Below, piece after piece: positions 1 through 64,000 of a DNA stretch of 64,000 nucleotides (its first letter is position 1; each line of letters begins with the position of its first letter). Origin of the DNA: Thermococcus paralvinellae (GTDB lineage Archaea > Methanobacteriota_B > Thermococci > Thermococcales > Thermococcaceae); NCBI RefSeq assembly GCF_000517445.1, contig NZ_CP006965.1, positions 1,154,681-1,218,680 of the forward strand, in the 5' to 3' direction. The position numbers were made by a program, and so were the translations under genes. Under the pieces are notes generated by a model that saw only the letters and a list, made by a program, of their open reading frames with translations, searched no databases and had not been told where the DNA came from.

Positions 1-195
1 TATCCTACATGGTCCCATAGTACAGTTCCTACAACAAACACCCAAGAGGCCAAATCCACACTGCGGTTGCTGCTCTAAAAATCTATGCCAGGCAGTTTTA
101 ACTCCGTCTTCTTCGGCTTTTTCAACAAGTTTCCCAACACCGGGGGTTATGGAAACTTGCTTTGAGGGAACCTTATATTTGATATATTCAACCAT
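1..195 (-). CDS. cooS: Ni-containing carbon monoxide dehydrogenase catalytic subunit, N-terminal part (runs off the window)
   Basis: Only the first 65 codons are present; the rest lies beyond position 1. The peptide contains CGFGLLGVCCRNCTMGPCRI (residues 46-65), the cysteine-rich N-terminal signature of anaerobic CO dehydrogenases that holds the B and D [4Fe-4S] clusters. The family oxidises CO with water to CO2 and passes electrons to a CooF-type ferredoxin. The ATG at 195 has a strong AGGAGGTG site just upstream and follows cooF by 12 bases, so the two are co-transcribed. In CO-growing Thermococcus the same cluster continues into a hydrogenase and a sodium antiporter; that part cannot be seen here. 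The family call is firm despite the truncation. Confidence 0.9.
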   Translation of the reverse strand, partial: MVEYIKYKVPSKQVSITPGVGKLVEKAEEDGVKTAWHRFLEQQPQCGFGLLGVCCRNCTMGPCRI

Positions 196-207
196 CAAAA
201 GCACCTC

Positions 208-849
208 CTAATACCATCTAACTTCTGAATAAGCCATATACACATCCATTAACCTAGCTTTCTCTTCTTCCTTCTTTTCTTCGCTAACTGGTTTCATGTA
301 TATCAATCCCGGAATCTTTAAACCAGAAATGAGCTGCTCTGCTCTATCTTTTCTGATTTCGTCCAGAAGTTCTTCCAAAGTGCCAAACTTCAAAGCCTTG
401 GTTGGACATGCCTCGACACACGCTGGTTCCTTTCCTGCTCTTACTCTATCAATACAAAAGTCACACTTAAGAACAACCTTGTATTCTGGTTCATACTTGG
501 GATGTCCAAATGGACACGCCATGACACACATTAGACAACCAATGCACTTATTCGAATTCAAGACAACAAATCCCTCTTCGCTCTTTTTAATTGCACCAGT
601 TGGACAGACTCTTTCACATGGTGCGTCTTCACAGTGCTGGCATCTCATTGGAACGTTGAAGAAATCTGCAACAACAACCTTTATTCTAGGCTTTGGTGTC
701 GGTTTTTCGAAGATTGCTCCAAAGAGGTCTTTACTCATTGAATGTTCCACAGCACATGCTATTTCACATGAACGACAACCTGTGCATTTTTCTGGGTTGA
801 TGTAAATCGTTGGTTTCTCTAAATCTGTATTCATGGAAAGAAGTGACAT
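208..849 (-). CDS. cooF: CooF-like four-cluster ferredoxin of the CO dehydrogenase operon
   Basis: 213 residues with four [4Fe-4S] cysteine groups: CTGCRSCEIAC, CQHCEDAPCERVCP, CIGCLMCVMACP and a CDFC...ACVEACP group. This is the layout of the HycB/CooF/DMSO-reductase FeS subunit family, which carries electrons between a metalloenzyme and a partner complex. Lying directly upstream of cooS it most likely takes electrons from CO dehydrogenase and hands them to a membrane hydrogenase. The start at 849 is preferred over the ATG five codons later because GGGTGG lies about eight bases before it and nothing precedes the second. The last ~40 residues after the final cluster are charged and carry no recognised motif. 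Confidence 0.88.
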   Translation of the reverse strand: MSLLSMNTDLEKPTIYINPEKCTGCRSCEIACAVEHSMSKDLFGAIFEKPTPKPRIKVVVADFFNVPMRCQHCEDAPCERVCPTGAIKKSEEGFVVLNSNKCIGCLMCVMACPFGHPKYEPEYKVVLKCDFCIDRVRAGKEPACVEACPTKALKFGTLEELLDEIRKDRAEQLISGLKIPGLIYMKPVSEEKKEEEKARLMDVYMAYSEVRWY

Positions 850-881
850 TGTTATCCACCCAGATTAAAGTAAACAAACAA

Positions 882-915
882 GATTAATAAATAGGCCGTG
901 TTCGGCTGATAGAAC
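882..915 (-). promoter_or_regulatory. Promoter of cooF-cooS with an upstream inverted repeat, candidate CorQR site
   Basis: On the minus strand a TATA-like CCTATTTATTAATC lies at 895-882, about 35 bases before the cooF start. Directly upstream at 900-915 is GTTC-N8-GAAC, an imperfect palindrome placed where an activator would bind in an archaeal promoter. The corR stop lies only a few bases farther upstream. That this is the CO-responsive operator is inference from position. Confidence 0.5.
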
Positions 916-923
916 AAAAGATA

Positions 924-2045
924 TCATTTATATTCGTATAGAGAAACAAGAACTTTTTCCCGAATATGCTTATATTCTCTCAAGAGTTCCTTAGCAAAGT
1001 CAGTCAAGATTGTTATGCCCTTTTTTCTTCCCCCTCTTACAGAAATCAACAGTGCTACTCCTAGTTTTTCTTCTAAATTCTTGATTCTTTCCCAGTAAGT
1101 TGATGGAGAAACTCCCAGAGCTTTACATGCAGCCCTAAATGAGTTAACTTGAGATATAAGCTCCAAAAGTTCCAAAATATCACCTAGAATCTCAATACCA
1201 TCCTTTGCTACAAAATAGACATTAATACGAGGAGATAATCCTATGGTATTGTGGCTTATAACACAAGGAGAAAAGAGCATCTTTCTAAGTTCTTCTCGTG
1301 TTATTCTCCTATAATTTATTTCAAATCTTGAATGAGGACATTTAGAAAAATTCCCATAAGGGCTGAGATACAAAGTTCTGCACTTTTCTCCACTCGTAGA
1401 TGTCAAAACTGTGATTGGATAATTCTCTATGAAGACTTTTATGGCATTGTAAAAGTACTTCTTACCATAATGGAGCCCAATTTCGACGTTTTCTTTCTTT
1501 GCCACCTTTTCGATGAATTTATCTGTATTGGGAGAATTATAGAACTTGGGACCTATTGTTATTTTTAACCCGTAACTTTTGCATAGATCAATAATTGACA
1601 AAACATTAACAAAATCGTAATTTGAATCAAGAAGTACATATGCCTCAAGGTTGTCTATTCCTTGAGACAGGAGCATCTTTACAGTCTGGATATTAGTCTT
1701 TAACTCTCTATATGATGGAATAACCAATGATATGAAATCAACATTTTCCAGCGATGTTCTGTGAAGGAGATTTTTAGATACCGAAACTGGCAAGAAAAGG
1801 GTGATTTTTCTACATAGCTCCCTAATTTCATGAATAATAATATTGATTTTGGAATGAAGAAGAGGATTTGGACAGAGTAATAGTCCCTCATTGAATTTGA
1901 AGTCATCAAGATAGAATCTCAGCTTTTCTAGGGCTTCAAGAGGCAACATAACTCCTGCACAGCCAAATTTCTCTTTCCAAGGGCATATCAGACAACTACT
2001 ATCGCATTTGCTTGAAGGTTGAACTGCTAAAATGCTCATATTCAT
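924..2045 (-). CDS. corR: CorR-like CO-responsive transcription regulator: radical-SAM-like N-terminus plus LysR/ModE-type helix-turn-helix
   Basis: About 373 residues from the ATG at 2045, which overlaps the corQ stop by one base (TGATG); a GTG one codon earlier is possible. The C-terminal ~85 residues form a LysR/ModE-type winged helix (SFRAACKALGVSPSTYWERI, then an RGGRKKG wing). The N-terminus carries CDSSCLIC, an exact CX3CX2C as in radical SAM proteins, followed by a TIM-barrel-like stretch and a later Cys at SKCPHSR. Its pairing with a V4R-domain gene and its place before cooF-cooS match the corQR pair described as the CO-dependent activator in Thermococcus onnurineus. Whether the cysteines hold a cluster or sense anything is not known from sequence. 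Confidence 0.8.
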   Translation of the reverse strand: MNMSILAVQPSSKCDSSCLICPWKEKFGCAGVMLPLEALEKLRFYLDDFKFNEGLLLCPNPLLHSKINIIIHEIRELCRKITLFLPVSVSKNLLHRTSLENVDFISLVIPSYRELKTNIQTVKMLLSQGIDNLEAYVLLDSNYDFVNVLSIIDLCKSYGLKITIGPKFYNSPNTDKFIEKVAKKENVEIGLHYGKKYFYNAIKVFIENYPITVLTSTSGEKCRTLYLSPYGNFSKCPHSRFEINYRRITREELRKMLFSPCVISHNTIGLSPRINVYFVAKDGIEILGDILELLELISQVNSFRAACKALGVSPSTYWERIKNLEEKLGVALLISVRGGRKKGITILTDFAKELLREYKHIREKVLVSLYEYK

Positions 2046-2464
2046 CACTCAAATATCACTTCAAATCCACAGAAGGAATTGCCAAGTCCCCAGCAATATA
2101 GCTCTCGTGTTATGTTCTTTCCAATAAGTTTTTCCATAACACCTTGAATCAAACCTGCTTCAAAGTCACATAAAGTTCTCCCAATTAGTGGAGCTTTGTA
2201 GCAGCTCATACACTCATAAATGTTAACCTTCATTCTGTTAAAGGACTCATCGATTATATCCAACAGTCCAATTTTCTGATTTAGGAACACCTTCGGTAGA
2301 TCATCAATATCTTTGATTTCACCGGTTTCAATAAGTCTCCTAGCCAAATTATATCCAGCACCTCTGAGAATTAAAGTTCTTAAAGAGGGACTGTATTCAA
2401 GCATACCATACGACACCATTCTAAATGTCCTCACGTATTCTCTATCCTCAGGAGAAATCTTCAT
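2045..2464 (-). CDS. corQ: CorQ-like V4R (4-vinyl reductase) domain protein; true N-terminus probably lost to a frameshift
   Basis: 139 residues ending in the V4R pattern GRTLCDFEAGLIQGVME...ELYCWGLGNSFCGFEV, with the conserved cysteine pair. V4R domains bind small hydrophobic ligands or metals and serve as sensors; with CorR this is expected to form the CO-responsive regulator. The ATG at 2464 has no ribosome binding site. The frame stays open upstream for 22 more codons and encodes plausible protein (TPENYFNVIRPFF) but offers no ATG, GTG or TTG. A separate short frame at 2595-2503 has a start with a binding site and ends just there, so a -1 shift near 2513 would restore one longer protein (see next entry). 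Confidence 0.75.
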   Translation of the reverse strand: MKISPEDREYVRTFRMVSYGMLEYSPSLRTLILRGAGYNLARRLIETGEIKDIDDLPKVFLNQKIGLLDIIDESFNRMKVNIYECMSCYKAPLIGRTLCDFEAGLIQGVMEKLIGKNITRELYCWGLGNSFCGFEVIFE

Positions 2465-2502
2465 GAAAAACGGACGGATAACATTGAAGTAATTCTCAGG
2501 GG

Positions 2503-2595
2503 TTAGCCTAACTTCTTCTTTATGCCTTTTTTACTGTTAACTTCTGCCTTATAAACTTCTCTCCACTTTTCCATTAGAACACCAATGTCTTCCAT
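2503..2595 (-). other. Likely N-terminal piece of corQ in another frame
   Basis: A 30-codon frame beginning at the ATG at 2595 (MEDIGVLMEKWREVYKAEV...), preceded by GAGATGATAAGG as a binding site. It stops at 2503, inside the upstream-open part of the corQ frame. A one-base shift back in the AAGAAGAAG stretch (2520-2512) joins it smoothly to VRLTPENYFN and the V4R domain. It could be a real mutation, a sequencing error or programmed shifting; no classic slippery heptamer is visible. Confidence 0.5.
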
Positions 2596-2617
2596 CCTTA
2601 TCATCTCTAGAAATTAT

Positions 2618-2630
2618 TACACATCGTGTA
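2618..2630. promoter_or_regulatory. 13-bp palindrome in the corQ/sfsA divergent promoter region
   Basis: TACAC-ATC-GTGTA is a perfect inverted repeat with a three-base centre, 23 bases upstream of the probable corQ start at 2595 and 56 bases before sfsA. Its place near the corQ transcription start suggests an operator; no regulator can be assigned. Confidence 0.35.
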
Positions 2631-2685
2631 TCTTTAAGATTTTTGGTCATAAAACTTTATCAATGAAAGAGTTTAGATATCCTCC

Positions 2686-3381
2686 ATGATACTCCTAAAG
2701 CTTCCTATCGTTAAAGGAGAGTTTATTGAGAGGATAAACAGATTTGTCGGATTGGTCAGAATAAATGGTGAAGTCAAAAAAGCTCTTATAACAAACACTG
2801 GACGCTTAGAGGAGTTCATGATTAAGGGCAAGAAATGTTTCTGTATTCCAAAACAAGGAGGGAAAACTGACTTTATTTTAGTTGCCTTTGAAGATAAAAA
2901 TTCGAAGGGGGCAGTAGTTGATACAAGAACTCAAGCAAAAGCATTTGGGAGGGCTGTTGAATTAGGACTAATCCCATGGCTGAAGGACTGTTATATTAAG
3001 AAAAAAGAAGTTAAAGTTGGGGATTCCCGATTGGATTACCTTCTAGATTGCGGTGGAGAAGAAATCTGGGTTGAAATGAAAAGTGCTGTGCTTAGAGAAA
3101 GAGACTATGCAATGTATCCAGACTGTCCAAGCTTAAGGGGTCAGAGACACATTAGAGAGCTTATAAAACTTCGAGAGAAAGGTAAAAGAGCGATGATCAT
3201 TTTTATTGGAGCTTTACCAGATGTTAAGAAGTTTAAGCCCTACGTTAAAGGTGATCCAGATATTGCAAGACTTTTAAAAGAAGCGAAAGCTAAAGGTGTT
3301 GAGATAAAAGCCTTGAGTATAGCTCTATTGCCCTCAGGAGATGTCGTTCTTGAGAACAATAATCTTGAGGTTGAGATTTAG
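2686..3381 (+). CDS. sfsA: SfsA family protein (sugar fermentation stimulation protein homologue)
   Basis: 231 residues, the usual length of SfsA. Family marks are the N-terminal FIERINRFVG, the central SRLDYLL and VEMKSAVL, and the AMYPDCPSLRGQRH block. The fold is an OB-like domain followed by a PD-(D/E)XK nuclease-like core; the D, E and K in SRLDYLL...VEMKS fit that core. The cellular role in archaea is unknown, and the bacterial name rests on an old overexpression phenotype. It is divergent from corQ. No clear binding site precedes the ATG, so it may have a short leader. Confidence 0.9.
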   Translation: MILLKLPIVKGEFIERINRFVGLVRINGEVKKALITNTGRLEEFMIKGKKCFCIPKQGGKTDFILVAFEDKNSKGAVVDTRTQAKAFGRAVELGLIPWLKDCYIKKKEVKVGDSRLDYLLDCGGEEIWVEMKSAVLRERDYAMYPDCPSLRGQRHIRELIKLREKGKRAMIIFIGALPDVKKFKPYVKGDPDIARLLKEAKAKGVEIKALSIALLPSGDVVLENNNLEVEI

Positions 3382-3453
3382 GAGGATTTTTAAAGCCCAT
3401 AGAGTTTAACAATCTTTAGGGGGTAACACCCCAAGCGTAAAGAGGTGTCTGGA

Positions 3454-4311
3454 ATGACAATTGTAGATGTTAGAATTTTAGTTGAAGGTGCGAGCGACGT
3501 TGAAGTTGTTAGTAAAGCCCTGCAAGGTCTTGCTTTGGGAAGTGAATACAACATAACAATTTCCTCAATAATTCCAACGACAAACTTGGAGATCGCAAAA
3601 AGCGCAGCAGCTGGAGCAGATTTGCTGATAATAGCAACTGATGCTGATAGAGTTGGAAGAGAACTTGCCGACAGACTTTTCAGAGAGCTCAGCGAATTGG
3701 TAGGACACGTTGAGAGAATGAAAATCCCACTAGGGCACGACTTAGAGCACATAGATGTCGAGCTTGTGAGAAAAGAGCTCAAAAATACTCTCGTTAGAGC
3801 AGGATTGAAGAGTCTGCAAATTCTCCCAGAATACATGGCTCTTAGAAATCAGTTGCTCGACTTAAAAGGAAAATACGATATGCTTGAGCAAGAGAAACAG
3901 AACCTCGAAAATCAGTTACAAGAACTTGAGCAGAAATACGAAGAGCTCATGCAAGAATACCAGAGATTAAAGGATGAAAATGAAAATCTAAAGATACTGC
4001 TCGACAGGAGAAGCAATTTGGTAAAAATTGAAGATGCATGGAAGCAGATTTTTCCAGGAGAGGAAGTTCCAAGCGAAGAAATCATAGGGAAAGCCGTTGA
4101 AAAGCTTGGATTACAAGGCAGAGTAATCGTTGGACAAGGATACATCTACGCAGAAGAGGAAAAGCTTATTGAAGAGATTTTGAAGATTGTATACCTCAGC
4201 ATGACAATCTCGAAGCCAGAAGAGGAAGGAATAAAGGAAGTTGAAAAAGTGGAGGAAGAAGAAAAACTTGAAGAAGCTGAGGTCTTCGAGGAAAGAATAG
4301 AGGAGCTTTAG
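3454..4311 (+). CDS. Toprim-domain protein with long coiled coil
   Basis: 285 residues. An N-terminal Toprim fold has the glutamate motif VEGASD (E11) and the DxD motif ATDADRVGRE (D63, D65), as in primases, topoisomerases and OLD-type nucleases. Residues ~120-195 are a Glu/Gln/Leu heptad coiled coil, followed by a small globular part and an acidic Glu-rich tail. No topoisomerase tyrosine domain is present, so the reaction cannot be named; DNA or RNA cleavage is possible. The ATG at 3454 is preferred because GAGGTG sits six bases upstream and overlaps an alternative GTG at 3445. It lies 26 bases upstream of xerA in the same direction, suggesting a chromosome-maintenance operon. Confidence 0.75.
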   Translation: MTIVDVRILVEGASDVEVVSKALQGLALGSEYNITISSIIPTTNLEIAKSAAAGADLLIIATDADRVGRELADRLFRELSELVGHVERMKIPLGHDLEHIDVELVRKELKNTLVRAGLKSLQILPEYMALRNQLLDLKGKYDMLEQEKQNLENQLQELEQKYEELMQEYQRLKDENENLKILLDRRSNLVKIEDAWKQIFPGEEVPSEEIIGKAVEKLGLQGRVIVGQGYIYAEEEKLIEEILKIVYLSMTISKPEEEGIKEVEKVEEEEKLEEAEVFEERIEEL

Positions 4312-4337
4312 TCCTCTATATTTTTTTGTGATGCTCT

Positions 4338-5168
4338 ATGGACATTGAAGAATTTGAAATGTATCTCGAATTGGAAGGCAAAAGCCAGAATACAGTTAGA
4401 ATGTACTCCTATTATGTGAGAAAGTTCTTAGAAGAAGGAAATGATTTAAATGCTCGCTCTGCTCTTCGTTTCTTAGCAAAGCTTAAGAAAAGTGGATATT
4501 CCAATAAAAGCCTAAATCTGGTTGTTCAAGCATTAAAAGCTTATTTCAGATTTGAGGGACTTGATGGAGAGGCAGAAAGACTCAAGTCTCCAAAAGTCCC
4601 CAAAAGTTTGCCAAAAAGTCTGACAAAAGAAGAAGTAAAGAAACTTTTGAGTGTAATTCCACCAACGAGGAAGAGAGATAGGCTTATTGTATTACTACTC
4701 TACGGTTCAGGGCTTAGAGTTAGCGAGCTCTGCAATCTGAAAATTGAAGATGTTGACTTTAATCAATCTCTAATCATCGTCAGAGGTGGAAAAGGGGCAA
4801 AAGACAGAATCGTACCTATTCCAAAAGCTCTTTTAAAAGAGATTGAAGATTACCTAAAAATGAGAAGTGACAACAGTGAATACCTGCTCGTTGAAGAAAG
4901 AAGGAGCAAAAAAGATAGAATCTCTCCAAAGACCGTATGGTATCTCCTCGATAAATACGGAAAAAAAGCTGGGATTAAAGTTACACCGCATATGCTCAGA
5001 CACAGCTTCGCAACACATATGCTTGAAAGCGGGATTGACATAAGGGTTATCCAAGAAATCTTAGGACACTCCAATCTTTCAACAACCCAAATCTATACTA
5101 AAGTCACTGTTGAGCACTTAAAGAAAGCCCAAGAAAAAGCAAAGCTGATTGAAAGTTTGATAGAATAG
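4338..5168 (+). CDS. xerA: Archaeal tyrosine recombinase XerA
   Basis: 276 residues, complete. An N-terminal SAM-like domain (1-85) is followed by a catalytic domain with the full set R127 (GSGLRVSEL), K152 (RGGKGAKDR), H218 and R221 ([12 protein letters not shown]), H244 ([10 protein letters not shown]) and Y253 (IYTKV). XerA resolves chromosome dimers at a dif site in Thermococcales without FtsK. No transposon or att-like repeats flank the gene, so it looks like the housekeeping recombinase and not an integrase. I did not find a dif-like 28-mer in the window. Confidence 0.92.
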
Positions 5169-5200
5169 ACAGTATCAGGCAACTTATATAGTGTACTAAA

Positions 5201-6583
5201 TTAATAAACCCCCTTTCTTCTCAGTAGTGCAAGATAGCTTGAGAATGCTCCCGCTGAAATTGTATCCCCAAGTCCTACTGTTGATACTGGATTCTTAACC
5301 AACCTTGTTGGAATTATCACAACTTTGTACTCCTTCATTCTCAGTTTTCTTTTTGCCTCCTCAAACCTAAGCTTTACAAATTCACCGTATTCGTTGTATG
5401 GAACTTTCAAGCCGACTTTAAAGTCCTCTGGGCTCTTTATGTCCCCAAGAAAAGCCCTTGCTGCTGCAAGCGTAGTGGCGATTTCCAAACTTTGCCTAAG
5501 CCCATCTTCGCTGAGCGGGTTGTCTTTATGGGTGATGTACATAAGGTAGTAGATTGTGTGAATTTGAAGAATTTCAAGATTCAGTTCATCAAGTATTATT
5601 TTTCCACCTAAAACAGTATCCTCAATCCTGTTGTAGTTGAAAATCCTATCCGCAAGCTTTGGATAACCGAGAGAATTAAGAATGTAGGCAATTTCCGATT
5701 CATCCATTCCGACACTGTCTGCTAAAGGAAAAATGTTGTAAATGACTTTCTTTCTCAGCTCTCTGTCCTGAATCGATGCAAACTCCACGTGAACCTTGAT
5801 GTCTTTCTTTCTCTTGAGAAGCATTATGTCCTCTTTTGCCTTTCTTAGATAATAGTTGGCATCTTTTCCATCAGAATAGCGCTTTTTAATGCCTTGATAT
5901 CCAGACAGAATGGCCCCATCAACAATCTCGCCAATTTCTGGCAAAAACGGCTTTAAATTTTCCTTTGTCTCAATTCTAATGCTCTCAAAACGTGAAGCAA
6001 CTATAAAACGGCCAGAGTGAGGAACTTCAATAATCTCATTTCCAAGCTTAAACCTCATACCTTTTCTAAATTCAAATATTCTGTTCACCTTTATTGGGTC
6101 ATTCTCACGATATGCTTCAATCGGCTTCTTTAAAACCAGCTTTCCATTCTCAACAACAGGGTAAAGAAGATTTGGCTTGTTAACAAACATCTGAGCTTGT
6201 CTCTTAGCTAGAACGGGAGAATACGCTATAACTTTTTTAAAGTCGAGATTGGCAAGAAGGTTTGCAATTATCCCAACCTGTCCTCCCATTCTCTCAACAT
6301 CATATTTAAATCTCTTATCAAACCATGTGTGTATCTTTTCGTTTACCAAAGGAACAGCCATAGGCTTTCCAGTTTTTAAGGCATGTATAAGGCGGGCAAC
6401 GAAATCAATAGGCTCGTTAATCTCTCTTGGATACTCGTCCATTCTCCTCCTTATATTCTCTGCTCCAAGCTCGCTAATCAGCTTTTCAATGTGTTCTGTC
6501 TTAAGGTAAACTATCGCATCCACATTGATGTTATAGGCAAGATATAAGCTGAGCTTTTGAGCCTCTTGAAAAATGTCAATCAT
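5201..6583 (-). CDS. pfkC: ADP-dependent phosphofructokinase
   Basis: 460 residues, the normal family length, colinear with Pyrococcus ADP-PFK as I recall it (YNINVDAI near the N-terminus, EYPREINEP, PHSGRF, ILSGYQG, EFASIQDR, MDESEIAY). The catalytic ribokinase-fold motif NPVSTVGLGDTISAGAF carries the base aspartate. It phosphorylates fructose-6-phosphate with ADP in the archaeal Embden-Meyerhof pathway, in the cytoplasm. ADP-glucokinase is the alternative, but the match is closer to PfkC. Start at 6583 follows GGGTGAT. A TATA-like AAAATATTTTAAG lies near 6630; I saw no TATCAC-N5-GTGATA glycolytic motif upstream. Confidence 0.93.
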   Translation of the reverse strand: MIDIFQEAQKLSLYLAYNINVDAIVYLKTEHIEKLISELGAENIRRRMDEYPREINEPIDFVARLIHALKTGKPMAVPLVNEKIHTWFDKRFKYDVERMGGQVGIIANLLANLDFKKVIAYSPVLAKRQAQMFVNKPNLLYPVVENGKLVLKKPIEAYRENDPIKVNRIFEFRKGMRFKLGNEIIEVPHSGRFIVASRFESIRIETKENLKPFLPEIGEIVDGAILSGYQGIKKRYSDGKDANYYLRKAKEDIMLLKRKKDIKVHVEFASIQDRELRKKVIYNIFPLADSVGMDESEIAYILNSLGYPKLADRIFNYNRIEDTVLGGKIILDELNLEILQIHTIYYLMYITHKDNPLSEDGLRQSLEIATTLAAARAFLGDIKSPEDFKVGLKVPYNEYGEFVKLRFEEAKRKLRMKEYKVVIIPTRLVKNPVSTVGLGDTISAGAFSSYLALLRRKGVY

Positions 6584-6693
6584 TGGTATCACCCTCAGTG
6601 AGTACTAATTCAAAGTTGAGAATTTAGCTTAAAATATTTTCGTTGTAATTACTGAATGAATGTCAAACTTAATCGAAGAAAAACAGAAAAAGT

Positions 6694-7407
6694 TCAGTAT
6701 TCCACAAGAAGTCTCCCAAGCCAGGGTATCTTTTCTCTAACATCCAATTCCCTTAAAGCAAGCCACAGCGATGCTTGATTGCTCGTAACAACTGGAACAC
6801 CTAAGTCCTCTTCAAGAGCTTCGATTATTTCAAAAGTTCTTAAATTAGTGCAGCTTATGAAAATTGCATCTGCCTCATCCATGAACATTGCCTTGGCCAT
6901 ACGATAGACTTCGTAAGGTTCAAGTTTCCCTACTCGGAGATTATCAACAAGTCCAAGACCTCTTATATCGAGAACTTCAAATTCGTTGGCCTCTAAGAAC
7001 TCCTTCTCTCTCTGATTTATCTCTTCTGTATATGGTGTTACCACTATTATCTGCTGGGCATCGAGTATTTTTAATGCTTCAATAACAGCTGTGCTTGTTG
7101 TTATTACTGAGACATTTACTTCTCTCTCAATTCTCTCTTCAAGCTCAGCTTCAAAGTTAGCCCCTCCAATAAAGGAGCCACTTGTACATCCATAAAGGAT
7201 TATATCAATGTCGGCGTCTTTTAAAAGCTTAGCACTCTCAACTGCAAGAGAACTCATTTTCAAAAGCTCTTCTTCTGTAATACCTTTTAGTGGCATTCTC
7301 GCTGTGTGAAGAGAAACGCCCTCAGGCAGAGCAGAGTGAAGCTCCATCTCCATTGTGGTGTTTGATGATGGAACAATTAATCCAATTCTACCTCTCCATC
7401 CATACAT
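6694..7407 (-). CDS. Asp/Glu racemase superfamily enzyme, maleate isomerase/arylmalonate decarboxylase type
   Basis: 237 residues of the two-domain family with one cysteine per half: YGCTSGSF and ISCTNLRT, the pair of catalytic or near-catalytic cysteines in maleate cis-trans isomerases and AMDases. The start IGLIVPSSNTTMEME is typical for that branch (substrate-binding SSN). The natural substrate cannot be told from sequence: maleate, an arylmalonate or another 2-substituted diacid. The ATG at 7407 follows AGGTGG with five bases of spacing; a GTG at 7416 lies inside that site and is less likely. It stands alone, divergent from the nitroreductase gene. Confidence 0.78.
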   Translation of the reverse strand: MYGWRGRIGLIVPSSNTTMEMELHSALPEGVSLHTARMPLKGITEEELLKMSSLAVESAKLLKDADIDIILYGCTSGSFIGGANFEAELEERIEREVNVSVITTSTAVIEALKILDAQQIIVVTPYTEEINQREKEFLEANEFEVLDIRGLGLVDNLRVGKLEPYEVYRMAKAMFMDEADAIFISCTNLRTFEIIEALEEDLGVPVVTSNQASLWLALRELDVREKIPWLGRLLVEY

Positions 7408-7505
7408 GAATTCCACCTAAAAAGAGTTCTCAGGGCATTACTTAAACCTTTGGTTCACAAAAAGATTAATTAGTTAAAAGACGTAACGTTAAGATGGTGA
7501 TTTTC

Positions 7506-8111
7506 ATGGAGTTAAGCGAAGCAATAGCTAAGAGAACCTCAGTAAGATTTTATGAGGAGCGAGAAGTTGATGACGAAACTTTAAAGGAGCTAATTAAAGC
7601 TGCCATAAGAGCTCCAACTGCAAGCGGACTGGAGAACTGGTTCTTTGTGGCATATAAGAGCAAAGACGTTCGAGAAAACGTGTACGAACTAATAAAGCAG
7701 GGACATATTGAGTACTTTAGGGAAAGAGGCCTGCCAGAGGAGAAAATGAAAAAGCTACTCAAAAGATTCGAAGAAGGTATGTACAGGGCACCGCTTTATC
7801 TAGGAGTGTTCATCAATAAGAATGTTAAAGCTCTGCAGGATGAAAAATACAGCAAATTGGAGTTTTACTGGGCATTAGAAAGCGCAGCAATGGCAATTGA
7901 AAACTTAATGCTCAAGGCTACTGAGCTTGGATTAGGCACCTGTTATATTGGAGTTGCATGCTTTGAACACATAGAAAAAGAACTCAAGAAAATTGCAGGC
8001 TTGAGGGAGGAATACTGCCTTGCAGGTCTGATAACAGTAGGGTATCCAAAAGAAGAGACAAAGCCCAGGAAGAGAAAGAAAAGCGTTGAGGAAGTTTTGA
8101 GAATACTCTGA
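7506..8111 (+). CDS. Nitroreductase family FMN protein
   Basis: 201 residues with the FMN-binding opening AIAKRTSVRFYEEREV (the RxSxR element), APTASGLENW and the late ATELGLGTCYIGV and GLITVGYPKEE stretches. The family reduces nitro groups, quinones or flavins with NAD(P)H as homodimers; the physiological substrate is unknown. A Lys/Arg-rich tail (KPRKRKKS) follows the last strand. The ATG at 7506 is preferred over 7494 because GGTGAT fits as its binding site. A separate promoter is likely in the 98 bases upstream, since the gene before it runs away. Confidence 0.85.
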   Translation: MELSEAIAKRTSVRFYEEREVDDETLKELIKAAIRAPTASGLENWFFVAYKSKDVRENVYELIKQGHIEYFRERGLPEEKMKKLLKRFEEGMYRAPLYLGVFINKNVKALQDEKYSKLEFYWALESAAMAIENLMLKATELGLGTCYIGVACFEHIEKELKKIAGLREEYCLAGLITVGYPKEETKPRKRKKSVEEVLRIL

Positions 8112-8155
8112 GGAATCTTTTTATTATGATTTTTCTAAACCTCAACGGTGAAAAT

Positions 8156-8476
8156 ATGATTGAATTTGTAATACTGCTCGGTCTCATTGGTGGATGGGTA
8201 ATATTTGCTTCCACATTATTTTTAATGCTCGCTTTAGGCAAAATGTGGGGATTGTTAGGTGTAGTATTGCTGATTGCAGGAATCGAAATTAATCATTGGC
8301 TCAAGGCAAGATACATGAAAGCAGTCGTTGATTACTCACCAAGGACAAAAGAGTTAGCGGCTCATATATTTGAGATGAATGAGCTCATAATAATGTCCTC
8401 ATATGTCATAGCCTTAGCCCTTTACGTTGTCATACAAAAGTACGTGGAGATAATGATAAAACTGCCTGTGGGGTGA
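8156..8476 (+). CDS. Small membrane protein of unknown function
   Basis: 106 residues with about three hydrophobic segments: residues 2-25 and 28-45, then after a charged loop (HWLKARYMKAV) a last one near 82-97. No family recognised. The ATG at 8156 follows GGTGA by four bases; an ATG ten codons earlier has no such site. It ends four bases before thiI and may be co-transcribed, though nothing links it to tRNA modification. Confidence 0.6.
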   Translation: MIEFVILLGLIGGWVIFASTLFLMLALGKMWGLLGVVLLIAGIEINHWLKARYMKAVVDYSPRTKELAAHIFEMNELIIMSSYVIALALYVVIQKYVEIMIKLPVG

Positions 8477-8480
8477 GAAG

Positions 8481-9626
8481 GTGTTCAACTGCGTGATAGT
8501 GAGATACGGTGAGATTGGAACAAAATCAAGGCAAACGAGAAAATGGTTCGAGAGCATATTGATCAACAACATCAGGGAAGCTTTAGTCAGTGAGAGTATT
8601 GATTATAAGAGCGTTTTTGCGAAGCATGGGAGGATAATAGTCAAAACAAATAGAGCGAAGGAGAGTATAGACGTCCTAAAGCGGGTATTTGGAATTGTTT
8701 CCCTTTCCCCAGCGATGGAAATTGATGCTGAGCTGGAGAAAATCAATAAAACCGCTTTAAAGCTCTTCCGCAAAAAGAAGAGAGAGCTTAATTTGGAAAA
8801 ACCGAAGTTCAGAGTTACAGCAAGACGAATTACAAAAGAGTTTCCTCTGAAAAGTCCAGAAATCCAAGCTAAAGTTGGTGAATATATTCTGAAAAATGAC
8901 GAAGCTGAGGTGGATTTGAAAAACTACGACATTGAGGTCGGCGTTGAGCTAATGGAAGGAAAAGCGTACATCTTTGTGGACAAAATTAAGGCTTGGGGAG
9001 GTCTTCCCATAGGAACTCAGGGAAAAGTTGTTGCCCTGCTCAGCGGTGGGATAGATTCTCCCGTGGCAGCATTTCTCATGATGAAAAGAGGCTGTGAAGT
9101 CATTCCAGTTCACATATACATGGGAGAAAAAACCCTCGAAAAAGTCAGGAAAATTTGGAATCAGCTCAAAAAGTATCACTACGGTGGAAAAGCGGACCTC
9201 ATTGTAATTAAGCCAAAAGAAAGGGAAAAGATCATAGAGAAGCTCAAGGGGCTCAAAAAAGAAAACTATACTTGTGTCTTCTGCAAGTTTATGATGGTCA
9301 AAAATGCTGATAAGATAGCGAGGGAGTTTGGAGCTAAAGGCATCGTTATGGGAGACTCCCTCGGACAGGTTGCATCTCAAACGCTGGAAAATATGTATAT
9401 TGTTAGCCAAGCGAGTGATCTACCTATTTACAGGCCACTTATAGGAATGGACAAGGAAGAAATAGTAGAAATAGCAAAAAAAATAGGTACTTTTGAACTA
9501 TCGACGCTTCCAGAGGATGAAGTTCCATTCATTCCAAAACATCCAGTGATTAGAGGTTCCTGGGAGGAATTCAAAAAGCTCTACAGAGAAATCTTTGGAG
9601 AAGAGCCTAAAAAGAGAGGCTGCTGA
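8481..9626 (+). CDS. thiI: tRNA 4-thiouridine synthase ThiI
   Basis: 381 residues: N-terminal ferredoxin-like part, THUMP domain (~55-168) and PP-loop ATPase with SGGIDSP (187-194). It makes s4U in tRNA and may also serve thiamine thiazole synthesis. There is no rhodanese domain, as usual in archaea; instead C265 and C268 (CVFC) match the CXXC that holds a cluster in methanogen ThiI. The GTG start has GGGGTGAG upstream. The C-terminus PKKRGC ends in cysteine. It is followed after 21 bases by a shorter paralogue. Confidence 0.92.
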   Translation: MFNCVIVRYGEIGTKSRQTRKWFESILINNIREALVSESIDYKSVFAKHGRIIVKTNRAKESIDVLKRVFGIVSLSPAMEIDAELEKINKTALKLFRKKKRELNLEKPKFRVTARRITKEFPLKSPEIQAKVGEYILKNDEAEVDLKNYDIEVGVELMEGKAYIFVDKIKAWGGLPIGTQGKVVALLSGGIDSPVAAFLMMKRGCEVIPVHIYMGEKTLEKVRKIWNQLKKYHYGGKADLIVIKPKEREKIIEKLKGLKKENYTCVFCKFMMVKNADKIAREFGAKGIVMGDSLGQVASQTLENMYIVSQASDLPIYRPLIGMDKEEIVEIAKKIGTFELSTLPEDEVPFIPKHPVIRGSWEEFKKLYREIFGEEPKKRGC

Positions 9627-9647
9627 AATAAAAGAGGTGATGAAATA

Positions 9648-10241
9648 GTGAAGGCTGTTGCTTTGCTCAGCTCAGGAATAGATTCACCCGTAGCTATTTA
9701 CCTGATGCTAAAAAAGGGTCTAGAAGTAATTCCAATTCACTTCAAGCAGGATGAGAGTAAGTATAGGAAAGTTCAGAAAATTTGGAAACGACTTAGGGAG
9801 CTCTATCCTAAAAGGCTGAAAGAGCTAGTCGTCGTTGATGTCTATGAATATCAAGCGCCTGTTTTTGAAAAGCTTATTGAGCTGAAAAAACACAAATGGA
9901 TTTGTGTCTTTTGTAAATTCACCATGTACAAGAAAGCCACAGAGATAGCAAAAGAAAATGGAGCATGGGCGATTATAACTGGGGATTCTTTAGGACAAGT
10001 GGCATCACAGACCCTTGATAATCTGGTCATAATTTCATTAGCAACAGATTTACCCATCTTAAGACCTCTGATTGGATTTGATAAAGAGGAAGTTGTGAAA
10101 ATTGCTAAAGAGATTGGAACATTTGATATAAGCATTGAGCCTGAGGAAGGCTGTCCTTTTGTGCCAAAGCATCCAATAATTAGAGGCTCGTTGGGAGAAT
10201 TCAAGAAAGTTCACGAGGCTGTTTTTGGAACCCCTTGTTAA
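9648..10241 (+). CDS. Stand-alone PP-loop protein, paralogue of the ThiI catalytic half
   Basis: 197 residues that align along the whole length with ThiI residues ~180-380 of the gene just upstream: SSGIDSPVAIYLM, the CVFCKFTM CXXC, GDSLGQVASQTL, PEEGCPFVPKHP. It lacks the THUMP domain, so it needs another way to find RNA or acts on a different substrate. GTG start after GAGGTGATGAAATA. It looks like a tandem duplication followed by loss of the N-terminal half, with all visible catalytic residues kept. A sulfur-transfer role, perhaps as a partner of ThiI, is inference. Confidence 0.72.
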   Translation: MKAVALLSSGIDSPVAIYLMLKKGLEVIPIHFKQDESKYRKVQKIWKRLRELYPKRLKELVVVDVYEYQAPVFEKLIELKKHKWICVFCKFTMYKKATEIAKENGAWAIITGDSLGQVASQTLDNLVIISLATDLPILRPLIGFDKEEVVKIAKEIGTFDISIEPEEGCPFVPKHPIIRGSLGEFKKVHEAVFGTPC

Positions 10242-10242
10242 T

Positions 10243-10287
10243 TACACATTTTTGTGTATCGTTGCCTCGAAAGAAACACTTATAAAT
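10243..10287 (+). promoter_or_regulatory. Promoter with upstream palindrome before the cysteine synthase gene
   Basis: TACACA-TTTT-TGTGTA (10243-10258) is a perfect six-base inverted repeat. It is followed by a purine-rich BRE and the TATA box CTTATAAAT (10279-10287), 32 bases before the ATG at 10319. The palindrome could instead be a transcript end for the preceding gene. Confidence 0.45.
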
Positions 10288-10318
10288 GGTTACTCATACT
10301 AATACTCGGTGATAAAAG

Positions 10319-11228
10319 ATGAATGTGTTTTCAAATACACTTGAGCTTTATGAAAACTTTAAGCCAACCCCCCTAGTTAGGCTTTCACTTTCAGATGAGA
10401 GGGGGGATGTATTTTGCCAAGCTAGAGTTCTTTAACCCCTTCAGCAGAAGCATAAAGGACAGAGCTGTTTTCAACATGCTCATGAAGGCCAAGCAGAGAA
10501 AGGAAATAAACGGAAAGAACAAGCTTTTTGAGGCCACTTCTGGGAATGTTGGAATTGCAATGGCATCTTTGTCAAATATACTTGGAGTCAAATTTAGAGC
10601 ATATTTACCAAAGCCAACTCCAGAGACAACAGAGATTCTGCTAAAAGTTCTTGGTGCAGAAGTCATAAGGACAGAGTTTGAGACCATAGATCCCACAATG
10701 GTAGAATTTGTGAAAAAGGAAGCTGAAAAAAACGATGCAGTGAATTTAAACCAATTTGAAAATGAGGATAACTTTGAGGCACACTACAAATATACTGCAA
10801 GAGAAATCGATGAGCAGCTGAGGAGTATAGGGAAAAAGCCAGATGTCATAGTAGCAGGAATAGGAACTTCTGGCCACATAGCTGGATTAGCGAAATATTT
10901 CAAGGAACGTTATGATACAAAAATAGTCGGAGTAGTCCCAGCAAAAGGAGAAAAGATCCCAGGGATAAAGCGTTTAGAAACAAAGCCAAAATGGGTTCCA
11001 AAAGTTAAGATAGACGAAATAATCGAAATAACCCAGAGAGAAGCAATTGAAGGTTCCATAAAGATTGCAAGGAGAGATGGACTACTGATTGGCTTAAGTG
11101 CTGGTGCTGTCGTAAAGGCTCTGGAGAAGATCAGAGACAAATACAATGGGACAGCAGTGTTAATATTTCCAGACGATGGATTTAAATATGTAGAGATCTT
11201 TGAGAGATACCTAAGTGGTGAGATATGA
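10319..11228 (+). CDS. PLP-dependent cysteine synthase family enzyme, interrupted by a one-base frameshift
   Basis: The gene starts at the ATG at 10319 behind GGTGAT and a good TATA box. The first frame reads MNVFSNTLELYENFKPTPLV and on to DERGDVF, which holds the family's N-terminal TPLVRL, then stops at an early TAA. The second frame from ~10395 continues YFAKLEFFNPFSRSIKDRAV with the PLP lysine, ATSGNVGIAMA and GIGTSGHIAG. The join is the run of six G at 10401-10406; five G would give one ~300-residue protein. The family makes cysteine or related amino acids from O-acetyl- or O-phosphoserine. Sequencing error, true mutation or slippage remain open. The second frame alone would lack the substrate loop. 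Confidence 0.75.
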
Positions 11229-11530
11229 AGCTAGCTGTGTATCTGCTGTTCCTTCAGGCGTTCTTTTTACTCTATTATTATGTTAGTGAGAGAATAGTGG
11301 TTTACCTTCTGTTTGGTGTGTTGAATTTTGTCTTGGCTTGGGCTATTCTTAAAGGAGAAAAAAGAGCTATTAAGATAACTCTAGCCTATAAGGGGCTGGA
11401 TTTATTTTTCTCCATTTTGATGTTAATGAGTGGAGTTTTGAGTGCTGGAATAAGTGGATTAATAGACTTCCTGATTATCCACGATTTAGTGGGTTTGTTT
11501 GGAAAGAATGTGAATGAGCCCCCTACTTAA
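11225..11530 (+). CDS. Small integral membrane protein, unknown function
   Basis: 101 residues, nearly all hydrophobic: three to four membrane segments separated by short charged turns (SERIVV, KGEKRAIK). Its ATG overlaps the stop of the cysteine synthase gene (ATGA), so it is translationally coupled. No family recognised. Its last eight bases overlap the end of the convergent zinc-ribbon gene. Confidence 0.6.
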   Translation: MKLAVYLLFLQAFFLLYYYVSERIVVYLLFGVLNFVLAWAILKGEKRAIKITLAYKGLDLFFSILMLMSGVLSAGISGLIDFLIIHDLVGLFGKNVNEPPT

Positions 11531-12461
11531 CGCTTACTTTTTCAGGTATCAGCCTCATCAGTGCATCTTTGAGCTCGAAATATCCATCCTTTTCAATGCT
11601 GAATTTTGCCTTTTTGATTTTTCCTTTCTTTGGGTTTCTATATCTGATTTCAATTCCCGAGCTAATCCATCCCTTGCTGAGCTTAACTTCAACGATGTAT
11701 TCGTATGGATAAAAGAGTTCTGGGAGAAGGATGCCATCGGCACTTACAGGTCCTTTAGCTATGCCATCCCTCATGACACAAATATAGCGGTCAGGGCCAA
11801 GATAATCCTCAAGCTCCCTTGCTTTTGCAAGAATTTTACTTTTCTCAGCCTCTTCTTCGGCTTCCTTTATTTTCCTCTCCCATTCTTCAAAGAGTTTCTC
11901 ATCGGTGTAGAATCGTTCAATTAAGTTCATAGCCTCTTTATAACCTGCGTTCGAGGATATATCAAAAGCAGCCTCAAGTGCTCTGACACCTCCCTGGAGC
12001 AGGTAAGTCCCGTCCGGATTTAGATAAATGAACAGTGTGCCTTCTTCTCTGTCAATTATCATTGTGACTGGATGCTTCTTTCCTTTAATAATGTCCTTTT
12101 TATCCTTTTTTGAATATTCTCTCGGAAGTTTTGCAAAAACTTCCTGTATTTCGTTTAGTGTTAATTCTCCAAGGCTTATTGTCCTATTTTCTCCCGTAAA
12201 TTTTTCTAAATTACCAGAAACTCCAAAAACCTCTACCTTACACTTAGTTTCTCTCCTGAAAAACTTCCCGTCAACTTCTGGTACTTTTTCAACATGGTCT
12301 ACAACCTTTAATTTTTCTTCTAGTTTCCCTTTCTTTTCTCCTTCTCTTGGGATTCCTTGTACAATTCCAAGCTTTTCTTTGACCTTCCTCAGATCATAAC
12401 CACAGACAGGACAAAAATCAAACTCCTCATCAACTTCTGTACCGCATTTGGGACAGAACAC
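11523..12461 (-). CDS. Zinc-ribbon protein, paralogue of the divergent neighbour
   Basis: 312 residues opening with a double-CxxC ribbon, CPKCGTEVDEEFDFCPVCG. A basic/acidic linker leads to a domain shared with the gene at 12736-13752: a GVSGNLEKFTGEN...LGELTLNEIQEVFAKLP block followed by HPVTMIIDREEGTLFIYL, then a Glu/Lys-rich helix and a beta-rich end. No enzyme motif seen; function unknown. GTG start behind GGGGGTGG. The binding site touches the base of a 14-bp hairpin at 12474-12509. Confidence 0.65.
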   Translation of the reverse strand: MFCPKCGTEVDEEFDFCPVCGYDLRKVKEKLGIVQGIPREGEKKGKLEEKLKVVDHVEKVPEVDGKFFRRETKCKVEVFGVSGNLEKFTGENRTISLGELTLNEIQEVFAKLPREYSKKDKKDIIKGKKHPVTMIIDREEGTLFIYLNPDGTYLLQGGVRALEAAFDISSNAGYKEAMNLIERFYTDEKLFEEWERKIKEAEEEAEKSKILAKARELEDYLGPDRYICVMRDGIAKGPVSADGILLPELFYPYEYIVEVKLSKGWISSGIEIRYRNPKKGKIKKAKFSIEKDGYFELKDALMRLIPEKVSVK

Positions 12462-12473
12462 TTTTCCACCCCC

Positions 12474-12509
12474 TTAAGTCGAAAACCCAAGAAGAGGTTT
12501 TCGACTTAA
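12474..12509 (-). promoter_or_regulatory. Leader hairpin upstream of the minus-strand zinc-ribbon gene
   Basis: A perfect 14-bp inverted repeat (TTAAGTCGAAAACC and its complement) around an eight-base loop, TCTTCTTG on the transcript strand. It ends where the GGGGGTGG ribosome site begins, 13 bases before the GTG start. A similar hairpin stands before the divergent paralogue. The AT-rich stretch 12510-12680 between them holds no ORF and presumably the two promoters. Confidence 0.65.
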
Positions 12510-12680
12510 AGAGTTGTGAATTATGTTCGGCTCATAGCTTTTGTTTTGTAATGTTTATTTTTATATAATTAAAGATTTTTTTAACTATAAGTTTTACAAT
12601 ATTTGTTAATAACTTTTAGATTATGTAAAACTTATTAGAATGTACTTTATCAACTAACTATTGAATAGTGTAACACATTA

Positions 12681-12716
12681 TGGGTCGAAGGCCTCTTCTG
12701 TGAGGTTTTCGGCTCA
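12681..12716 (+). promoter_or_regulatory. Leader hairpin upstream of the plus-strand zinc-ribbon gene
   Basis: TGGGTCGAAGGCC (12681-12693) pairs with GGTTTTCGGCTCA (12704-12716) over 13 positions if G-U pairs are allowed, leaving loop TCTTCTGTGA. Compared with the hairpin of the other gene, two A-U pairs became G-U and one C side changed, while pairing is kept. Only four bases separate it from the GGAGGGG ribosome site. Confidence 0.65.
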
Positions 12717-12735
12717 TTAGTGGAGGGGATAAGAA

Positions 12736-13752
12736 GTGCCCCATAACTTCAAATTTTGTCCTTACTGTGGGGGAGAGCTTAGGGGAGATTTCAGGTTCTG
12801 TCCATACTGTGGAGCATCCCTTGAGATAACCAAAGCTACCAGAGAGATTACTAAATCTGACAACACTATAAGAACAGAACCCAAGATAGAGCCTGAAAAA
12901 GTTCTTAAACCTCAAACTGTAGCTGAACCAGAAGGATTCCAAAAAAGGTTTTCTCTAAGTTATATCCCAGCTGGTAGGGTCACCTCAAAGGAGAAAAAGC
13001 TAAACATCTATGTTAGTGGAGTTAATAAGAATCTCGTTTTCGACGGATCAAAGGGAACTAAATTCGGGAAGTTAAGGCTTGATGAAGCCCTAAGACTCTT
13101 TGAAAAACTTCCAAAGTCATATCCGCGGCCACTCTCAAAGAATGACAATCCCATACAATTTGAAGTAGATCACTGTCTCCACATAGGACTGGCTTCCATA
13201 GAAGAGCTAAGATATAGAATTGTTGCAATTATAAGCTCTGAACATATTTATGCAGGGTCAATTGTATTTACAATTCTAGAAAACGCAAGTTACAATGAAG
13301 CGGTTGAGGCAATAAAAAGGTATTATAGGGAGGGGAATGAATTTCTCAAAAATGCATATAAGGCCAAAGAGAGGCACTTAGAAGAAAAAGAGACATCGGA
13401 GGGCAAATATCTTCTTAAAATACCTGGAGTCTTTATAAGATACGACACTGAGGTATATATGTCCTCGGCACTTTACCTTGTAAAGGAGGGACTTAAGTTC
13501 TACGCCCATGATGGGAATTATCTTTACATGGAAATGCCCGAAGATCTACCATATTTTGCAAGGGAAGGTATCCAGAAGATCAAATTCAATAAAAAATACA
13601 CAGAAATGGAGGTAACCTACAGAGATGATAACGGCAGAAAGAAGACTTTCAAATATGTCTTTCTCATGCCCGAAGAGGGAAGGAGATATTATCGAGTTCT
13701 TTCATCTGAATTCCCGGGAAAAGTTAAAGTTGGTGGAGGTTGGTTTGGATGA
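12736..13752 (+). CDS. Zinc-ribbon protein, paralogue of the divergent neighbour
   Basis: 338 residues. Ribbon CPYCGGELRGDFRFCPYCG at the start, then a charged linker and the same core as the 11523-12461 protein (VSGVNKNLVFDGSKG, FGKLRLDEALRLFEKLPKSY). The later part is beta-rich with aromatic residues (SALYLVKEGLKFYAHDGNYL). No catalytic motif. GTG start behind GTGGAGGGG. It overlaps the next gene by four bases (ATGA), and both are followed by the large secreted protein, so the three may form one operon. Confidence 0.65.
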   Translation: MPHNFKFCPYCGGELRGDFRFCPYCGASLEITKATREITKSDNTIRTEPKIEPEKVLKPQTVAEPEGFQKRFSLSYIPAGRVTSKEKKLNIYVSGVNKNLVFDGSKGTKFGKLRLDEALRLFEKLPKSYPRPLSKNDNPIQFEVDHCLHIGLASIEELRYRIVAIISSEHIYAGSIVFTILENASYNEAVEAIKRYYREGNEFLKNAYKAKERHLEEKETSEGKYLLKIPGVFIRYDTEVYMSSALYLVKEGLKFYAHDGNYLYMEMPEDLPYFAREGIQKIKFNKKYTEMEVTYRDDNGRKKTFKYVFLMPEEGRRYYRVLSSEFPGKVKVGGGWFG

Positions 13753-14036
13753 GCAGATTGTCCTATGTAGGTGCTGCTATGCCTGGACTGGGTCTTATGC
13801 TAAGCTCTTGGGGTCAGAAAGTCCTCTGGGAAAGATCAGCAGGAACGAGTGGAGTTACGTATACGGGATTTCCAGCATATGCGATCCTCATTGGCTACAT
13901 AATAGTTTTCGTTGGTGCAATAATCTGGGTCGCTGATTTGAAGTTCAACACACCGAGTGATGAGTTCAGAAGAACACTCTTAGTGTCATTTGGCATATTT
14001 TTCCTCGTGGGCTTTTTGGCAGTTGTACTTGTGTAG
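13749..14036 (+). CDS. Small membrane protein coupled to the zinc-ribbon gene
   Basis: 95 residues from the ATG at 13749, which overlaps the upstream stop and has GGAGGTTGG before it. Three hydrophobic segments: residues ~5-18, 38-58 (AYAILIGYIIVFVGAIIWV) and 74-94 (LVSFGIFFLVGFLAVVLV). No family recognised. Translational coupling suggests it works with the zinc-ribbon protein or the secreted protein downstream. Confidence 0.6.
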   Translation: MSRLSYVGAAMPGLGLMLSSWGQKVLWERSAGTSGVTYTGFPAYAILIGYIIVFVGAIIWVADLKFNTPSDEFRRTLLVSFGIFFLVGFLAVVLV

Positions 14037-14054
14037 ACGTGGGGAGGACTGAGT

Positions 14055-16820
14055 ATGAGAAAACTCCTCGTGGGGTTATTAGTTTTTATGATGATGGCAC
14101 TTGCGGTGCCTGAAGTTGAAAGTGAAGAAAGATATTGGATAAAGATGTACAGTGAAGGTGATAGAGAGAGCGGAAATGCCGTTGCAGTCGCTCCAGATGG
14201 TGACCTCATAATTGTAGGCACAAGGTACTCTAAGGGGAACTTTTATGATGCTTGGGTTATCCGATTAGACCCAAATGGAGGAATAAAATGGCAAAAAAGC
14301 TATGGTGGGGAAGATAACGATGAAGCCAAAGCAGTTGCTGTTGCTGAGAACGGTGATATCATAGTTGCTGGGGTTACACAAAGCCATGGTGAAGGAAACG
14401 GTGACATCTGGATTCTCCGGCTTGACACGTGGGGAAACGTTAAATGGCAGAAAACCTATGGAAGTAAGGAAGCAGAGGATTGCTGGGATGTTGCTGTAAC
14501 TAAAGAGGGAAATATTATTGTTGTAGGTAAAACAGAAAATAGCGTTTGGATTCTGATGCTTCATGGTGATGGAAATATCGGATGGCAAAAGAAGTATGAT
14601 GGATATGTTTCAAGTTATGAGTCCTCAATGGCGTTGGCCAATAACGGAGACATAATTATAGCAACCTCAATTCGTCACCCTGAATGGGATGATAGCGTGT
14701 GGGTTCTTAGGCTGAATCATAATGGAAGTGTAATATGGCAGAAAGCCTATGGTGGAGACAGTACGTATTATGCCTATGATGTCGCAGTTGTTGAGAATGG
14801 AGATATAATTGTGGCAGGTCAAACCTATGATATCAAAGACAAATGCTTCAAGGCATGGGTAATTCGTTTAAACGCAAATGGGAACATACAGTGGCAGAAA
14901 AGTTATGGAAGCGATAAAGAATACAATGAAATGAAGGAATACAGGATCAATGCAATTGAAGTCCTAAAGAATGGAGATATTATCTTGACAGGAACAACCG
15001 AAAGAAAAAGTCTCAATCCCAATGCTTGGATTTCCAAGATTGATTCCAATGGAAACATAAAGTGGCAGAAGTCCTACGGCAGTTTAAGCAATACTGAGAT
15101 AAAAGACGTTGTCTCCACAGCGAACGGTAATGTTTTTGCAGTTGGAGTGAGTGCACTTAAGATGCTTCTCATTAAAATCCCTCCAGATGGGAGATTTCCA
15201 GATTGTGAAAACTACAAGGACTCCAAGGCATTAGCAAAGAACACAAACGTTAAAATTGGAAGTGTAAAGGTCAGCATAAGGCCTATTTTTGCAAAGGTTA
15301 ACCGTACAAAAGCTCAGGTCAAAAACACAAACGCAGAAGTTAAGACAAAGTGTTCCATGGTCCTGACTACACCAACCCATACGCCCAAAGGGTCCACAAT
15401 AGAAACTCCCACAGGATGGGCAAGGAGCTATGGTGGAAAATATTATGATGAAGCCAGAACAGTCGCAGTAACACCCGAAGGAGACATCATAGCAGCTGGA
15501 ACAACTGAAAGCTTTGGTACTGGAAATTACGACCTCTGGGTTATTAGACTCGACAGCGAAGGAAACATCAAATGGCAGAAAACCTACGGAGGTAAGGGAG
15601 ATGATAGCGCTTATGCTGTTGCAGTGGCTTCAAACGGTGATATAATCGTCGCAGGCTCAACCTCGAGCTTTGGTGCTGGGGATTACGACCTCTGGGTTCT
15701 CCGCTTGGACAAGAACGGCAACATACGGTGGGAGATGACCTATGGAGGGGAGTATGGAGAAGGAGCCTTGGGAGTGGCGTTAGCATTAAACGGCGACATT
15801 ATTGTAGCTGGCTACACTGGAGGCTTTGGTGCTGGAGATTATGATGTCTGGATGCTTCGCTTAGATTCTGCTGGTAATGTGAAGTGGCAAAAAACATATG
15901 GTGGAGAAGATGAAGATGTTGCACTAGATGTTGCTATTGTTAAGAGCAGCGATATAGTTGTTGGGGGCTACACCTACAGTTTTGGAGCGGGTAAAGAAGA
16001 TGCCTGGGTTCTATATTTGGACGGCAATGGAAATGTTAAATGGCAGAAAACATACGGAAGAGAAGGTGAAGACGAAATCTGGGCAATTAGTGCAACTGAG
16101 AATGGAGATATAGTTGCAGCTGGGTACACAACAAGCTTTGGTGCCGGTAATGAAGATGTTTGGGTTCTTAGGATTGATGACAGAGGGGAGATCATATGGG
16201 AGAAGACCTATGGAGGGGAATATGGAGATATAGGTATGGGAATTGAGGAAATCAATAGAAAGATAGTTGTAACAGGCATTACCCAAAACTTTGATGTACA
16301 GACCGTGGGGGCACTCGTTCTGTATTTAGATGAAATGGGCAACATGCTCTGGGGAAAAGTCTGTGAGGGTGGAGAAATGAGGGTTTGGGAAGTTTCAGCT
16401 ACTGATAGCAGTGTTGTAACTGCAGGATACATAAAGACTCCAGAGGGAAATGAAGATTTGTGGGTTCTCAAGCTTTCTCCTGAGGGAGCCTCCCAATGCG
16501 CTATGTGCTGGAAGGTGAAAGCCGAAAGTGAAGATACCAGTGCCAAAATAAGGAACTCGGAGGCACAAGTTGAAAACACGAAAGGAGAAGTTAAAGGATC
16601 AAGAGCACGTGTAAAAGTAAGTGATGCAGAGAGTAATGTGCAATGCACCCTAGAAAGCATGGGAAAACAACCCGTAAAAGAGACAATAAGTGAACAAAGT
16701 GAGAGCTGGACTGCTACAGAAGAGACATATCCAACCCCAGAAGAAGAGGAAGAAGGGGGAATATGTGGACCCGGAATTATTATATTGTTGGGCCTTATTG
16801 CAATAGTTTTGAGGAGATAA
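14055..16820 (+). CDS. Large secreted beta-propeller-like repeat protein with CGP-type C-terminal anchor
   Basis: 921 residues. Signal peptide (KLLVGLLVFMMMALAVPEV), then two arrays of ~50-residue repeats of the form WVLRLDxxGNIKWQKTYGG...A..NGDIIVAGYT, about six or seven before and seven after a mid-linker at ~residues 390-440; these would fold as two propellers. A short imperfect repeat rich in Val, Lys and Asn (AKVNRTKAQVKNTNAEVK) appears in the linker and again near residue 830. The tail has an acidic stretch, then GGICGPGIIILLGLIAIVLRR, a membrane anchor related to the CGP-CTERM of Thermococcales. Probably displayed on the cell surface; ligand unknown. Confidence 0.8.
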   Translation: MRKLLVGLLVFMMMALAVPEVESEERYWIKMYSEGDRESGNAVAVAPDGDLIIVGTRYSKGNFYDAWVIRLDPNGGIKWQKSYGGEDNDEAKAVAVAENGDIIVAGVTQSHGEGNGDIWILRLDTWGNVKWQKTYGSKEAEDCWDVAVTKEGNIIVVGKTENSVWILMLHGDGNIGWQKKYDGYVSSYESSMALANNGDIIIATSIRHPEWDDSVWVLRLNHNGSVIWQKAYGGDSTYYAYDVAVVENGDIIVAGQTYDIKDKCFKAWVIRLNANGNIQWQKSYGSDKEYNEMKEYRINAIEVLKNGDIILTGTTERKSLNPNAWISKIDSNGNIKWQKSYGSLSNTEIKDVVSTANGNVFAVGVSALKMLLIKIPPDGRFPDCENYKDSKALAKNTNVKIGSVKVSIRPIFAKVNRTKAQVKNTNAEVKTKCSMVLTTPTHTPKGSTIETPTGWARSYGGKYYDEARTVAVTPEGDIIAAGTTESFGTGNYDLWVIRLDSEGNIKWQKTYGGKGDDSAYAVAVASNGDIIVAGSTSSFGAGDYDLWVLRLDKNGNIRWEMTYGGEYGEGALGVALALNGDIIVAGYTGGFGAGDYDVWMLRLDSAGNVKWQKTYGGEDEDVALDVAIVKSSDIVVGGYTYSFGAGKEDAWVLYLDGNGNVKWQKTYGREGEDEIWAISATENGDIVAAGYTTSFGAGNEDVWVLRIDDRGEIIWEKTYGGEYGDIGMGIEEINRKIVVTGITQNFDVQTVGALVLYLDEMGNMLWGKVCEGGEMRVWEVSATDSSVVTAGYIKTPEGNEDLWVLKLSPEGASQCAMCWKVKAESEDTSAKIRNSEAQVENTKGEVKGSRARVKVSDAESNVQCTLESMGKQPVKETISEQSESWTATEETYPTPEEEEEGGICGPGIIILLGLIAIVLRR

Positions 16821-16879
16821 TGCCCTTTTATTTTTCCTAACTTTGTATTTGCAGAATCAAAACCCGCAAGGTGTTGAAA

Positions 16880-17146
16880 GTGGATGACGAAGATATGGAC
16901 CAAATTGCGTATTTTGGCGTTGGAATGTTTGTGATTTCAATGATTATATTAAGCATAGCAGATAAGTTAAGAAGTGAAATATTAAATGCTCTTGGGACAG
17001 GACTTGCCCTCGCCGGATTGATATTCTGGGGATTTGCAATTAAAGACTCGAAGACAAAGATAAGAACCTTAGTAAAGTCCCTAGTGTTGTTCTTCATACT
17101 GGGTGTGATAGCTGGAATGATTACATTTATGCTAGGATTAGATTAA
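16880..17146 (+). CDS. Small three-segment membrane protein
   Basis: About 88 residues with three hydrophobic segments (IAYFGVGMFVISMIIL, GTGLALAGLIFWGF, SLVLFFILGVIAGMITFML). The GTG at 16880 fits AGGTG with six bases of spacing; a GTG at 16871 is the alternative. No family recognised; it may be the last gene of the zinc-ribbon/propeller cluster. Confidence 0.5.
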   Translation: MDDEDMDQIAYFGVGMFVISMIILSIADKLRSEILNALGTGLALAGLIFWGFAIKDSKTKIRTLVKSLVLFFILGVIAGMITFMLGLD

Positions 17147-17397
17147 CAACATAAAGAGAACTGCCAAATCCTTATGTTGAGGACATTGGTGAGAAACAAA
17201 TACTTCAAAATTCTCCTAGATTCTCCCAGTTTTACCGCTCTATGCTAAGAGTTTGGGACTAACAACAGGCAAAAATTGGGCTTATCGTTTCAGCATAAAT
17301 TATCTATGTGTCTTTGTGAACTTCGCCTCTGGCTTTCCGGGCCAATAAAACCAATTTTATATTTCAGAAGAATAAACAGAGAAAAGCTAAAGAAAGA
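17147..17397. other. Gap between convergent genes
   Basis: No ORF or RNA gene seen. CAACATAA and TTATGTTG (17147-17180) form an eight-base inverted repeat just after the upstream stop, a possible transcript end. The rest has no recognised signal. Confidence 0.3.
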
Positions 17398-18105
17398 TTA
17401 CTTCAAAATTATCCTTGCATCAACTACAACTGCTCCTTCGCCTTCATTGTAGACAAACACCGGGTTTAGGTCCATCTCTTTTATGTAGTCTTTTAGATCG
17501 TCAACAAGCTTTGAGACTTTCAACATCATTTCCACAAGAGCTTTCATGTCAGCTGGTGGCTCTCCCCTTGCTCCAGCTAAAATTGGATAGCCCCTGATGC
17601 TCTTTATCATTGCCCAGGCATCTTTCTCCTCAATTGGGATTATTCTAAAAGTTACATCCTTGAGGATTTCAACGAAGATACCACCAAGACCGAACATTAT
17701 TGCATGTCCAAACTGAGGATCTTCAGTTACACCGATGATAACTTCTCTTCCAGGCTTGAGCATCGGAGCGACTAAAACGCCTAAGATCTCCGCATCTGGG
17801 CGGTATTTTTTAGCATTCTCGTGAATCTCCTCCCACTTCTTCTTTAGTTCTTCCTCGTTCTTGATGTTAAGAGCAACAACCTTTGCGTCGCTCTTGTGAA
17901 GTATTTGAGGTGACATCAGCTTGAGAACAACAGGATAGCCAATCTCTTTGGCATATTCGAGAGCCTCATCAAGAGTCTTTGCAAGCTTCTCATTTGGAAC
18001 AGGCAGATCATAAGCCTTCAAAACTTGCTTTGCCTCATATTCAACTAAGGCTTTTCTGCCCTTGCTCAAAACATCTTCAATAACTTTCAAAGCTTCCTCT
18101 TTCAT
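17398..18105 (-). CDS. acdB: ADP-forming acetyl-CoA synthetase, beta (ATP-grasp) subunit
   Basis: 235 residues forming an ATP-grasp domain: ALVEYEAKQVLKAYDLPVP, GYPVVLKLMSPQILHKSDA, GREVIIGVTEDPQFGHAIMFGLGG and DLNPVFVY. Together with the alpha subunit just upstream it converts acyl-CoA, ADP and phosphate to acid, ATP and CoA, the main substrate-level ATP step of peptide and sugar fermentation in Thermococcales. Which isozyme (acetyl, aryl or branched) cannot be told. The ATG at 18105 has AGTGAT before it; the upstream stop lies five bases away, so translation is coupled. Confidence 0.88.
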   Translation of the reverse strand: MKEEALKVIEDVLSKGRKALVEYEAKQVLKAYDLPVPNEKLAKTLDEALEYAKEIGYPVVLKLMSPQILHKSDAKVVALNIKNEEELKKKWEEIHENAKKYRPDAEILGVLVAPMLKPGREVIIGVTEDPQFGHAIMFGLGGIFVEILKDVTFRIIPIEEKDAWAMIKSIRGYPILAGARGEPPADMKALVEMMLKVSKLVDDLKDYIKEMDLNPVFVYNEGEGAVVVDARIILK

Positions 18106-18110
18106 AAAAA

Positions 18111-19532
18111 TCACTCCCCTTCAACCTTCTCCAGATATTTTACGTATTGAACAAGACCGGCTAAAGCCCTAACTCCCCTCTCAGGTGTTGGATATACTGG
18201 AACTCCTTTCTCCTCAAGCAGCTTTGCATAATACTCCGTCTTTTTACCACCCATTGCAACTGCCACTATTGGCTTCTCACTCTTCTTTGCATAGTCCGCT
18301 AAGATTTCAATAATTTCCTCTTCGTTAAGAAGCGGCACTTGGAAGAGAACTATTACTAGAATAGCATCAACATTCGGGTCATTTACAAAGCCTTCAATCG
18401 CAATCTTGTATCTTTGAGCGTCGGTATCTCCCACGACGTCAGTTGGGTTACCAGCGACTGCATGTGGTGGGAAGTTCTCCTTAAGGAACTTGAGAGTCTC
18501 TTCACTGAGCTGCGCCATCTTTAAGCCAAATTTAGCAACTGCATCACTTGCCATGACTCCAGCTCCACCACCATCAGTGATTATCCCAATCCTATCACCC
18601 TTTGGAAGCTTGCACTTTGCAAAGGCCTTAGCGACATCAAACATGTGCTCAAAGTCTTCAGCTCTAATTATTCCAGTTTGCTTGAAGACTGCATCGTAAA
18701 TAACATCCGCCCCTGCCAATGAACCAGTGTGTGATGAGGCAGCTTTTGCTCCATACTCAGTTCTTCCACTCTTCAGTGCAATGACGGGTTTTACTTTTGT
18801 TATCCTCTTTGCAGCTTCAATGAACTTTCTACCATCCTTAACTCCTTCAATGTAGAAAGTAACGACTTTAATTTGGTCGTCATAAATGAAGTAGTCCATT
18901 AAATCAGCATCGTCTACATCTATTTTATTACCATAGCTGACCATTTTTCCGATTCCTATCCCAGCCAAAGCAGCCCAGTCAAGCATTGCTGCTGCGAAAG
19001 CTCCACTTTGAGAAACAAAAGCTATTGGGCCGCTCTTTGGCCTGTCCATTTTTTCTTCTGGTAAAAAAACAGTGTCTACACCTGTGTCTGGAACATAAAC
19101 ACCAACACAGTTTGGCCCAATAATTCTAATTCCGTTTGCCTTTGCTATTTCATAGATCTCCTTCTCTAGTTTTTTCCCTTCCTCACCAAGCTCTCCAAAA
19201 CCACCTGTTATTATGATAACTGCTTTGATACCTTTTTCTGCAATGTCCTTCATTGTGGCTGGGACAAATGGTGCAGGAATAGAGATGACAGCTAAGTCTG
19301 TGTCGTCAGGAAGTTCTTTAACACTCTTATAGACTTTATATCCATCGATTTCATCAAGCTTTGGATTTACGGGGTAAATATTGCCTTTGAAGATCCCAAG
19401 CTCTTTGTTCCTCTTGAAGTTCTCAAAAATGACGTTTCCAACCTTTCCTTTTTTGTTCGTTGCTCCGATAATAGCAACTGCCTTTGGTTCAAAAAAAGGT
19501 TTTAATTCTTCAACGATTTTTGGCGTTTCCAT
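18111..19532 (-). CDS. acdA: ADP-forming acetyl-CoA synthetase, alpha subunit
   Basis: 473 residues: CoA-binding Rossmann domain (PKAVAIIGATNKKGKVGN), then two succinyl-CoA-ligase-like domains. The phosphorylated histidine lies in SSHTGSLAGAD, and GPNCVGVY and SQSGAFAAAMLDWAA mark the CoA/phosphate site. It forms the heterotetramer with the beta subunit encoded immediately downstream. ATG at 19532 follows AAGGTGATAGAA; a GTG nine bases earlier is inside that site. The order alpha then beta in one transcript differs from the archaeal cases where the two subunits lie apart. Confidence 0.9.
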   Translation of the reverse strand: METPKIVEELKPFFEPKAVAIIGATNKKGKVGNVIFENFKRNKELGIFKGNIYPVNPKLDEIDGYKVYKSVKELPDDTDLAVISIPAPFVPATMKDIAEKGIKAVIIITGGFGELGEEGKKLEKEIYEIAKANGIRIIGPNCVGVYVPDTGVDTVFLPEEKMDRPKSGPIAFVSQSGAFAAAMLDWAALAGIGIGKMVSYGNKIDVDDADLMDYFIYDDQIKVVTFYIEGVKDGRKFIEAAKRITKVKPVIALKSGRTEYGAKAASSHTGSLAGADVIYDAVFKQTGIIRAEDFEHMFDVAKAFAKCKLPKGDRIGIITDGGGAGVMASDAVAKFGLKMAQLSEETLKFLKENFPPHAVAGNPTDVVGDTDAQRYKIAIEGFVNDPNVDAILVIVLFQVPLLNEEEIIEILADYAKKSEKPIVAVAMGGKKTEYYAKLLEEKGVPVYPTPERGVRALAGLVQYVKYLEKVEGE

Positions 19533-19699
19533 TTCTATCACCTTCAGTTAAAAACTTTCGTTGAATAAGGCATACTTTCGAAGCTTTTTCCAATTAACTT
19601 TCTTCCTTTCGCTGTATAAAAGTTTTATGTATGTCAAATAGAATCCTTGATGAATTAGAAACTACATTAATGATAGTAATTTGGAAGAAATACCCAGAA

Positions 19700-20464
19700 C
19701 TATTTTAGGTAACTTTTCAAAAATTCAAAGCTCTTTTTAAAATCATCCAAACTTCTGACTTCTAAACTCCATGTAATGTCCTTAGGCAATACTTTGAGCA
19801 CATCATCCCAGGGTATTACTCCATCGCCAAGCGCTAAGTGAGAATCACTCTCTCCATTGTTATCATGTAGATGAATGTGAATTATCCTGTCTCCTAAAAG
19901 TTCCAAAAATTCTATATAATTTTTGGTTACTGTGTATAAATGCCCCACATCAAAAGTAACATATAGATTTGTGCCATCAATTAGCTCATATATCCTCTCA
20001 GCAGTTTGACCATCTAAAATTGGGAATTTTGGCATATTTTCAAGAGCAACTTTAATCCCTATTTTTTCAGCGACTCTGTCAATTTCTTCTAAAGAGCGTT
20101 TGTGAACTTTTTCATAAGCTTTTGGGAATTTTGAGCTTAGTGGCGAATAATGTCCTGGATGAAGAACAACCAAGAGAGAACCCATTTCATGTGCAATTTC
20201 AAGAGTTTCAAAGATTATTTCAAGCGTTACTCTTCGAAGCTTTTCATTGAGTGCACCAATATTTAAGTCGCTGAAGGGAGCATGAATAACGTTTTTCATG
20301 CCATAACTCTCTAGAGATTCAAGATGAAGCTTATAGTTGTATTTGTCCAATAGATGGTACCCTTCATTCATTATTTCGACAAAGTCTAAAGGGAATTCTC
20401 TAAATTTGTATAGAGCTACTCCCAAACTTTTGTCAAATAATACATATGTTGAGACTCCTATCAA
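19700..20464 (-). CDS. Sugar phosphate isomerase/epimerase-like TIM barrel protein
   Basis: About 254 residues of the xylose-isomerase-like/AP-endonuclease-2 family. Metal-site residues are visible in VVLHPGHYSP, VALENMPK, VTFDVGHLY, IHIHLHDNNGESDSH and WSLEVRS. The family includes sugar epimerases and endonuclease IV; lack of the full set of endonuclease IV zinc ligands makes a sugar or polyol isomerase more likely. A TTG start at 20464 fits AGGTGG with five bases of spacing; the GTG at 20473 is the alternative. It begins right behind the stop of the transporter gene. Confidence 0.7.
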   Translation of the reverse strand: MIGVSTYVLFDKSLGVALYKFREFPLDFVEIMNEGYHLLDKYNYKLHLESLESYGMKNVIHAPFSDLNIGALNEKLRRVTLEIIFETLEIAHEMGSLLVVLHPGHYSPLSSKFPKAYEKVHKRSLEEIDRVAEKIGIKVALENMPKFPILDGQTAERIYELIDGTNLYVTFDVGHLYTVTKNYIEFLELLGDRIIHIHLHDNNGESDSHLALGDGVIPWDDVLKVLPKDITWSLEVRSLDDFKKSFEFLKSYLK

Positions 20465-20465
20465 T

Positions 20466-21641
20466 TTAACCACCTACAATGAGTTTCGCTATTAAAACCG
20501 CATATAGAGTTCCAAAAATATCACTGTTATTTGAAATGAGTGGAATCGCGACATTATCTGGGTCTATATTCTTCTTAAAGAGGAAGTATGAAATCGTGTA
20601 GGAGTAAAGCATTATAAAGAGAGCCATAAAAGGATAGGTTAATGCCAAAGCATAGATTGGCTTCACACTTATCCCCAAAGTTAAGCTTGCAACCACAATG
20701 CCAAAGAGGTTTATCAGCAACCCAATTATTGGAGTTGTTGCAAAAAGAGCTAAAATTTCCAAAAATGGCTCTAGTGAAAAGAACTTATCAATCTCGCCCA
20801 GATGAAGCTTTGTTGAAGTTTTTGCAGCTATGACTGAACCATAGTTTCCAAAGCTGCTCAGCAGGGAGGGATATGCAAATCCCAAAATTATGGATGCTTG
20901 GATTAAGTGACTGAACTTTTCAAGAGTAAATCCAGATATTAGCGAAAGCAGAGCTAAGAGCGTGATTATAATAAAGAGTTCCTTGAATTCCAAAAGTTCT
21001 GCCCTCCTTATTTTGCTGATATCCACCAGTAGAATCAAAAGTCCAATAAGAAGAAGATTTGATATCCAAAATGCCAGCTTAAAGGACTCCAGAATTAGAA
21101 TGAACATAATCAGCGAAGGAATCGTAAGCAAATCTCCCATAGAGGCAACTAAAGGGGCAGCAACGCTATCTGGATCAGTTCCTCTTTTAAAAGAGAATAT
21201 CGTCACAAATGCTGTAAAATATCCTAATAACAACGATACTAAAATTGTAGAACTAATAACTATGAGCAGAATTTGTAATGTATGGTAACGTATGCCTTTA
21301 ATCATACCGATGAACCACAAAATAGTAACGGGTATCAAGGAGAGAATCATTGCAATTACAATATTTCTTAAAACTTTTTTTTCTCGAATTTTCGGTTCTA
21401 AATCACCCAAATAGAGCATTGTTGAAAATCGAGACGCCATTGAACCGAAAACATTCCCCCTCAATCCCATCATTCCAGGAAGAATTACCAAGATACCGGG
21501 ATAAGTAGAACGAATCTTGTTGAAATATTTACCTAGAAAAGTCCCCCCAAAGAACCCGATTATCAATGAAACTATTAGTGATGCCAACGTTGCAGTGTAT
21601 GCTTCTCTCAACTTTTCTTTCAAGTCCAAAAGGACTGTCAT
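20466..21641 (-). CDS. SLC41/MgtE-type divalent cation transporter, two fused repeats
   Basis: About 391 residues, roughly ten membrane segments. Two copies of the MgtE membrane-domain signature are fused: PGMMGLRGNVFGSMASRF with RGTDPDSVAAPLVASMGDL in the first half, and GNYGSVIAAKTST with KNIDPDNVAIPLISNNSD in the second. The DP-D-A/V-PL motifs line the ion path. Unlike bacterial MgtE there is no cytoplasmic N or CBS domain, as in animal SLC41. Mg2+ is the likely cargo. ATG at 21641 follows GGGTGAGG. Confidence 0.78.
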   Translation of the reverse strand: MTVLLDLKEKLREAYTATLASLIVSLIIGFFGGTFLGKYFNKIRSTYPGILVILPGMMGLRGNVFGSMASRFSTMLYLGDLEPKIREKKVLRNIVIAMILSLIPVTILWFIGMIKGIRYHTLQILLIVISSTILVSLLLGYFTAFVTIFSFKRGTDPDSVAAPLVASMGDLLTIPSLIMFILILESFKLAFWISNLLLIGLLILLVDISKIRRAELLEFKELFIIITLLALLSLISGFTLEKFSHLIQASIILGFAYPSLLSSFGNYGSVIAAKTSTKLHLGEIDKFFSLEPFLEILALFATTPIIGLLINLFGIVVASLTLGISVKPIYALALTYPFMALFIMLYSYTISYFLFKKNIDPDNVAIPLISNNSDIFGTLYAVLIAKLIVGG

Positions 21642-21717
21642 CGCCCTCACCCTCCATCTCTGGCACCTCCTATCTTATCATTTTGGAATCAACAATTAGG
21701 TATATAAAATTTCTCGA

Positions 21718-22437
21718 CTAAGTTTTTCTTATCTCTTCATCACTAATAAGGTCTTTTGCATATGGGCAGAGTGTTTTTAGAGGACATTCATTACATTTTG
21801 GGCTTATTGGACGACAGATTGCTTTTCCATGATCAACCATAGCATGGTTTACATAAATCCACAACTCTTTGGGAATTAGCTTCATGAGATACTCCTCAAC
21901 TTTTTCGGGTGAAACTTTAGGAGGAGCTAAGCCTAGACGTTTGCTTATTCTATTCACATGAGTATCAACGGGAATTGCCTGATATCCGAAACCATAAGCT
22001 AAAACAATGTTTGCGCATTTTCTTCCAATACCCGGCAGTTTAACAAGTCCCTCTAATGTATCAGGAACCTTTCCGCCGTATTTTTCCAGAATTATTCGGG
22101 AACATTCAACAATCCATTTTCCTTTGTTTTTCCAAAGACCGACGCCATTCTCTTTTAGGAGTTTCTGAACATCTTCAACTCTGGCATTTGCCAGATCGTG
22201 AATTGTGGGATATTTTCTGAAAAGAGCCTCACTAGCTTTATCTGTTGTCTCGTCCTTGTTTCTCTGGGAAATTATGCATCTAATTAAAGTGAAAAATGGA
22301 TCTCCTTGTAGAATCTCGCTCATACTCTTACGGGGATACATCTCCATCAGTTTTTTTACAATCTTAACTGCTCTTTCTTTCTTTTCTTCCCAGCTCTCCT
22401 CAAAAGTGAATGAGCCTAATCCTTTTTCCATTTTCAT
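21718..22437 (-). CDS. nth: Endonuclease III-type DNA glycosylase/AP lyase
   Basis: 239 residues with helix-hairpin-helix LPGIGRKCANIVLAYGF, the catalytic lysine in GRK, the aspartate in PVDTHVNRISKRLGL and a C-terminal [4Fe-4S] ligand set C-X6-C-X2-C-X5-C (CRPISPKCNECPLKTLC). It removes oxidised pyrimidines and cleaves at the abasic site. ATG at 22437 follows GGTGAT, and the first 38 bases overlap the end of the upstream gene in another frame, so the two are coupled. Confidence 0.93.
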   Translation of the reverse strand: MKMEKGLGSFTFEESWEEKKERAVKIVKKLMEMYPRKSMSEILQGDPFFTLIRCIISQRNKDETTDKASEALFRKYPTIHDLANARVEDVQKLLKENGVGLWKNKGKWIVECSRIILEKYGGKVPDTLEGLVKLPGIGRKCANIVLAYGFGYQAIPVDTHVNRISKRLGLAPPKVSPEKVEEYLMKLIPKELWIYVNHAMVDHGKAICRPISPKCNECPLKTLCPYAKDLISDEEIRKT

Positions 22438-22834
22438 AAACTATCACCAGCGTGTTTTTAGTTCCCCTAACTTCTTTAAGTCCTTCGAATTTTTCGTTAT
22501 AAATCTTGTGTCCATTTTCACTCAAGACTAAGACCTCATCCTCAAAAAGGATTACAATGTTCCTTTCTACCAATATAACGTTCTTAATGACTTTGTCAAA
22601 TTCGAAATCCAAAATTAGTTCTTTTCCAGATGAAAGCTCTATTTTTGTATCTTCCTTCACTTTAAACTCCTTAGGTTCTGCATAAATTACCTCAAACTTT
22701 AATGGCTTTCCCAATAAGTCAATCTCAATAATCTCTCCCTCTTTAATTTCTCTACCCTTTATTTTTGTCTTTAAAATATCAACAAACTCTGGGGGGAGTT
22801 CTACTTCAAAGAGAGGTTTAAGAACTAGCTTCAT
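22400..22834 (-). CDS. Unknown beta-rich protein with a double-psi-barrel-like N-terminus
   Basis: 144 residues. Residues ~15-70 (REIKEGEIIEIDLLGKPLKF, then VKEDTKIEL) recall the N-terminal substrate-binding domain of CDC48/VAT ATPases, but no ATPase part is present. The second half is short beta repeats (NVILVERNIVILFEDEVLVL) like one or two propeller blades. The 38-base overlap with nth suggests coupled expression; whether it works in DNA repair is unknown. Confidence 0.55.
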   Translation of the reverse strand: MKLVLKPLFEVELPPEFVDILKTKIKGREIKEGEIIEIDLLGKPLKFEVIYAEPKEFKVKEDTKIELSSGKELILDFEFDKVIKNVILVERNIVILFEDEVLVLSENGHKIYNEKFEGLKEVRGTKNTLVIVYENGKRIRLIHF

Positions 22835-22938
22835 TTCACATCCCTAATAAAAATAATCCCGACCACACTTAAAAGAATATTCATCTTTCAATATGCTCTG
22901 AAGATATCCTTGTACTCCAGCCATACAAACTTACCGAA

Positions 22939-22976
22939 AGATTTATAACGTCAAATATATCTGACGATATATCAGG
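22939..22976 (+). promoter_or_regulatory. Promoter and overlapping operator of the padR-ABC operon
   Basis: A TATA box in AAAGATTTATAACG (to 22950) is followed by CGTCA-N8-TGACG (22949-22966) and CTGA-N7-TCAG (22961-22975) with GATATATC in its centre. Nested inverted repeats over the transcription start are what an autorepressing PadR protein needs. AGGTGAT before the ATG closes the region. Confidence 0.55.
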
Positions 22977-22983
22977 TGATATT

Positions 22984-23448
22984 ATGGAACCACCAGTTAA
23001 AAAATTCAAAGGCTCACTTAAGTTGATCATACTAAATTTCCTTAAAGAGGAGCCCTTGCATGGATATGGGATAATGCAGAGATTAAGTGAGTTCTTCAAA
23101 GACTATACTCCAAGTCCTGGAGTTGTATATCCAATATTGGCAAGTCTGAAACGCTCTGGATACATTGAGACAGTTAGTGAAGGCAAAAGAGACAAAAAAG
23201 TCTACAAAATTACAGAAAAAGGATTGGAGTATCTGGAGAAAAACAGAGAAGAGCTGGAAAGGATTCTTAGGCATATCAAGACGAGAGCAGAATTTCTTGA
23301 TAGAGGTGGGAGAGAGCTTAGAGATGCCATTATTCTTGCTGTCAGAAAGCTCCCAGAACTGAATGAGAAGCAGAAAAGAGAGCTTGAAGAAATTATGAGA
23401 GAGTGTGCAAAGAAAATCAGATTCATAGTAGAATTCGGAGGTGAATAA
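22984..23448 (+). CDS. PadR family transcription regulator
   Basis: 154 residues. Winged helix: LKLIILNFLKEEPLHGYGIM, SPGVVYPILASLKRSGYIE, then a Lys-rich wing, followed by a C-terminal helix for dimerisation (NEKQKRELEEIMRECAKK). PadR proteins commonly repress neighbouring multidrug exporters. It stands first in an operon with an ABC-2 exporter, whose ATPase starts two bases after its stop, so self-repression and relief by an exported compound is the likely scheme. Confidence 0.88.
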   Translation: MEPPVKKFKGSLKLIILNFLKEEPLHGYGIMQRLSEFFKDYTPSPGVVYPILASLKRSGYIETVSEGKRDKKVYKITEKGLEYLEKNREELERILRHIKTRAEFLDRGGRELRDAIILAVRKLPELNEKQKRELEEIMRECAKKIRFIVEFGGE

Positions 23449-23449
23449 A

Positions 23450-24442
23450 ATGGAATATGCAATAATAGCGGATAATCTAGTGAAAAAGTATGGGGATTTC
23501 ACGGCTGTTAAAGGTGTTTCATTTAAAGTTAAGAAGGGAGAGATTTTTGCATTCCTAGGCCCTAATGGAGCTGGGAAAACAACCACAATTCATATGCTAG
23601 TTACACTACTAAGACCAACATCAGGAAATGCCACTGTTGCTGGATATGACATAATCAAAGAATCTCACGAAGTCAGGAAAAAGATTGGAATAGTTTTTCA
23701 GGATCCAAGCTTGGATAGAGAGCTAACAGCCTATGAGAACATGTACATCCATGGAAAGATATACGGGCTAAGTGGGGACAAACTGAAGAAGAAAATCATA
23801 GAGATGCTGAAATTTGTCGAGCTTGAGGAGTTCAAAGACAGACAGGTGAAGTTTTTCAGCGGCGGAATGCAGAGAAGACTTGAAATTGCGAGGGCTTTGA
23901 TTCATGAGCCAGAAGTCCTCTTCTTGGACGAGCCGACGATAGGATTAGATCCGCAGACGAGAGCTCACATCTGGGAGTACATAAAAAGAATGAAGGAAGA
24001 ACATGAAATGACAATTTTCCTAACAACACACTACATGGATGAAGCAGAGCAACTAGCTGACAGGATAGCAATCATTGACCATGGAAAAATCATAGCAGAG
24101 GGAACATCTGAAGAGCTCAAAAAGCTCGTCGGAAATGACGTCATTTACATCAGGATAGCGAACGGAAAAGAAGGGATAAAATGCCTAAATGCCGATTTCA
24201 TAAGAGGCTGTAAGGTTCTTCCCGATGGAAGGGTTAGACTCGAAGTTGTGAATGCTGCTGAAGCTCTGCCAAAGCTCTTTGAACTTGCTCAGCAATACGG
24301 CGTCAAAATCTTGGAAGTCACATACCACAGACCAACACTCAATGACGTGTTCTTGTATCTAACGGGTAGAGAACTAAGAGAAGAGAGTGCAAGCGGTTTT
24401 GATATGGCAAAAATAGCAGTCAGAAGGAGGTATATGAGATGA
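23450..24442 (+). CDS. ABC-2 type exporter, ATP-binding subunit (DrrA-like)
   Basis: 330 residues. Walker A GPNGAGKTT, Q-loop VFQDPSLD, signature FSGGMQRRLEIARAL, Walker B VLFLDEPTIGLD and switch histidine in LTTHYMDEAE. A C-terminal domain as in daunorubicin-resistance ATPases follows. Partner of the permease that overlaps it by four bases. The ATG at 23450 follows GGAGGTGA; a GTG at 23441 lies inside that site. Substrate unknown; drug, lipid or polysaccharide are all possible. Confidence 0.9.
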   Translation: MEYAIIADNLVKKYGDFTAVKGVSFKVKKGEIFAFLGPNGAGKTTTIHMLVTLLRPTSGNATVAGYDIIKESHEVRKKIGIVFQDPSLDRELTAYENMYIHGKIYGLSGDKLKKKIIEMLKFVELEEFKDRQVKFFSGGMQRRLEIARALIHEPEVLFLDEPTIGLDPQTRAHIWEYIKRMKEEHEMTIFLTTHYMDEAEQLADRIAIIDHGKIIAEGTSEELKKLVGNDVIYIRIANGKEGIKCLNADFIRGCKVLPDGRVRLEVVNAAEALPKLFELAQQYGVKILEVTYHRPTLNDVFLYLTGRELREESASGFDMAKIAVRRRYMR

Positions 24443-25248
24443 AAGCTTTTACGACAATGGCATATAGACAGATTAAAAGATTCTTCAGAGCTAAATCAAG
24501 AGTCATAGGAATGTTTGTGAATCCTTTAATGTGGCTTATATTCTTCGGACTAGGATGGAGCAAAGTCTTTAACTTCCCAATGGCGAGTGCACTCTTTGGA
24601 GGTGTTGACTACCTCTCATTTCTTGCACCTGGTATAACAGCAATGACCATCTTCAACGCAAGCTTCATAGCCGGAATAAGCGTCATCTGGGACAAGCAGT
24701 TTGGATTCCTCAAAGAGATTTTAGTTGCTCCAGCATCAAGGAAAGAGGCTATAACCGGCAGAATAATGGGAGACGCAATAATGGCCGTTCTTCAAGGACT
24801 GATTATCCTTTTACTGACCTTCACCATAGCAAGCAATCTTAAGTTTTCCGGTGTGTTGCCAATAATATTCATAGGCCTCCTGCTTGCAATAGCATTCTCA
24901 AGCTTTGGTGTCAGTTTGGCATTGAGAATGACGAGCATGGAAGGATTCCAAATGATAATGAGCTTTCTAATGCTGCCCCTCATGTTCCTTAGCGGAGCAT
25001 TTTATCCGGTTGAGACAATGCCAACATGGATGCAATACTTAGCTTACATCAACCCATTAACTTACGCTGTTGATGCAGCAAGGCATGTACTGGTCAATGC
25101 ACCAGCAACAACAGCTTCAATACCCGGCATGCCAGCAGTTTCATTAACAAGATTTTCACTGACGACAGACATTGGAGTTCTGGCAGCTCTAGCCCTAGCA
25201 TTCCTAGTAATAGCAATGATTTCATTTGAAAGGGCAACAATTGAGTGA
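24439..25248 (+). CDS. ABC-2 type exporter, permease subunit
   Basis: 269 residues with six hydrophobic segments and the ABC-2 signature region around MLPLMFLSGAFYPVETMPTW, just before the last helices. N-terminal amphipathic stretch AYRQIKRFFRAKSRV is typical. ATGA overlap with the ATPase gene. The pair would form a dimeric exporter in the cytoplasmic membrane, under the PadR gene. Confidence 0.88.
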   Translation: MKAFTTMAYRQIKRFFRAKSRVIGMFVNPLMWLIFFGLGWSKVFNFPMASALFGGVDYLSFLAPGITAMTIFNASFIAGISVIWDKQFGFLKEILVAPASRKEAITGRIMGDAIMAVLQGLIILLLTFTIASNLKFSGVLPIIFIGLLLAIAFSSFGVSLALRMTSMEGFQMIMSFLMLPLMFLSGAFYPVETMPTWMQYLAYINPLTYAVDAARHVLVNAPATTASIPGMPAVSLTRFSLTTDIGVLAALALAFLVIAMISFERATIE

Positions 25249-25258
25249 GGTGTTAAAA

Positions 25259-25567
25259 ATGAATAGACAAAAACTGACTATGATTTGTGTCACTCTAGCT
25301 GGACTGATCTTTATTCCTTCAGTCTTTTTCAACAAGCCACTCTTTGCATTAGTTGGGGCATTCTTTGACTGGCTTCCATTGCCAACAGGATGGATGAAAG
25401 TGGAAAAAGAAATTAACAGAACATTCCTCAAGCTCCATGTAATTGTAACACTAATAGCATATGTAATCTTTATAGCCTGGCTTATTAAGGGAGCAGCAAT
25501 AGTTGGCTTTGCATTCCTTGAGGTCTGGTGGTTAGCAGTAATCTTTGGGGTTTTTATAAACTATTAA
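25259..25567 (+). CDS. Small membrane protein at the end of the exporter operon
   Basis: 102 residues with three hydrophobic segments (LTMICVTLAGLIFIPSVFF, LHVIVTLIAYVIFIAWL, IVGFAFLEVWWLAVIFGVF). The ATG at 25259 sits behind GAGGTG, ten bases after the permease stop. No family recognised; it may be an accessory of the exporter. Its last four bases overlap the end of pgk on the other strand. Confidence 0.6.
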   Translation: MNRQKLTMICVTLAGLIFIPSVFFNKPLFALVGAFFDWLPLPTGWMKVEKEINRTFLKLHVIVTLIAYVIFIAWLIKGAAIVGFAFLEVWWLAVIFGVFINY

Positions 25568-26805
25568 TTTTCTTTCTTCACTTTGTCCTTAAACCTTTCA
25601 TAACTGATTTTGAAAGCTTCCAAAACCGGTAATTTTTCTCCTGCAAAAAATGCAAGCATTGCTCCACCACCAGTGCTTATATGGCTAATCCCTTGAATAT
25701 TGTACTTGTATATGCTCGCTATGCTATGTCCTCCTCCCACAACAGAAAATGCTTCGCTTTCTCCAATAGCCCTAAAAACACCCACTGTTCCCTTTGCAAA
25801 TTCTTCTATCTCAAAAACTCCCATAGGGCCATTTGCCACAATTATTTTGGCCTGCTTTAGAATTTGGGCATATTTTTTAACAGTCCTTGAGCCTATATCA
25901 AGAATTTGATATTCGTCAAACAGCCACTTTTCATCGCTTAGTAAATCTACCTCGAGCCTCTCCCCTTTATAATCAATGGCAAAGTCAACTGGAGTTCTAA
26001 TGTATGGATAGAATTCATCCAAAAGCTTCTCAGCCCAGTCTACTAATTCTAAAAGTCCTTTTCTCTCGAGAAATTCGATATTCACAATCCCGAGATTATA
26101 TCCTTTTGCCAGTGTAAAGATATTTCCAACTAATCCGCCAGTAAGGATTAAATCAGCCTTTTCTCCCTTCAGCACATTTTCTGCTACCCTAAGTGAATCC
26201 TCAACTTTTGCACCACCGAGCACATATACTTTTGGTCTCTCTCTGCTTTCGTAAGCTCTGGTTAGGGCATTAACTTCCTTTTCCATTAAAAACCCCATTA
26301 TCATTGGCTTAATTCTTGCAAAACCTACTAGAGAAGGCTGAGAACGGTGGGCAGCAGCAAAGGCATCATTAACAACATAATCCAAGAGCGGAGCAAGCTT
26401 CCTTACAAAATGAGTTTTCTCACACTCCTCAAGAGGTTTCTGCTTTATTTCCTCAGCAGCAAAACGAAGATTTTCTAAAATTATAGCTTCACCAGGTTTG
26501 AGATCCCTTATTTTTTCTCTAGCATATTTTCCGAAAATGTCTTCAACATACTCAACTTCCCTACCAATCAACGAGCTTAAGATTTCAGCGTGCTGTTCTG
26601 TTGTTATGTAGTCCTCGTTATATGGTTTGCTTTGATGGGTGGCGATTACAACTTTTGCATTATGTTCGAGAAGATAAAGCAAAGTAGGTAAAATGGCTCT
26701 AAACCTTGCATCACTTATAATTTTACCATTTTTCACAGGAGAATTTAAATCCACTCGCAGAAAGACCGTTTTGTTATGATAACTGAAATCCACAAGTCTG
26801 AACAT
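25564..26805 (-). CDS. pgk: Phosphoglycerate kinase
   Basis: 413 residues, normal for archaeal PGK. N-domain substrate motifs FLRVDLNSPV, ATHQSKP, ENLRF, DAFAAAHR; C-domain nucleotide motifs VLGGAKVEDSL, ANGPMGVFE and STGGGAML. In Thermococcales GAPOR/GAPN bypass this step in glycolysis, so PGK acts mainly in gluconeogenesis. ATG at 26805 follows TGGTGATGAA. A glycolytic-motif-like element lies about 50 bases upstream (see 26854-26870). Confidence 0.93.
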   Translation of the reverse strand: MFRLVDFSYHNKTVFLRVDLNSPVKNGKIISDARFRAILPTLLYLLEHNAKVVIATHQSKPYNEDYITTEQHAEILSSLIGREVEYVEDIFGKYAREKIRDLKPGEAIILENLRFAAEEIKQKPLEECEKTHFVRKLAPLLDYVVNDAFAAAHRSQPSLVGFARIKPMIMGFLMEKEVNALTRAYESRERPKVYVLGGAKVEDSLRVAENVLKGEKADLILTGGLVGNIFTLAKGYNLGIVNIEFLERKGLLELVDWAEKLLDEFYPYIRTPVDFAIDYKGERLEVDLLSDEKWLFDEYQILDIGSRTVKKYAQILKQAKIIVANGPMGVFEIEEFAKGTVGVFRAIGESEAFSVVGGGHSIASIYKYNIQGISHISTGGGAMLAFFAGEKLPVLEAFKISYERFKDKVKKEN

Positions 26806-26853
26806 TTCATCACCAAGAATATGTCAATAAAAAGCAGATTAAAAGATTATCTT

Positions 26854-26870
26854 ATACACTTTGGGTGATA
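26854..26870 (-). promoter_or_regulatory. TGM-like element upstream of pgk
   Basis: On the minus strand TATCAC-N5-GTGTAT. The Thermococcales glycolytic motif bound by Tgr/TrmBL1 is TATCAC-N5-GTGATA; here one half is perfect and the other keeps GTG. It lies before the likely TATA box (CTTTTAATC near 26840), the position where this factor activates gluconeogenic genes. Assignment is tentative. Confidence 0.45.
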
Positions 26871-26903
26871 ACATATAGAAAATCGTAAGGAAAATTCAAA
26901 AAG

Positions 26904-27518
26904 TTAAGTCATTAGAAGGTTCTCAATGAGCTTTATTGCTTCCACAATTTTAACTTCTGGCTTTTCTTCCCCCTTTGGAAGTTCGAGGTTTATGACCAAT
27001 CTTTCTTCTCTTCCTTCCTCTTCAAGGTCATAGACCTCAAGCTCTTCTATATCAACATCTTCAAAGAGACTTTCAACTTCGGGGCCGATTATCTTTTTAT
27101 CATTTCCATAAACTTCAACTCTCACAACATCATCTTTTGATGATGTTAGAACCACTATTTCATAATCCCCGACTTTCTTAGTGAAGCGTATCATATTGCC
27201 ATATCCGATTATCTCCTCTTTAAATCCTAATTTTTTCATTGTAGCCCTTATTGTATCCACTTTTGCCTTCATCTTCCTCAAAATTCTCTCCTTAAGCTTA
27301 TAGCTCTCTTCAAGAGCCTTTTTAATACCCTCACCAGCTTTTTCAATCTCACCCTCCCAAATGCCAATGAGCTTTAAGCCTGAGGAAGTTGATCTGAGCT
27401 CAATCTTTAAGCTGTCAACATCAAAATCTCTCAAATCATCTATTTTAAGCTCGCTAAGTCTTAGGATTTCAAATTCAATTCTAACAATGTTTCCAAAGGC
27501 TTTTCCCTTAAATTTCAC
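26904..27518 (-). CDS. Conserved-looking protein of unknown function
   Basis: About 204 residues, alternating strands and charged helices. No motif recognised: no metal, nucleotide or membrane signature. An internal helix (KKALEESYKLKERILRKMKA, continuing as KVDTIRATMKKLGF) separates two beta parts; the end is acidic (EDVDIEELEVYDLEEEG). GTG at 27518 fits GGGTGAT; ATG at 27524 overlaps that site. Single gene, transcribed like pgk but about 100 bases downstream of nothing else. Confidence 0.55.
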   Translation of the reverse strand: MKFKGKAFGNIVRIEFEILRLSELKIDDLRDFDVDSLKIELRSTSSGLKLIGIWEGEIEKAGEGIKKALEESYKLKERILRKMKAKVDTIRATMKKLGFKEEIIGYGNMIRFTKKVGDYEIVVLTSSKDDVVRVEVYGNDKKIIGPEVESLFEDVDIEELEVYDLEEEGREERLVINLELPKGEEKPEVKIVEAIKLIENLLMT

Positions 27519-27611
27519 GGGCATCACCCAAAGGAGAAAAACTGATAATGGTTTAAAAACTCTTCCCCTCTTGATATTGTAAAAAAGACAAAAGAAAGAA
27601 AGAGGATAAGC

Positions 27612-29594
27612 TCACTTTTTCCTCCTTATAAGCAGCGGGACCAATGCCAATCCAACAATCACCGCTGGACCGCATGTCTTGCTTGTTGTAGCTGTTGAAG
27701 TCTGTGCTGGAGAGCTTTCACTTGGAGTAGTCTCAGAGGTTGTTGTAGTTGTTGTCTTTGAAGTTGTGGTCGTTGTCGTTTTGCCCATGACTTTTTCGGC
27801 AACAGCCTTGTTGCCATAGAAGTCAACTGCAACTACTCTGATTGTGTATTCATCCGCATCGACACCAGGAATCTGAGCAAGGAAGTAGTCAACATTTGGT
27901 CCACCCTTAGTTGGCTCTGCTGGATACTTCTTAACTTCTCCATTGGCCTCTATCTCAACATATAGATCCTTGATTCCCAAGTTATCCTTAGCCTTAAAGT
28001 AAACCTTGAACGGCTTTCCTTTTATTGGCTTTGATGGTGATGTGTATGCGATGCTAACTTGTGGCTTCTCAGTGTCTTTGCCCTTTGTTATCACAAGCTC
28101 ACTGACACCTTTTGGAACAGTGACTTCAAGGAGCATGTAGTGCTTGTCTCCAATGGTTCTTTCTCCCAAGACTTTGTATTTGACATTTGTGACAGCATCA
28201 TCGACTTTTGCTCCCTCAGGCACAACAACTGCTATCTTACCTGTTGTTTCCTGATACTCATTTACAAACTTAATTGCTGAACCAAAATCAGTTGTGTGCC
28301 TAAACACTATAAACTCCTGTGGAACAGGGAATGAACTTATTGGACCAAAAATTGTGCCGAACATTTCTTCGATTCCTGGAAGCCTAACGTTTCCATTTTC
28401 GTCAATTTCTACAATTCTTGAACCATACCAGTTGTCTTTCTCTCTCTTATCTGGAGCACCAGTTGTTGTTGAGGTTACAAACCAGTGCTCATTTCCTTTC
28501 TTGTCAATATACACCTGAACGTAGTCTGCATGAACGTGTCCGCTCAAAACAAGCTTTATGTTGTACTTTTCAACATCCTCAAGGAAGCGTTTTGCAATGT
28601 CTTCACTCTTTCTCTCTGGCCCACCAATCCAGTACCAGCTCACGAGAGGAGCTATTGTCTCCCAGTCATCAAAGACACTAAGACCTTCAATTTTTCCGCT
28701 TCTTCCCTCTGGAGTCTTGTACCAGTATGGGTGGTGAACTATAATTATTGGTATTTTATCTGGGTTCTGCTCAAGTATTTTCTCCATCCACTCAAGCTGC
28801 TCCATAGTTGGATGTGATCTCTCATTATCAGAATCCAAGGCTATAATTATGAACTTGCCAATTGTGATATAGTAGATTGGTGGAGCAATTAATTTTGAGA
28901 AGTACTTTGGTGGATCATCGTGGTTACCCTTAACAATTATCGTTGGCTTTCCGGCAGCAATAGCGTTTTCCATTAAGCTAAGCAGATATCCATATGCTTT
29001 GCTGTCACCTGCGGTATCAACAACATCACCTGTTGCAATGATTACATCAACTGCCGGATTCATTCCCCAGTAAGTGAAGAAGCTGTCAGTTGCCATGTAG
29101 CTTGAGAGTGGAATTGCTCCTTCACCACACTTGAATATGCTTCTGCAGAATTTTTCCCCATTTACATAACCAATCTTTGCACCGCTTGTAACGTGAAGAT
29201 CACTTCCATGAGCAATTCTGAGAACCTTTGGATACTCCTTGAGAATCCAGACGCCATTTGGAATAACCACTTCACCCTTGTTCGATTTGACAATCAGGAA
29301 ATAATCATCCGGGACAACGTTCTCCGGGATTTTAACCTGAAGCTCATTGCCATTCTTCCCAACTATCTGGAGCTCATAGGGTCCATTAAGTACTGAGACT
29401 ATTGAAAGGCTTGTTATTTCAACGCCATCTTGGGCTCTCATTGTAACTGTTTCGCCTGGAATTGCTACAATTGGAGCTCCTGGAGCAGGATATGCTAAAA
29501 CATCAAGTGGGTAAAGTGTTTCTGCCTTAGCTGGTACTGTTGGCACTAATGAGAAAATTATAAACACCAGGAGCAAGCTCAATGCCTTCTTCAT
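27612..29594 (-). CDS. Secreted calcineurin-like metallophosphoesterase with CGP-type anchor
   Basis: 660 residues from the ATG at 29594 (GGTGAT three bases before; an earlier start has none). Signal peptide KKALSLLLVFIIFSLVPTVPAKA, a beta domain, then the metallophosphoesterase core with SDLHV, TGDVVD, KGNHDD, VHHPYW and SGHVHAD, i.e. all metal ligands. An Ig-like domain (DTEKPQVSIAYTSPSKPIKG) follows, then a Thr/Ser-rich linker and CGPAVIVGLALVPLLIRRKK. It acts outside the cell, anchored to membrane or surface layer, on phosphoesters of unknown kind, perhaps for phosphate gain. Confidence 0.85.
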   Translation of the reverse strand: MKKALSLLLVFIIFSLVPTVPAKAETLYPLDVLAYPAPGAPIVAIPGETVTMRAQDGVEITSLSIVSVLNGPYELQIVGKNGNELQVKIPENVVPDDYFLIVKSNKGEVVIPNGVWILKEYPKVLRIAHGSDLHVTSGAKIGYVNGEKFCRSIFKCGEGAIPLSSYMATDSFFTYWGMNPAVDVIIATGDVVDTAGDSKAYGYLLSLMENAIAAGKPTIIVKGNHDDPPKYFSKLIAPPIYYITIGKFIIIALDSDNERSHPTMEQLEWMEKILEQNPDKIPIIIVHHPYWYKTPEGRSGKIEGLSVFDDWETIAPLVSWYWIGGPERKSEDIAKRFLEDVEKYNIKLVLSGHVHADYVQVYIDKKGNEHWFVTSTTTGAPDKREKDNWYGSRIVEIDENGNVRLPGIEEMFGTIFGPISSFPVPQEFIVFRHTTDFGSAIKFVNEYQETTGKIAVVVPEGAKVDDAVTNVKYKVLGERTIGDKHYMLLEVTVPKGVSELVITKGKDTEKPQVSIAYTSPSKPIKGKPFKVYFKAKDNLGIKDLYVEIEANGEVKKYPAEPTKGGPNVDYFLAQIPGVDADEYTIRVVAVDFYGNKAVAEKVMGKTTTTTTSKTTTTTTSETTPSESSPAQTSTATTSKTCGPAVIVGLALVPLLIRRKK

Positions 29595-29622
29595 AGCATC
29601 ACCGTAAAAAATTGTCTTTAGC

Positions 29623-29653
29623 AATATAAAACATTATCTAACACAAATTTGTG
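29623..29653 (-). promoter_or_regulatory. Promoter of the phosphoesterase gene with a 12-bp palindrome
   Basis: TATA-like TTTATATTG (29632-29623) lies about 30 bases before the start codon. The perfect palindrome CACAAATTTGTG (29642-29653) lies 10 bases farther upstream. The same CACA-N4-TGTG form occurs before the cysteine synthase and before the gene at 59129-59998. Confidence 0.4.
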
Positions 29654-29686
29654 CAACTGAGGGAGAAAAAATTGGAGTATTTAACA

Positions 29687-30298
29687 CTATGAGTTCCATC
29701 TAACAGAAATCAAAGCTAGTCCCATAATCTTCTCTGCAAGCTGACTTTTTCCACTTAATCTTTTGTATTCTTGGTATTTTTGCCAGATTTTTGAGTACAA
29801 CTTTTGGGCTACTTCAACTTTATGCCTTCTTGTTGCAACAAATAGTCTCGTTAATTGAACTGCCATCTCCAGCAAAATATAATCCGCCCTACTGATAGGC
29901 TTTACAATTGAAGAAATTATCTCACCATAAAGCGGGATAAATTTGCATTTTAGCACTTTGCTTTTTCCAAGTTCATCTTCAATTTCACTCTCTTTAAATT
30001 CTATCTTGCCTTCAATCCAGCTTAACTTTTTGATTTTTCTGAGGGGTATTTTCTTTGCATCTTCAAATTCCAAATTAATTGGAAGGTTTAGCGCAGCTTT
30101 TACCAGAAGTTCAACATCTTGAGTTATGTGGACAATCCCAAAAGGATATTCCTTGATTTCCTGAAAGCTCTTTCCTTCAAAAAGCTTAAAATAGAAATAA
30201 TTTCCTTTTCGGACTACTCCAATAGGAGTTATATTTGACTTTGTTATCAAGAGTACCTCATATACCTTATCTTCCTCAAATAAGTCCAAAACTTCCAT
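29687..30298 (-). CDS. DUF447 family protein, FMN-binding-split-barrel-like
   Basis: 203 residues. The N-terminal pattern (YEVLLITKSNITPIGVVRKGNYFYFKLFEGKS...VHITQDVELLVKAAL) matches DUF447, an archaeal family with a split-barrel flavin-binding fold. The C-terminal helices (ADYILLEMAVQLTRLFVAT) complete the family. Molecular role unknown; a flavin cofactor is inference from fold. Separate from the ABC importer genes by 40 bases and possibly on the same transcript. Confidence 0.7.
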   Translation of the reverse strand: MEVLDLFEEDKVYEVLLITKSNITPIGVVRKGNYFYFKLFEGKSFQEIKEYPFGIVHITQDVELLVKAALNLPINLEFEDAKKIPLRKIKKLSWIEGKIEFKESEIEDELGKSKVLKCKFIPLYGEIISSIVKPISRADYILLEMAVQLTRLFVATRRHKVEVAQKLYSKIWQKYQEYKRLSGKSQLAEKIMGLALISVRWNS

Positions 30299-30338
30299 AT
30301 TATCACCCGAGCAAGAGGAAAGTTAAGAGAAAAGAGAA

Positions 30339-31400
30339 TCAAAGTTGTTTCGGTAAAACAAGAATATCATCTCTGTTTATGTAGAATGTTACTGGACCTT
30401 GTGGTTTTAAGCCCATAACATCCTTATCGTTTATAGTTCTTGCAATGATTCTGGTTTCTCCAAACATTCCAACGACCTCAATAAAGAATCCATAGTACTC
30501 AATGAGATCAACCTTACCTTCAAGCTTCACTGCATTCTCAAGTGGTTTTAAGCTAATGCGCTCTGGTCTGATAACGATAACAACTTTGTCGCTCTTGTCA
30601 GTGTATGTCAATCCTTCAAGTCTGAAGTGCTCAAACTCGACAGTAACCTTGTCGCCCTGTCTCTCAACAACCTTTGCTGGAATTACGTTTGTCTTGCCCA
30701 TAAACGATGCAACGAACTCTGTCTTGGGCTTCTCATAAATTTCCTTCGGAGTTCCAACTTGCTCTACGGTTCCAACGTTCATGACAGCTATTCTATCACT
30801 TATTGCCATTGCCTCCTCTTGATCGTGTGTAACGTAAAGGACTGTAATGCCAAGTTCTCTTTGTATTCTCCTGATTTCTGAACGCATCTCAAGTCTAAGT
30901 TTTGCGTCAAGGTTTGAAAGTGGCTCATCAAGTAGAAGTAACTTGGGCTCAACAACTATTGCTCTTGCTATTGCAACTCTTTGCTGCTGACCACCACTGA
31001 GCTGAGTAGGATATCTGTCCTCAAAACCTTCAAGCTTTACTAGCTGAAGTGCCCACTTAACTTTTCTGTCAATTTCTTCCTTTGGAAGCTTCTTGATCTT
31101 GAGTCCATAGGCAATGTTGTCGTAAACTGTCATGTGAGGCCAAAGAGCATAGTTCTGGAACACCAAGACTGCTCCTCTTTCACTTGAGCTTAAGTAGGTA
31201 ACTTCTTGGTCATCAAAGAATATCCTTCCGCTGTCTGGGAAGTCAAGACCAGCAATGATTCTCAGTGTTGTGGACTTTCCACATCCAGATGGTCCAAGTA
31301 GAGTAAACAGCTCACCATGCTTTATGTGCAGATCAATTCCTTTTAATGCGACGGTTTCTCCGAAGGTTTTAACAATATTCTCAAGTTTGACTTCAACCAA
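30339..31400 (-). CDS. ABC importer ATP-binding subunit with TOBE-like C-terminus
   Basis: About 353 residues. Walker A LLGPSGCGKSTTLR, Q-loop VFQNYALWPHM, signature LSGGQQQRVAIARA, Walker B LLLLDEPLSNLD, switch VTHDQEEA, then a regulatory barrel (VIRPERISLKPLENAV). It is of the FbpC/PotA/MalK class. The TTG at 31400 fits GAGGTGA with five bases of spacing; the GTG at 31409 overlaps that site. Third gene of a binding-protein, permease, ATPase operon. Confidence 0.87.
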   Translation of the reverse strand: MVEVKLENIVKTFGETVALKGIDLHIKHGELFTLLGPSGCGKSTTLRIIAGLDFPDSGRIFFDDQEVTYLSSSERGAVLVFQNYALWPHMTVYDNIAYGLKIKKLPKEEIDRKVKWALQLVKLEGFEDRYPTQLSGGQQQRVAIARAIVVEPKLLLLDEPLSNLDAKLRLEMRSEIRRIQRELGITVLYVTHDQEEAMAISDRIAVMNVGTVEQVGTPKEIYEKPKTEFVASFMGKTNVIPAKVVERQGDKVTVEFEHFRLEGLTYTDKSDKVVIVIRPERISLKPLENAVKLEGKVDLIEYYGFFIEVVGMFGETRIIARTINDKDVMGLKPQGPVTFYINRDDILVLPKQL

Positions 31401-31410
31401 TTTTCTCACC

Positions 31411-33252
31411 TCATGTTAATCCTATGAATGCGTATCTTTGCTTGGTGATTATGTTAACCAACACAATTGAGAGTATCTGGACTGTAATTAACAGCACACC
31501 CAATGCCGCAGCAAGCTGAGCACTCCCTGCTGCTGACATCATGATGTCTTTCATGAATGCTGTAATCGGTGCATATTGCATATTGAGTGAACCTAATGTA
31601 ATACCCACACTTGTCTCGCTCATTGAATAAACGAAGCTGAGCATTGCACCACCAAAGACGTTAAGTGAAATCAGTGGTAGCAAGATACCAGTTATTGTCT
31701 TCCATCTGCTTGCTCCAAGGTTCATTGAAGCTTCTTCGAGGGAGACGTGAACCTGCTGAAGCCCTGCATAGACGGAACGTGCTGAGAAAGGTAGTCTTCT
31801 GATTGAATACGCTAGTATGAGTACAAAAGCAGGATTGAAGCTGAAGATGTTTGTTGGGTCTAGTGGTGTGTTTGGGAACACCTGTGAGAAGAAATAGAAG
31901 TATCCCATTGCAACAACGATACCTGGAACAGCAATTGGTATTATGACCAAACTTTCAAGAACTGGGGTCAAGATTCCCTTAAATCTGCTGGTTGCATATG
32001 ATGATGTTACTGAAAGGAGTATAATGAGTATAACAGCGGCACCTGAATACATAAGGCTGTTTATGATGTACCTCCTAACATCTGGATTAACAAGCATCTG
32101 CTTGACGTATTCTGTTGTAAATCCTTGGGGCAGCACAGTGACGCTCCACTGCTTGGAGAATGCCAATAGAATAACACCAATCTGGGGGAATATCGTGAAG
32201 AGCAACAGTGGGAGTAAAATGACATAAATGATTGCAGCTTGCCATGGCTTTGGCTTGCTCACTCTTGGCTTCCATCTTCCACCTTTACTGAGCATTGCGT
32301 ACTGCCTCAAGCTGACGTACTTTCGGATTCCGAGGAATGCAAGTACAGCCAAAGTAAGCATTAAAATTGATAGTGCTGCAATCTCTGGGCTTCTCTCACC
32401 AAGACCATAGAGGAATTTGCTGAAGATTTGATATGACATTAGTTTCTTAGCTAATGGATCACCTTGGAAAACAATTGGTGCTGCCAAATCCTCAAGGCTA
32501 AAGATGAATACAAGCGTTGCACCAGCGGCTATACCCGGCAAAGCCAATGGAAATGTCACTGTTCTGAATAAGTGGAAGCCTTTGCTTCCAAGATTCTCTG
32601 CCTGCTCTTCTAATGTTGGATCAATGTTGATAAAGCTTGCATAGGCATTAAGATAGACTATTGGGTAGTATGTCATAGCCTGAGCTAAAACAACACCTGC
32701 CAAACCATCAATTTTAATCCTAAATGGCAGAATGTGGAGAAGATCATAGAAAATGTAGTTGATTAAACCCGTGTCAAGGAACATCTTCTTAATAACGTAT
32801 GCATTAACGAATGGGGTAACCAACAGGGGAATAAAGAGGGCGACTCTAAAGAAGTTCTTACCCTTAAAGTCATATCTCGCCATGACAAAGGCGAAGATGG
32901 TACCCATAAGTGAAGCCAAAAGCGTCACGAGAGCAGCAACCACAAGTGAGTTGATTACAACTCCAAAGTCTATTCCTCTGATTAGATAGACAGTTTCTCC
33001 AGTTGCAGTAACAGTTTTTATGGCAAAATCTCCTTGAGGTGGAAATTGGACATAATAACTTGAAGTCAAAATGCTCTTAAACCAATACAGGGAAAAATGC
33101 CCCTCATGTCTAAATGCTATTGCCAGCATGGCTAATACGGGTACAATTAGAAATATCACTATATAGAGCAAGGGGAAAAGGTAGGAAAAGGAAACAAGGG
33201 GCTCAAACAGAGGAGTCCCAAAAAGTCTTTCACTCCATTTGCTTACCCTCAT
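31411..33252 (-). CDS. ABC importer permease, two fused membrane domains (FbpB/ThiP-like)
   Basis: 613 residues with about 12 membrane segments in two halves. Each half ends in an EAA loop: LEEQAENLGSKGFHLFRTVT in the first and LEEASMNLGASRWKTITGIL in the second, which dock the ATPase. Fused permeases of this kind serve ferric iron, thiamine or phosphonate importers. The start overlaps the stop of the binding protein by four bases. GTG start in the overlap. Confidence 0.88.
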   Translation of the reverse strand: MRVSKWSERLFGTPLFEPLVSFSYLFPLLYIVIFLIVPVLAMLAIAFRHEGHFSLYWFKSILTSSYYVQFPPQGDFAIKTVTATGETVYLIRGIDFGVVINSLVVAALVTLLASLMGTIFAFVMARYDFKGKNFFRVALFIPLLVTPFVNAYVIKKMFLDTGLINYIFYDLLHILPFRIKIDGLAGVVLAQAMTYYPIVYLNAYASFINIDPTLEEQAENLGSKGFHLFRTVTFPLALPGIAAGATLVFIFSLEDLAAPIVFQGDPLAKKLMSYQIFSKFLYGLGERSPEIAALSILMLTLAVLAFLGIRKYVSLRQYAMLSKGGRWKPRVSKPKPWQAAIIYVILLPLLLFTIFPQIGVILLAFSKQWSVTVLPQGFTTEYVKQMLVNPDVRRYIINSLMYSGAAVILIILLSVTSSYATSRFKGILTPVLESLVIIPIAVPGIVVAMGYFYFFSQVFPNTPLDPTNIFSFNPAFVLILAYSIRRLPFSARSVYAGLQQVHVSLEEASMNLGASRWKTITGILLPLISLNVFGGAMLSFVYSMSETSVGITLGSLNMQYAPITAFMKDIMMSAAGSAQLAAALGVLLITVQILSIVLVNIITKQRYAFIGLT

Positions 33253-34646
33253 CCTTGCACCTCCGCCAGTACCTTATTGTATTTAGTTCTTGCAGCGTCT
33301 CTCCACTCTTGCATAAGTGTATCTTTGAATCCTGAATCCTTAATGAGCCTCTCATTTATCTTCTTTGCATACTCCTCAGTGAACGTAACCATCTGGCCTG
33401 TATCGGGGTCTTTAAACTGTATTGGGGCTAAGAGCTGTGCTTTAAGCTGTTCGTACTTTTCTTTGCTTATCTTTCCTTGTTTATAGGCCTGAACAAGAGC
33501 AACCCACGCTCTGTGAAGCTCCTGGTTTGCATCAACCAATGTAGCCTTGAAGTAGAACTGCATTGCATAAATCGTAGCCAAGGCTCTTGCATCATCAAAC
33601 TGAATACCCTGGGTTTGCAAAGCTAATTCGTAGGCTTTCTTTAAATCTGGCCTCTTCTGCCCCTCTGGGGTGTCAAAGACTGCAGGATTTACTGGAAGCC
33701 TGTTAACATCTTCATTAAGCCAGATCTTTTGCCCTTCTGTGAGAACCCAGTAAATGAAAGCCTGTGCAGCTTCTGGGTGCTGGGAGTTCTTAAGCAGAGC
33801 AATTGGGTCACCATTAATAATACTCTCTCCCTTTGGAATTATATAGACACATGAAGGATTGAGTTTCATTGCAGTGTATCCGTAGAAGTCAATTGTGTTT
33901 CCAACAGCTATGTCACCAGCTATAACAGCCTCTCTAACAGCATCACTCGCATCGTAAATTTTCGAGTTTGCAGCTATGATTGTGAGAACCTTCCATCCTT
34001 CTTCCCAACCAAAAGCTTGGAGAATAATCTGATAAATCCTTGTGTTTGAGGTGCTCCTTGTTGGGTCAGCGATACCGACTTGTGGAGGGTCTAATGCAAA
34101 GGTCTCGCTTGCTATATCCTCCCATCTCTCTGGCATTGGAAGGTTCCATCTCTTGAGAACGTCTTTGTTTACTGTAAAACCGAATGATGAAAGTGCAGCT
34201 GCAATCCAATAAACTTTTCCATCGTCACCTTTTCTTACCATTGGCATTCCAGCAATATCTTCCTTTATTTGTGTCCCAAGAAGTCCAAGAACCTTCTCAT
34301 CTGTAATTGGGGCCAAATAACCCTGCTTAAAGAGGTCATCAAAGAGCGTTGGTCCCCCACCCCATCCAATATCAGCGCCTTTTTTGATTAAAGCGGGCCA
34401 CTGTGAATCTGGAGCTTTGATGAATTTAATGTTTACAATGTTATACTGCTTAGCAATGTCACTCTTTAGAAATGCCTCTTTTGCCAGCATTTGGATGGTA
34501 GTGTCATGTCTTGTTAGAACAATTAATGTTATACCTTCTCCAGGTTTTTTGGTTGTCGTTGTCTGCTCTTCTCCACCACCAATACATCCAGAAGCTATGC
34601 TAATGAGAAACAGCAGTACAAGTGAAAGAGCAATGCCTTTTTTCAT
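33249..34646 (-). CDS. ABC importer solute-binding lipoprotein
   Basis: 465 residues. Lipobox SIASGC at residue ~21 with a signal peptide and Thr-rich tether, then a type II periplasmic-binding fold of the AfuA/FbpA (iron, thiamine, 2-aminoethylphosphonate) group: ITLIVLTRHD, IGWGGGPTLFDDL, PPQVGIADPTRS, ADPTRSTSNT, YWVLTEGQ. A long C-terminal extension (~350-465) goes beyond the usual size. Substrate cannot be fixed; the tyrosine ligands of true ferric-binding proteins are not obvious. Strong AGAGGTGAG site. First gene of the operon. Confidence 0.85.
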   Translation of the reverse strand: MKKGIALSLVLLFLISIASGCIGGGEEQTTTTKKPGEGITLIVLTRHDTTIQMLAKEAFLKSDIAKQYNIVNIKFIKAPDSQWPALIKKGADIGWGGGPTLFDDLFKQGYLAPITDEKVLGLLGTQIKEDIAGMPMVRKGDDGKVYWIAAALSSFGFTVNKDVLKRWNLPMPERWEDIASETFALDPPQVGIADPTRSTSNTRIYQIILQAFGWEEGWKVLTIIAANSKIYDASDAVREAVIAGDIAVGNTIDFYGYTAMKLNPSCVYIIPKGESIINGDPIALLKNSQHPEAAQAFIYWVLTEGQKIWLNEDVNRLPVNPAVFDTPEGQKRPDLKKAYELALQTQGIQFDDARALATIYAMQFYFKATLVDANQELHRAWVALVQAYKQGKISKEKYEQLKAQLLAPIQFKDPDTGQMVTFTEEYAKKINERLIKDSGFKDTLMQEWRDAARTKYNKVLAEVQG

Positions 34647-34737
34647 TTTGGCTCACCTCTGATAGGGTTTTACAAAAGCTTCTTTAAATTTTTGCCACAA
34701 AAAAATGTTAAAAAATTAAAGGTTTAGAGAGAAAAAT

Positions 34738-35868
34738 TCACTTTCTTCTTCTTAAGAGCAGTGGAATCAATGCTAATCCAACAAGAGCTGCTGGACCGCA
34801 TGTTTTACTTGTTGTGGCTGGAGCTGAAGTGCTTGTTTCAGTTGGCTTTTCAGTCTCTGTTGGTTTCTCTGTTGTTGTCTCTGTTGGCTTCTCTTCTACC
34901 TTACTTGCCTCCTTGAGTGCCCAGTGGATGAAGTTTGTAACGAAGGTTGGACCATCAAGTGGAACTCCGTGATACTTTGGTGCCCATGTTGGCTCGTAGT
35001 CACCGTATGGTGATTCACCGCTAACGATGAGCAAGCTCTGCTTTCCGTTGTCGAACTTAACAAATTCAACTGCTAAGAGTGTAAACACTCCAGTGTCACC
35101 AGCCATGTATGCATTTGCTGGTGGGTCGTTGTTCTCAACGATTGTACCGTCTTTGGTTGTCTTTACAATTCTGTAAACATTCTCTGGTATGTTTCCATCA
35201 ACGAGCTTCTGCCAGTTTCCATTGTCATCAACATAAGCAACAACGCCAGGACCGTGGTAGAGGACTTTTCCTCCGTTCTTGAAGCCCTCAGTAATCATGC
35301 TTGCATCTGGTGTGTTTGGATCTGGGTTAACAATACCCACAACTCTGTATCCCCTTCCAGCGTTGCTTGTTGGATCTTCAACTGAACAGAGGTCCAACCT
35401 AAGGTGTCCAACTCCAAGCTGGTCAAGAAGTGAGTTAACAGTGTCCTGAACCTGTACACCGCTTCCGTAATCGCTGTCACCAGCAATCCAGAGAACCTTT
35501 CCACCTTGCTTGAACCACTCTGCAATAGCTTGTATTTCATCTGGCTCGAATGGGCTTGATGGCTGACCGATAATAAGCATGTCAACGCCCTTGAGGGCAT
35601 CAGCTGTAATTTTATCACCGAGGTGTGGGATACCTAAGGTGTCGGCGGCAGCTGGATCACCGAAGTATGCCCATTTTACATCAGTTATTGTCTTTACAAT
35701 GCCATGTGCTAAAGTCTCATTGGTGTCTCTGTCAAGAACGTCTCCTGCAAGATACTTGTCATTTTCACCATGGGCTAAATCCACAGCAACGGTGGCTGCA
35801 CTGGCAAAAGCGACTCCAAAAAGTCCAAACAGAACAAAAACTGACAATAGTATTGCAAGCTTCTTCAT
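34738..35868 (-). CDS. Secreted ThuA/DUF4350-like domain protein with CGP-type anchor
   Basis: 376 residues from the ATG at 35868 behind TTGGTGA. Signal peptide KLAILLSVFVLFGLFGVAFASA, then an alpha/beta domain with VAVDLAHGENDKYL, DMLIIGQPSSPFEPDEIQAI and GKVLWIAGDSDYG, resembling glutamine-amidotransferase-like surface domains found beside transporters. A Thr/Pro/Glu linker (KPTETTTEKPTETEKP) leads to CGPAALVGLALIPLLLRRRK. It lies just upstream of the ABC importer operon, same strand, with 91 bases between, and may help bind the same solute; this is inference. Confidence 0.7.
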   Translation of the reverse strand: MKKLAILLSVFVLFGLFGVAFASAATVAVDLAHGENDKYLAGDVLDRDTNETLAHGIVKTITDVKWAYFGDPAAADTLGIPHLGDKITADALKGVDMLIIGQPSSPFEPDEIQAIAEWFKQGGKVLWIAGDSDYGSGVQVQDTVNSLLDQLGVGHLRLDLCSVEDPTSNAGRGYRVVGIVNPDPNTPDASMITEGFKNGGKVLYHGPGVVAYVDDNGNWQKLVDGNIPENVYRIVKTTKDGTIVENNDPPANAYMAGDTGVFTLLAVEFVKFDNGKQSLLIVSGESPYGDYEPTWAPKYHGVPLDGPTFVTNFIHWALKEASKVEEKPTETTTEKPTETEKPTETSTSAPATTSKTCGPAALVGLALIPLLLRRRK

Positions 35869-36101
35869 GGCGTTCACCAAAAATGTTTAACGTATAAAGC
35901 AGTTATAAATCTTATTGAACCCTCATTAGGTAACAATGTGTAGCAAAGTGCTTAAATTTATATTAGTAGATGTTGAGAAACCTAAACACTAAAGACCGCA
36001 CTGAGGATTTGTGCATACACATTGATGCCCTGACAGTATGACAATTTTCAAATGCGTAAATTCCTTAAAGGATAACATCATCTTTGGCTTAGGTGGTGTG
36101 A
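35869..36101. other. Gap between divergent genes, two promoters
   Basis: Holds no ORF. TATA-like boxes GCAGTTATAAATC (about 35902-35914, reading for either strand) and AAATTTATATTAG near 35953. A segment near 35998-36035 with two CTGA triplets resembles an sRNA at first sight but has no box C. Nothing else recognised. Confidence 0.3.
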
Positions 36102-37229
36102 ATGGACATAGAGAAAAAAATTGAATTAATAACGAGAAACCCAACTGAAGAGGTATTGACCATAGAGAATTTAAGACAGCTTTTGGAAATGGGAGTTCCT
36201 CTTCAGCATTACATAGGTTTTGAGATAAGTGGTTATATTCATCTTGGCACTGGATTAATGGCTGGTGCAAAGATCGCAGACTTCCAGAAAGCTGGCATAA
36301 AAACAAGGATATTCCTGGCAGACTGGCACAGCTGGATTAACGACAAGCTTGGTGGAGACCTTGAAACTATTCAAAAAGTGGCTTTAACTTACTTCAAAGA
36401 GGGCATGAAGCAGAGCATCAAAGTTATGGGCGGTGACCCAGATAAGGTAGAGTTCGTCTTAGCTAGTGAGATTTTGGAGAAAGGCGACTACTGGCAGACA
36501 GTTATTGATATTTCAAAGAACGTTACTTTGAGCAGAGTTATGCGCTCCATTACAATCATGGGCCGTCAAATGGGTGAGGCAATAGATTTTGCAAAGCTGA
36601 TCTATCCGATGATGCAGGTTGCTGACATATTCTACCAAGGAGTCAACATTGCACACGCTGGAATGGATCAGAGAAAGGCTCACGTTATTGCAATAGAGGT
36701 CGCTGAAAAGCTGAAGTACCACCCACTTATCTGGGAAGGCAAAAAATACAAGCCAGTTGCAGTTCACCACCACCTCCTGCTCGGATTACAGGAGCCACCG
36801 AAGTGGCCGATTGAGAGTGAGGAGGAGTTCAAGGAGATAAAAGCATCAATGAAAATGAGCAAGTCAAAACCGTATTCAGCGGTTTTCATACATGATACCC
36901 CCGAGGAAATCAGGCAGAAGCTTAGAAAGGCATTCTGTCCTGCAAGAGAAGCAAACTACAACCCTGTTTTGGACTGGGCAGAGCACATAATCTTCCGCGA
37001 GGAGCCAACTGAATTTACCATTCACAGACCAGCTAAGTTCGGTGGTGATGTAACGTACACAACGTTTGAAGAGCTCAAGAAGGACTTTGCTGAAGGAAAG
37101 CTGCACCCACTTGACCTGAAGAATGCGGTTGCCGAATACTTGATAGAGCTCCTCAAGCCAGTCAGAGAGTACTTTGAAAAGCACCCAGAGCCTTTAGAGC
37201 TGATGAAGGAAGTTAAGATTACGAGATGA
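36102..37229 (+). CDS. tyrS: Tyrosyl-tRNA synthetase
   Basis: 375 residues, the archaeal/eukaryotic short form. Class I motifs: HIGH-like HLGTG, and KMSKSK. Tyrosine-site residues in YPMMQVADIFYQG and AGMDQRKAHVIAIE. It charges tRNA-Tyr. The start ATG sits behind AGGTGGTGTGA. It is a single-gene transcript next to the tRNA pair. Confidence 0.95.
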   Translation: MDIEKKIELITRNPTEEVLTIENLRQLLEMGVPLQHYIGFEISGYIHLGTGLMAGAKIADFQKAGIKTRIFLADWHSWINDKLGGDLETIQKVALTYFKEGMKQSIKVMGGDPDKVEFVLASEILEKGDYWQTVIDISKNVTLSRVMRSITIMGRQMGEAIDFAKLIYPMMQVADIFYQGVNIAHAGMDQRKAHVIAIEVAEKLKYHPLIWEGKKYKPVAVHHHLLLGLQEPPKWPIESEEEFKEIKASMKMSKSKPYSAVFIHDTPEEIRQKLRKAFCPAREANYNPVLDWAEHIIFREEPTEFTIHRPAKFGGDVTYTTFEELKKDFAEGKLHPLDLKNAVAEYLIELLKPVREYFEKHPEPLELMKEVKITR

Positions 37230-37364
37230 ATTTCTATTCCCGTCTTAATTTCCCTTTTCTGGTTTAATTGAGCTTAACTAAGTATCCAGAATTCCAGAAT
37301 TGCAGACAGTTTGATTTATTACCAAGAGATTATTTTTGAGAAGTTTGCTCAGAAGAGTTTATTA

Positions 37365-37452
37365 TGGTGCGGGGGCGGGGATTTGAACCCCGGAACCCCT
37401 ACGGGACGGGACCCTCAATCCCGCGCCTTTGACCAGGCTCGGCAACCCCCGC
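37365..37452 (-). tRNA. tRNA-Leu (anticodon GAG)
   Basis: Class II tRNA of 88 bases with CCA encoded. Acceptor GCGGGGG/CCCCCGC, T arm CGGGG-TTCAAAT-CCCCG, anticodon stem CGGGA/TCCCG with loop TTGAGGG, so anticodon GAG (CTC codons), and a long variable arm CCCGTAGGGG. Box A promoter ACTTTATAAGC lies at ~37495-37485 upstream. Divergent from the tRNA-Lys gene. Confidence 0.95.
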
Positions 37453-37551
37453 TCAAGCCAAAATATTTCGGTTAAAATCAGCTTATAAAGTTTTCTATCC
37501 ACTGTTACCGAAAAATTTATAAAATGCTTAACTCCCAATGATTTTGGACGC

Positions 37552-37629
37552 GGGCCGGTAGCTTAGCCTGGTTAGAGCGGCGGACTCTTAATCCGCAGGT
37601 CGGGGGTTCAAATCCCCCCCGGCCCGCCA
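37552..37629 (+). tRNA. tRNA-Lys (anticodon CTT)
   Basis: 78 bases with encoded CCA. Acceptor GGGCCGG/CCGGCCC, anticodon stem GCGGA/TCCGC around CTCTTAA, anticodon CTT (AAG), T arm GGGGG-TTCAAAT-CCCCC. No intron. TATA AATTTATAAAATGC at 37512-37525. The DEAD helicase gene starts 42 bases downstream. Confidence 0.95.
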
Positions 37630-37670
37630 ACAAGCTGCACTTCTTCTGGAGTGCTTTCGGAGACAAGAAA

Positions 37671-38819
37671 ATGAGTTTTGAGAAATTAGGACTCTCAGAA
37701 AATACGCTGGGAGCAGTCAGAAGAAAAGGGTTCTCGGAACCTACAGACATTCAGAGGGAAGTTATCCCTCTGTTTTTGAAAGGAAATGCAGACATAGTTG
37801 GACAATCACAGACAGGAACTGGAAAAACTGCATCATTCGCATTACCGCTTGTAGATGTTATCAACGAGTATGAAAGGGAAGTCCAAGCAATAATTTTAAC
37901 GCCAACCAGAGAGCTTGCTCTTCAAGTAGCTGACGAGATAAAGTCGCTTAGAGGTAAGAAAAGGATAAGAGTTCTTTCAGTATATGGAGGACAGCCAATA
38001 GGTCCTCAGATAAGAACCCTTAGGAAAGGAGTTCACATAGTAGTTGGAACCCCTGGAAGAGTTCTCGATCACATCAGAAGAGGCACGTTAAGGCTTGATG
38101 GAATTCAATACTTCATCCTAGATGAAGCTGACAGGATGCTCGATATGGGTTTCATAGATGATATAAGAGCAATATTCAGAGAGACACCAAGAAATAAGCG
38201 TGTCCTTATGTTTTCAGCAACGATGCCCCGCGAAGTTTTGAGGCTAGCAAAACGATACATGGAGAAATATGAGCTGATAAGAACAAGCAGCGACGAGCCA
38301 GTTCCAGGACTTGTGGAGCAAGAGTATATTGAAGTTGTACCAGCAAGAAAAATATCTGTGCTGAAAAGAATACTAGACGGTGAATTTCATGGAATAATCT
38401 TCTGCCAAACGAAGAGAGAGACTAGGATACTGGCAGAAAAGCTCGCACATATGGGATACAATGCTGAAGCTTTAAATGGAGACATGAACCAAAGAAGTAG
38501 AGAAAGAACCTTGATGCGCTTCAAAAGACGAAAAATAAACATTCTAGTTGCCACAGATGTTGCTGCAAGAGGAATAGACGTTCAAGACATAGCTCACATT
38601 GTAAACTATTCCTTGCCACAAAACGCTGAAATGTATATCCACAGGATTGGCAGAACAGGACGAGCGGGCAAAAAAGGAAAAGCAATAACTTTCATCAAGC
38701 CGGGAGAGTATAGAAGGTTAAGATACATTGAGAGCGTTGCAAAAGTTAGCATAAAGAAATCAAAGCTTCAAGAAAGCATAGACAGAGAAAAGAGGAGAGA
38801 CTCAAGAAAAAGATACTGA
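37671..38819 (+). CDS. DEAD-box RNA helicase
   Basis: 382 residues, the minimal two-domain helicase. Q motif GFSEPTDIQ, motif I SQTGTGKT, Ia PTRELALQ, II DEAD, III SAT, then ARGIDVQDIAHIVNY and HRIGRTGRAGK. The basic tail (KSKLQESIDREKRRDSRKRY) probably adds RNA binding. It remodels RNA in ribosome assembly or cold adaptation in other Thermococcales. It may share a transcript with tRNA-Lys, since only 42 bases separate them and no new TATA box is seen. Confidence 0.93.
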   Translation: MSFEKLGLSENTLGAVRRKGFSEPTDIQREVIPLFLKGNADIVGQSQTGTGKTASFALPLVDVINEYEREVQAIILTPTRELALQVADEIKSLRGKKRIRVLSVYGGQPIGPQIRTLRKGVHIVVGTPGRVLDHIRRGTLRLDGIQYFILDEADRMLDMGFIDDIRAIFRETPRNKRVLMFSATMPREVLRLAKRYMEKYELIRTSSDEPVPGLVEQEYIEVVPARKISVLKRILDGEFHGIIFCQTKRETRILAEKLAHMGYNAEALNGDMNQRSRERTLMRFKRRKINILVATDVAARGIDVQDIAHIVNYSLPQNAEMYIHRIGRTGRAGKKGKAITFIKPGEYRRLRYIESVAKVSIKKSKLQESIDREKRRDSRKRY

Positions 38820-38825
38820 GATTTG

Positions 38826-39971
38826 TCAAGACTTGGCAATATCAAGAATTATTTTAAGGTTCTCCCCCTCTTCTCTTATCTCAATCCAAAACGCTGAATA
38901 CTGTCCCAAATCAGCTCTAACTTCTGAGTCTGAGACTATACTGTCGTAGAGATAATTAATCAGCTGTTCATGGAATAGAGGGTTATAATATTCAACAAAC
39001 TTTTCAAATCTGAATGTCCAGACTTTCCCTTCAGAATACCCCTTTGGCAATGTGCCTTGGAAAAGCTGCTGAAGTTTCTCATCAAGCCTTAAGTTTGGAA
39101 AGTTTTTCAAAATTATTGAAGACAAGCTCCCAGAAATTGCTTGTGCATCTACATTGGTGAACTTGTAATCTTGCTTTAGGAATTCTATCCCAGAAACAAT
39201 CCCCAAGTTCTCTACTTCAGCACTGCCATTTACAAGCTTGATCTCATAAATTGTTGCATTTGAGATCGTTTTTCCTTTCTCCTTCCAGTATCGGTAATAT
39301 GCGCCCAAGTCCATTGCGGGAGGGTGCTGATCTAGGACAAAGTACCAGCCCTCAATTTCTATTACTGCCACTGCATGCCCAACATCACTGTTCGTGAAGT
39401 TAATGCTGAAAATGTAAAGGGGAGAGTAGTTTATACTCAAAAGCAGTCCAGCTGTGAGAATTGAGTAATCAGTGCAAATGCCTTTTCCTCTCATTATCGT
39501 TTCATAGGGAGTTTGTATTGTGTTGTCTTTCCCCCTTACAATCTCAAAACTCCCGTTGCTGTATATTTTAATTTCTGGAGCTGGTAGAGATGCCTTTTTC
39601 CAGTCATATTGGATATGCTCTTTCTCCCACTCTAGGATGTTCCAAGCACTTTGCTGTAAGCTGTCACCTTTAAGCTGCTCAGCTAAGGGTTTTATTTTAG
39701 CAAGCTCTTCTTTGCTCAAAGCACATGGAATTGCCCTTTTAAGGACGTATCTCCAGAGAGGGTCCGAGCAAGAAGGAGTGGTATTAGATTGGGGCAACAT
39801 TATTGTTGTAGAAGCAGTTTGAGTAGATGGAGTAGTTGCTGAAGGCTTGGTGAAGGGATGACTTTCTGAAGTTGATCTTTCTGTTTGGGTGATTGTCTCG
39901 ATTTGAACACATCCGCTTACAAATATGAGTGCTATTATAAGTGCTGAAAGCATGAATTTAAGCAACCTCAT
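38826..39971 (-). CDS. Secreted lipoprotein with transglutaminase-like domain
   Basis: 381 residues. Signal peptide with lipobox VSGC at residue ~21, a Ser/Thr-rich spacer, a helical segment, then a transglutaminase/protease-like core with cysteine in MRGKGICTDYSIL, histidine in SDVGHAVAVIEI and aspartate in WYFVLDQHPPAMD. The full triad means it may be active as a cysteine protease or amidase on surface proteins. GGTGAGATCTT before the ATG. Compare 53358-54956, whose similar domain lacks the cysteine. Confidence 0.8.
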   Translation of the reverse strand: MRLLKFMLSALIIALIFVSGCVQIETITQTERSTSESHPFTKPSATTPSTQTASTTIMLPQSNTTPSCSDPLWRYVLKRAIPCALSKEELAKIKPLAEQLKGDSLQQSAWNILEWEKEHIQYDWKKASLPAPEIKIYSNGSFEIVRGKDNTIQTPYETIMRGKGICTDYSILTAGLLLSINYSPLYIFSINFTNSDVGHAVAVIEIEGWYFVLDQHPPAMDLGAYYRYWKEKGKTISNATIYEIKLVNGSAEVENLGIVSGIEFLKQDYKFTNVDAQAISGSLSSIILKNFPNLRLDEKLQQLFQGTLPKGYSEGKVWTFRFEKFVEYYNPLFHEQLINYLYDSIVSDSEVRADLGQYSAFWIEIREEGENLKIILDIAKS

Positions 39972-40337
39972 AAGATCTCACCTTGAAAGTTGTTATGTGT
40001 TGAGGATTAAAAATGTGCTGCATAGCAAACTGAGGGTGAGAAGGGCTTTGTTCCCTTGGTGAATTTAAGAGAGTAAAGAAGGATATGAGAAACGTGATTT
40101 TTCAAACTTTGGAAAGTTTGGCCAAAAGTGTTTTTAGTCTATTAAAGAGTGCGAGAGTTTGTCTATCTTCTAAGACCCCTCAATATAACACTGATTCAAC
40201 TAAAAACAGCATTTAGTGGTTTTTTCATCTTACATCCGCAGAACGCTTTTTAGTGAAACACTGAAAATAAGCTAATTTAGAAAGAAATCCACTCCAAGAA
40301 AAGCACTTAGAGAAGGATAGTGAAGGCAAAGTTTTGC
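39972..40337. other. 366-base gap without a gene
   Basis: No ORF with a binding site on either strand. It holds an 18-base inverted repeat CAAACTTT-GG-AAAGTTTG (40103-40120) and AT-rich stretches. It might be a decayed insertion, but no transposase remnant could be read. Confidence 0.3.
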
Positions 40338-40414
<77 letters not shown>

Positions 40415-40478
40415 TCGGGAACTAATCATCAGAAAGGTGTTTATAAAGATTGCGGTAGTTAAAAGAAAGAGAGAAAGC

Positions 40479-41771
40479 TCATGGATACAATCTAGTTGGA
40501 GTTCTTGGGAACAAGGTTGCCCATCTAACGTGGTCAAGATTGAGAATCCATGCAACGATTCTTTCTACACCAAGCCCAAAGCCGCTGTGCGGAACGCTTC
40601 CGTATTTTCTGAGGTCAAGATACCACTCGTAGTCCTTTGGATCCATGCCCTCCTCTAAAATACGTTGTACAAGCTTGTCGTAATCGTCTTCTCTCTGTGA
40701 ACCACCAATTATTTCACCATATCCCTCAGGCGCAAGCATATCAGCCGCTAAGACCTTTCTTGGGTCACTTGGATCTTCTTTCATATAGAATGCCTTGATG
40801 TGCTTTGGATATCCATAAACAAAGAATGGCCTGTCGAATTCCTCTGTCAAAACTCTCTCTTCATCTGCACCCATGTCTTCGCCCCACTCTATACTAACGC
40901 CTTTGCTTTGAAGTATATCAATTGCCTCATCGTAACTTATCCTTGGGAATGGTGGCTCTGTGTTCTTCAGTGTTGTGAGATCTTTCCTATACATTTCTAT
41001 TTCTGATCGCCTCCGCTCTAAAGTTCTCTGAACCATATAGCTAACAAGCTCTTCCTCAACCTTCATGATGTCCCAGAGATCCATCCATGCAGCCTCAAGC
41101 TCGAGGTGCCAGAACTCTGTTAAGTGCCTCCTTGTTCTGCTCTTCTCTGCTCTGAAGCTCGGCGTTAGAGACCAAACTTTTTCAAGACCAAATATCGCTG
41201 CTTCAAGATAAAGCTGGGCTGATTGGCTTAAGTAAGCAGTTTTGTCAAAGTACTTGAGCTTAAATAAAGTAGCCCCACCTTCAACTGCCCCTGTAACCAA
41301 GATTGGTGGAAATACTTCATACCAGCCGTCTTGAAGGAGCCATTCTCTTGCAGCTTGAATTAGAGTTGCCTTAACTTTCATTATTGCCGCTACTTTTGGA
41401 GATCTAAGGTGAAGATGCCTTACATCCAGGAGAAATTCTGGACTTGCGTCCTTGGTTATTGGGAAAAATTCGACGTTTTGAATGACTTCAATTTTATCTG
41501 CCTGAATTTCAACTCCACCTGGAGCCCTCTTATCTTGCTTAACAATACCTTCAATTATTACACTTGACTCTATTCCAGTTTTCTTTGCAGTCTCATAAGC
41601 CTCTTTGCTAAGTTCTTCTTTAAATACAGTCTGAATAATTCCGCTTGAATCCCTAAGGACTATAAACACCTTATCCTTAATTTCCCTCTTTCTATACACC
41701 CAACCAGCCAATTTAACCCTTTGTCCTTCCATTTCAGGTTTAACTTGAGCACAGTAAATCTTGTCAATCAT
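40479..41771 (-). CDS. asnS: Asparaginyl-tRNA synthetase
   Basis: 430 residues. OB-fold anticodon domain (KLAGWVYRKREIKDKVFIVLRDSSG), class II motif 2 FRAEKSRTRRHLTEFWHLE and motif 3 GFGLGVERIVAW. GEIIGGSQREDDYDKL and GSVPHSGFG are AsnRS and not AspRS marks. It charges tRNA-Asn directly, so Asn need not be made on the tRNA. ATG at 41771 follows GAGGTGAT; GTG at 41780 is within the same site. Confidence 0.93.
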   Translation of the reverse strand: MIDKIYCAQVKPEMEGQRVKLAGWVYRKREIKDKVFIVLRDSSGIIQTVFKEELSKEAYETAKKTGIESSVIIEGIVKQDKRAPGGVEIQADKIEVIQNVEFFPITKDASPEFLLDVRHLHLRSPKVAAIMKVKATLIQAAREWLLQDGWYEVFPPILVTGAVEGGATLFKLKYFDKTAYLSQSAQLYLEAAIFGLEKVWSLTPSFRAEKSRTRRHLTEFWHLELEAAWMDLWDIMKVEEELVSYMVQRTLERRRSEIEMYRKDLTTLKNTEPPFPRISYDEAIDILQSKGVSIEWGEDMGADEERVLTEEFDRPFFVYGYPKHIKAFYMKEDPSDPRKVLAADMLAPEGYGEIIGGSQREDDYDKLVQRILEEGMDPKDYEWYLDLRKYGSVPHSGFGLGVERIVAWILNLDHVRWATLFPRTPTRLYP

Positions 41772-42030
41772 CACCATCACCTCACAACTTTTTGAAAGTT
41801 AAATTGAGGGTTTATTAAACTAACCATGCCTAGTGAAGAAAAGTTACCATCAATTTATCCACAGTGCTAACGCTTTAACTTTCAGTCTAAGTTCAATTAG
41901 CATTGGCATTGTGCATCGAGTTTTCTTCAGGTAATCATTATTTAAATCATTTGCCATCCTAATTGACAAAATGACAAAAAGCTTTAATAATCTATTAGCT
42001 GAAATTACTTTCCCCGCTGGAGGTGGGAGT
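41772..42030. other. Gap between divergent asnS and deaminase genes
   Basis: About 260 bases, AT-rich. It must hold both promoters; AAGTTAAATTGAGGG and ATTATTTAAATC are TATA-like. No ORF or folded RNA recognised. Confidence 0.3.
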
Positions 42031-43284
42031 ATGAAGGCAATAATTTCAAAGTACATTCTGGATGTTAATGGAATAAGGGAAAACATGGCAGTTTTAGTGG
42101 AAGATAATAAAATCTATGACGTTGTTCCAAAAGATAAGCTTAAAGAATACGATGTTGATGAAATTTTTGGCGGAGAACACTATCTTTTAATTCCAGGACT
42201 CATTAATGCCCACACACATGTAGCAATGACAAAATTCAGAGGGATTGGAGACGACTTACCTCTCGATAAGTGGCTGAATGAAGTTATTTGGCCCATGGAA
42301 AAGGAGTGGACACCAGAAGAAATCTATAAATGGGCTCTTATTGGAATCGCGGAGGCTATTGCCAATGGCTCAACAGTAATCAATGATCATTACTTCTTTG
42401 CAGATGAAATAGCTAAAGCATCCCAAAAGCTTGGCATTAGAGCGTTCATTGGGCAGACTATGATGGATTTAGTTGAATTTCCAATTGCAGAACCAGAGGA
42501 GGGGTTTAAGTTTTTCAAGAGATGGAAAGACAGAGATGAGATTGTTAAACCAGTATTAGCCCCACATGCTACCGATACGGTTTCTCTTGAGCTCTTAAAA
42601 GAAATCAAAGAATTTTCTGAAGAAGAAAAGACGTTAATCCACATGCACGTTTCTCAAAGCAGGGAAGAAGTTTTGAGAGTCAAAAAGAGAGAAAAAGTCT
42701 TGCCAGTGGAATACCTCAAGAAAGCTGGAGTCTTAAATGAGAACTTTATTGGCGTTCATGGTGTCTACCTAAGTAATGAAGAGGTTAAGCTTTATGCGAA
42801 AAGTGGAGCAACGTTAGTGCATTGTGCAGTCAGTTTGGCAAAACTCGAAGGGAGTGTCGCACCAATAATTAGTTTATGGGAAACAGGGGGCAACATTGCA
42901 ATTGGAAACGATTGTGCGGTTTCAAATAATTCCCTCGACATGATTCAAGAGATGAAATTTGCAGCAATACTGAATAAAGTTAAATCTCAAGACCCCACCA
43001 AGGCTTCAGCAAAAGATGTGTTCTACTGGGCAACAGTGGGAGGTGCAAAAGCTTTGAAAATAAAAGCAGGTTTAATAGAGAAGGAATATCTAGCAGATTT
43101 AGTGCTGATTAACATCAATAAGCTACACTTCACTCCAAAGACAAATCTGCTTTCACATCTGGTTTACTCCGCCAAGGGAAGCGATGTTGAGAAAGTCTTT
43201 GTTAATGGGAAATTGATTTATGATCAGGGATACTTTCCCAAATTCAAAAAATTTGACTATGAAATTTCAGCCGAAATATTATAA
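42031..43284 (+). CDS. mtaD: Amidohydrolase of the S-adenosylhomocysteine/5'-methylthioadenosine deaminase type
   Basis: 417 residues from the ATG at 42031, behind GGAGGTGGGAG. Metal ligands in NAHTHVAMT, HMHVSQS and GVHGVYLS, and the end motif GNDCAVSNNSLDM (aspartate). These fit the MtaD/SsnA group, which deaminates adenosyl compounds left from SAM use and feeds them to salvage. Guanine or other aminohydrolase activity is possible. An upstream ATG at 41971 lacks a site. Confidence 0.82.
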   Translation: MKAIISKYILDVNGIRENMAVLVEDNKIYDVVPKDKLKEYDVDEIFGGEHYLLIPGLINAHTHVAMTKFRGIGDDLPLDKWLNEVIWPMEKEWTPEEIYKWALIGIAEAIANGSTVINDHYFFADEIAKASQKLGIRAFIGQTMMDLVEFPIAEPEEGFKFFKRWKDRDEIVKPVLAPHATDTVSLELLKEIKEFSEEEKTLIHMHVSQSREEVLRVKKREKVLPVEYLKKAGVLNENFIGVHGVYLSNEEVKLYAKSGATLVHCAVSLAKLEGSVAPIISLWETGGNIAIGNDCAVSNNSLDMIQEMKFAAILNKVKSQDPTKASAKDVFYWATVGGAKALKIKAGLIEKEYLADLVLININKLHFTPKTNLLSHLVYSAKGSDVEKVFVNGKLIYDQGYFPKFKKFDYEISAEIL

Positions 43285-43317
43285 ACCCCTTCTCCTCCTC
43301 TACTTTCAGGTGAGAAT

Positions 43318-45210
43318 ATGAGAAGAGGCCCAGTATTTTTGGGGAAAGCTTACATTCACTGGTGTGAAGAGTGCAATGTTCCTCTAATCAGCGAGAAGTG
43401 TGATATTCACGGAAAAGAGAGAATTTTCAAGTTAAACTTAACTCCACCTGCAGATGTTAGATTTGCTTTTGAAAAAGATTTGGAGTTCATCAGGAGGGAG
43501 TTTAAAAAGCACTATAACGTTGATATTGGCGAGATAATTAATGAAAAGATAGTTCTTCTCAATAAAATCCCAGGAGAGGATGATATCTACGAGATAATAC
43601 TTGATGGTTACATTTTTGGATGGCTCCGCTTTGACCCGCTAGAACTTAAATGGAAGCCAGGGCTTAAGGTTGAAGGAGCGATTGCACTTTGGAAACGCTT
43701 TGGAAAGAATATGAGAAAATGGGTCATTGTGGATGAAGGAGCTGTGGAGCCAATAAAGAAAGGTGCAAATGTTCTGCCTGTGGGCATAATTGAGGCAGAT
43801 CCTTCAATTAAGATAGGAGACGACGTCATAATTGTAAGTGAAAGTGGAGAAGTAATTGCTACGGGAATAGCGAAGAAAGACTATGAACAGCTTATAAATC
43901 CAAAAGAGAGAGGAACAGGCATTAAAACGAGGCACCAAAGAAGTGTTAATTATAGAGAAGGGAAAAATGCCACCATTGATGATGTGATCAGAGCTAACAA
44001 ATCAGCGCTTGAAGAAAGGGTTAAAGAAGCAAGAGAGTTTATAAGAAAAACTGCTGAGAAGATAAAGCTCCCAATGGCTGTTGCATTTTCTGGGGGCAAA
44101 GACAGCTTGGCTGTTCTAGGATTAATGCTTGAAGAATTTGGAGATGGATTTACAATTTTCTTCAACAATACAGGGATAGAATTCCCTGAAACTCTGCAGT
44201 ACATTGAGGATATGAAGAAAGACCTTAAAGACAAAGACATTGAGTTTATAGTTGCCGATGCCAAAGATGCTTTCTGGCATGCTATAAATGTCTTTTCTCC
44301 GCCTGGAAGAGATTACCGCTGGTGCTGTAAGGTTACAAAGCTTGGTCCCATAACACTGACAATAAAAGAGCACTATCCTCAGGGTGTCCTGATGTTTGTG
44401 GGACAGAGAAAATATGAAAGCATCCAGAGGTACAAGCAACCGAGAATTTGGAGAAATCCTTGGGTGCCTAATGAAATAGGTGCTTCCCCAATATTCCACT
44501 GGAATGCCCTCGAGGTGTGGCTCTACATTTTCTCAAGGAAACTGAAGTACAATCCGCTCTATGAAAAAAGGTTAGATAGAATTGGTTGTTTCCTATGTCC
44601 CAGCTCGTCTTTAGCTGAGATTTACACCCTCAAAGAAGAGAAACCAGAGTTATGGGATAAGTGGGAAAAAGAGCTCGAAAAATGGAGGAAGCGTCTTGAT
44701 CTTCCTAAAGAATGGATAACCTATGGATTCTGGAGATGGAGACAACTCAGCAGAGGACAGAAGAAGCTGGCGGAACAACTTGGAATTGAGCTTCCAGAGA
44801 AGAGAGTCTGGGAACCAGTAAGATATTCCATTGAAGAGCATGAGGATGGATACTTAGTAAAGCTCAATACAGCAATAAACTTGAAGAGGATTAAAGAAGT
44901 CGCTCCCATTCTTGGTGAAGTTGAAATAGGAGAAAATTACATAAAGGTTGGTGAAATAGTTTTCAAAGAAGAGGGAATATTCGTCTCAGATAAAAGGGAA
45001 GGTATTCAAGCATATTATCTCATCAAAAGAGCTTATGAATGTGTTGGCTGCGGAGTTTGTGTCGGGAGATGTCCAGAAAATGCGCTGAGCATAAATCCAA
45101 AGACGAGAAAAATTGTCGTTGATTATACAAAATGCATCCACTGTAGGGAGTGTATGGAAGTATGTCCCCTGTTAAAAATCAAAAATCCAAGGGAAGGAAG
45201 CCAGCTTTAA
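43318..45210 (+). CDS. PAPS-reductase-like PP-loop protein with zinc ribbon, PUA and ferredoxin domains
   Basis: 630 residues in order: N-terminal metal-binding HWCEECNVPLISEKCDIHG, a PUA-like domain (~140-195, PVGIIEADPSIKIGDDVIIV), a PP-loop PAPS-reductase domain with AFSGGKDSLAVLG, NNTGIEFPET and WCCKVTK, a C-terminal tail with a two-cluster ferredoxin (CVGCGVCVGRCP and CIHCRECMEVCP). PUA plus PP-loop suggests RNA or nucleotide sulfur/adenylyl work and not simple sulfate reduction. Strong CAGGTGAG site. It overlaps the next gene by 49 bases. Confidence 0.8.
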   Translation: MRRGPVFLGKAYIHWCEECNVPLISEKCDIHGKERIFKLNLTPPADVRFAFEKDLEFIRREFKKHYNVDIGEIINEKIVLLNKIPGEDDIYEIILDGYIFGWLRFDPLELKWKPGLKVEGAIALWKRFGKNMRKWVIVDEGAVEPIKKGANVLPVGIIEADPSIKIGDDVIIVSESGEVIATGIAKKDYEQLINPKERGTGIKTRHQRSVNYREGKNATIDDVIRANKSALEERVKEAREFIRKTAEKIKLPMAVAFSGGKDSLAVLGLMLEEFGDGFTIFFNNTGIEFPETLQYIEDMKKDLKDKDIEFIVADAKDAFWHAINVFSPPGRDYRWCCKVTKLGPITLTIKEHYPQGVLMFVGQRKYESIQRYKQPRIWRNPWVPNEIGASPIFHWNALEVWLYIFSRKLKYNPLYEKRLDRIGCFLCPSSSLAEIYTLKEEKPELWDKWEKELEKWRKRLDLPKEWITYGFWRWRQLSRGQKKLAEQLGIELPEKRVWEPVRYSIEEHEDGYLVKLNTAINLKRIKEVAPILGEVEIGENYIKVGEIVFKEEGIFVSDKREGIQAYYLIKRAYECVGCGVCVGRCPENALSINPKTRKIVVDYTKCIHCRECMEVCPLLKIKNPREGSQL

Positions 45211-46094
45211 TCATAATATTAGCCCTCATTTTCCTTCTTCCACTTGCTTTTTCCCAAGAAGAGTATGATTACAACATAGAGAGCTACTCAATTTATTTTG
45301 ACATAATCAACGACAACACTGTAAAAGAGACTATTGAAATCAGCTTAACTGCAAATACGAATTTCAGCAGATACGTGTTCTACTCGGACTATCCAATAGA
45401 AAATCCCGACGCAATCGTGAAAATTAATGGAGAAATGAAGGTTGTAAATGTAAGCGTGAGCAAAATAGTTGGCGGGATTAATGCCGTGTATGTGAAATTT
45501 CCTATAGTGCATCCAGGAGACAGAGTTGAAATCAGAATAAGCTTCTACTCCTCGGGAATGCTGCAGAATGTCCAAAATAAAAAGCAGTTTGCATACTACA
45601 TAAAATTCAGCCAACCTGTAGGTGTATTCTACGTCAGGCTGTTTGTTCCAAAAGGATATGCAATTCTCTCACCAGTAATTCCCTCTCCAGACATGGTAGA
45701 AAGCTCAGAGAACAGGCTCGTGCTGGAATGGAAGAGAGAGAACATCAAAGCTGGAGAGGAGTTCTATTTTATCGTTGGTTTCTCTGGAGAAATCAAGGGC
45801 TTCTCCCCTCTGTGGCTTGTCGTAATATTTGTATCTGCATTTGCGGGAGGATTCTTTGCAGGGATGCTGTATAAGGAGAGAAGAGGCAAAGAGAAAGTGG
45901 AGATACTCAGAAGTGATGAAGAAAAGATTATTGAGCTTCTGAAAAACGGACCGGTTTTGCAGAGTGAACTCGTTAAGAGGCTCGGTGTCTCCAAAGCAAA
46001 AGTCAGCCTTCTTCTAAAAGATATGGAGAAAAAGGGACTAATTGAGCGTGTTAAAGAAGGGAGAAGCTATCTCGTTAAGCTCAAAGAAAGCTAA
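45162..46094 (+). CDS. Membrane-anchored winged-helix regulator with an outer domain
   Basis: 310 residues. A signal-type segment (ALIIILALIFLLPLAFSQ) is followed by ~190 residues of beta-rich outer domain, then a second membrane segment (PLWLVVIFVSAFAGGFFAG), then a basic link and a C-terminal winged helix (KIIELLKNGPVLQSELVKRL, VSKAKVSLLLKDMEKKGLIE). The topology puts the sensor outside and the DNA-binding end inside: a one-component signalling protein. Start inside the preceding gene, probably coupled. No target gene can be named. Confidence 0.75.
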   Translation: MSPVKNQKSKGRKPALIIILALIFLLPLAFSQEEYDYNIESYSIYFDIINDNTVKETIEISLTANTNFSRYVFYSDYPIENPDAIVKINGEMKVVNVSVSKIVGGINAVYVKFPIVHPGDRVEIRISFYSSGMLQNVQNKKQFAYYIKFSQPVGVFYVRLFVPKGYAILSPVIPSPDMVESSENRLVLEWKRENIKAGEEFYFIVGFSGEIKGFSPLWLVVIFVSAFAGGFFAGMLYKERRGKEKVEILRSDEEKIIELLKNGPVLQSELVKRLGVSKAKVSLLLKDMEKKGLIERVKEGRSYLVKLKES

Positions 46095-46142
46095 GGTTTA
46101 TAAACTATGGAAATTAGCTCATAAAACTGCGAGGTGAAGAAG

Positions 46143-48085
<1,943 letters not shown>

Positions 48086-48095
<10 letters not shown>

Positions 48096-48141
48096 AGGGC
48101 GTGCTCATCACTCTTCAGTAAAGCAAAAGCTCATCATCCCT
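48086..48141 (-). ncRNA. C/D box sRNA (2'-O-methylation guide)
   Basis: On the minus strand: box C ATGATGA (48137-48131), guide, box D' CTGA (48118-48115), three bases, box C' GTGATGA (48111-48105), guide GCACGCCCTTCA, box D CTGA (48092-48089). This is the exact order and spacing of archaeal double-guide sRNAs. D box overlaps the stop region of the HAD gene on the other strand. rRNA targets need alignment of the two guides. Confidence 0.85.
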
Positions 48142-48206
48142 GTGTAGGCCCAGCCGGAACCCCCGCTTCACTGCTCCGCGGAGAGGGCGGGAGCTGGGCC
48201 TACCGG
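48141..48206 (-). ncRNA. Candidate GC-rich structured RNA
   Basis: An 11-bp perfect stem GTAGGCCCAGC (48144-48154)/GCTGGGCCTAC (48193-48203) encloses CCCGC/GCGGG and CTCCGCGGAG. GC content is far above the flanks. On the minus strand the stem is followed at once by ACA, as in archaeal H/ACA guides, and the C/D sRNA follows within a few bases; a TATA-like TTTTTAAAC lies at ~48232-48224. No clear K-turn, so H/ACA is only a guess. Confidence 0.5.
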
Positions 48207-48235
48207 TAAAGCATTAGTAATGACAGTTTAAAAAT

Positions 48236-49444
48236 CTAAAGCCCACTCATCTTTTGGAGCAATAACCAAAATAGATCACCATAAAGGACAGAGATTAAGA
48301 ATCCTAAAAAGAGCGCTGGTGCAAAGGGCATCGCCTTCCTAACGATAAACTCGTTTTCAAGCTTTCCTTCCTCAACAAGCCTTTTGAGTTTCTCTATTTG
48401 TTCTTTTGTTAAGCCTTCAGCAGTTGGGGATACTATGACATCTTCATAACTGGGCTTTAGGAGGCTTAAATCGGCAGTAGTTAAAGCTTTTTTGAACTTA
48501 TCAGTAAAGCTTTCCCTGTCTCTTAGAATTTCTCCGTTCTTTTCGTAAATCCACTCTCCCGGAATATCCCACTCCTTAAGTTCTTCAACAGATTTTTTCT
48601 CTATGAGAATTTCCTCCCTGAGGACTTTAACAATAGAGAAGAAGACTTTGAAAATGTATAACACAAGCAGAAGCTTTGCAAAAGATAGCAAAAGGACAAA
48701 TCCAGCGATATAAGTAAAAACAGCCAATGCAATAATCCCAAGCACATTACTCACTTTTTTGTACTTTCCTAATATACTTAATATAATTAAAGTTCCAACC
48801 CATCTAACCAATGGATGCAATACAACACTAAAATAATACCGTAAAGCTATAAATAGTCCCAATGAAACCATGATCCAGAGAGCTAGCTCAATGGTAAGCA
48901 TTACATTTTCGGTAAAAACAGCTTTCAGCTTATCTGTTTTTTTCTTGGCAATTAAGCTCCCAAGAGCATATATGAAGAGGAATGGAAAAATCCCAACTAT
49001 GCTGTTAAAAAAGAGAGTTAAAGCATGTAAAGGATAGTAAACTGCATAGGGAGCTTTTATTTTAGCGAATTCTGAAGCATATGGAAAGAGAGCGGAATAT
49101 CCAGCTAAAATTACAACATCTCCACTTGCCCATCCACCCATCAAATACATAATGTAGCCAAGTAGAAGCCCAACCCCAAAACCTATCAATCCAGAAAGAG
49201 CCAAAAGTGGATCATTTGATTTAATACCAAGGTACATATAATAAAGGATTGCCAACTCTACCACCGGAACAGGTATCTTAGAAAGCAATCCAAAGTCTGA
49301 TTCTTCAGAAGATCTTCCCCTCAATCTTTCAAATGTCTCAAGGAGTAAGGAAACATGCCTGTCATCAATAAAACCAGTTTTTATATCCGTATATGATGTT
49401 AAAATCCCCATAATAACACCGAGAATTATTAAAACCTCCTCCAT
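48236..49444 (-). CDS. Archaeal A24-type prepilin peptidase
   Basis: 402 residues, larger than FlaK. First catalytic aspartate in SYTDIKTGFIDD, second in GGWASGDVVILAGY, each in a membrane hairpin; about eight hydrophobic segments. A C-terminal soluble part (EELKEWDIPGEWIYEKNGEI) is the archaeal A24 extension, and the last helix ends the chain. It would cleave pilin-type precursors before the hydrophobic helix. A microgene for such a precursor lies ten bases upstream, with coupled GAGGTGA. Confidence 0.82.
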   Translation of the reverse strand: MEEVLIILGVIMGILTSYTDIKTGFIDDRHVSLLLETFERLRGRSSEESDFGLLSKIPVPVVELAILYYMYLGIKSNDPLLALSGLIGFGVGLLLGYIMYLMGGWASGDVVILAGYSALFPYASEFAKIKAPYAVYYPLHALTLFFNSIVGIFPFLFIYALGSLIAKKKTDKLKAVFTENVMLTIELALWIMVSLGLFIALRYYFSVVLHPLVRWVGTLIILSILGKYKKVSNVLGIIALAVFTYIAGFVLLLSFAKLLLVLYIFKVFFSIVKVLREEILIEKKSVEELKEWDIPGEWIYEKNGEILRDRESFTDKFKKALTTADLSLLKPSYEDVIVSPTAEGLTKEQIEKLKRLVEEGKLENEFIVRKAMPFAPALFLGFLISVLYGDLFWLLLQKMSGL

Positions 49445-49453
49445 GATTTCACC

Positions 49454-49618
49454 TCACAAATCCTCTATTATCCTTTTCTGCATTTCCTTGGTATAATTTG
49501 AGATTGCAGTGTTTACGGTCCTTACACTAACAATAACAATTCTAAGGGTTATACTAACCAAGAGCAGTGCAACTGCAACCAATACAAGATACTCCAAAGC
49601 AGTTTGAGATTTTCTCAC
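49454..49618 (-). CDS. Small class III signal-peptide protein (pilin-like)
   Basis: 54 residues. RKSQTALEYLVLVAVALLLV matches the class III signal (Q-x-[SA]-x-E-Y before a hydrophobic helix) found on type IV pilin-like archaeal proteins. A GTG at 49618 fits GGTGA by five bases; an ATG at 49630 would add four residues. The rest is a short polar tail without a head domain. Next to a prepilin peptidase, it is a likely substrate and may build a thin filament or act as a minor pilin. Confidence 0.72.
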   Translation of the reverse strand: MRKSQTALEYLVLVAVALLLVSITLRIVIVSVRTVNTAISNYTKEMQKRIIEDL

Positions 49619-49721
49619 TAATTTCACCATTTGAATATCTCAGCTGAATATATTTTAATTTTTCCATAATAGTAATCATCACATTTTTAAGTTGGGAGCT
49701 TATATAGAGCTTTGAGGATTT

Positions 49722-50069
49722 ATGAGGGTATACAAACTCTACGTTAGGGACGAATATCTTGAAATGATAAAAAGCGGAAAAAAGAGAATTGAGGTTAGGG
49801 TAGCATATCCTCAAATAAGAGACATCAAAGCGAAGGATAAAATACTTTTCAATAACCTCATTCCAGCTGAAGTAATTAGTGTAAAGAAATACGAAACATT
49901 CAGACAAGTACTCAGAGAGGAACCAATTGAGAAGATATTTCCAGATAGTCCAAGCTTTGAAAAAGCCTTAAAGAGATTTCATGAAATGTATCCAAAATGG
50001 AAGGAAAACCGCTACGGTGTCATTGCCATTAAGTTCCGCCTCCTGAAACCAAAGACAAAAGGTGAATGA
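49722..50069 (+). CDS. ASCH domain protein
   Basis: 115 residues. ASCH marks: [34 protein letters not shown], then a C-terminal part with [22 protein letters not shown] domains (PUA-like) bind nucleic acid or modified nucleosides; some cleave N4-acetylcytidine. Start behind GAGGATTT; a TATA CTTATATAG at ~49699 fits a short leader. The next gene starts just after its stop. Confidence 0.78.
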
Positions 50070-50070
50070 C

Positions 50071-50643
50071 ATGAAGAACTTAAAATTCGATGGACGCTAT
50101 AAGGATATGATACTCAGCGGAAAAAAGAGAGCCACTATAAGATTAGGAAGAAAAATAAATCTAAAGCCTGGCGATGAAGTGCTGATACATGCCGGTGGAT
50201 ATGTATTAGGAAAAGGCGTGATAAAGAGAGTTGAAACAAAAAAAGTTTCTGAGCTCACTGATGAAGATGCCCAATTAGATGGATTTAGAGACAAAGAAGA
50301 GCTGGCAAAAGCTTTGAAAGAACATTATAAACATATAACCCCAGAGACACCAGCAACAATAATCGAATTCGAACTCACCAAAGTTCTAGATAAACCCATT
50401 CTCTCAGCAGATTTTCCATATGAAGGGAACAATCCAATCGAAATTGCAGAAAAGGCACTCAAATACCTCGACAACTTGAGCTTTGATGAAATTGCCCTTT
50501 TAAATCTCTTTCTGAAAGAAGGGAGCCTTAGAAAGGCTGCGTATAAGCTTGGAGGGTTGAACAAGAGGTACAAAATCAGAGAAGTCTTAAGAAAGGCTTA
50601 TGAAGAGCTCAAAAAGAAAGGTTTAATGGAACCAAAAATTTAA
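50071..50643 (+). CDS. ASCH domain protein with C-terminal helical domain
   Basis: 190 residues. N-terminal ASCH core (YKDMILSGKKRATIRLGRKINLKPGDEVLIHAG) as in the small gene before it, then an added C-terminal helical part (FDEIALLNLFLKEGSLRKAA, YKLGGLNKRYKIREVLRKAY) that looks like a winged helix. ATG at 50071 follows AAAGGTGA. The tandem points to duplication and growth by fusion. Its end overlaps the next convergent gene by four bases. Confidence 0.75.
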   Translation: MKNLKFDGRYKDMILSGKKRATIRLGRKINLKPGDEVLIHAGGYVLGKGVIKRVETKKVSELTDEDAQLDGFRDKEELAKALKEHYKHITPETPATIIEFELTKVLDKPILSADFPYEGNNPIEIAEKALKYLDNLSFDEIALLNLFLKEGSLRKAAYKLGGLNKRYKIREVLRKAYEELKKKGLMEPKI

Positions 50644-50924
50644 TACACCCATATCTGCTGTCTTGAATTCCAGTACTCTTTTGGCTCCTCCTTTGTATGA
50701 TATTCCGCCACTGGATAAATTCTTACTGAGTACACACATTTCATTCGAGAAATTTCAAGAGTAAAGTCTCTTAAGCTCCCCTCGTCTTCAACGTTCACAA
50801 CTGCCACTATATTTGGGTCTCCTCTAATTTGATGAATTTCCTCTATTAGCCCTCTCTTCCATAATTGCTCTTCAATCTCGCTAACTTTTTCCTCAAGCAC
50901 ACTTATGAACAGTATAACCTTCAC
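50640..50924 (-). CDS. Single RAM (AsnC ligand-binding) domain protein
   Basis: 94 residues. The beta-alpha-beta RAM pattern (VILFISVLEEKVSEIEEQL, IHQIRGDPNIVAVVNVEDEG, MKCVYSVRIYPV) occurs without any DNA-binding helix. Such proteins bind amino acids as octamers and may tune Lrp/AsnC regulators. GTG at 50924 follows GGAGGTG; an ATG at 50939 overlaps this site. Confidence 0.65.
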   Translation of the reverse strand: MKVILFISVLEEKVSEIEEQLWKRGLIEEIHQIRGDPNIVAVVNVEDEGSLRDFTLEISRMKCVYSVRIYPVAEYHTKEEPKEYWNSRQQIWVY

Positions 50925-51011
50925 ACTCCTCACCTCCATAATAATTATAATTCAAAACTATTTATACACCCTATGCTCACTTTAAGTGATGAAAAATTGC
51001 GAAATAAGGAT

Positions 51012-51299
51012 TTAAAGTACATAAAAAACGTTGTTCTCGATTATTCCATCAATCTGATAGTTCTCAGCGGAGTTTTTAAGTGTGCTACTTGATAGTTTAA
51101 CCGGGAAGAGTTTGAACTTTCCCCTTCCTACAAGTCTTGTTAGTCTTAAGCTGAATTCTTTAAGCTCATTTTCATCGGCAAATTCAACCTTAGCTATGAA
51201 ATCATACTCTCCATAGAGCCAGTATCCCTCTACGGGGAGCTTTTTGAGCACCTCATCCCTTACTCCCCAGACCAGCAGTATGGCCTCGAGTTCAACCAC
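51012..51299 (-). CDS. Second RAM-like single-domain protein
   Basis: About 95 residues. ELEAILLVWGVRDEVLKKLP then GYWLYGEYDFIAKVEFADEN and KFKLFPVK, again a RAM-like fold without a helix-turn-helix. A TATA box GAATTTATATATC at ~51345-51333 lies inside the N-terminus of a longer possible ORF (to 51374), so the GTG at 51299 is preferred. A 19-residue hydrophobic/polar tail beyond the domain is odd. Confidence 0.6.
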   Translation of the reverse strand: MVELEAILLVWGVRDEVLKKLPVEGYWLYGEYDFIAKVEFADENELKEFSLRLTRLVGRGKFKLFPVKLSSSTLKNSAENYQIDGIIENNVFYVL

Positions 51300-51505
51300 C
51301 CCCGAAGACTTTTTAGTTATCAGATGTAAAAGATATATAAATTCTTTTTGCAAATTTTTCAGATAAAACGCCAAAAATTAGAAAATTTTTTGATAAATTT
51401 CCGTCACTTATGCAACAACATTTCCTTTTCATAGATTTTAAATATTTAATCCATAAACAACAAAGGGTTTTAACTCAAAAATCAGAGATAAACACGGTGG
51501 TGTTC

Positions 51506-52210
51506 ATGATTAAGGCAGTGTTCTTTGATTTTGTCGGGACTCTCTTAAGCAAAGAGAGCGAAGCCGTTACTCATCTCAAAATCATGGAAGAAGTTCTGAA
51601 GAATGCGGATGCAGAGGTTGAGGTTAAGGCAAAACAGCTTTTGGAGGAGTATGAGCATCTCACAAAAGAAGAGTTCAGCAAACTGGCAGGAAGACCCTAC
51701 AAGCCAATACGCATCATAGAAATTGAAGTTCTCGAAAAACTTGCCCAAAAACATGGCTTTAAAGTTCCAGAAGATTTCTGGCAAACCCACTTGAAAATGC
51801 ACCAACTTCATGGAAAACTATATCCAGAAGTCGTTGAAACTCTAAAAGAGCTTAGAAAAAGAGGTTATCACGTTGGACTTATTACAGACTCAGATAATGA
51901 CTATTTAAGAGCTCATTTAAAAGCATTGGGAATTCTTGACCTCTTTGACAGCATAACAACAAGTGAAGAGGCAGGATTCTTTAAGCCACATCCGAAAGTT
52001 TTCGAAATTGCACTTAAAAAAGCTGGAGTTAAAGGAGAAGAAGCAGTTTATGTTGGAGATAATCCTCTCAAAGATTGCGTTGGTGCAAGACAAGTCGATA
52101 TGATAAGCATCTTGCTTGATAAAACAGGAGAAAAGAGAGAGCTTTGGGAAGAGTGTGAGTTCATAATAAGCGACTTAAGGGAAGTTTTAGACATAGTATC
52201 TGAGCTCTGA
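51506..52210 (+). CDS. HAD-superfamily hydrolase (subfamily IA)
   Basis: 234 residues from the ATG at 51506 behind GGTGGTGTTC; earlier ATG codons lack sites. Motif I FFDFVGTLL (DxV variant: the second position of the usual DxD is Val), motif II LITDSDN, motif III EAGFFKPHP, motif IV VYVGDNPLKDC. Phosphatase or dehalogenase-like with unknown substrate. A C/D sRNA follows on the other strand. Confidence 0.8.
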   Translation: MIKAVFFDFVGTLLSKESEAVTHLKIMEEVLKNADAEVEVKAKQLLEEYEHLTKEEFSKLAGRPYKPIRIIEIEVLEKLAQKHGFKVPEDFWQTHLKMHQLHGKLYPEVVETLKELRKRGYHVGLITDSDNDYLRAHLKALGILDLFDSITTSEEAGFFKPHPKVFEIALKKAGVKGEEAVYVGDNPLKDCVGARQVDMISILLDKTGEKRELWEECEFIISDLREVLDIVSEL

Positions 52211-52266
52211 GGTCAGCAACGGCAGGGTTCGTCACAATTCAGCCAGCGAAATTGTCATCATCCCTC
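52210..52266 (-). ncRNA. C/D box sRNA (2'-O-methylation guide)
   Basis: On the minus strand: box C ATGATGA (52261-52255), guide CAATTTCGCTGG, box D' CTGA (52242-52239), box C' GTGACGA (52235-52229), guide ACCCTGCCGTTG, box D CTGA (52216-52213). Order and spacing are those of archaeal sRNAs. The D' guide can pair with AGCGAAATT, a well-conserved 23S rRNA piece from memory; an rRNA alignment must confirm. Confidence 0.88.
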
Positions 52267-52271
52267 TCTTT

Positions 52272-52832
52272 TCAACTCAGCCTTTTCTTCGCCTCCCATA
52301 ACCTTTGAAAGGCTGTAATCCAAGCTAAGACTGCAACAATGTAAACCCCCGCATCCACTCTATTAAAGAGTGCTGCAATTATTAAAATCAGCAGTCTCTC
52401 AGCTCTCTCTGCAATACCAACAGCTAAAGTTCCACTTCCAGCAAGTTCTGCTCTGCATCTTTCGTAACTTACCAAATATGACCCAATTAGAGCTATGAAC
52501 GCAATTTTCCAATCAACCAAACCACCATAAGCAATTCCAAATAAAACTGCTCCATCACTAACTCTATCAGTTGTTGAATCTAAAAACGCTCCAAAACGGG
52601 AAGTTTTGCCGGTTAGCCTTGCCAAAGTACCGTCAAGGGCATCAATTAACGAACCAAAGATTAGAGTTAATGCTGCTAATCTCTGTTCTCCAATAGCAAA
52701 GAAGTAAGCAGCTAATAGTGATATCAGCATTCCAATAACAGTGAGCTGATTTGGAGTTAGGCCGATTTTTGCTAGAGGCCTAACGATTGCCTCCAAGTAA
52801 CCTTTGAAAATTGGCCTGTATTTATTGAGCAT
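52272..52832 (-). CDS. CDP-alcohol phosphatidyltransferase, archaetidylinositol-phosphate synthase type
   Basis: 186 residues, about six membrane segments. Catalytic motif [20 protein letters not shown]...STTD fits D-G-x2-A-R-x8-G-x3-D-x3-D. It joins CDP-archaeol to an inositol-phosphate head in ether-lipid synthesis; myo-inositol-phosphate is likely from archaeal homologues, but glycerol or serine heads cannot be ruled out by sequence alone. Overlaps trm56 by 11 bases and ends near an sRNA. Confidence 0.8.
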
Positions 52833-53361
52833 CTTCCTCGACCTCTATCACTCTCTTCCCTCTCTCTTGGGGTATTATTTTAAGTTTAGCATTTTTGAAT
52901 TCTTTCCTTAACCCTTCTCCATCTAAAAGTCTGTCTAAAAATACTGCCAATGCTGCAACCTCACTGTGAGGTTGATTTCCAATTGCAACGTTGTAATGAG
53001 CAAGCTCGTAAACTTCTCTTGGGACTTTTTCTGCTCCTACAACAACTAAGATATTTTCTCCACACTTTAACTCTTCCTTGATTCTAGGCAGTGCATCATC
53101 AATATGAATTCCATACATCGTGAGATGAACTATCTTTCCCCCCCATTCACGCATTATCTTTTTCCAGTGAGGGTCAAATCTTATGAAAAATGGCCCTCCC
53201 CAGCGTTTTACAACGTCTTCAACACTTTCCCTTACATGCTCATCCTCATCAGCTGCAATTATTATTCCATCAGCTCCAAAAGCTCTTGCTGTTAGAGCTA
53301 CATGTGTTGTTATTCTTTTATCTCTCTCAGGTCTGTGCCCCAATCTGAGTACTACTATCAC
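52822..53361 (-). CDS. trm56: tRNA (cytidine-56)-2'-O-methyltransferase aTrm56
   Basis: 179 residues from the GTG at 53361 behind [57 protein letters not shown] and the SPOUT knot part [31 protein letters not shown]. It methylates C56 in the T loop of tRNA. The GTG overlaps the preceding stop (GTGA). Confidence 0.9.
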
Positions 53362-54956
53362 TTGTACACCCCCCTGAGAATATACCAATATTTTCTAAAG
53401 TCATCTGGCCAAGGCTTATCCTTATAGAACTCGTAAAGTGCCCTAATACTCCTTGAAATGTCTTTGTAGTCATAGTTAAGAAACATCTCATTCAATTCCT
53501 TTTCAGGGGCTGAAGCAAGTATAAACAACGTGAAAATTTGCTCATTTTCATTCATTCTACTGAGCATCAATGTAAGCTTTGGCCTAAGCATTGGGCTGAA
53601 CTTCTTTTCTACTTCCTTCATCAGCTTGTCCTTAAGATTTGCAAGATAATCAGGGCCAATATCAATATGCTCATGTCCTTTTAACTCTTCTGGGGCCTGT
53701 GCAACAAGTTTGTAGTTCCCTTGGGTTAGAAGTTGGTAAATCTTGGGGAAGTATGGGGTTGCTATGTATTCTTCTCTACTTCCAATAAACCCATGTCTAA
53801 AGTCCACAACATACCATTCTCCTCCAGAGTAAAACTCTGATAACGGTCTTAAAGTACAGTCAGTTCCGTTGTAAAGGCTCACAATTCTTGAGGGTATCCC
53901 AACAGACTTCATCATGGCTGTAAAGAGGAGCTGTCCTTCCGCATAGCTGATTTTGTTTTGCTGGAGTATCTTTTGTGGATCAATAGAGGCTGTAGTATCC
54001 CCGAATTTATAATGCTTAACAATCCACGTATATATTTGTTCGCCTGCCTCCACTTCGGATTTTGATTTAAGGACAAGAGGTAGTGCATGACCTCTTAGAA
54101 TGTCAACATTGACATAAGGGGTAGAGTTAAACTTTTTAACCCAATATTCATCCACAAGGTATCTGTTCTCAATCCAATAATATTTATCTCCATATGCCTT
54201 CCTAAGCGTTTCATTGTTTGCAAGCCATGGTCTCCAGGTTATTTCCAAGTATCTACTTCTAATCTCCTTCTTTTCTTTGTCGTTTTCAAAATAGCTCACA
54301 ACTACGGTGACGTATCCAGAACGATACTCATATGGAGCCTTTATTTGATACACCATGAGATATGACTTTCTACTATCTATCTTTTGGGGAATTTCTGCCT
54401 GATTAACTATTTTCAACCCATCAAGAAGATTCAGAGAAATTTCACTTATTTCTATCGGTGCGGTTCCAATGTTTCTTAATTCCAATGTTATGTTGAAAAG
54501 ACTTCCTCCGCTTACTGATTCAGGCATTTTTAAATCCATATAAAGTTCCCCAGATGGAATCTCACTTTCCTCTTTAACAACAGTTATGGTAAACTCATGG
54601 TAGAATCCTTTCCATGTCCTGTGGAGTTCATCAACAAGCTCTAAAGGTACTCCTATTGTGTACACTCCAGGTTTATCAGGAGCTTTTACTATCCACACAA
54701 GCCCAACTTTTTGGCCCACCTTTAGTGGAGCAGGAAACCTAGGAGTCTGTAAAATCTTAAAATTTGGATTGTTAATCATTAAATTTGCATCAATAAATGC
54801 AACTTTCCCTGTGTTATTGATGGTCACAATTATATGAAAAGTCCCTCCGGCTTTTACAACCGTTCTATCAATCTCAAAAGTAACCACAGCAGGTTGCTTA
54901 ATCAAACACCCCGATGCAAAAATTATCAAAAGCAAAAGGAAGGCAGATTTTTTCAA
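53358..54956 (-). CDS. Secreted lipoprotein with Ig-like domains and a degenerate transglutaminase-like domain
   Basis: 532 residues. Lipobox FASGC at ~residue 17. Two CARDB/Ig-like beta domains ([40 protein letters not shown]), then a transglutaminase fold at ~330-400 ([35 protein letters not shown]). The position of the catalytic cysteine is occupied by Tyr/Ala (NKISYAEGQ), so it is probably a binding and not a catalytic domain. Helical C-terminal part. Anchored outside the membrane; partner unknown. Confidence 0.72.
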
Positions 54957-54961
54957 TTAGC

Positions 54962-55393
54962 TCACCTTTTCAGTTCGTGAAGCAGGATCGCTAACTCCCC
55001 CAGCTCACCAATCTCCCACTTTACGTTAATTGGCGTTCCCATCTCAATCTCTTTTTTGCTTAATCCCGGTTCAGTTCCACCAAAGATAAACATCACCTTC
55101 ATTTCTTTCACATTCTCCCTTAGCTCTTCCCAATTAGCTGGTTCTCCAAACTTTGTAATTGTATAAATTTTGTCAGGCTGGACTACCTCAATGGCATCGG
55201 GCAAATCTCCTACAATTAAAACATTTTTGCCTTTCTTGAATGCCTCCTTATGTATCTCTGGCACTCCCATCTGAGCTGCTGTGCCAGTAGGCTTTGAAAT
55301 CACTAATAGATCAACATCAAAGCCAAAAGCTATTTTAGCAAACTCCTCAAGCTTCCTTGTTGCATTGATGTTGTGATACACAACAATTATCAT
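54962..55393 (-). CDS. SPOUT-fold protein of the AF2226/COG4080 type
   Basis: 143 residues of an alpha/beta-knot fold: VVYHNINATRKLEEFAKIAFG, DLLVISKPTGTAAQMGVPEI, VLIVGDLPDAIEVVQPDKIY, VMFIFGGTEPGLSKKEIEMG. This matches proteins once called RecB-family nucleases but of SPOUT methyltransferase type. An RNA methylation role fits its place near trm56; substrate unknown. Confidence 0.62.
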   Translation of the reverse strand: MIIVVYHNINATRKLEEFAKIAFGFDVDLLVISKPTGTAAQMGVPEIHKEAFKKGKNVLIVGDLPDAIEVVQPDKIYTITKFGEPANWEELRENVKEMKVMFIFGGTEPGLSKKEIEMGTPINVKWEIGELGELAILLHELKR

Positions 55394-55443
55394 TCCCTCA
55401 CCCCCAAAGGCTCTTTAAAGGGTTGAACCTTAATAATCTTTAG

Positions 55444-56217
<774 letters not shown>

Positions 56218-56233
56218 CTCTGGAGGTGATTAT

Positions 56234-56797
56234 ATGCCAAAACGCGGTTTATTTGTTGGTCGCTTTCAGCCTGTTCATAATGGACATATAAAGGCACTTG
56301 AATTCGTTTTTTCCCAAGTTGATGAAGTGATAATAGGTATAGGAAGTGCGCAGGCAAGCCATACCCTGAAAAATCCGTTTACAACAAGTGAAAGAATGGA
56401 AATGCTGATTAGAGCATTGGATGAGGCAGGATTTAAAAGAAAGTATTATCTAATCCCTCTACCAGATATAAACTTCAATGCAATTTGGGCAACTTATGTG
56501 GTCAGTATGGTTCCGAAATTTGATGTGGTGTTTACAGGTAATTCGTTAGTGGCTCAGCTTTTCCGTGAGAAAGGTTATGAAGTCATAGTACAGCCAATGT
56601 TCAGAAAGGACATCCTTTCGGCTACAGAAATAAGAAAAAGAATGATCGAGGGCAAGCCTTGGGAAGAGCTTGTTCCAAAGAGCGTTGCCGAATATATTAA
56701 GGAAATAAAAGGCGTTGAAAGAATAAGAATGCTGGCGACAAATCTTGAAAAAAATGAGAAAGAGCTTCAGGCGCCGATTAGGATTCCTGAGTTCTAA
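56234..56797 (+). CDS. nadM: Nicotinamide-nucleotide adenylyltransferase
   Basis: 187 residues. HxGH motif in GRFQPVHNGH and ISTxxxR-like LSATEIRKRM. Converts NMN and ATP to NAD. ATG at 56234 follows GGAGGTGAT. Starts 17 bases behind the SAM hydrolase stop; salvage of NAD and adenosine is a loose link. Length and motifs are normal for the archaeal form. Confidence 0.95.
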   Translation: MPKRGLFVGRFQPVHNGHIKALEFVFSQVDEVIIGIGSAQASHTLKNPFTTSERMEMLIRALDEAGFKRKYYLIPLPDINFNAIWATYVVSMVPKFDVVFTGNSLVAQLFREKGYEVIVQPMFRKDILSATEIRKRMIEGKPWEELVPKSVAEYIKEIKGVERIRMLATNLEKNEKELQAPIRIPEF

Positions 56798-56800
56798 AGT

Positions 56801-57958
56801 TTACTTCTTCTTTACCTTAATGAATAACACCCCAACAATCAGGAACAAAAGGAAGCTCGCCGCATAGGGTAATGTAGAGTGGATGCTTGCCAAAGCTCCA
56901 GCCACAAAGGGTGTAAAGAGACCTATAAGCCTGCGGTAGCTCGATATTGCTGCATGAAACTCGCTTGCTTTTTCCTTTGGAATGAGCTTGAACATCCAAG
57001 AGCGGTAAAATGGGAACCAGAAAGTGTTGCCAAAGTCCCCCAGGGCGTAAACCGCGAGTGCCAGCCAGAACGGAGGGGAGAGTGCCATGACGAGGGCGTA
57101 AACGGCGTTCAGCAACATTCCCAAGCCAATTGCTTGGAAACCCTTCTCCTTCGGAATCCTCTCGCTGGCGTAGGTTCCAATTATCGAGGCTACACTACTC
57201 GCACAGGCTATCAGTGTTACCTCGAAGACAGTCTTCTTGAGCACGAAGACGACATAGTTGATGAGGACTATCTCTGGGGCAAGGGCCCATGCGAGCGTCA
57301 GTAAAGCTTCAAAAGCCAGGAGAAGCTTGAACTCCCCTACCTTAAATGTGAATCCTTCGGGGGTTATTCTCTCCTCCTTTCCGACAGACGGAAGAAATAG
57401 CCAAATGTAGGCAATTGTGAAAGCAGAGAGCAAGCCGAAGAAGATGAATGCCAAGCGGTAATGCTCCGGCTTTGGGAATACATAGCCGAAGAGATAGCCG
57501 AGAACCGGGAAGGTTATTAAACGTGCAATTTCCGGCAAACGGAGATGCCAGGCAAATATCTCTTCATATCTGTCTTCAGGGTATATTATCTGCTCATATG
57601 CTCTGTAAAGGGGGTAGAGTACCGTGGAGAGCTTTTCAACAATCCTACCCGCAAAGAGCATAAGCGGGGCTACTGTCCCCTTGGCAAATCCATAAAGGAC
57701 GTAAGCGACACCATCGAGAAAATCGATGGCAATTAGCCCCTTTTTAATATCCCAGCGGTTGAAGGCCCTGCCGAAGAGATAAGTCAGAGGAATTGAGACG
57801 ATATTAACTGCTGTAAAAAACGCTCCGACTTCAAGGATGGAATAACCAGTCTTCATGAGGTAGAGCGGGAAGAGAATCCACACTATTAACTGAGGTGCGA
57901 TGATTGTATGATATATCATATAGGCTTTGGCATCTCTAGGGATTTCACTCCAGCGCAT
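56801..57958 (-). CDS. MFS transporter
   Basis: 385 residues with 11-12 membrane segments and a central loop. It starts VWILFPLYLMKTGYSILEVGA; a loop motif FGRAFNRWDIKKG sits between helices 2 and 3. Substrate unknown. The gene is far richer in G and C than its neighbours (36 of 60 bases at 57061-57120; 34 of 60 at 57241-57300), against about 40% in the flanks. This suggests transfer from a higher-GC relative, perhaps with the next gene. Start behind GGTGTTTCT. Confidence 0.82.
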   Translation of the reverse strand: MRWSEIPRDAKAYMIYHTIIAPQLIVWILFPLYLMKTGYSILEVGAFFTAVNIVSIPLTYLFGRAFNRWDIKKGLIAIDFLDGVAYVLYGFAKGTVAPLMLFAGRIVEKLSTVLYPLYRAYEQIIYPEDRYEEIFAWHLRLPEIARLITFPVLGYLFGYVFPKPEHYRLAFIFFGLLSAFTIAYIWLFLPSVGKEERITPEGFTFKVGEFKLLLAFEALLTLAWALAPEIVLINYVVFVLKKTVFEVTLIACASSVASIIGTYASERIPKEKGFQAIGLGMLLNAVYALVMALSPPFWLALAVYALGDFGNTFWFPFYRSWMFKLIPKEKASEFHAAISSYRRLIGLFTPFVAGALASIHSTLPYAASFLLFLIVGVLFIKVKKK

Positions 57959-57997
57959 AGAAACACCATATGAGCTTTTTAGAATGAACTTATAAGC

Positions 57998-58468
57998 CTA
58001 ATGCTCCTTTTCCTTTCCCTTTAGGCATTTCACGTATATCAGTGCAGGCTCGCCCCACTCGGGATAGGGATCGATGAGCGCGACACTCACGAAGCCGTTC
58101 TTTTCGTAGAACCTCCTCGTTTCATCGTAGGGCTTGTATGAGAGGTCGCCGGATGTCTTGACGACGAGGACTTCAAATCCATGCTCCTTTGCCCATCCCT
58201 CGATGAAGTTCAACAGCTTGGAACCAATGCCCTTCCCTCTATGTTCCCTTCTTACCGCCATCCAGAGGATTTCAAGAGCTTTATCTTTAAGAGGCTTGAC
58301 AGTTATGAAACCAAGGACTTCTTTATCGAGGGCTATGAATGTGATCTCACTTTTTAAATCCTCTTCAATAGCCCTGAGTCCAGCTTCATTGAACCATTCC
58401 GGCAAATTGCGGGCTACTTCAAGACATGCATTTCTTTCGTCATCGGTCTGTAGAGATTTGATGATCAT
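57998..58468 (-). CDS. GNAT acetyltransferase
   Basis: 156 residues. GNAT core: LEILWMAVRREHRGKGIGSKLL (acetyl-CoA P-loop RGKGIG) and ETRRFYEKNGFVSVALIDPYPEWGEPAL. Acetylates an amine, substrate unknown. ATG at 58468 follows GGGTG. Base composition is also GC-rich toward its start, as in the MFS gene beside it. Confidence 0.83.
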   Translation of the reverse strand: MIIKSLQTDDERNACLEVARNLPEWFNEAGLRAIEEDLKSEITFIALDKEVLGFITVKPLKDKALEILWMAVRREHRGKGIGSKLLNFIEGWAKEHGFEVLVVKTSGDLSYKPYDETRRFYEKNGFVSVALIDPYPEWGEPALIYVKCLKGKEKEH

Positions 58469-58487
58469 ATCCAACACCCTTAAAGTT

Positions 58488-59129
58488 TTAATTTCTTTCC
58501 AGCCACAGCCAGCCAGTCATTCCAACCAAATTAGCCGCTGAGTGAAAGGCATAGGCTAGAATCAAAGAACCACTGATGGCTCTGAAGTAGCCAGCTACAA
58601 GACCCATTAAGAATGCATCCAACACAATGAAAATCCTGAATCCTTTGGGAGCATCACGAAAAGCCAGTATGTGAACGAGACCAAAGATAATCGCTGTGAA
58701 AACTATCGCAACCCAGAAACTCGTATGGCAAAGGAGATAACCTTCAATGAGACCTCTGTAAAGTGTCTCTTCGCCGAGAGGTGCGAGGACAAGCATTAAA
58801 ATGGCAATCTTAAACGTACTGTCTGGTAAAAAGTCTGGTCTGTAGTTTTGAACCAGCTTGTAGGCTATTGGAGCTGTGATTGCAGATAAGAGCAGCCCGA
58901 CAAAGAAGGCTTTTGGAACGTACATCAAGTTGAATCTGAAGCCGTATTCACTCAAGTTTCCAATGAGGGAAATCACAGCTACTGATAGCAGGAAAAAGCT
59001 CGCCTGTGTTACCACTCCGATTATAAACGGATCATCTTTTTTCTTTGAGACTTCTCCAGCTATTATGAAGCTTGGGATTAAAACAAAAAGCCAGAGGGCG
59101 AGAGCTGTAATCAGCTCAAGCATTTCCAT
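58488..59129 (-). CDS. CPBP-family intramembrane metalloprotease
   Basis: 213 residues, about six to seven membrane segments. Catalytic EETLYRGLIEG (EExxxR), FGLVHILAF and the late histidine in AYAFHSAANLVG. The family includes CAAX prenyl proteases and bacteriocin-processing enzymes; substrate unknown. Its ATG overlaps the stop of the gene before (TAATG). Confidence 0.82.
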   Translation of the reverse strand: MEMLELITALALWLFVLIPSFIIAGEVSKKKDDPFIIGVVTQASFFLLSVAVISLIGNLSEYGFRFNLMYVPKAFFVGLLLSAITAPIAYKLVQNYRPDFLPDSTFKIAILMLVLAPLGEETLYRGLIEGYLLCHTSFWVAIVFTAIIFGLVHILAFRDAPKGFRIFIVLDAFLMGLVAGYFRAISGSLILAYAFHSAANLVGMTGWLWLERN

Positions 59130-59998
59130 TACCTCTCGAAATTTATTTCAATAAGCTTTCCACCAGTCATTTCAAGAATTTTGTTTTCAAGATCTTCGAG
59201 GGCCATATTCTCAAGCTCTAGTTTAGCTGAAATCTTCATGATGTACTCTTCCTCACGCTTATCACAGCTCCCCTCGAATGGTTTTGTAACAATGATCTTC
59301 TTTAATTTGCCAGTTTTGTCATCAACTTCTCCAATTAGAATCCAGCATAACGACTGCCTTTCAGTGCTCATGCACTCGAGTTCGGCATTTAACCAAATGT
59401 TGTTTTTAAGAGTTAACACCAACAGCTCTCCACAGGATTCCCTTGTTGTGCTTATATTGAAGTTCAGCATTTTTTCGATTTCTTTGCTAAGATTCCTATA
59501 GTAGTATCTCAAAACAGTCATCTGAACCATTGAATCAGAAATTCCAAGAACTTTATGGCATGTATGATTAACGCGGTACTCAATCCAAAAATTCCTGAGC
59601 TTCGTTAAATTATTGCGGTAATACGCCTGAAGTTTTATATACACGATGTCTTTATCCTTTGGTTTCACATAGTCTTTATGCCATACCCAGAAAATCCTTG
59701 TTTTGACATCATAGTTTGCGTCTAAGTTCCAAGCTGAAATGGACTCAACAGTTATAAAAGCATTTTTGCTTCTCAATTTTTCAAAGAGTTCTGTACTAGT
59801 TTGCTTAAAATAGTTAATAGCAGCATATACATCCATACCATATTCATCCCATAAAATCTCAGTAAACTGTTTCTGCTGGTTTTTGTAGTAAGAAATCTCC
59901 TGTTCAAGGCCTTGAATTTTGGAATACATTCCTATTGGGAGGATTAGTAGGATAAGCATGACAATCCCAGCTAGTACTATTTTGTATTCCCTGCTCAT
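59129..59998 (-). CDS. Membrane-anchored protein of unknown function
   Basis: 289 residues. One N-terminal membrane segment (IVLAGIVMLILLILPIGMY) is followed by a short coiled region (GLEQEISYYKNQQ) and an alpha/beta outer part with aromatic residues. No family seen. GGTGGGTCT before the ATG. Coupled to the protease gene, which may act on it or on a shared partner. Confidence 0.6.
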   Translation of the reverse strand: MSREYKIVLAGIVMLILLILPIGMYSKIQGLEQEISYYKNQQKQFTEILWDEYGMDVYAAINYFKQTSTELFEKLRSKNAFITVESISAWNLDANYDVKTRIFWVWHKDYVKPKDKDIVYIKLQAYYRNNLTKLRNFWIEYRVNHTCHKVLGISDSMVQMTVLRYYYRNLSKEIEKMLNFNISTTRESCGELLVLTLKNNIWLNAELECMSTERQSLCWILIGEVDDKTGKLKKIIVTKPFEGSCDKREEEYIMKISAKLELENMALEDLENKILEMTGGKLIEINFER

Positions 59999-60026
59999 AG
60001 ACCCACCATCAGTTTTAATGCTCCAA

Positions 60027-60052
60027 AGTTTATAAAATTACACATGCATGTG
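60027..60052 (-). promoter_or_regulatory. Promoter with palindrome upstream of the 59129-59998 gene
   Basis: TATA AATTTTATAAACTT (60039-60026) lies about 30 bases before the start at 59998. Directly behind it is CACATGCATGTG (60041-60052), a perfect 12-base palindrome of the CACA-N4-TGTG form. Confidence 0.4.
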
Positions 60053-60063
60053 GTTATGCTTGC

Positions 60064-60485
60064 CTATTGAGCAAATTCTTTAAGAATTCTTACAACTTCA
60101 TCTCTCAACCTCTTCGGCAGATACTCATCATTAAGATAGCTCTCAGCGTCTTTAAGCCTCTTTTTAATCCACTCAACATCTCCTTTTTTGAAAGCAAACT
60201 TAAGTTCCTCTTCGAGCGCTTTTAAATGGCACTCATAAACTGTTTTAGGGTTTGACTATAACATTTGACATTACTTCTAAGCCTTTCTTCTTGAGGCATT
60301 CAATTTCAACTAGTTCATGGAACAGCAGGTATTCATTTGACAAAATGTCCTCAGGTGTGTATTTATCGTCCTCATAGGTCTCTGCAGTTAAATATGTGTA
60401 AAGTTCTTCAAAGGAAACATTAAACTCCTTCCCAACCTTTTTTTGACAGTCTATTTATTCGTTTTTTGATTTTGGTTCCCATCAT
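60064..60485 (-). pseudogene. Broken gene of unknown function, two frameshifts
   Basis: Three minus-strand pieces join into one protein of ~137 residues: MGTKIKKRINRLSK, then VGKEFNVSFEELYTYLTAET...SNVIVKP, then KTVYECHLKALEEELKFAFK...RILKEFAQ. Breaks are an extra A in a seven-A run (60438-60444) and an extra base at ~60247. Coding bias is clear in all parts, so this decayed recently. The protein looks helical and charged; no family recognised. Confidence 0.7.
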
Positions 60486-60524
60486 CAACAAATATTTTTA
60501 AGGCGCTGGATTTAAGCTTTTTTG

Positions 60525-61247
60525 ATGATAAGAAGGGCAAGAATTGAAGATGAGGATATTTTAGAAGAAATACACGCTGGAGAACCTCCATGGGAGAACT
60601 TTGAAATTTACCTAAAAGCCATTAGGAACTCTGGTGGAGACATATTTCTTTACGAAGATAAAGGGGAAATTGAGCTTTTACCATTCAATGGGAAAGCTCA
60701 CATCCATGTTCTCTGGGTTCAAGAGGGATATAGGGGCAAAGGTATCGGTTCAAAGCTTTTAGCATTCGCCGAGGAATGGGCAAAGAAACGAGGTCTGAAA
60801 GGACTAAGCGTCATTCCAGAAGACAAGAATGCCATGAGATTTTATGAGAAAAATGGATTTGAATTTAAAGACTGGCAAGTGAAGGTTATGAAGGATGTTG
60901 AAGGATGCGATGTAAAAGTAGAGTCCCATTATGACAATCCTCCAAAGTTTCCGAACATTTCAGCCGTTTATACTTCCGGTCTTTTCCTTTGGAACCTCCA
61001 CAAAAAAGCTCCCCGAGTTAGATTTGGGGACTTTACAATGCTTCTTATTGATGAAGGAAGCTGTGTAAATGCTGTTATCTATGGGAAGAGGCTCAACAGA
61101 AGAATTGTAAAAGTTGCTGAGTGTCTTGCTGGAAAAATCAGGAAAAGAATGTTCCTTCAGGTTTGGATGAAAGATTGGAAGATTTTAGAGGAAGAAGGGT
61201 TTAAGAGAATCGGTAAAGTTGAGTGGATGAAGAAGATTTTCACTTAA
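60525..61247 (+). CDS. GNAT acetyltransferase, two-part
   Basis: 240 residues. GNAT core in residues 1-125 (HIHVLWVQEGYRGKGIGSKL, KNAMRFYEKNGFEF), then a second GNAT-like half without clear CoA loop (ISAVYTSGLFLWNLHKK..., MKDWKILEEEGFKRIGKVEW). The ATG at 60525 has no binding site; a TATA ATTTTTAAGG at ~60492 fits leaderless start. Overlaps four bases with the broken MFS gene. Confidence 0.78.
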   Translation: MIRRARIEDEDILEEIHAGEPPWENFEIYLKAIRNSGGDIFLYEDKGEIELLPFNGKAHIHVLWVQEGYRGKGIGSKLLAFAEEWAKKRGLKGLSVIPEDKNAMRFYEKNGFEFKDWQVKVMKDVEGCDVKVESHYDNPPKFPNISAVYTSGLFLWNLHKKAPRVRFGDFTMLLIDEGSCVNAVIYGKRLNRRIVKVAECLAGKIRKRMFLQVWMKDWKILEEEGFKRIGKVEWMKKIFT

Positions 61248-62421
61248 GCGCATCTCTCAATTCTCTGCTCACTATATATTAAGATGAAAAAGCCTACTGC
61301 ATTCAAAATACCTAATCCAAACACTCCAACAGCCAGCATTGAAACATCAACGCCATGTTCAATCAACCATGCAAAAGTCAGCTGTGATAAGGGAATTATA
61401 AGGGTAGACAATGCATCAAAAATTCCCCTGTAAGTGCCGAGCTTTTCAAGCGGGATTATCTTCTGAAACAGGCTGTCAAAGGAAATGTTTAGAATCTGCC
61501 TTCCAAAGTTCAGGAGCAAAATCCCGACAAAGAGCAGACCCAACGAAGGCAAGCCTAAAAGCAGAACCGCCAGGCTTTCAAGCAGCATTCCAATGAAGAT
61601 GGGTTTTGAGATTCCGATTTTACGCTTGTGGGCAAAGAGAGCTATTCCAGAAGCACCAGCTAAGCTTCCTAAAGTTCCAACTGAGTTCAGCAGACCGTAA
61701 ATGACTTCTCCTTTGGTCAAACTTTTGAGAGTGCCAAAGACAAAAATCCTTGCTGGTGCTATTGCAAAGTTGAAGAGCAGAACCAACGCAATTCCTGCAA
61801 AAATGACTTTGCGAGAAATTTCAAATTGAACTGATTTGCTTTCTTTTTCAATCGTTTTTCCTGTCTCACTGGAATGTTAATGTATGGAATGAGAAGCAGG
61901 GCCCCAATTAAGAGAAGAAGTGCATCCAAAAGCATGAGCCTAACTCCAAAGAGGTAAGCAAGATAGCCCACAACAGGGAACCCAAGAAGAGAAGTTACCT
62001 CTCCGATAGTTTGTACTTTTGCGTTGAGCTTTTGAAGCTCAGATTCTTCAAAAGTCATGGAAGCTATAAGCGTAAAGCCGAAGTATCTATGGAGAATATC
62101 AAGAGCCGAGATTAGTGAAATTAAGAGGTAAAAGGCCCAAATGTTTGAGGCAAACTTTATTATTGTCAGAGCAAAGAAAGACTGAATGAACAATGCGAGA
62201 AAAGCGAGCCTAACTTTTTTTCTCGGTCTTATCAAGAAAGCGACCCATCAACGGAGGAAATATAACCCAGGGAAGCATGGAAGCAAATGAATAACCCGCA
62301 ACACTCAGGAGGAACTCGTTTGGTTAAGAAGATGCCAAGGTAGGACAATGCTTTCAATTGCATCTCCAATGACTCTGAGTACAGTTGTGATCAGTAGGAG
62401 TGTGTAGAGTTTAGATTTCAT
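61244..62421 (-). pseudogene. MFS transporter gene broken by three frameshifts
   Basis: The start MKSKLYTLLLITTVLRVIGD (ATG 62421, GGTGACTTCA site) stops at ~62305; a second frame continues SVAGYSFASMLPWVIFPPLM to a seven-A run at 62215-62221; a third (VRLAFLALFIQSFFALTIIK) runs to ~61870; a fourth ends the chain at 61244 (SETGKTIEKESKSVQF, then hydrophobic). Two look like one-base losses and the homopolymer break like one gained A. About 390 residues in all, a normal MFS size. Confidence 0.75.
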
Positions 62422-62499
62422 TGAAGTCACCATTAACTTCCTTTTACTTTTTGGAGTTACCTCAGATAAAAGTTATAAATTTTCTGGAGAACTTTAAAT

Positions 62500-62970
62500 A
62501 TGCCGTTCACACCTTTCCATTTTGGGTCAGCGTTATTATTTGCAACGCTCTTTGGGTATTTGGATTTCTTAACTTTCATGATTGCTAATGTAATTATAGA
62601 CTTTGAACCCTTCTTGGTTCTGAGCTTTGATTTGGATTTACGCTATGGCTATCCACTTCACGGCTTTTTCCACACCTTCATCGGAGGCTCTCTGGTTGCC
62701 TTAGCTTTGGCGGAGGTTATGGCAAAATTTTACAAACATTTGGGAAAAGAGATAAATATCAAAAAGCTTAGAATCACAGCATTGAGTGGAGTTTGGCTTC
62801 ATATAGTTCTTGATTCTTTCATCTACACGGACATAAAGCCCTTTTTTCCTCTGAGCTGGAATCCGTTTTATGGTGTATTTTCTGCTTCCGAAGTTTACGG
62901 ATTTTGCATAGGAGCTTTTTTGCTAGGAGTGCCCTTATATTTGCTGAGAAAAATCAGAGCATCTTCCTGA
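62500..62970 (+). CDS. YdjM/DUF4184-like membrane protein
   Basis: 156 residues, four membrane segments. PFTPFHFGSALL, GFFHTFIGGSLVA and WLHIVLDSF carry histidines and aspartates in a metal-dependent-hydrolase-like pattern of the YdjM family. Likely membrane enzyme or regulator; no substrate can be named. Start close after ACTTTAAAT, maybe leaderless. Overlaps the next convergent gene. Confidence 0.7.
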   Translation: MPFTPFHFGSALLFATLFGYLDFLTFMIANVIIDFEPFLVLSFDLDLRYGYPLHGFFHTFIGGSLVALALAEVMAKFYKHLGKEINIKKLRITALSGVWLHIVLDSFIYTDIKPFFPLSWNPFYGVFSASEVYGFCIGAFLLGVPLYLLRKIRASS

Positions 62971-63772
62971 ACACTAAAACGTCAGGCTCCTTAAAGTTAG
63001 TCCAGTTCTTAAAGCCAAGCTCTTTTAGGGGTTCAATCAAGTCTCTTCTCTCCTCAGGAAGCATTATATCAATGCTATCATAGCCAATTTTGCTTGCTTC
63101 AAAACTCATCGCAGGCAAAAGGGTCTCTATGCTCTCAGCAGAAAGCCTAAAAGGTGTAAATGTGGGCTCATTTTCATGCATTGGGACATAAGAGAACTTA
63201 ACTCCACTGTATTCTCTAATTTCTGCCTTTTTGTTCAGCCACTCAAGACTTTCTTTGCATTTATGCAGAAACTTCCAGCCATATGGAATATAGTCGCTGT
63301 ACTCAAGCTCACTTAAAGATTCAATTTTTGTCCTCTTTGGCTCGATTTTTTCACCGAGAGGTTTTTGGAGATAATAAAATCGCTCTACGACCTTAAACCC
63401 ATCTTTCTTTGCCATAGCAATGCTCTCTTTGTTGAGGAAATAGGTTGAGAACTCCAGTGCATCTATAGCGCCTTTCTCTGCCAGCTCTTTTCCTTTGTGA
63501 AGCATGAAATTATGAAGAATCCTCCCAAAGCCGCGCTTTTGGTAGTTAGGATGAACTCTAAGACCTTCAAGCCAGCCGACTTTGTCAGGTAAGATTGTAA
63601 GCTTTGCCGTTCCGATAACTTTTCCTTCCAGCTCAAGGACGTAGAAGTTTCCACCTTTTAACCAGGTCTCAAAAACTCGAGCGAGGTAGTCCTCACCTTC
63701 CCATGTTAAGCGGGCTATCTCCCCAATAAAAGGCTTATCTTCTGGTTTAGCTTCCCTAATAAGAGGCTCCAT
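62954..63772 (-). CDS. GNAT acetyltransferase with C-terminal extension
   Basis: About 272 residues. GNAT core 1-140 with AKLTILPDKVGWLEGLRVHP, QKRGFGRILHNFML and KEGSIAMAKKDGFKVVERF-like end (DGFKVVERFYYLQK). The C-terminal half adds another GNAT-like fold (GVKFSYVPMHENEPTFTPFR). Protein or small-amine acetylation; substrate unknown. ATG at 63772 follows GGGGAT. Third acetyltransferase within 6 kb. Confidence 0.8.
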   Translation of the reverse strand: MEPLIREAKPEDKPFIGEIARLTWEGEDYLARVFETWLKGGNFYVLELEGKVIGTAKLTILPDKVGWLEGLRVHPNYQKRGFGRILHNFMLHKGKELAEKGAIDALEFSTYFLNKESIAMAKKDGFKVVERFYYLQKPLGEKIEPKRTKIESLSELEYSDYIPYGWKFLHKCKESLEWLNKKAEIREYSGVKFSYVPMHENEPTFTPFRLSAESIETLLPAMSFEASKIGYDSIDIMLPEERRDLIEPLKELGFKNWTNFKEPDVLVFRKML

Positions 63773-63829
63773 CTCTATCCCCAAACCTTATTTATGAGTT
63801 TCGAGGATATAAAGCTTTGAGGTGTTGAG

Positions 63830-64000
63830 ATGATTTCCCAAACTCACCTTAAAGTTCTCCGCAAGCTATATGAGCGGTTAAAGGATAGTGATGTGAACTG
63901 GGTTGTTACTGGAAGAAACGCTTTGTACAAATTAAAGGTATGGAAATTCCAGTTTTGGATTTAGAATATGAGTATCAAGCCTATCTCAAGCTGGGAAGGA
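63830..64000 (+). pseudogene. Remnant of a nucleotidyltransferase-type gene with internal deletion (runs off the window)
   Basis: A good promoter (GGATATAAAGC at 63804-63814), binding site GAGGTGTTGAG and ATG at 63830 lead into ISQTHLKVLRKLYERLKDSD and NWVVTG, the opening of MNT-type nucleotidyltransferases. The frame then stops at TAG (63971). Another frame from ~63938 reads KGMEIPVLDLEYEYQAYLKL, the usual C-terminal end of that family. The catalytic middle (GSxxxG...DxD) is missing, so a deletion with a frameshift is likely. Confidence 0.6.

What the first reader, a model, noticed from the sequence alone, without database searches (positions are those of the whole stretch)
12461..12736. Two divergent zinc-ribbon paralogues share a conserved leader hairpin
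Both genes (11523-12461 minus, 12736-13752 plus) are preceded, right before the ribosome site, by a stem GTCGAAxxCC with loop starting TCTTCT and the arm GGTTTTCGxC. Between the two copies, pairs change from A-U to G-U while the stem (13-14 bp) is kept, which points to RNA selection and not a DNA operator. In the minus-strand copy the stem base touches the GGGGGTGG site. A translational switch, perhaps bound by the zinc-ribbon proteins themselves, would be a new kind of archaeal leader control.
Basis: partly seen in the sequence, partly recalled or inferred. Interest (0 to 1): 0.78.

Follow-up and report, generated by a model that had tools for sequence, protein, structure and literature searches.

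The report
Conserved mRNA leader hairpin, Thermococcus zinc-ribbon genes
Two back-to-back zinc-ribbon genes in a heat-loving archaeon each start with a long RNA hairpin right before the ribosome landing site; relatives keep the hairpin of one gene while its letters change, so it is probably a real but clade-specific switch or tuner of translation whose trigger is unknown.

Summary
The two hairpins are the two longest uninterrupted stems in the 64-kb window (16 pairs at 12680-12717 plus; 19 pairs at 12470-12513 minus, with 14 Watson-Crick pairs at 12474-12509). Each lies 0-4 nt upstream of a Shine-Dalgarno (SD) sequence. Four related Thermococcus genomes carry the same divergent pair. The plus-gene hairpin is present in all five genomes. 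A covariance model built without the most divergent genome (G087) still found its hairpin, at the orthologous place, as that genome's best hit. Stem changes almost always keep pairing, internal non-Watson-Crick pairs are nearly all G-U, and every sense strand folds better than its antisense strand. This supports selection on RNA, not on a DNA palindrome. Promoter elements place transcription starts upstream of both hairpins.

The interpretation needs trimming. The minus-gene hairpin exists in only two genomes and looks like a local copy. No other gene in 94 Thermococcaceae genomes carries the element. Nothing shows that the zinc-ribbon/PH-like proteins bind RNA, and archaeal autogenous leader control is known (L7Ae). 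Best reading: a locus-specific cis-acting leader hairpin that tunes SD access, possibly autogenously; absent from Rfam, but a new variant of a known kind.

The parts
12680..12717 (+). Leader hairpin of the plus gene: 16 pairs (4 of them G-U), 6-nt loop
   Evidence: in all five genomes with the gene pair
12692..12699 (+). CCTCTTCT at the top of the 5' arm and loop, identical in all seven copies
   Evidence: alignment A3
12722..12728 (+). Shine-Dalgarno GGAGGGG of the plus gene, 4 nt after the hairpin
   Evidence: sequence
12736..13752 (+). Plus gene: zinc ribbon plus alpha/beta domain plus C-terminal PH-like domain, 338 aa, GTG start
12625..12637 (+). Putative BRE/TATA (GTAAAACTTATTA) of the plus gene, conserved in five genomes; predicts a start near 12660, upstream of the hairpin
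   Evidence: alignment A1; 23-bp TATA-to-TSS distance from PMC4247193
12470..12513 (-). Leader hairpin of the minus gene, 19 pairs including G-U; core palindrome 12474-12509, 14 Watson-Crick pairs
   Evidence: also in G090
12490..12497 (-). CCTCTTCT of the minus hairpin
12466..12473 (-). Shine-Dalgarno GGGGGTGG of the minus gene, abutting the hairpin and paired in the predicted minimum-energy fold
11523..12461 (-). Minus gene: paralogous zinc ribbon plus PH-like protein, 312 aa, GTG start
12561..12568 (-). TATA-like TTATATAA, one of two candidate promoters of the minus gene (start near 12538); the other is the symmetric BRE/TATA at 12587-12598 (start near 12564). Both lie upstream of the hairpin
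   Evidence: sequence, inverted repeat I3; inference
13740..14036 (+). Small membrane-like protein overlapping the plus gene; present in exactly the five genomes that hold the pair

Best explanation
Each hairpin lies in the transcribed 5' leader of its gene, directly upstream of the ribosome-binding site. SHOWN: an RNA hairpin of 14-19 pairs with an invariant CCUCUUCU at its top is conserved before the plus gene in five Thermococcus genomes, with pairing kept through substitutions. In two of these genomes a copy stands before the divergent paralogue. It occurs before no other gene. INFERRED: it is a cis-acting element that modulates translation initiation. In the minus copies the extended stem pairs with the SD itself. 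In the plus copies the stem ends 2-4 nt before the SD, and weaker outer pairing covers the nucleotides just 5' of it. Predicted stability is small at 80-95 C, so a bound factor or a temperature change could shift the open/closed balance. INFERRED, weaker: since the element exists only with this gene family, the factor is more likely encoded at the locus (autogenous or cross-control by the zinc-ribbon proteins) than a general RNA-binding protein with many targets.
For: Folding z-scores and strand asymmetry: the sense strand is more stable than the antisense in all seven copies, for example -24.1 against -9.8 and -22.4 against -7.9 kcal/mol. Conservation: a covariance model built without G087 scores the six training copies at 59.7 bits or more, and finds the held-out G087 leader hairpin at 22.2 bits as the best hit of its genome at the orthologous site. 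Elsewhere in 94 genomes nothing exceeds 21.1 bits, apart from the reverse strand of the same hairpins (up to 28.5 bits). Pairing: 108 alignment cells are 95.4% paired against 59% or less when slid by one column. In my hand alignment 21 of 24 non-Watson-Crick cells are G-U and the other three are at helix ends. Simulated neutral substitutions break 4-5 pairs where 1 is broken (P 0.009-0.035 for the three most divergent comparisons; only 0.08-0.4 for close ones). Rarity: the two longest stems in 64 kb. SD unpaired probability is 0.16-0.21 for minus copies and 0.27-0.44 for plus copies at 37 C, rising towards 0.6-0.7 at 95 C. Promoter elements are conserved upstream.
Against: No transcript start, structure probing or expression data were available. 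Only seven copies from one genus, not all independent, so only two or three pairs change on both sides and shuffle controls for those counts are not exceptional. The minus gene lacks the hairpin in G092 and G087, so it is not needed for that gene. In the plus copies the SD is not clearly buried. No RNA-binding domain was recognised in either protein. A constitutive role (5'-end protection, keeping the SD open) fits much of the evidence as well.
Confidence: 0.55

Rival explanations
1. Constitutive mRNA structure: the hairpin shields the 5' leader from 5'-to-3' decay or keeps the AU-rich leader from masking the SD. It sets a fixed expression level and senses nothing.
For: It sits 0-4 nt before the SD and about 20 nt from the predicted 5' end. 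In plus copies the stem itself ends just before the SD without covering it. Shape is conserved more than 5'-arm sequence.
Against: The invariant CCTCTTCT, half of it in the loop, and the nearly fixed 3' arm imply sequence recognition beyond structure. A general stabiliser should occur before other genes, but nothing comparable is found in 94 genomes. In minus copies the SD is paired.
Confidence: 0.25
2. Autogenous switch: a zinc-ribbon protein binds the hairpin(s) and represses its own and its paralogue's translation. (This is a specific form of the best explanation.)
For: The element co-occurs strictly with the gene family and with no other gene. E. coli L31/L31p is a precedent for zinc-ribbon paralogues acting through a leader hairpin (PMC9825181), and L7Ae for archaeal autogenous leaders (PMC6298567).
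Against: No RNA-binding domain beyond a short generic zinc ribbon; the C-terminal domain is PH-like by fold, with weak matches. The minus leader has no hairpin in two genomes, so joint control of both genes would not be general.
Confidence: 0.2
3. RNA thermometer: the SD-pairing stem melts over the growth temperature range.
For: Predicted stability falls to about -2 to -6 kcal/mol at 85 C and to near zero at 95 C. SD exposure in minus copies rises from about 0.2 at 37 C to about 0.3 at 85 C and 0.6 at 95 C.
Against: Extrapolated energies at such temperatures are unreliable. Plus copies do not bury the SD well. The invariant loop is not expected of a thermometer. Almost any hairpin behaves like this at 85-95 C.
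Confidence: 0.1
4. DNA operator: an inverted repeat downstream of each promoter bound by a dimeric transcription factor.
For: The G000 minus copy is a perfect 14-bp palindrome. The two copies are arranged symmetrically around the divergent promoters. The loop plus 3' arm is identical over 21 nt between the two G090 copies.
Against: Plus copies are imperfect DNA dyads, but their internal mismatches are G-T on the strand that forms G-U pairs, and antisense folds are much weaker. The 3' arm occurs once in the genome at 2 or fewer mismatches, apart from one chance-level hit; the reversed control has three.
Confidence: 0.08

Closest known systems
L7Ae autoregulatory leader stem-loop of archaea (PMC6298567)
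   Same: Archaeal 5'-leader stem-loop next to the ribosome-binding site of its own gene; folding governs access to it.
   Different: L7Ae leaders contain a kink-turn that folds only on L7Ae binding. Here the stem is uninterrupted, has no kink-turn, and the genes are not l7ae.
E. coli L31/L31p leader control (PMC9825181)
   Same: A leader hairpin through which zinc-ribbon protein paralogues regulate translation.
   Different: Bacterial ribosomal proteins with an asymmetric internal loop essential for regulation. Here the proteins are not ribosomal and the stem is continuous. Sequence homology was not seen, and binding is untested.
Archaeal riboswitches seen in Thermococcales (fluoride crcB, preQ1; PMC4247193)
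   Same: Structured long 5' leaders in the same order of archaea.
   Different: No Rfam match. A single hairpin without junction or pseudoknot leaves little room for a ligand pocket.

Membership tests
L7Ae kink-turn leader | 3-nt bulge followed by tandem G-A pairs in the leader stem, upstream of l7ae | tested here: not met
   Uninterrupted 14-19 bp stems, no kink-turn; proteins are zinc ribbon plus PH-like
Known Rfam leader or riboswitch families | Match to a covariance model of Rfam 15 | tested here: not met
   Only one chance-level match in 11000-14200 at E up to 5, not at the hairpins
Intrinsic terminator or attenuator | GC-rich hairpin followed by a run of U | tested here: not met
   Hairpins are followed by SD and start codon, no T run
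Palindromic DNA operator | Dyad symmetry conserved at the DNA level | tested here: not met
   Plus copies have G-T mismatches conserved as G-U pairs; antisense folds weak. Met only by the G000 minus copy taken alone
Dispersed palindromic repeat | Many copies per genome | tested here: not met
   Two copies in the own genome, both at this locus
RNA thermometer | SD buried in a stem that melts in the physiological range | tested here: inconclusive
   Minus copies in silico yes, plus copies only partly; needs measurement
Autogenous mRNA leader (product binds own leader) | Protein product binds the hairpin and represses translation | not testable with these tools
   Only exclusive co-occurrence of element and gene family
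Zinc-ribbon protein | Two CPxCG knuckles at the N-terminus | tested here: met
   PF13240 above its curated cut-off in both window proteins; the four cysteines invariant in nine homologues

The most novel reading that the evidence does not exclude
A zinc-ribbon/PH-like protein of one Thermococcus clade binds a CCUCUUCU-topped leader hairpin and, perhaps depending on zinc or membrane state, switches its own and its divergent paralogue's translation. That would be an archaeal protein-RNA autoregulatory circuit outside the ribosomal-protein/L7Ae class, with the paralogue brought under control by a local copy of the hairpin.
Probability: 0.18. Interest if true: 0.75.

Novelty: new variant of a known kind. 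Interest (0 to 1): 0.5.

Why it matters
Experimentally supported regulatory 5' leaders are very few in archaea; the T. kodakarensis transcriptome study (PMC4247193) says so explicitly. Here is a compact, comparatively supported leader element absent from Rfam. One of the genomes that carries it (G087) has the chromosome length I recall for T. barophilus MP (from memory, unverified); a gene disruption system exists for T. barophilus (PMC5852573). If it proves regulatory, it gives a simple model for translational control in a hyperthermophile. The apparent copying of the hairpin to the divergent neighbour would show how such an element can recruit a second gene.

Tried and rejected
Rfam search of the locus: nothing relevant. 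Other genes with the element in 94 Thermococcaceae genomes: none above noise. Virus contigs: five pattern matches; the model finds no hairpin there, so chance. Plasmids: no homologue of the plus protein. Defence families (PADLOC): no convincing match. Fold comparison to find an RNA-binding domain: only weak PH-like matches; the middle domain was not identified. An anti-SD idea, in which the loop segment CCUCUUC pairs with the gene's own SD: duplex energies -7.6 to -12.7 kcal/mol. Rejected as evidence because any CCUC pairs with any GGAGG and the stem would have to open first. A loop-to-start-codon pseudoknot (CUUCU with AGAAG before the start) is visible in G000 and G091 but absent in G092, so not conserved.

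Full report
WHAT IS THERE. The window lies in a 1.96-Mb single-contig genome of the Thermococcaceae; close relatives are titled Thermococcus sp.. From memory only, this size fits T. paralvinellae ES1, and the 2,010,078-base chromosome of relative G087 fits T. barophilus MP; neither was verified. Two divergent genes, 11523-12461 (minus) and 12736-13752 (plus), are separated by 274 bp. Each intergenic end carries a hairpin: minus strand 12474-12509 (14 Watson-Crick pairs, extending to 19 pairs at 12470-12513 with G-U pairs) and plus strand 12680-12717 (16 pairs). Sense-strand fold z-scores are -6.95 and -4.45. They are the two longest uninterrupted stems (loops 3-10 nt) on either strand of 64 kb.

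HOMOLOGUES. The divergent pair occurs in five genomes of the same genus (G000, G087, G090, G091, G092) and in no other of 94 Thermococcaceae genomes. The exception is one distant homologue in G001 that carries an N-terminal extension; no hairpin was found in front of it. The flanking genes are collinear where the contigs reach, and a small membrane-like gene overlapping the plus gene is present in exactly the same five genomes. The plus-gene hairpin is present in all five. The minus-gene hairpin is present in G000 and G090 only. G092 and G087 have an unstructured minus leader, and G091 lacks the minus leader and start; its plus frame is also interrupted by a stop, so that draft genome should be read with care.

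SELECTION ON RNA. A covariance model was built from six copies without the most divergent, G087. Searched over 94 genomes it gave 59.7-70.3 bits for the training copies. The held-out G087 leader scored 22.2 bits (E 0.0016 for that genome), exactly at the orthologous place. Apart from the reverse strand of the same hairpins (up to 28.5 bits), nothing else exceeded 21.1 bits. The G087 margin over noise is thin by score alone; the position is what makes it convincing. In the alignment 95.4% of stem cells are paired, against at most 59% when the partner column is slid. In the hand-corrected alignment nearly all changes keep pairing (for example 3 of 3 between G000p and G092p, 6 of 7 between G092p and G087p). 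Among 24 non-Watson-Crick cells 21 are G-U and the other three sit at helix ends. Neutral simulations give P of 0.009-0.035 for the three more diverged comparisons and are uninformative for close ones. Counts of pairs changed on both sides are low (2 of 16) and not above shuffles. The argument therefore rests on preserved pairing, G-U bias and strand asymmetry rather than on classical covariation. The asymmetry is clear: in all seven copies the sense strand is more stable than the antisense, by 1.2 to 14.5 kcal/mol, the smallest difference being the perfectly palindromic G000 minus copy.

SEQUENCE-SPECIFIC PART. CCTCTTCT is identical in all seven copies. In four of the five plus copies the 3' arm GAGGTTTTCGGCTCAT is identical, while the 5' arm varies within pairing. 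The two G090 copies share 21 identical nucleotides over loop and 3' arm. This pattern suggests that something recognises the loop and the 3' arm, and also that the minus hairpin arose by a local inverted copy or conversion (inference).

LEADER STATUS. BRE/TATA-like GTAAAACTTATTA (12625-12637) is conserved in all five plus leaders. With the 23-bp TATA-to-start distance reported for T. kodakarensis (PMC4247193), transcription should start near 12660, giving a leader of about 76 nt that contains the hairpin. The T. kodakarensis median is 16 nt. Two candidate minus promoters (12561-12568 and the symmetric 12587-12598) both lie upstream of the minus hairpin. I saw no TATA-like box that would place a start inside or downstream of either hairpin; this was judged by eye and not scored.

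HOW IT MAY WORK. In the minus copies of G000 and G090 the extended helix pairs CUCU/CUCC and CAC with the SD (unpaired probability 0.16-0.21 at 37 C). In plus copies the stem stops 2-4 nt before the SD, with weaker outer pairing to the GUGG just 5' of it (unpaired 0.27-0.44). Extrapolated to 85-95 C the hairpins are marginal. The paper on L7Ae leaders shows a related logic: a leader stem-loop that folds on protein binding and then hides the ribosome site (PMC6298567). The best-supported statement is a locus-specific cis-acting leader hairpin that tunes ribosome access. Autogenous control is possible because no other gene carries the element, but it is unproven.

PROTEINS. Both proteins begin with a CPxCG...CPxCG zinc ribbon (PF13240 above its cut-off). 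AlphaFold models (mean pLDDT 79 and 77, low-confidence linkers at about 31-68) show an alpha/beta middle domain and a C-terminal seven-strand-plus-helix unit that Foldseek places with PH-like domains, weakly. No RNA-binding domain was recognised. The family is restricted to this genus apart from the G001 homologue; elsewhere in the phylum only the zinc ribbon matches.

MOSAIC LOCUS. The minus protein of G000 is 97% identical to that of G090, but its plus protein is closest to that of G092 (77%, against 61-64% for G090). The plus end of the intergenic region also resembles G092. A recombination between lineages inside or near this intergenic region is the simplest reading.

VERDICT. The minus copy is a lineage-specific addition. 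Self-binding by the zinc-ribbon proteins is an open hypothesis with a fair experimental path. This is a new leader RNA element of a known general kind.

Noticed in passing
12587-12598 and 12624-12635: Perfect 12-bp inverted repeat ATAAGTTTTACA / TGTAAAACTTAT, 25 bp apart, overlapping the plus BRE/TATA; it could be two symmetric divergent promoters or an operator.
   Followed up: partly
12526-12535 and 12708-12717: TTCGGCTCAT, the end of the plus hairpin's 3' arm, is repeated near the predicted 5' end of the minus transcript, where the minus RNA would be antisense to it; not conserved in G090.
   Followed up: partly
11523-13752, L029, L030: Mosaic ancestry: the minus gene is closest to G090 (97%), the plus gene closest to G092 (77%), suggesting recombination in the intergenic region.
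   Followed up: partly
L032:353-1431: In the draft genome G091 the plus frame has an internal stop and the minus gene lacks its start and leader; decay or assembly error.
   Followed up: no
14055-16820: Large delta-60-repeat (beta-propeller type) protein with a weak CGP-CTERM sorting-signal match downstream of the plus gene; related DNA downstream in G092 and G087, no such match near the pair in G090 and G091.
   Followed up: no
8481-9626 and 9648-10241: Two adjacent ThiI-like genes, the second a shorter paralogue resembling the C-terminal half of the first (named from the translated sequence; not searched).
   Followed up: no
19070-19104: The only other uninterrupted stem of 13 or more pairs in the window (13 pairs, minus strand).
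   Followed up: no
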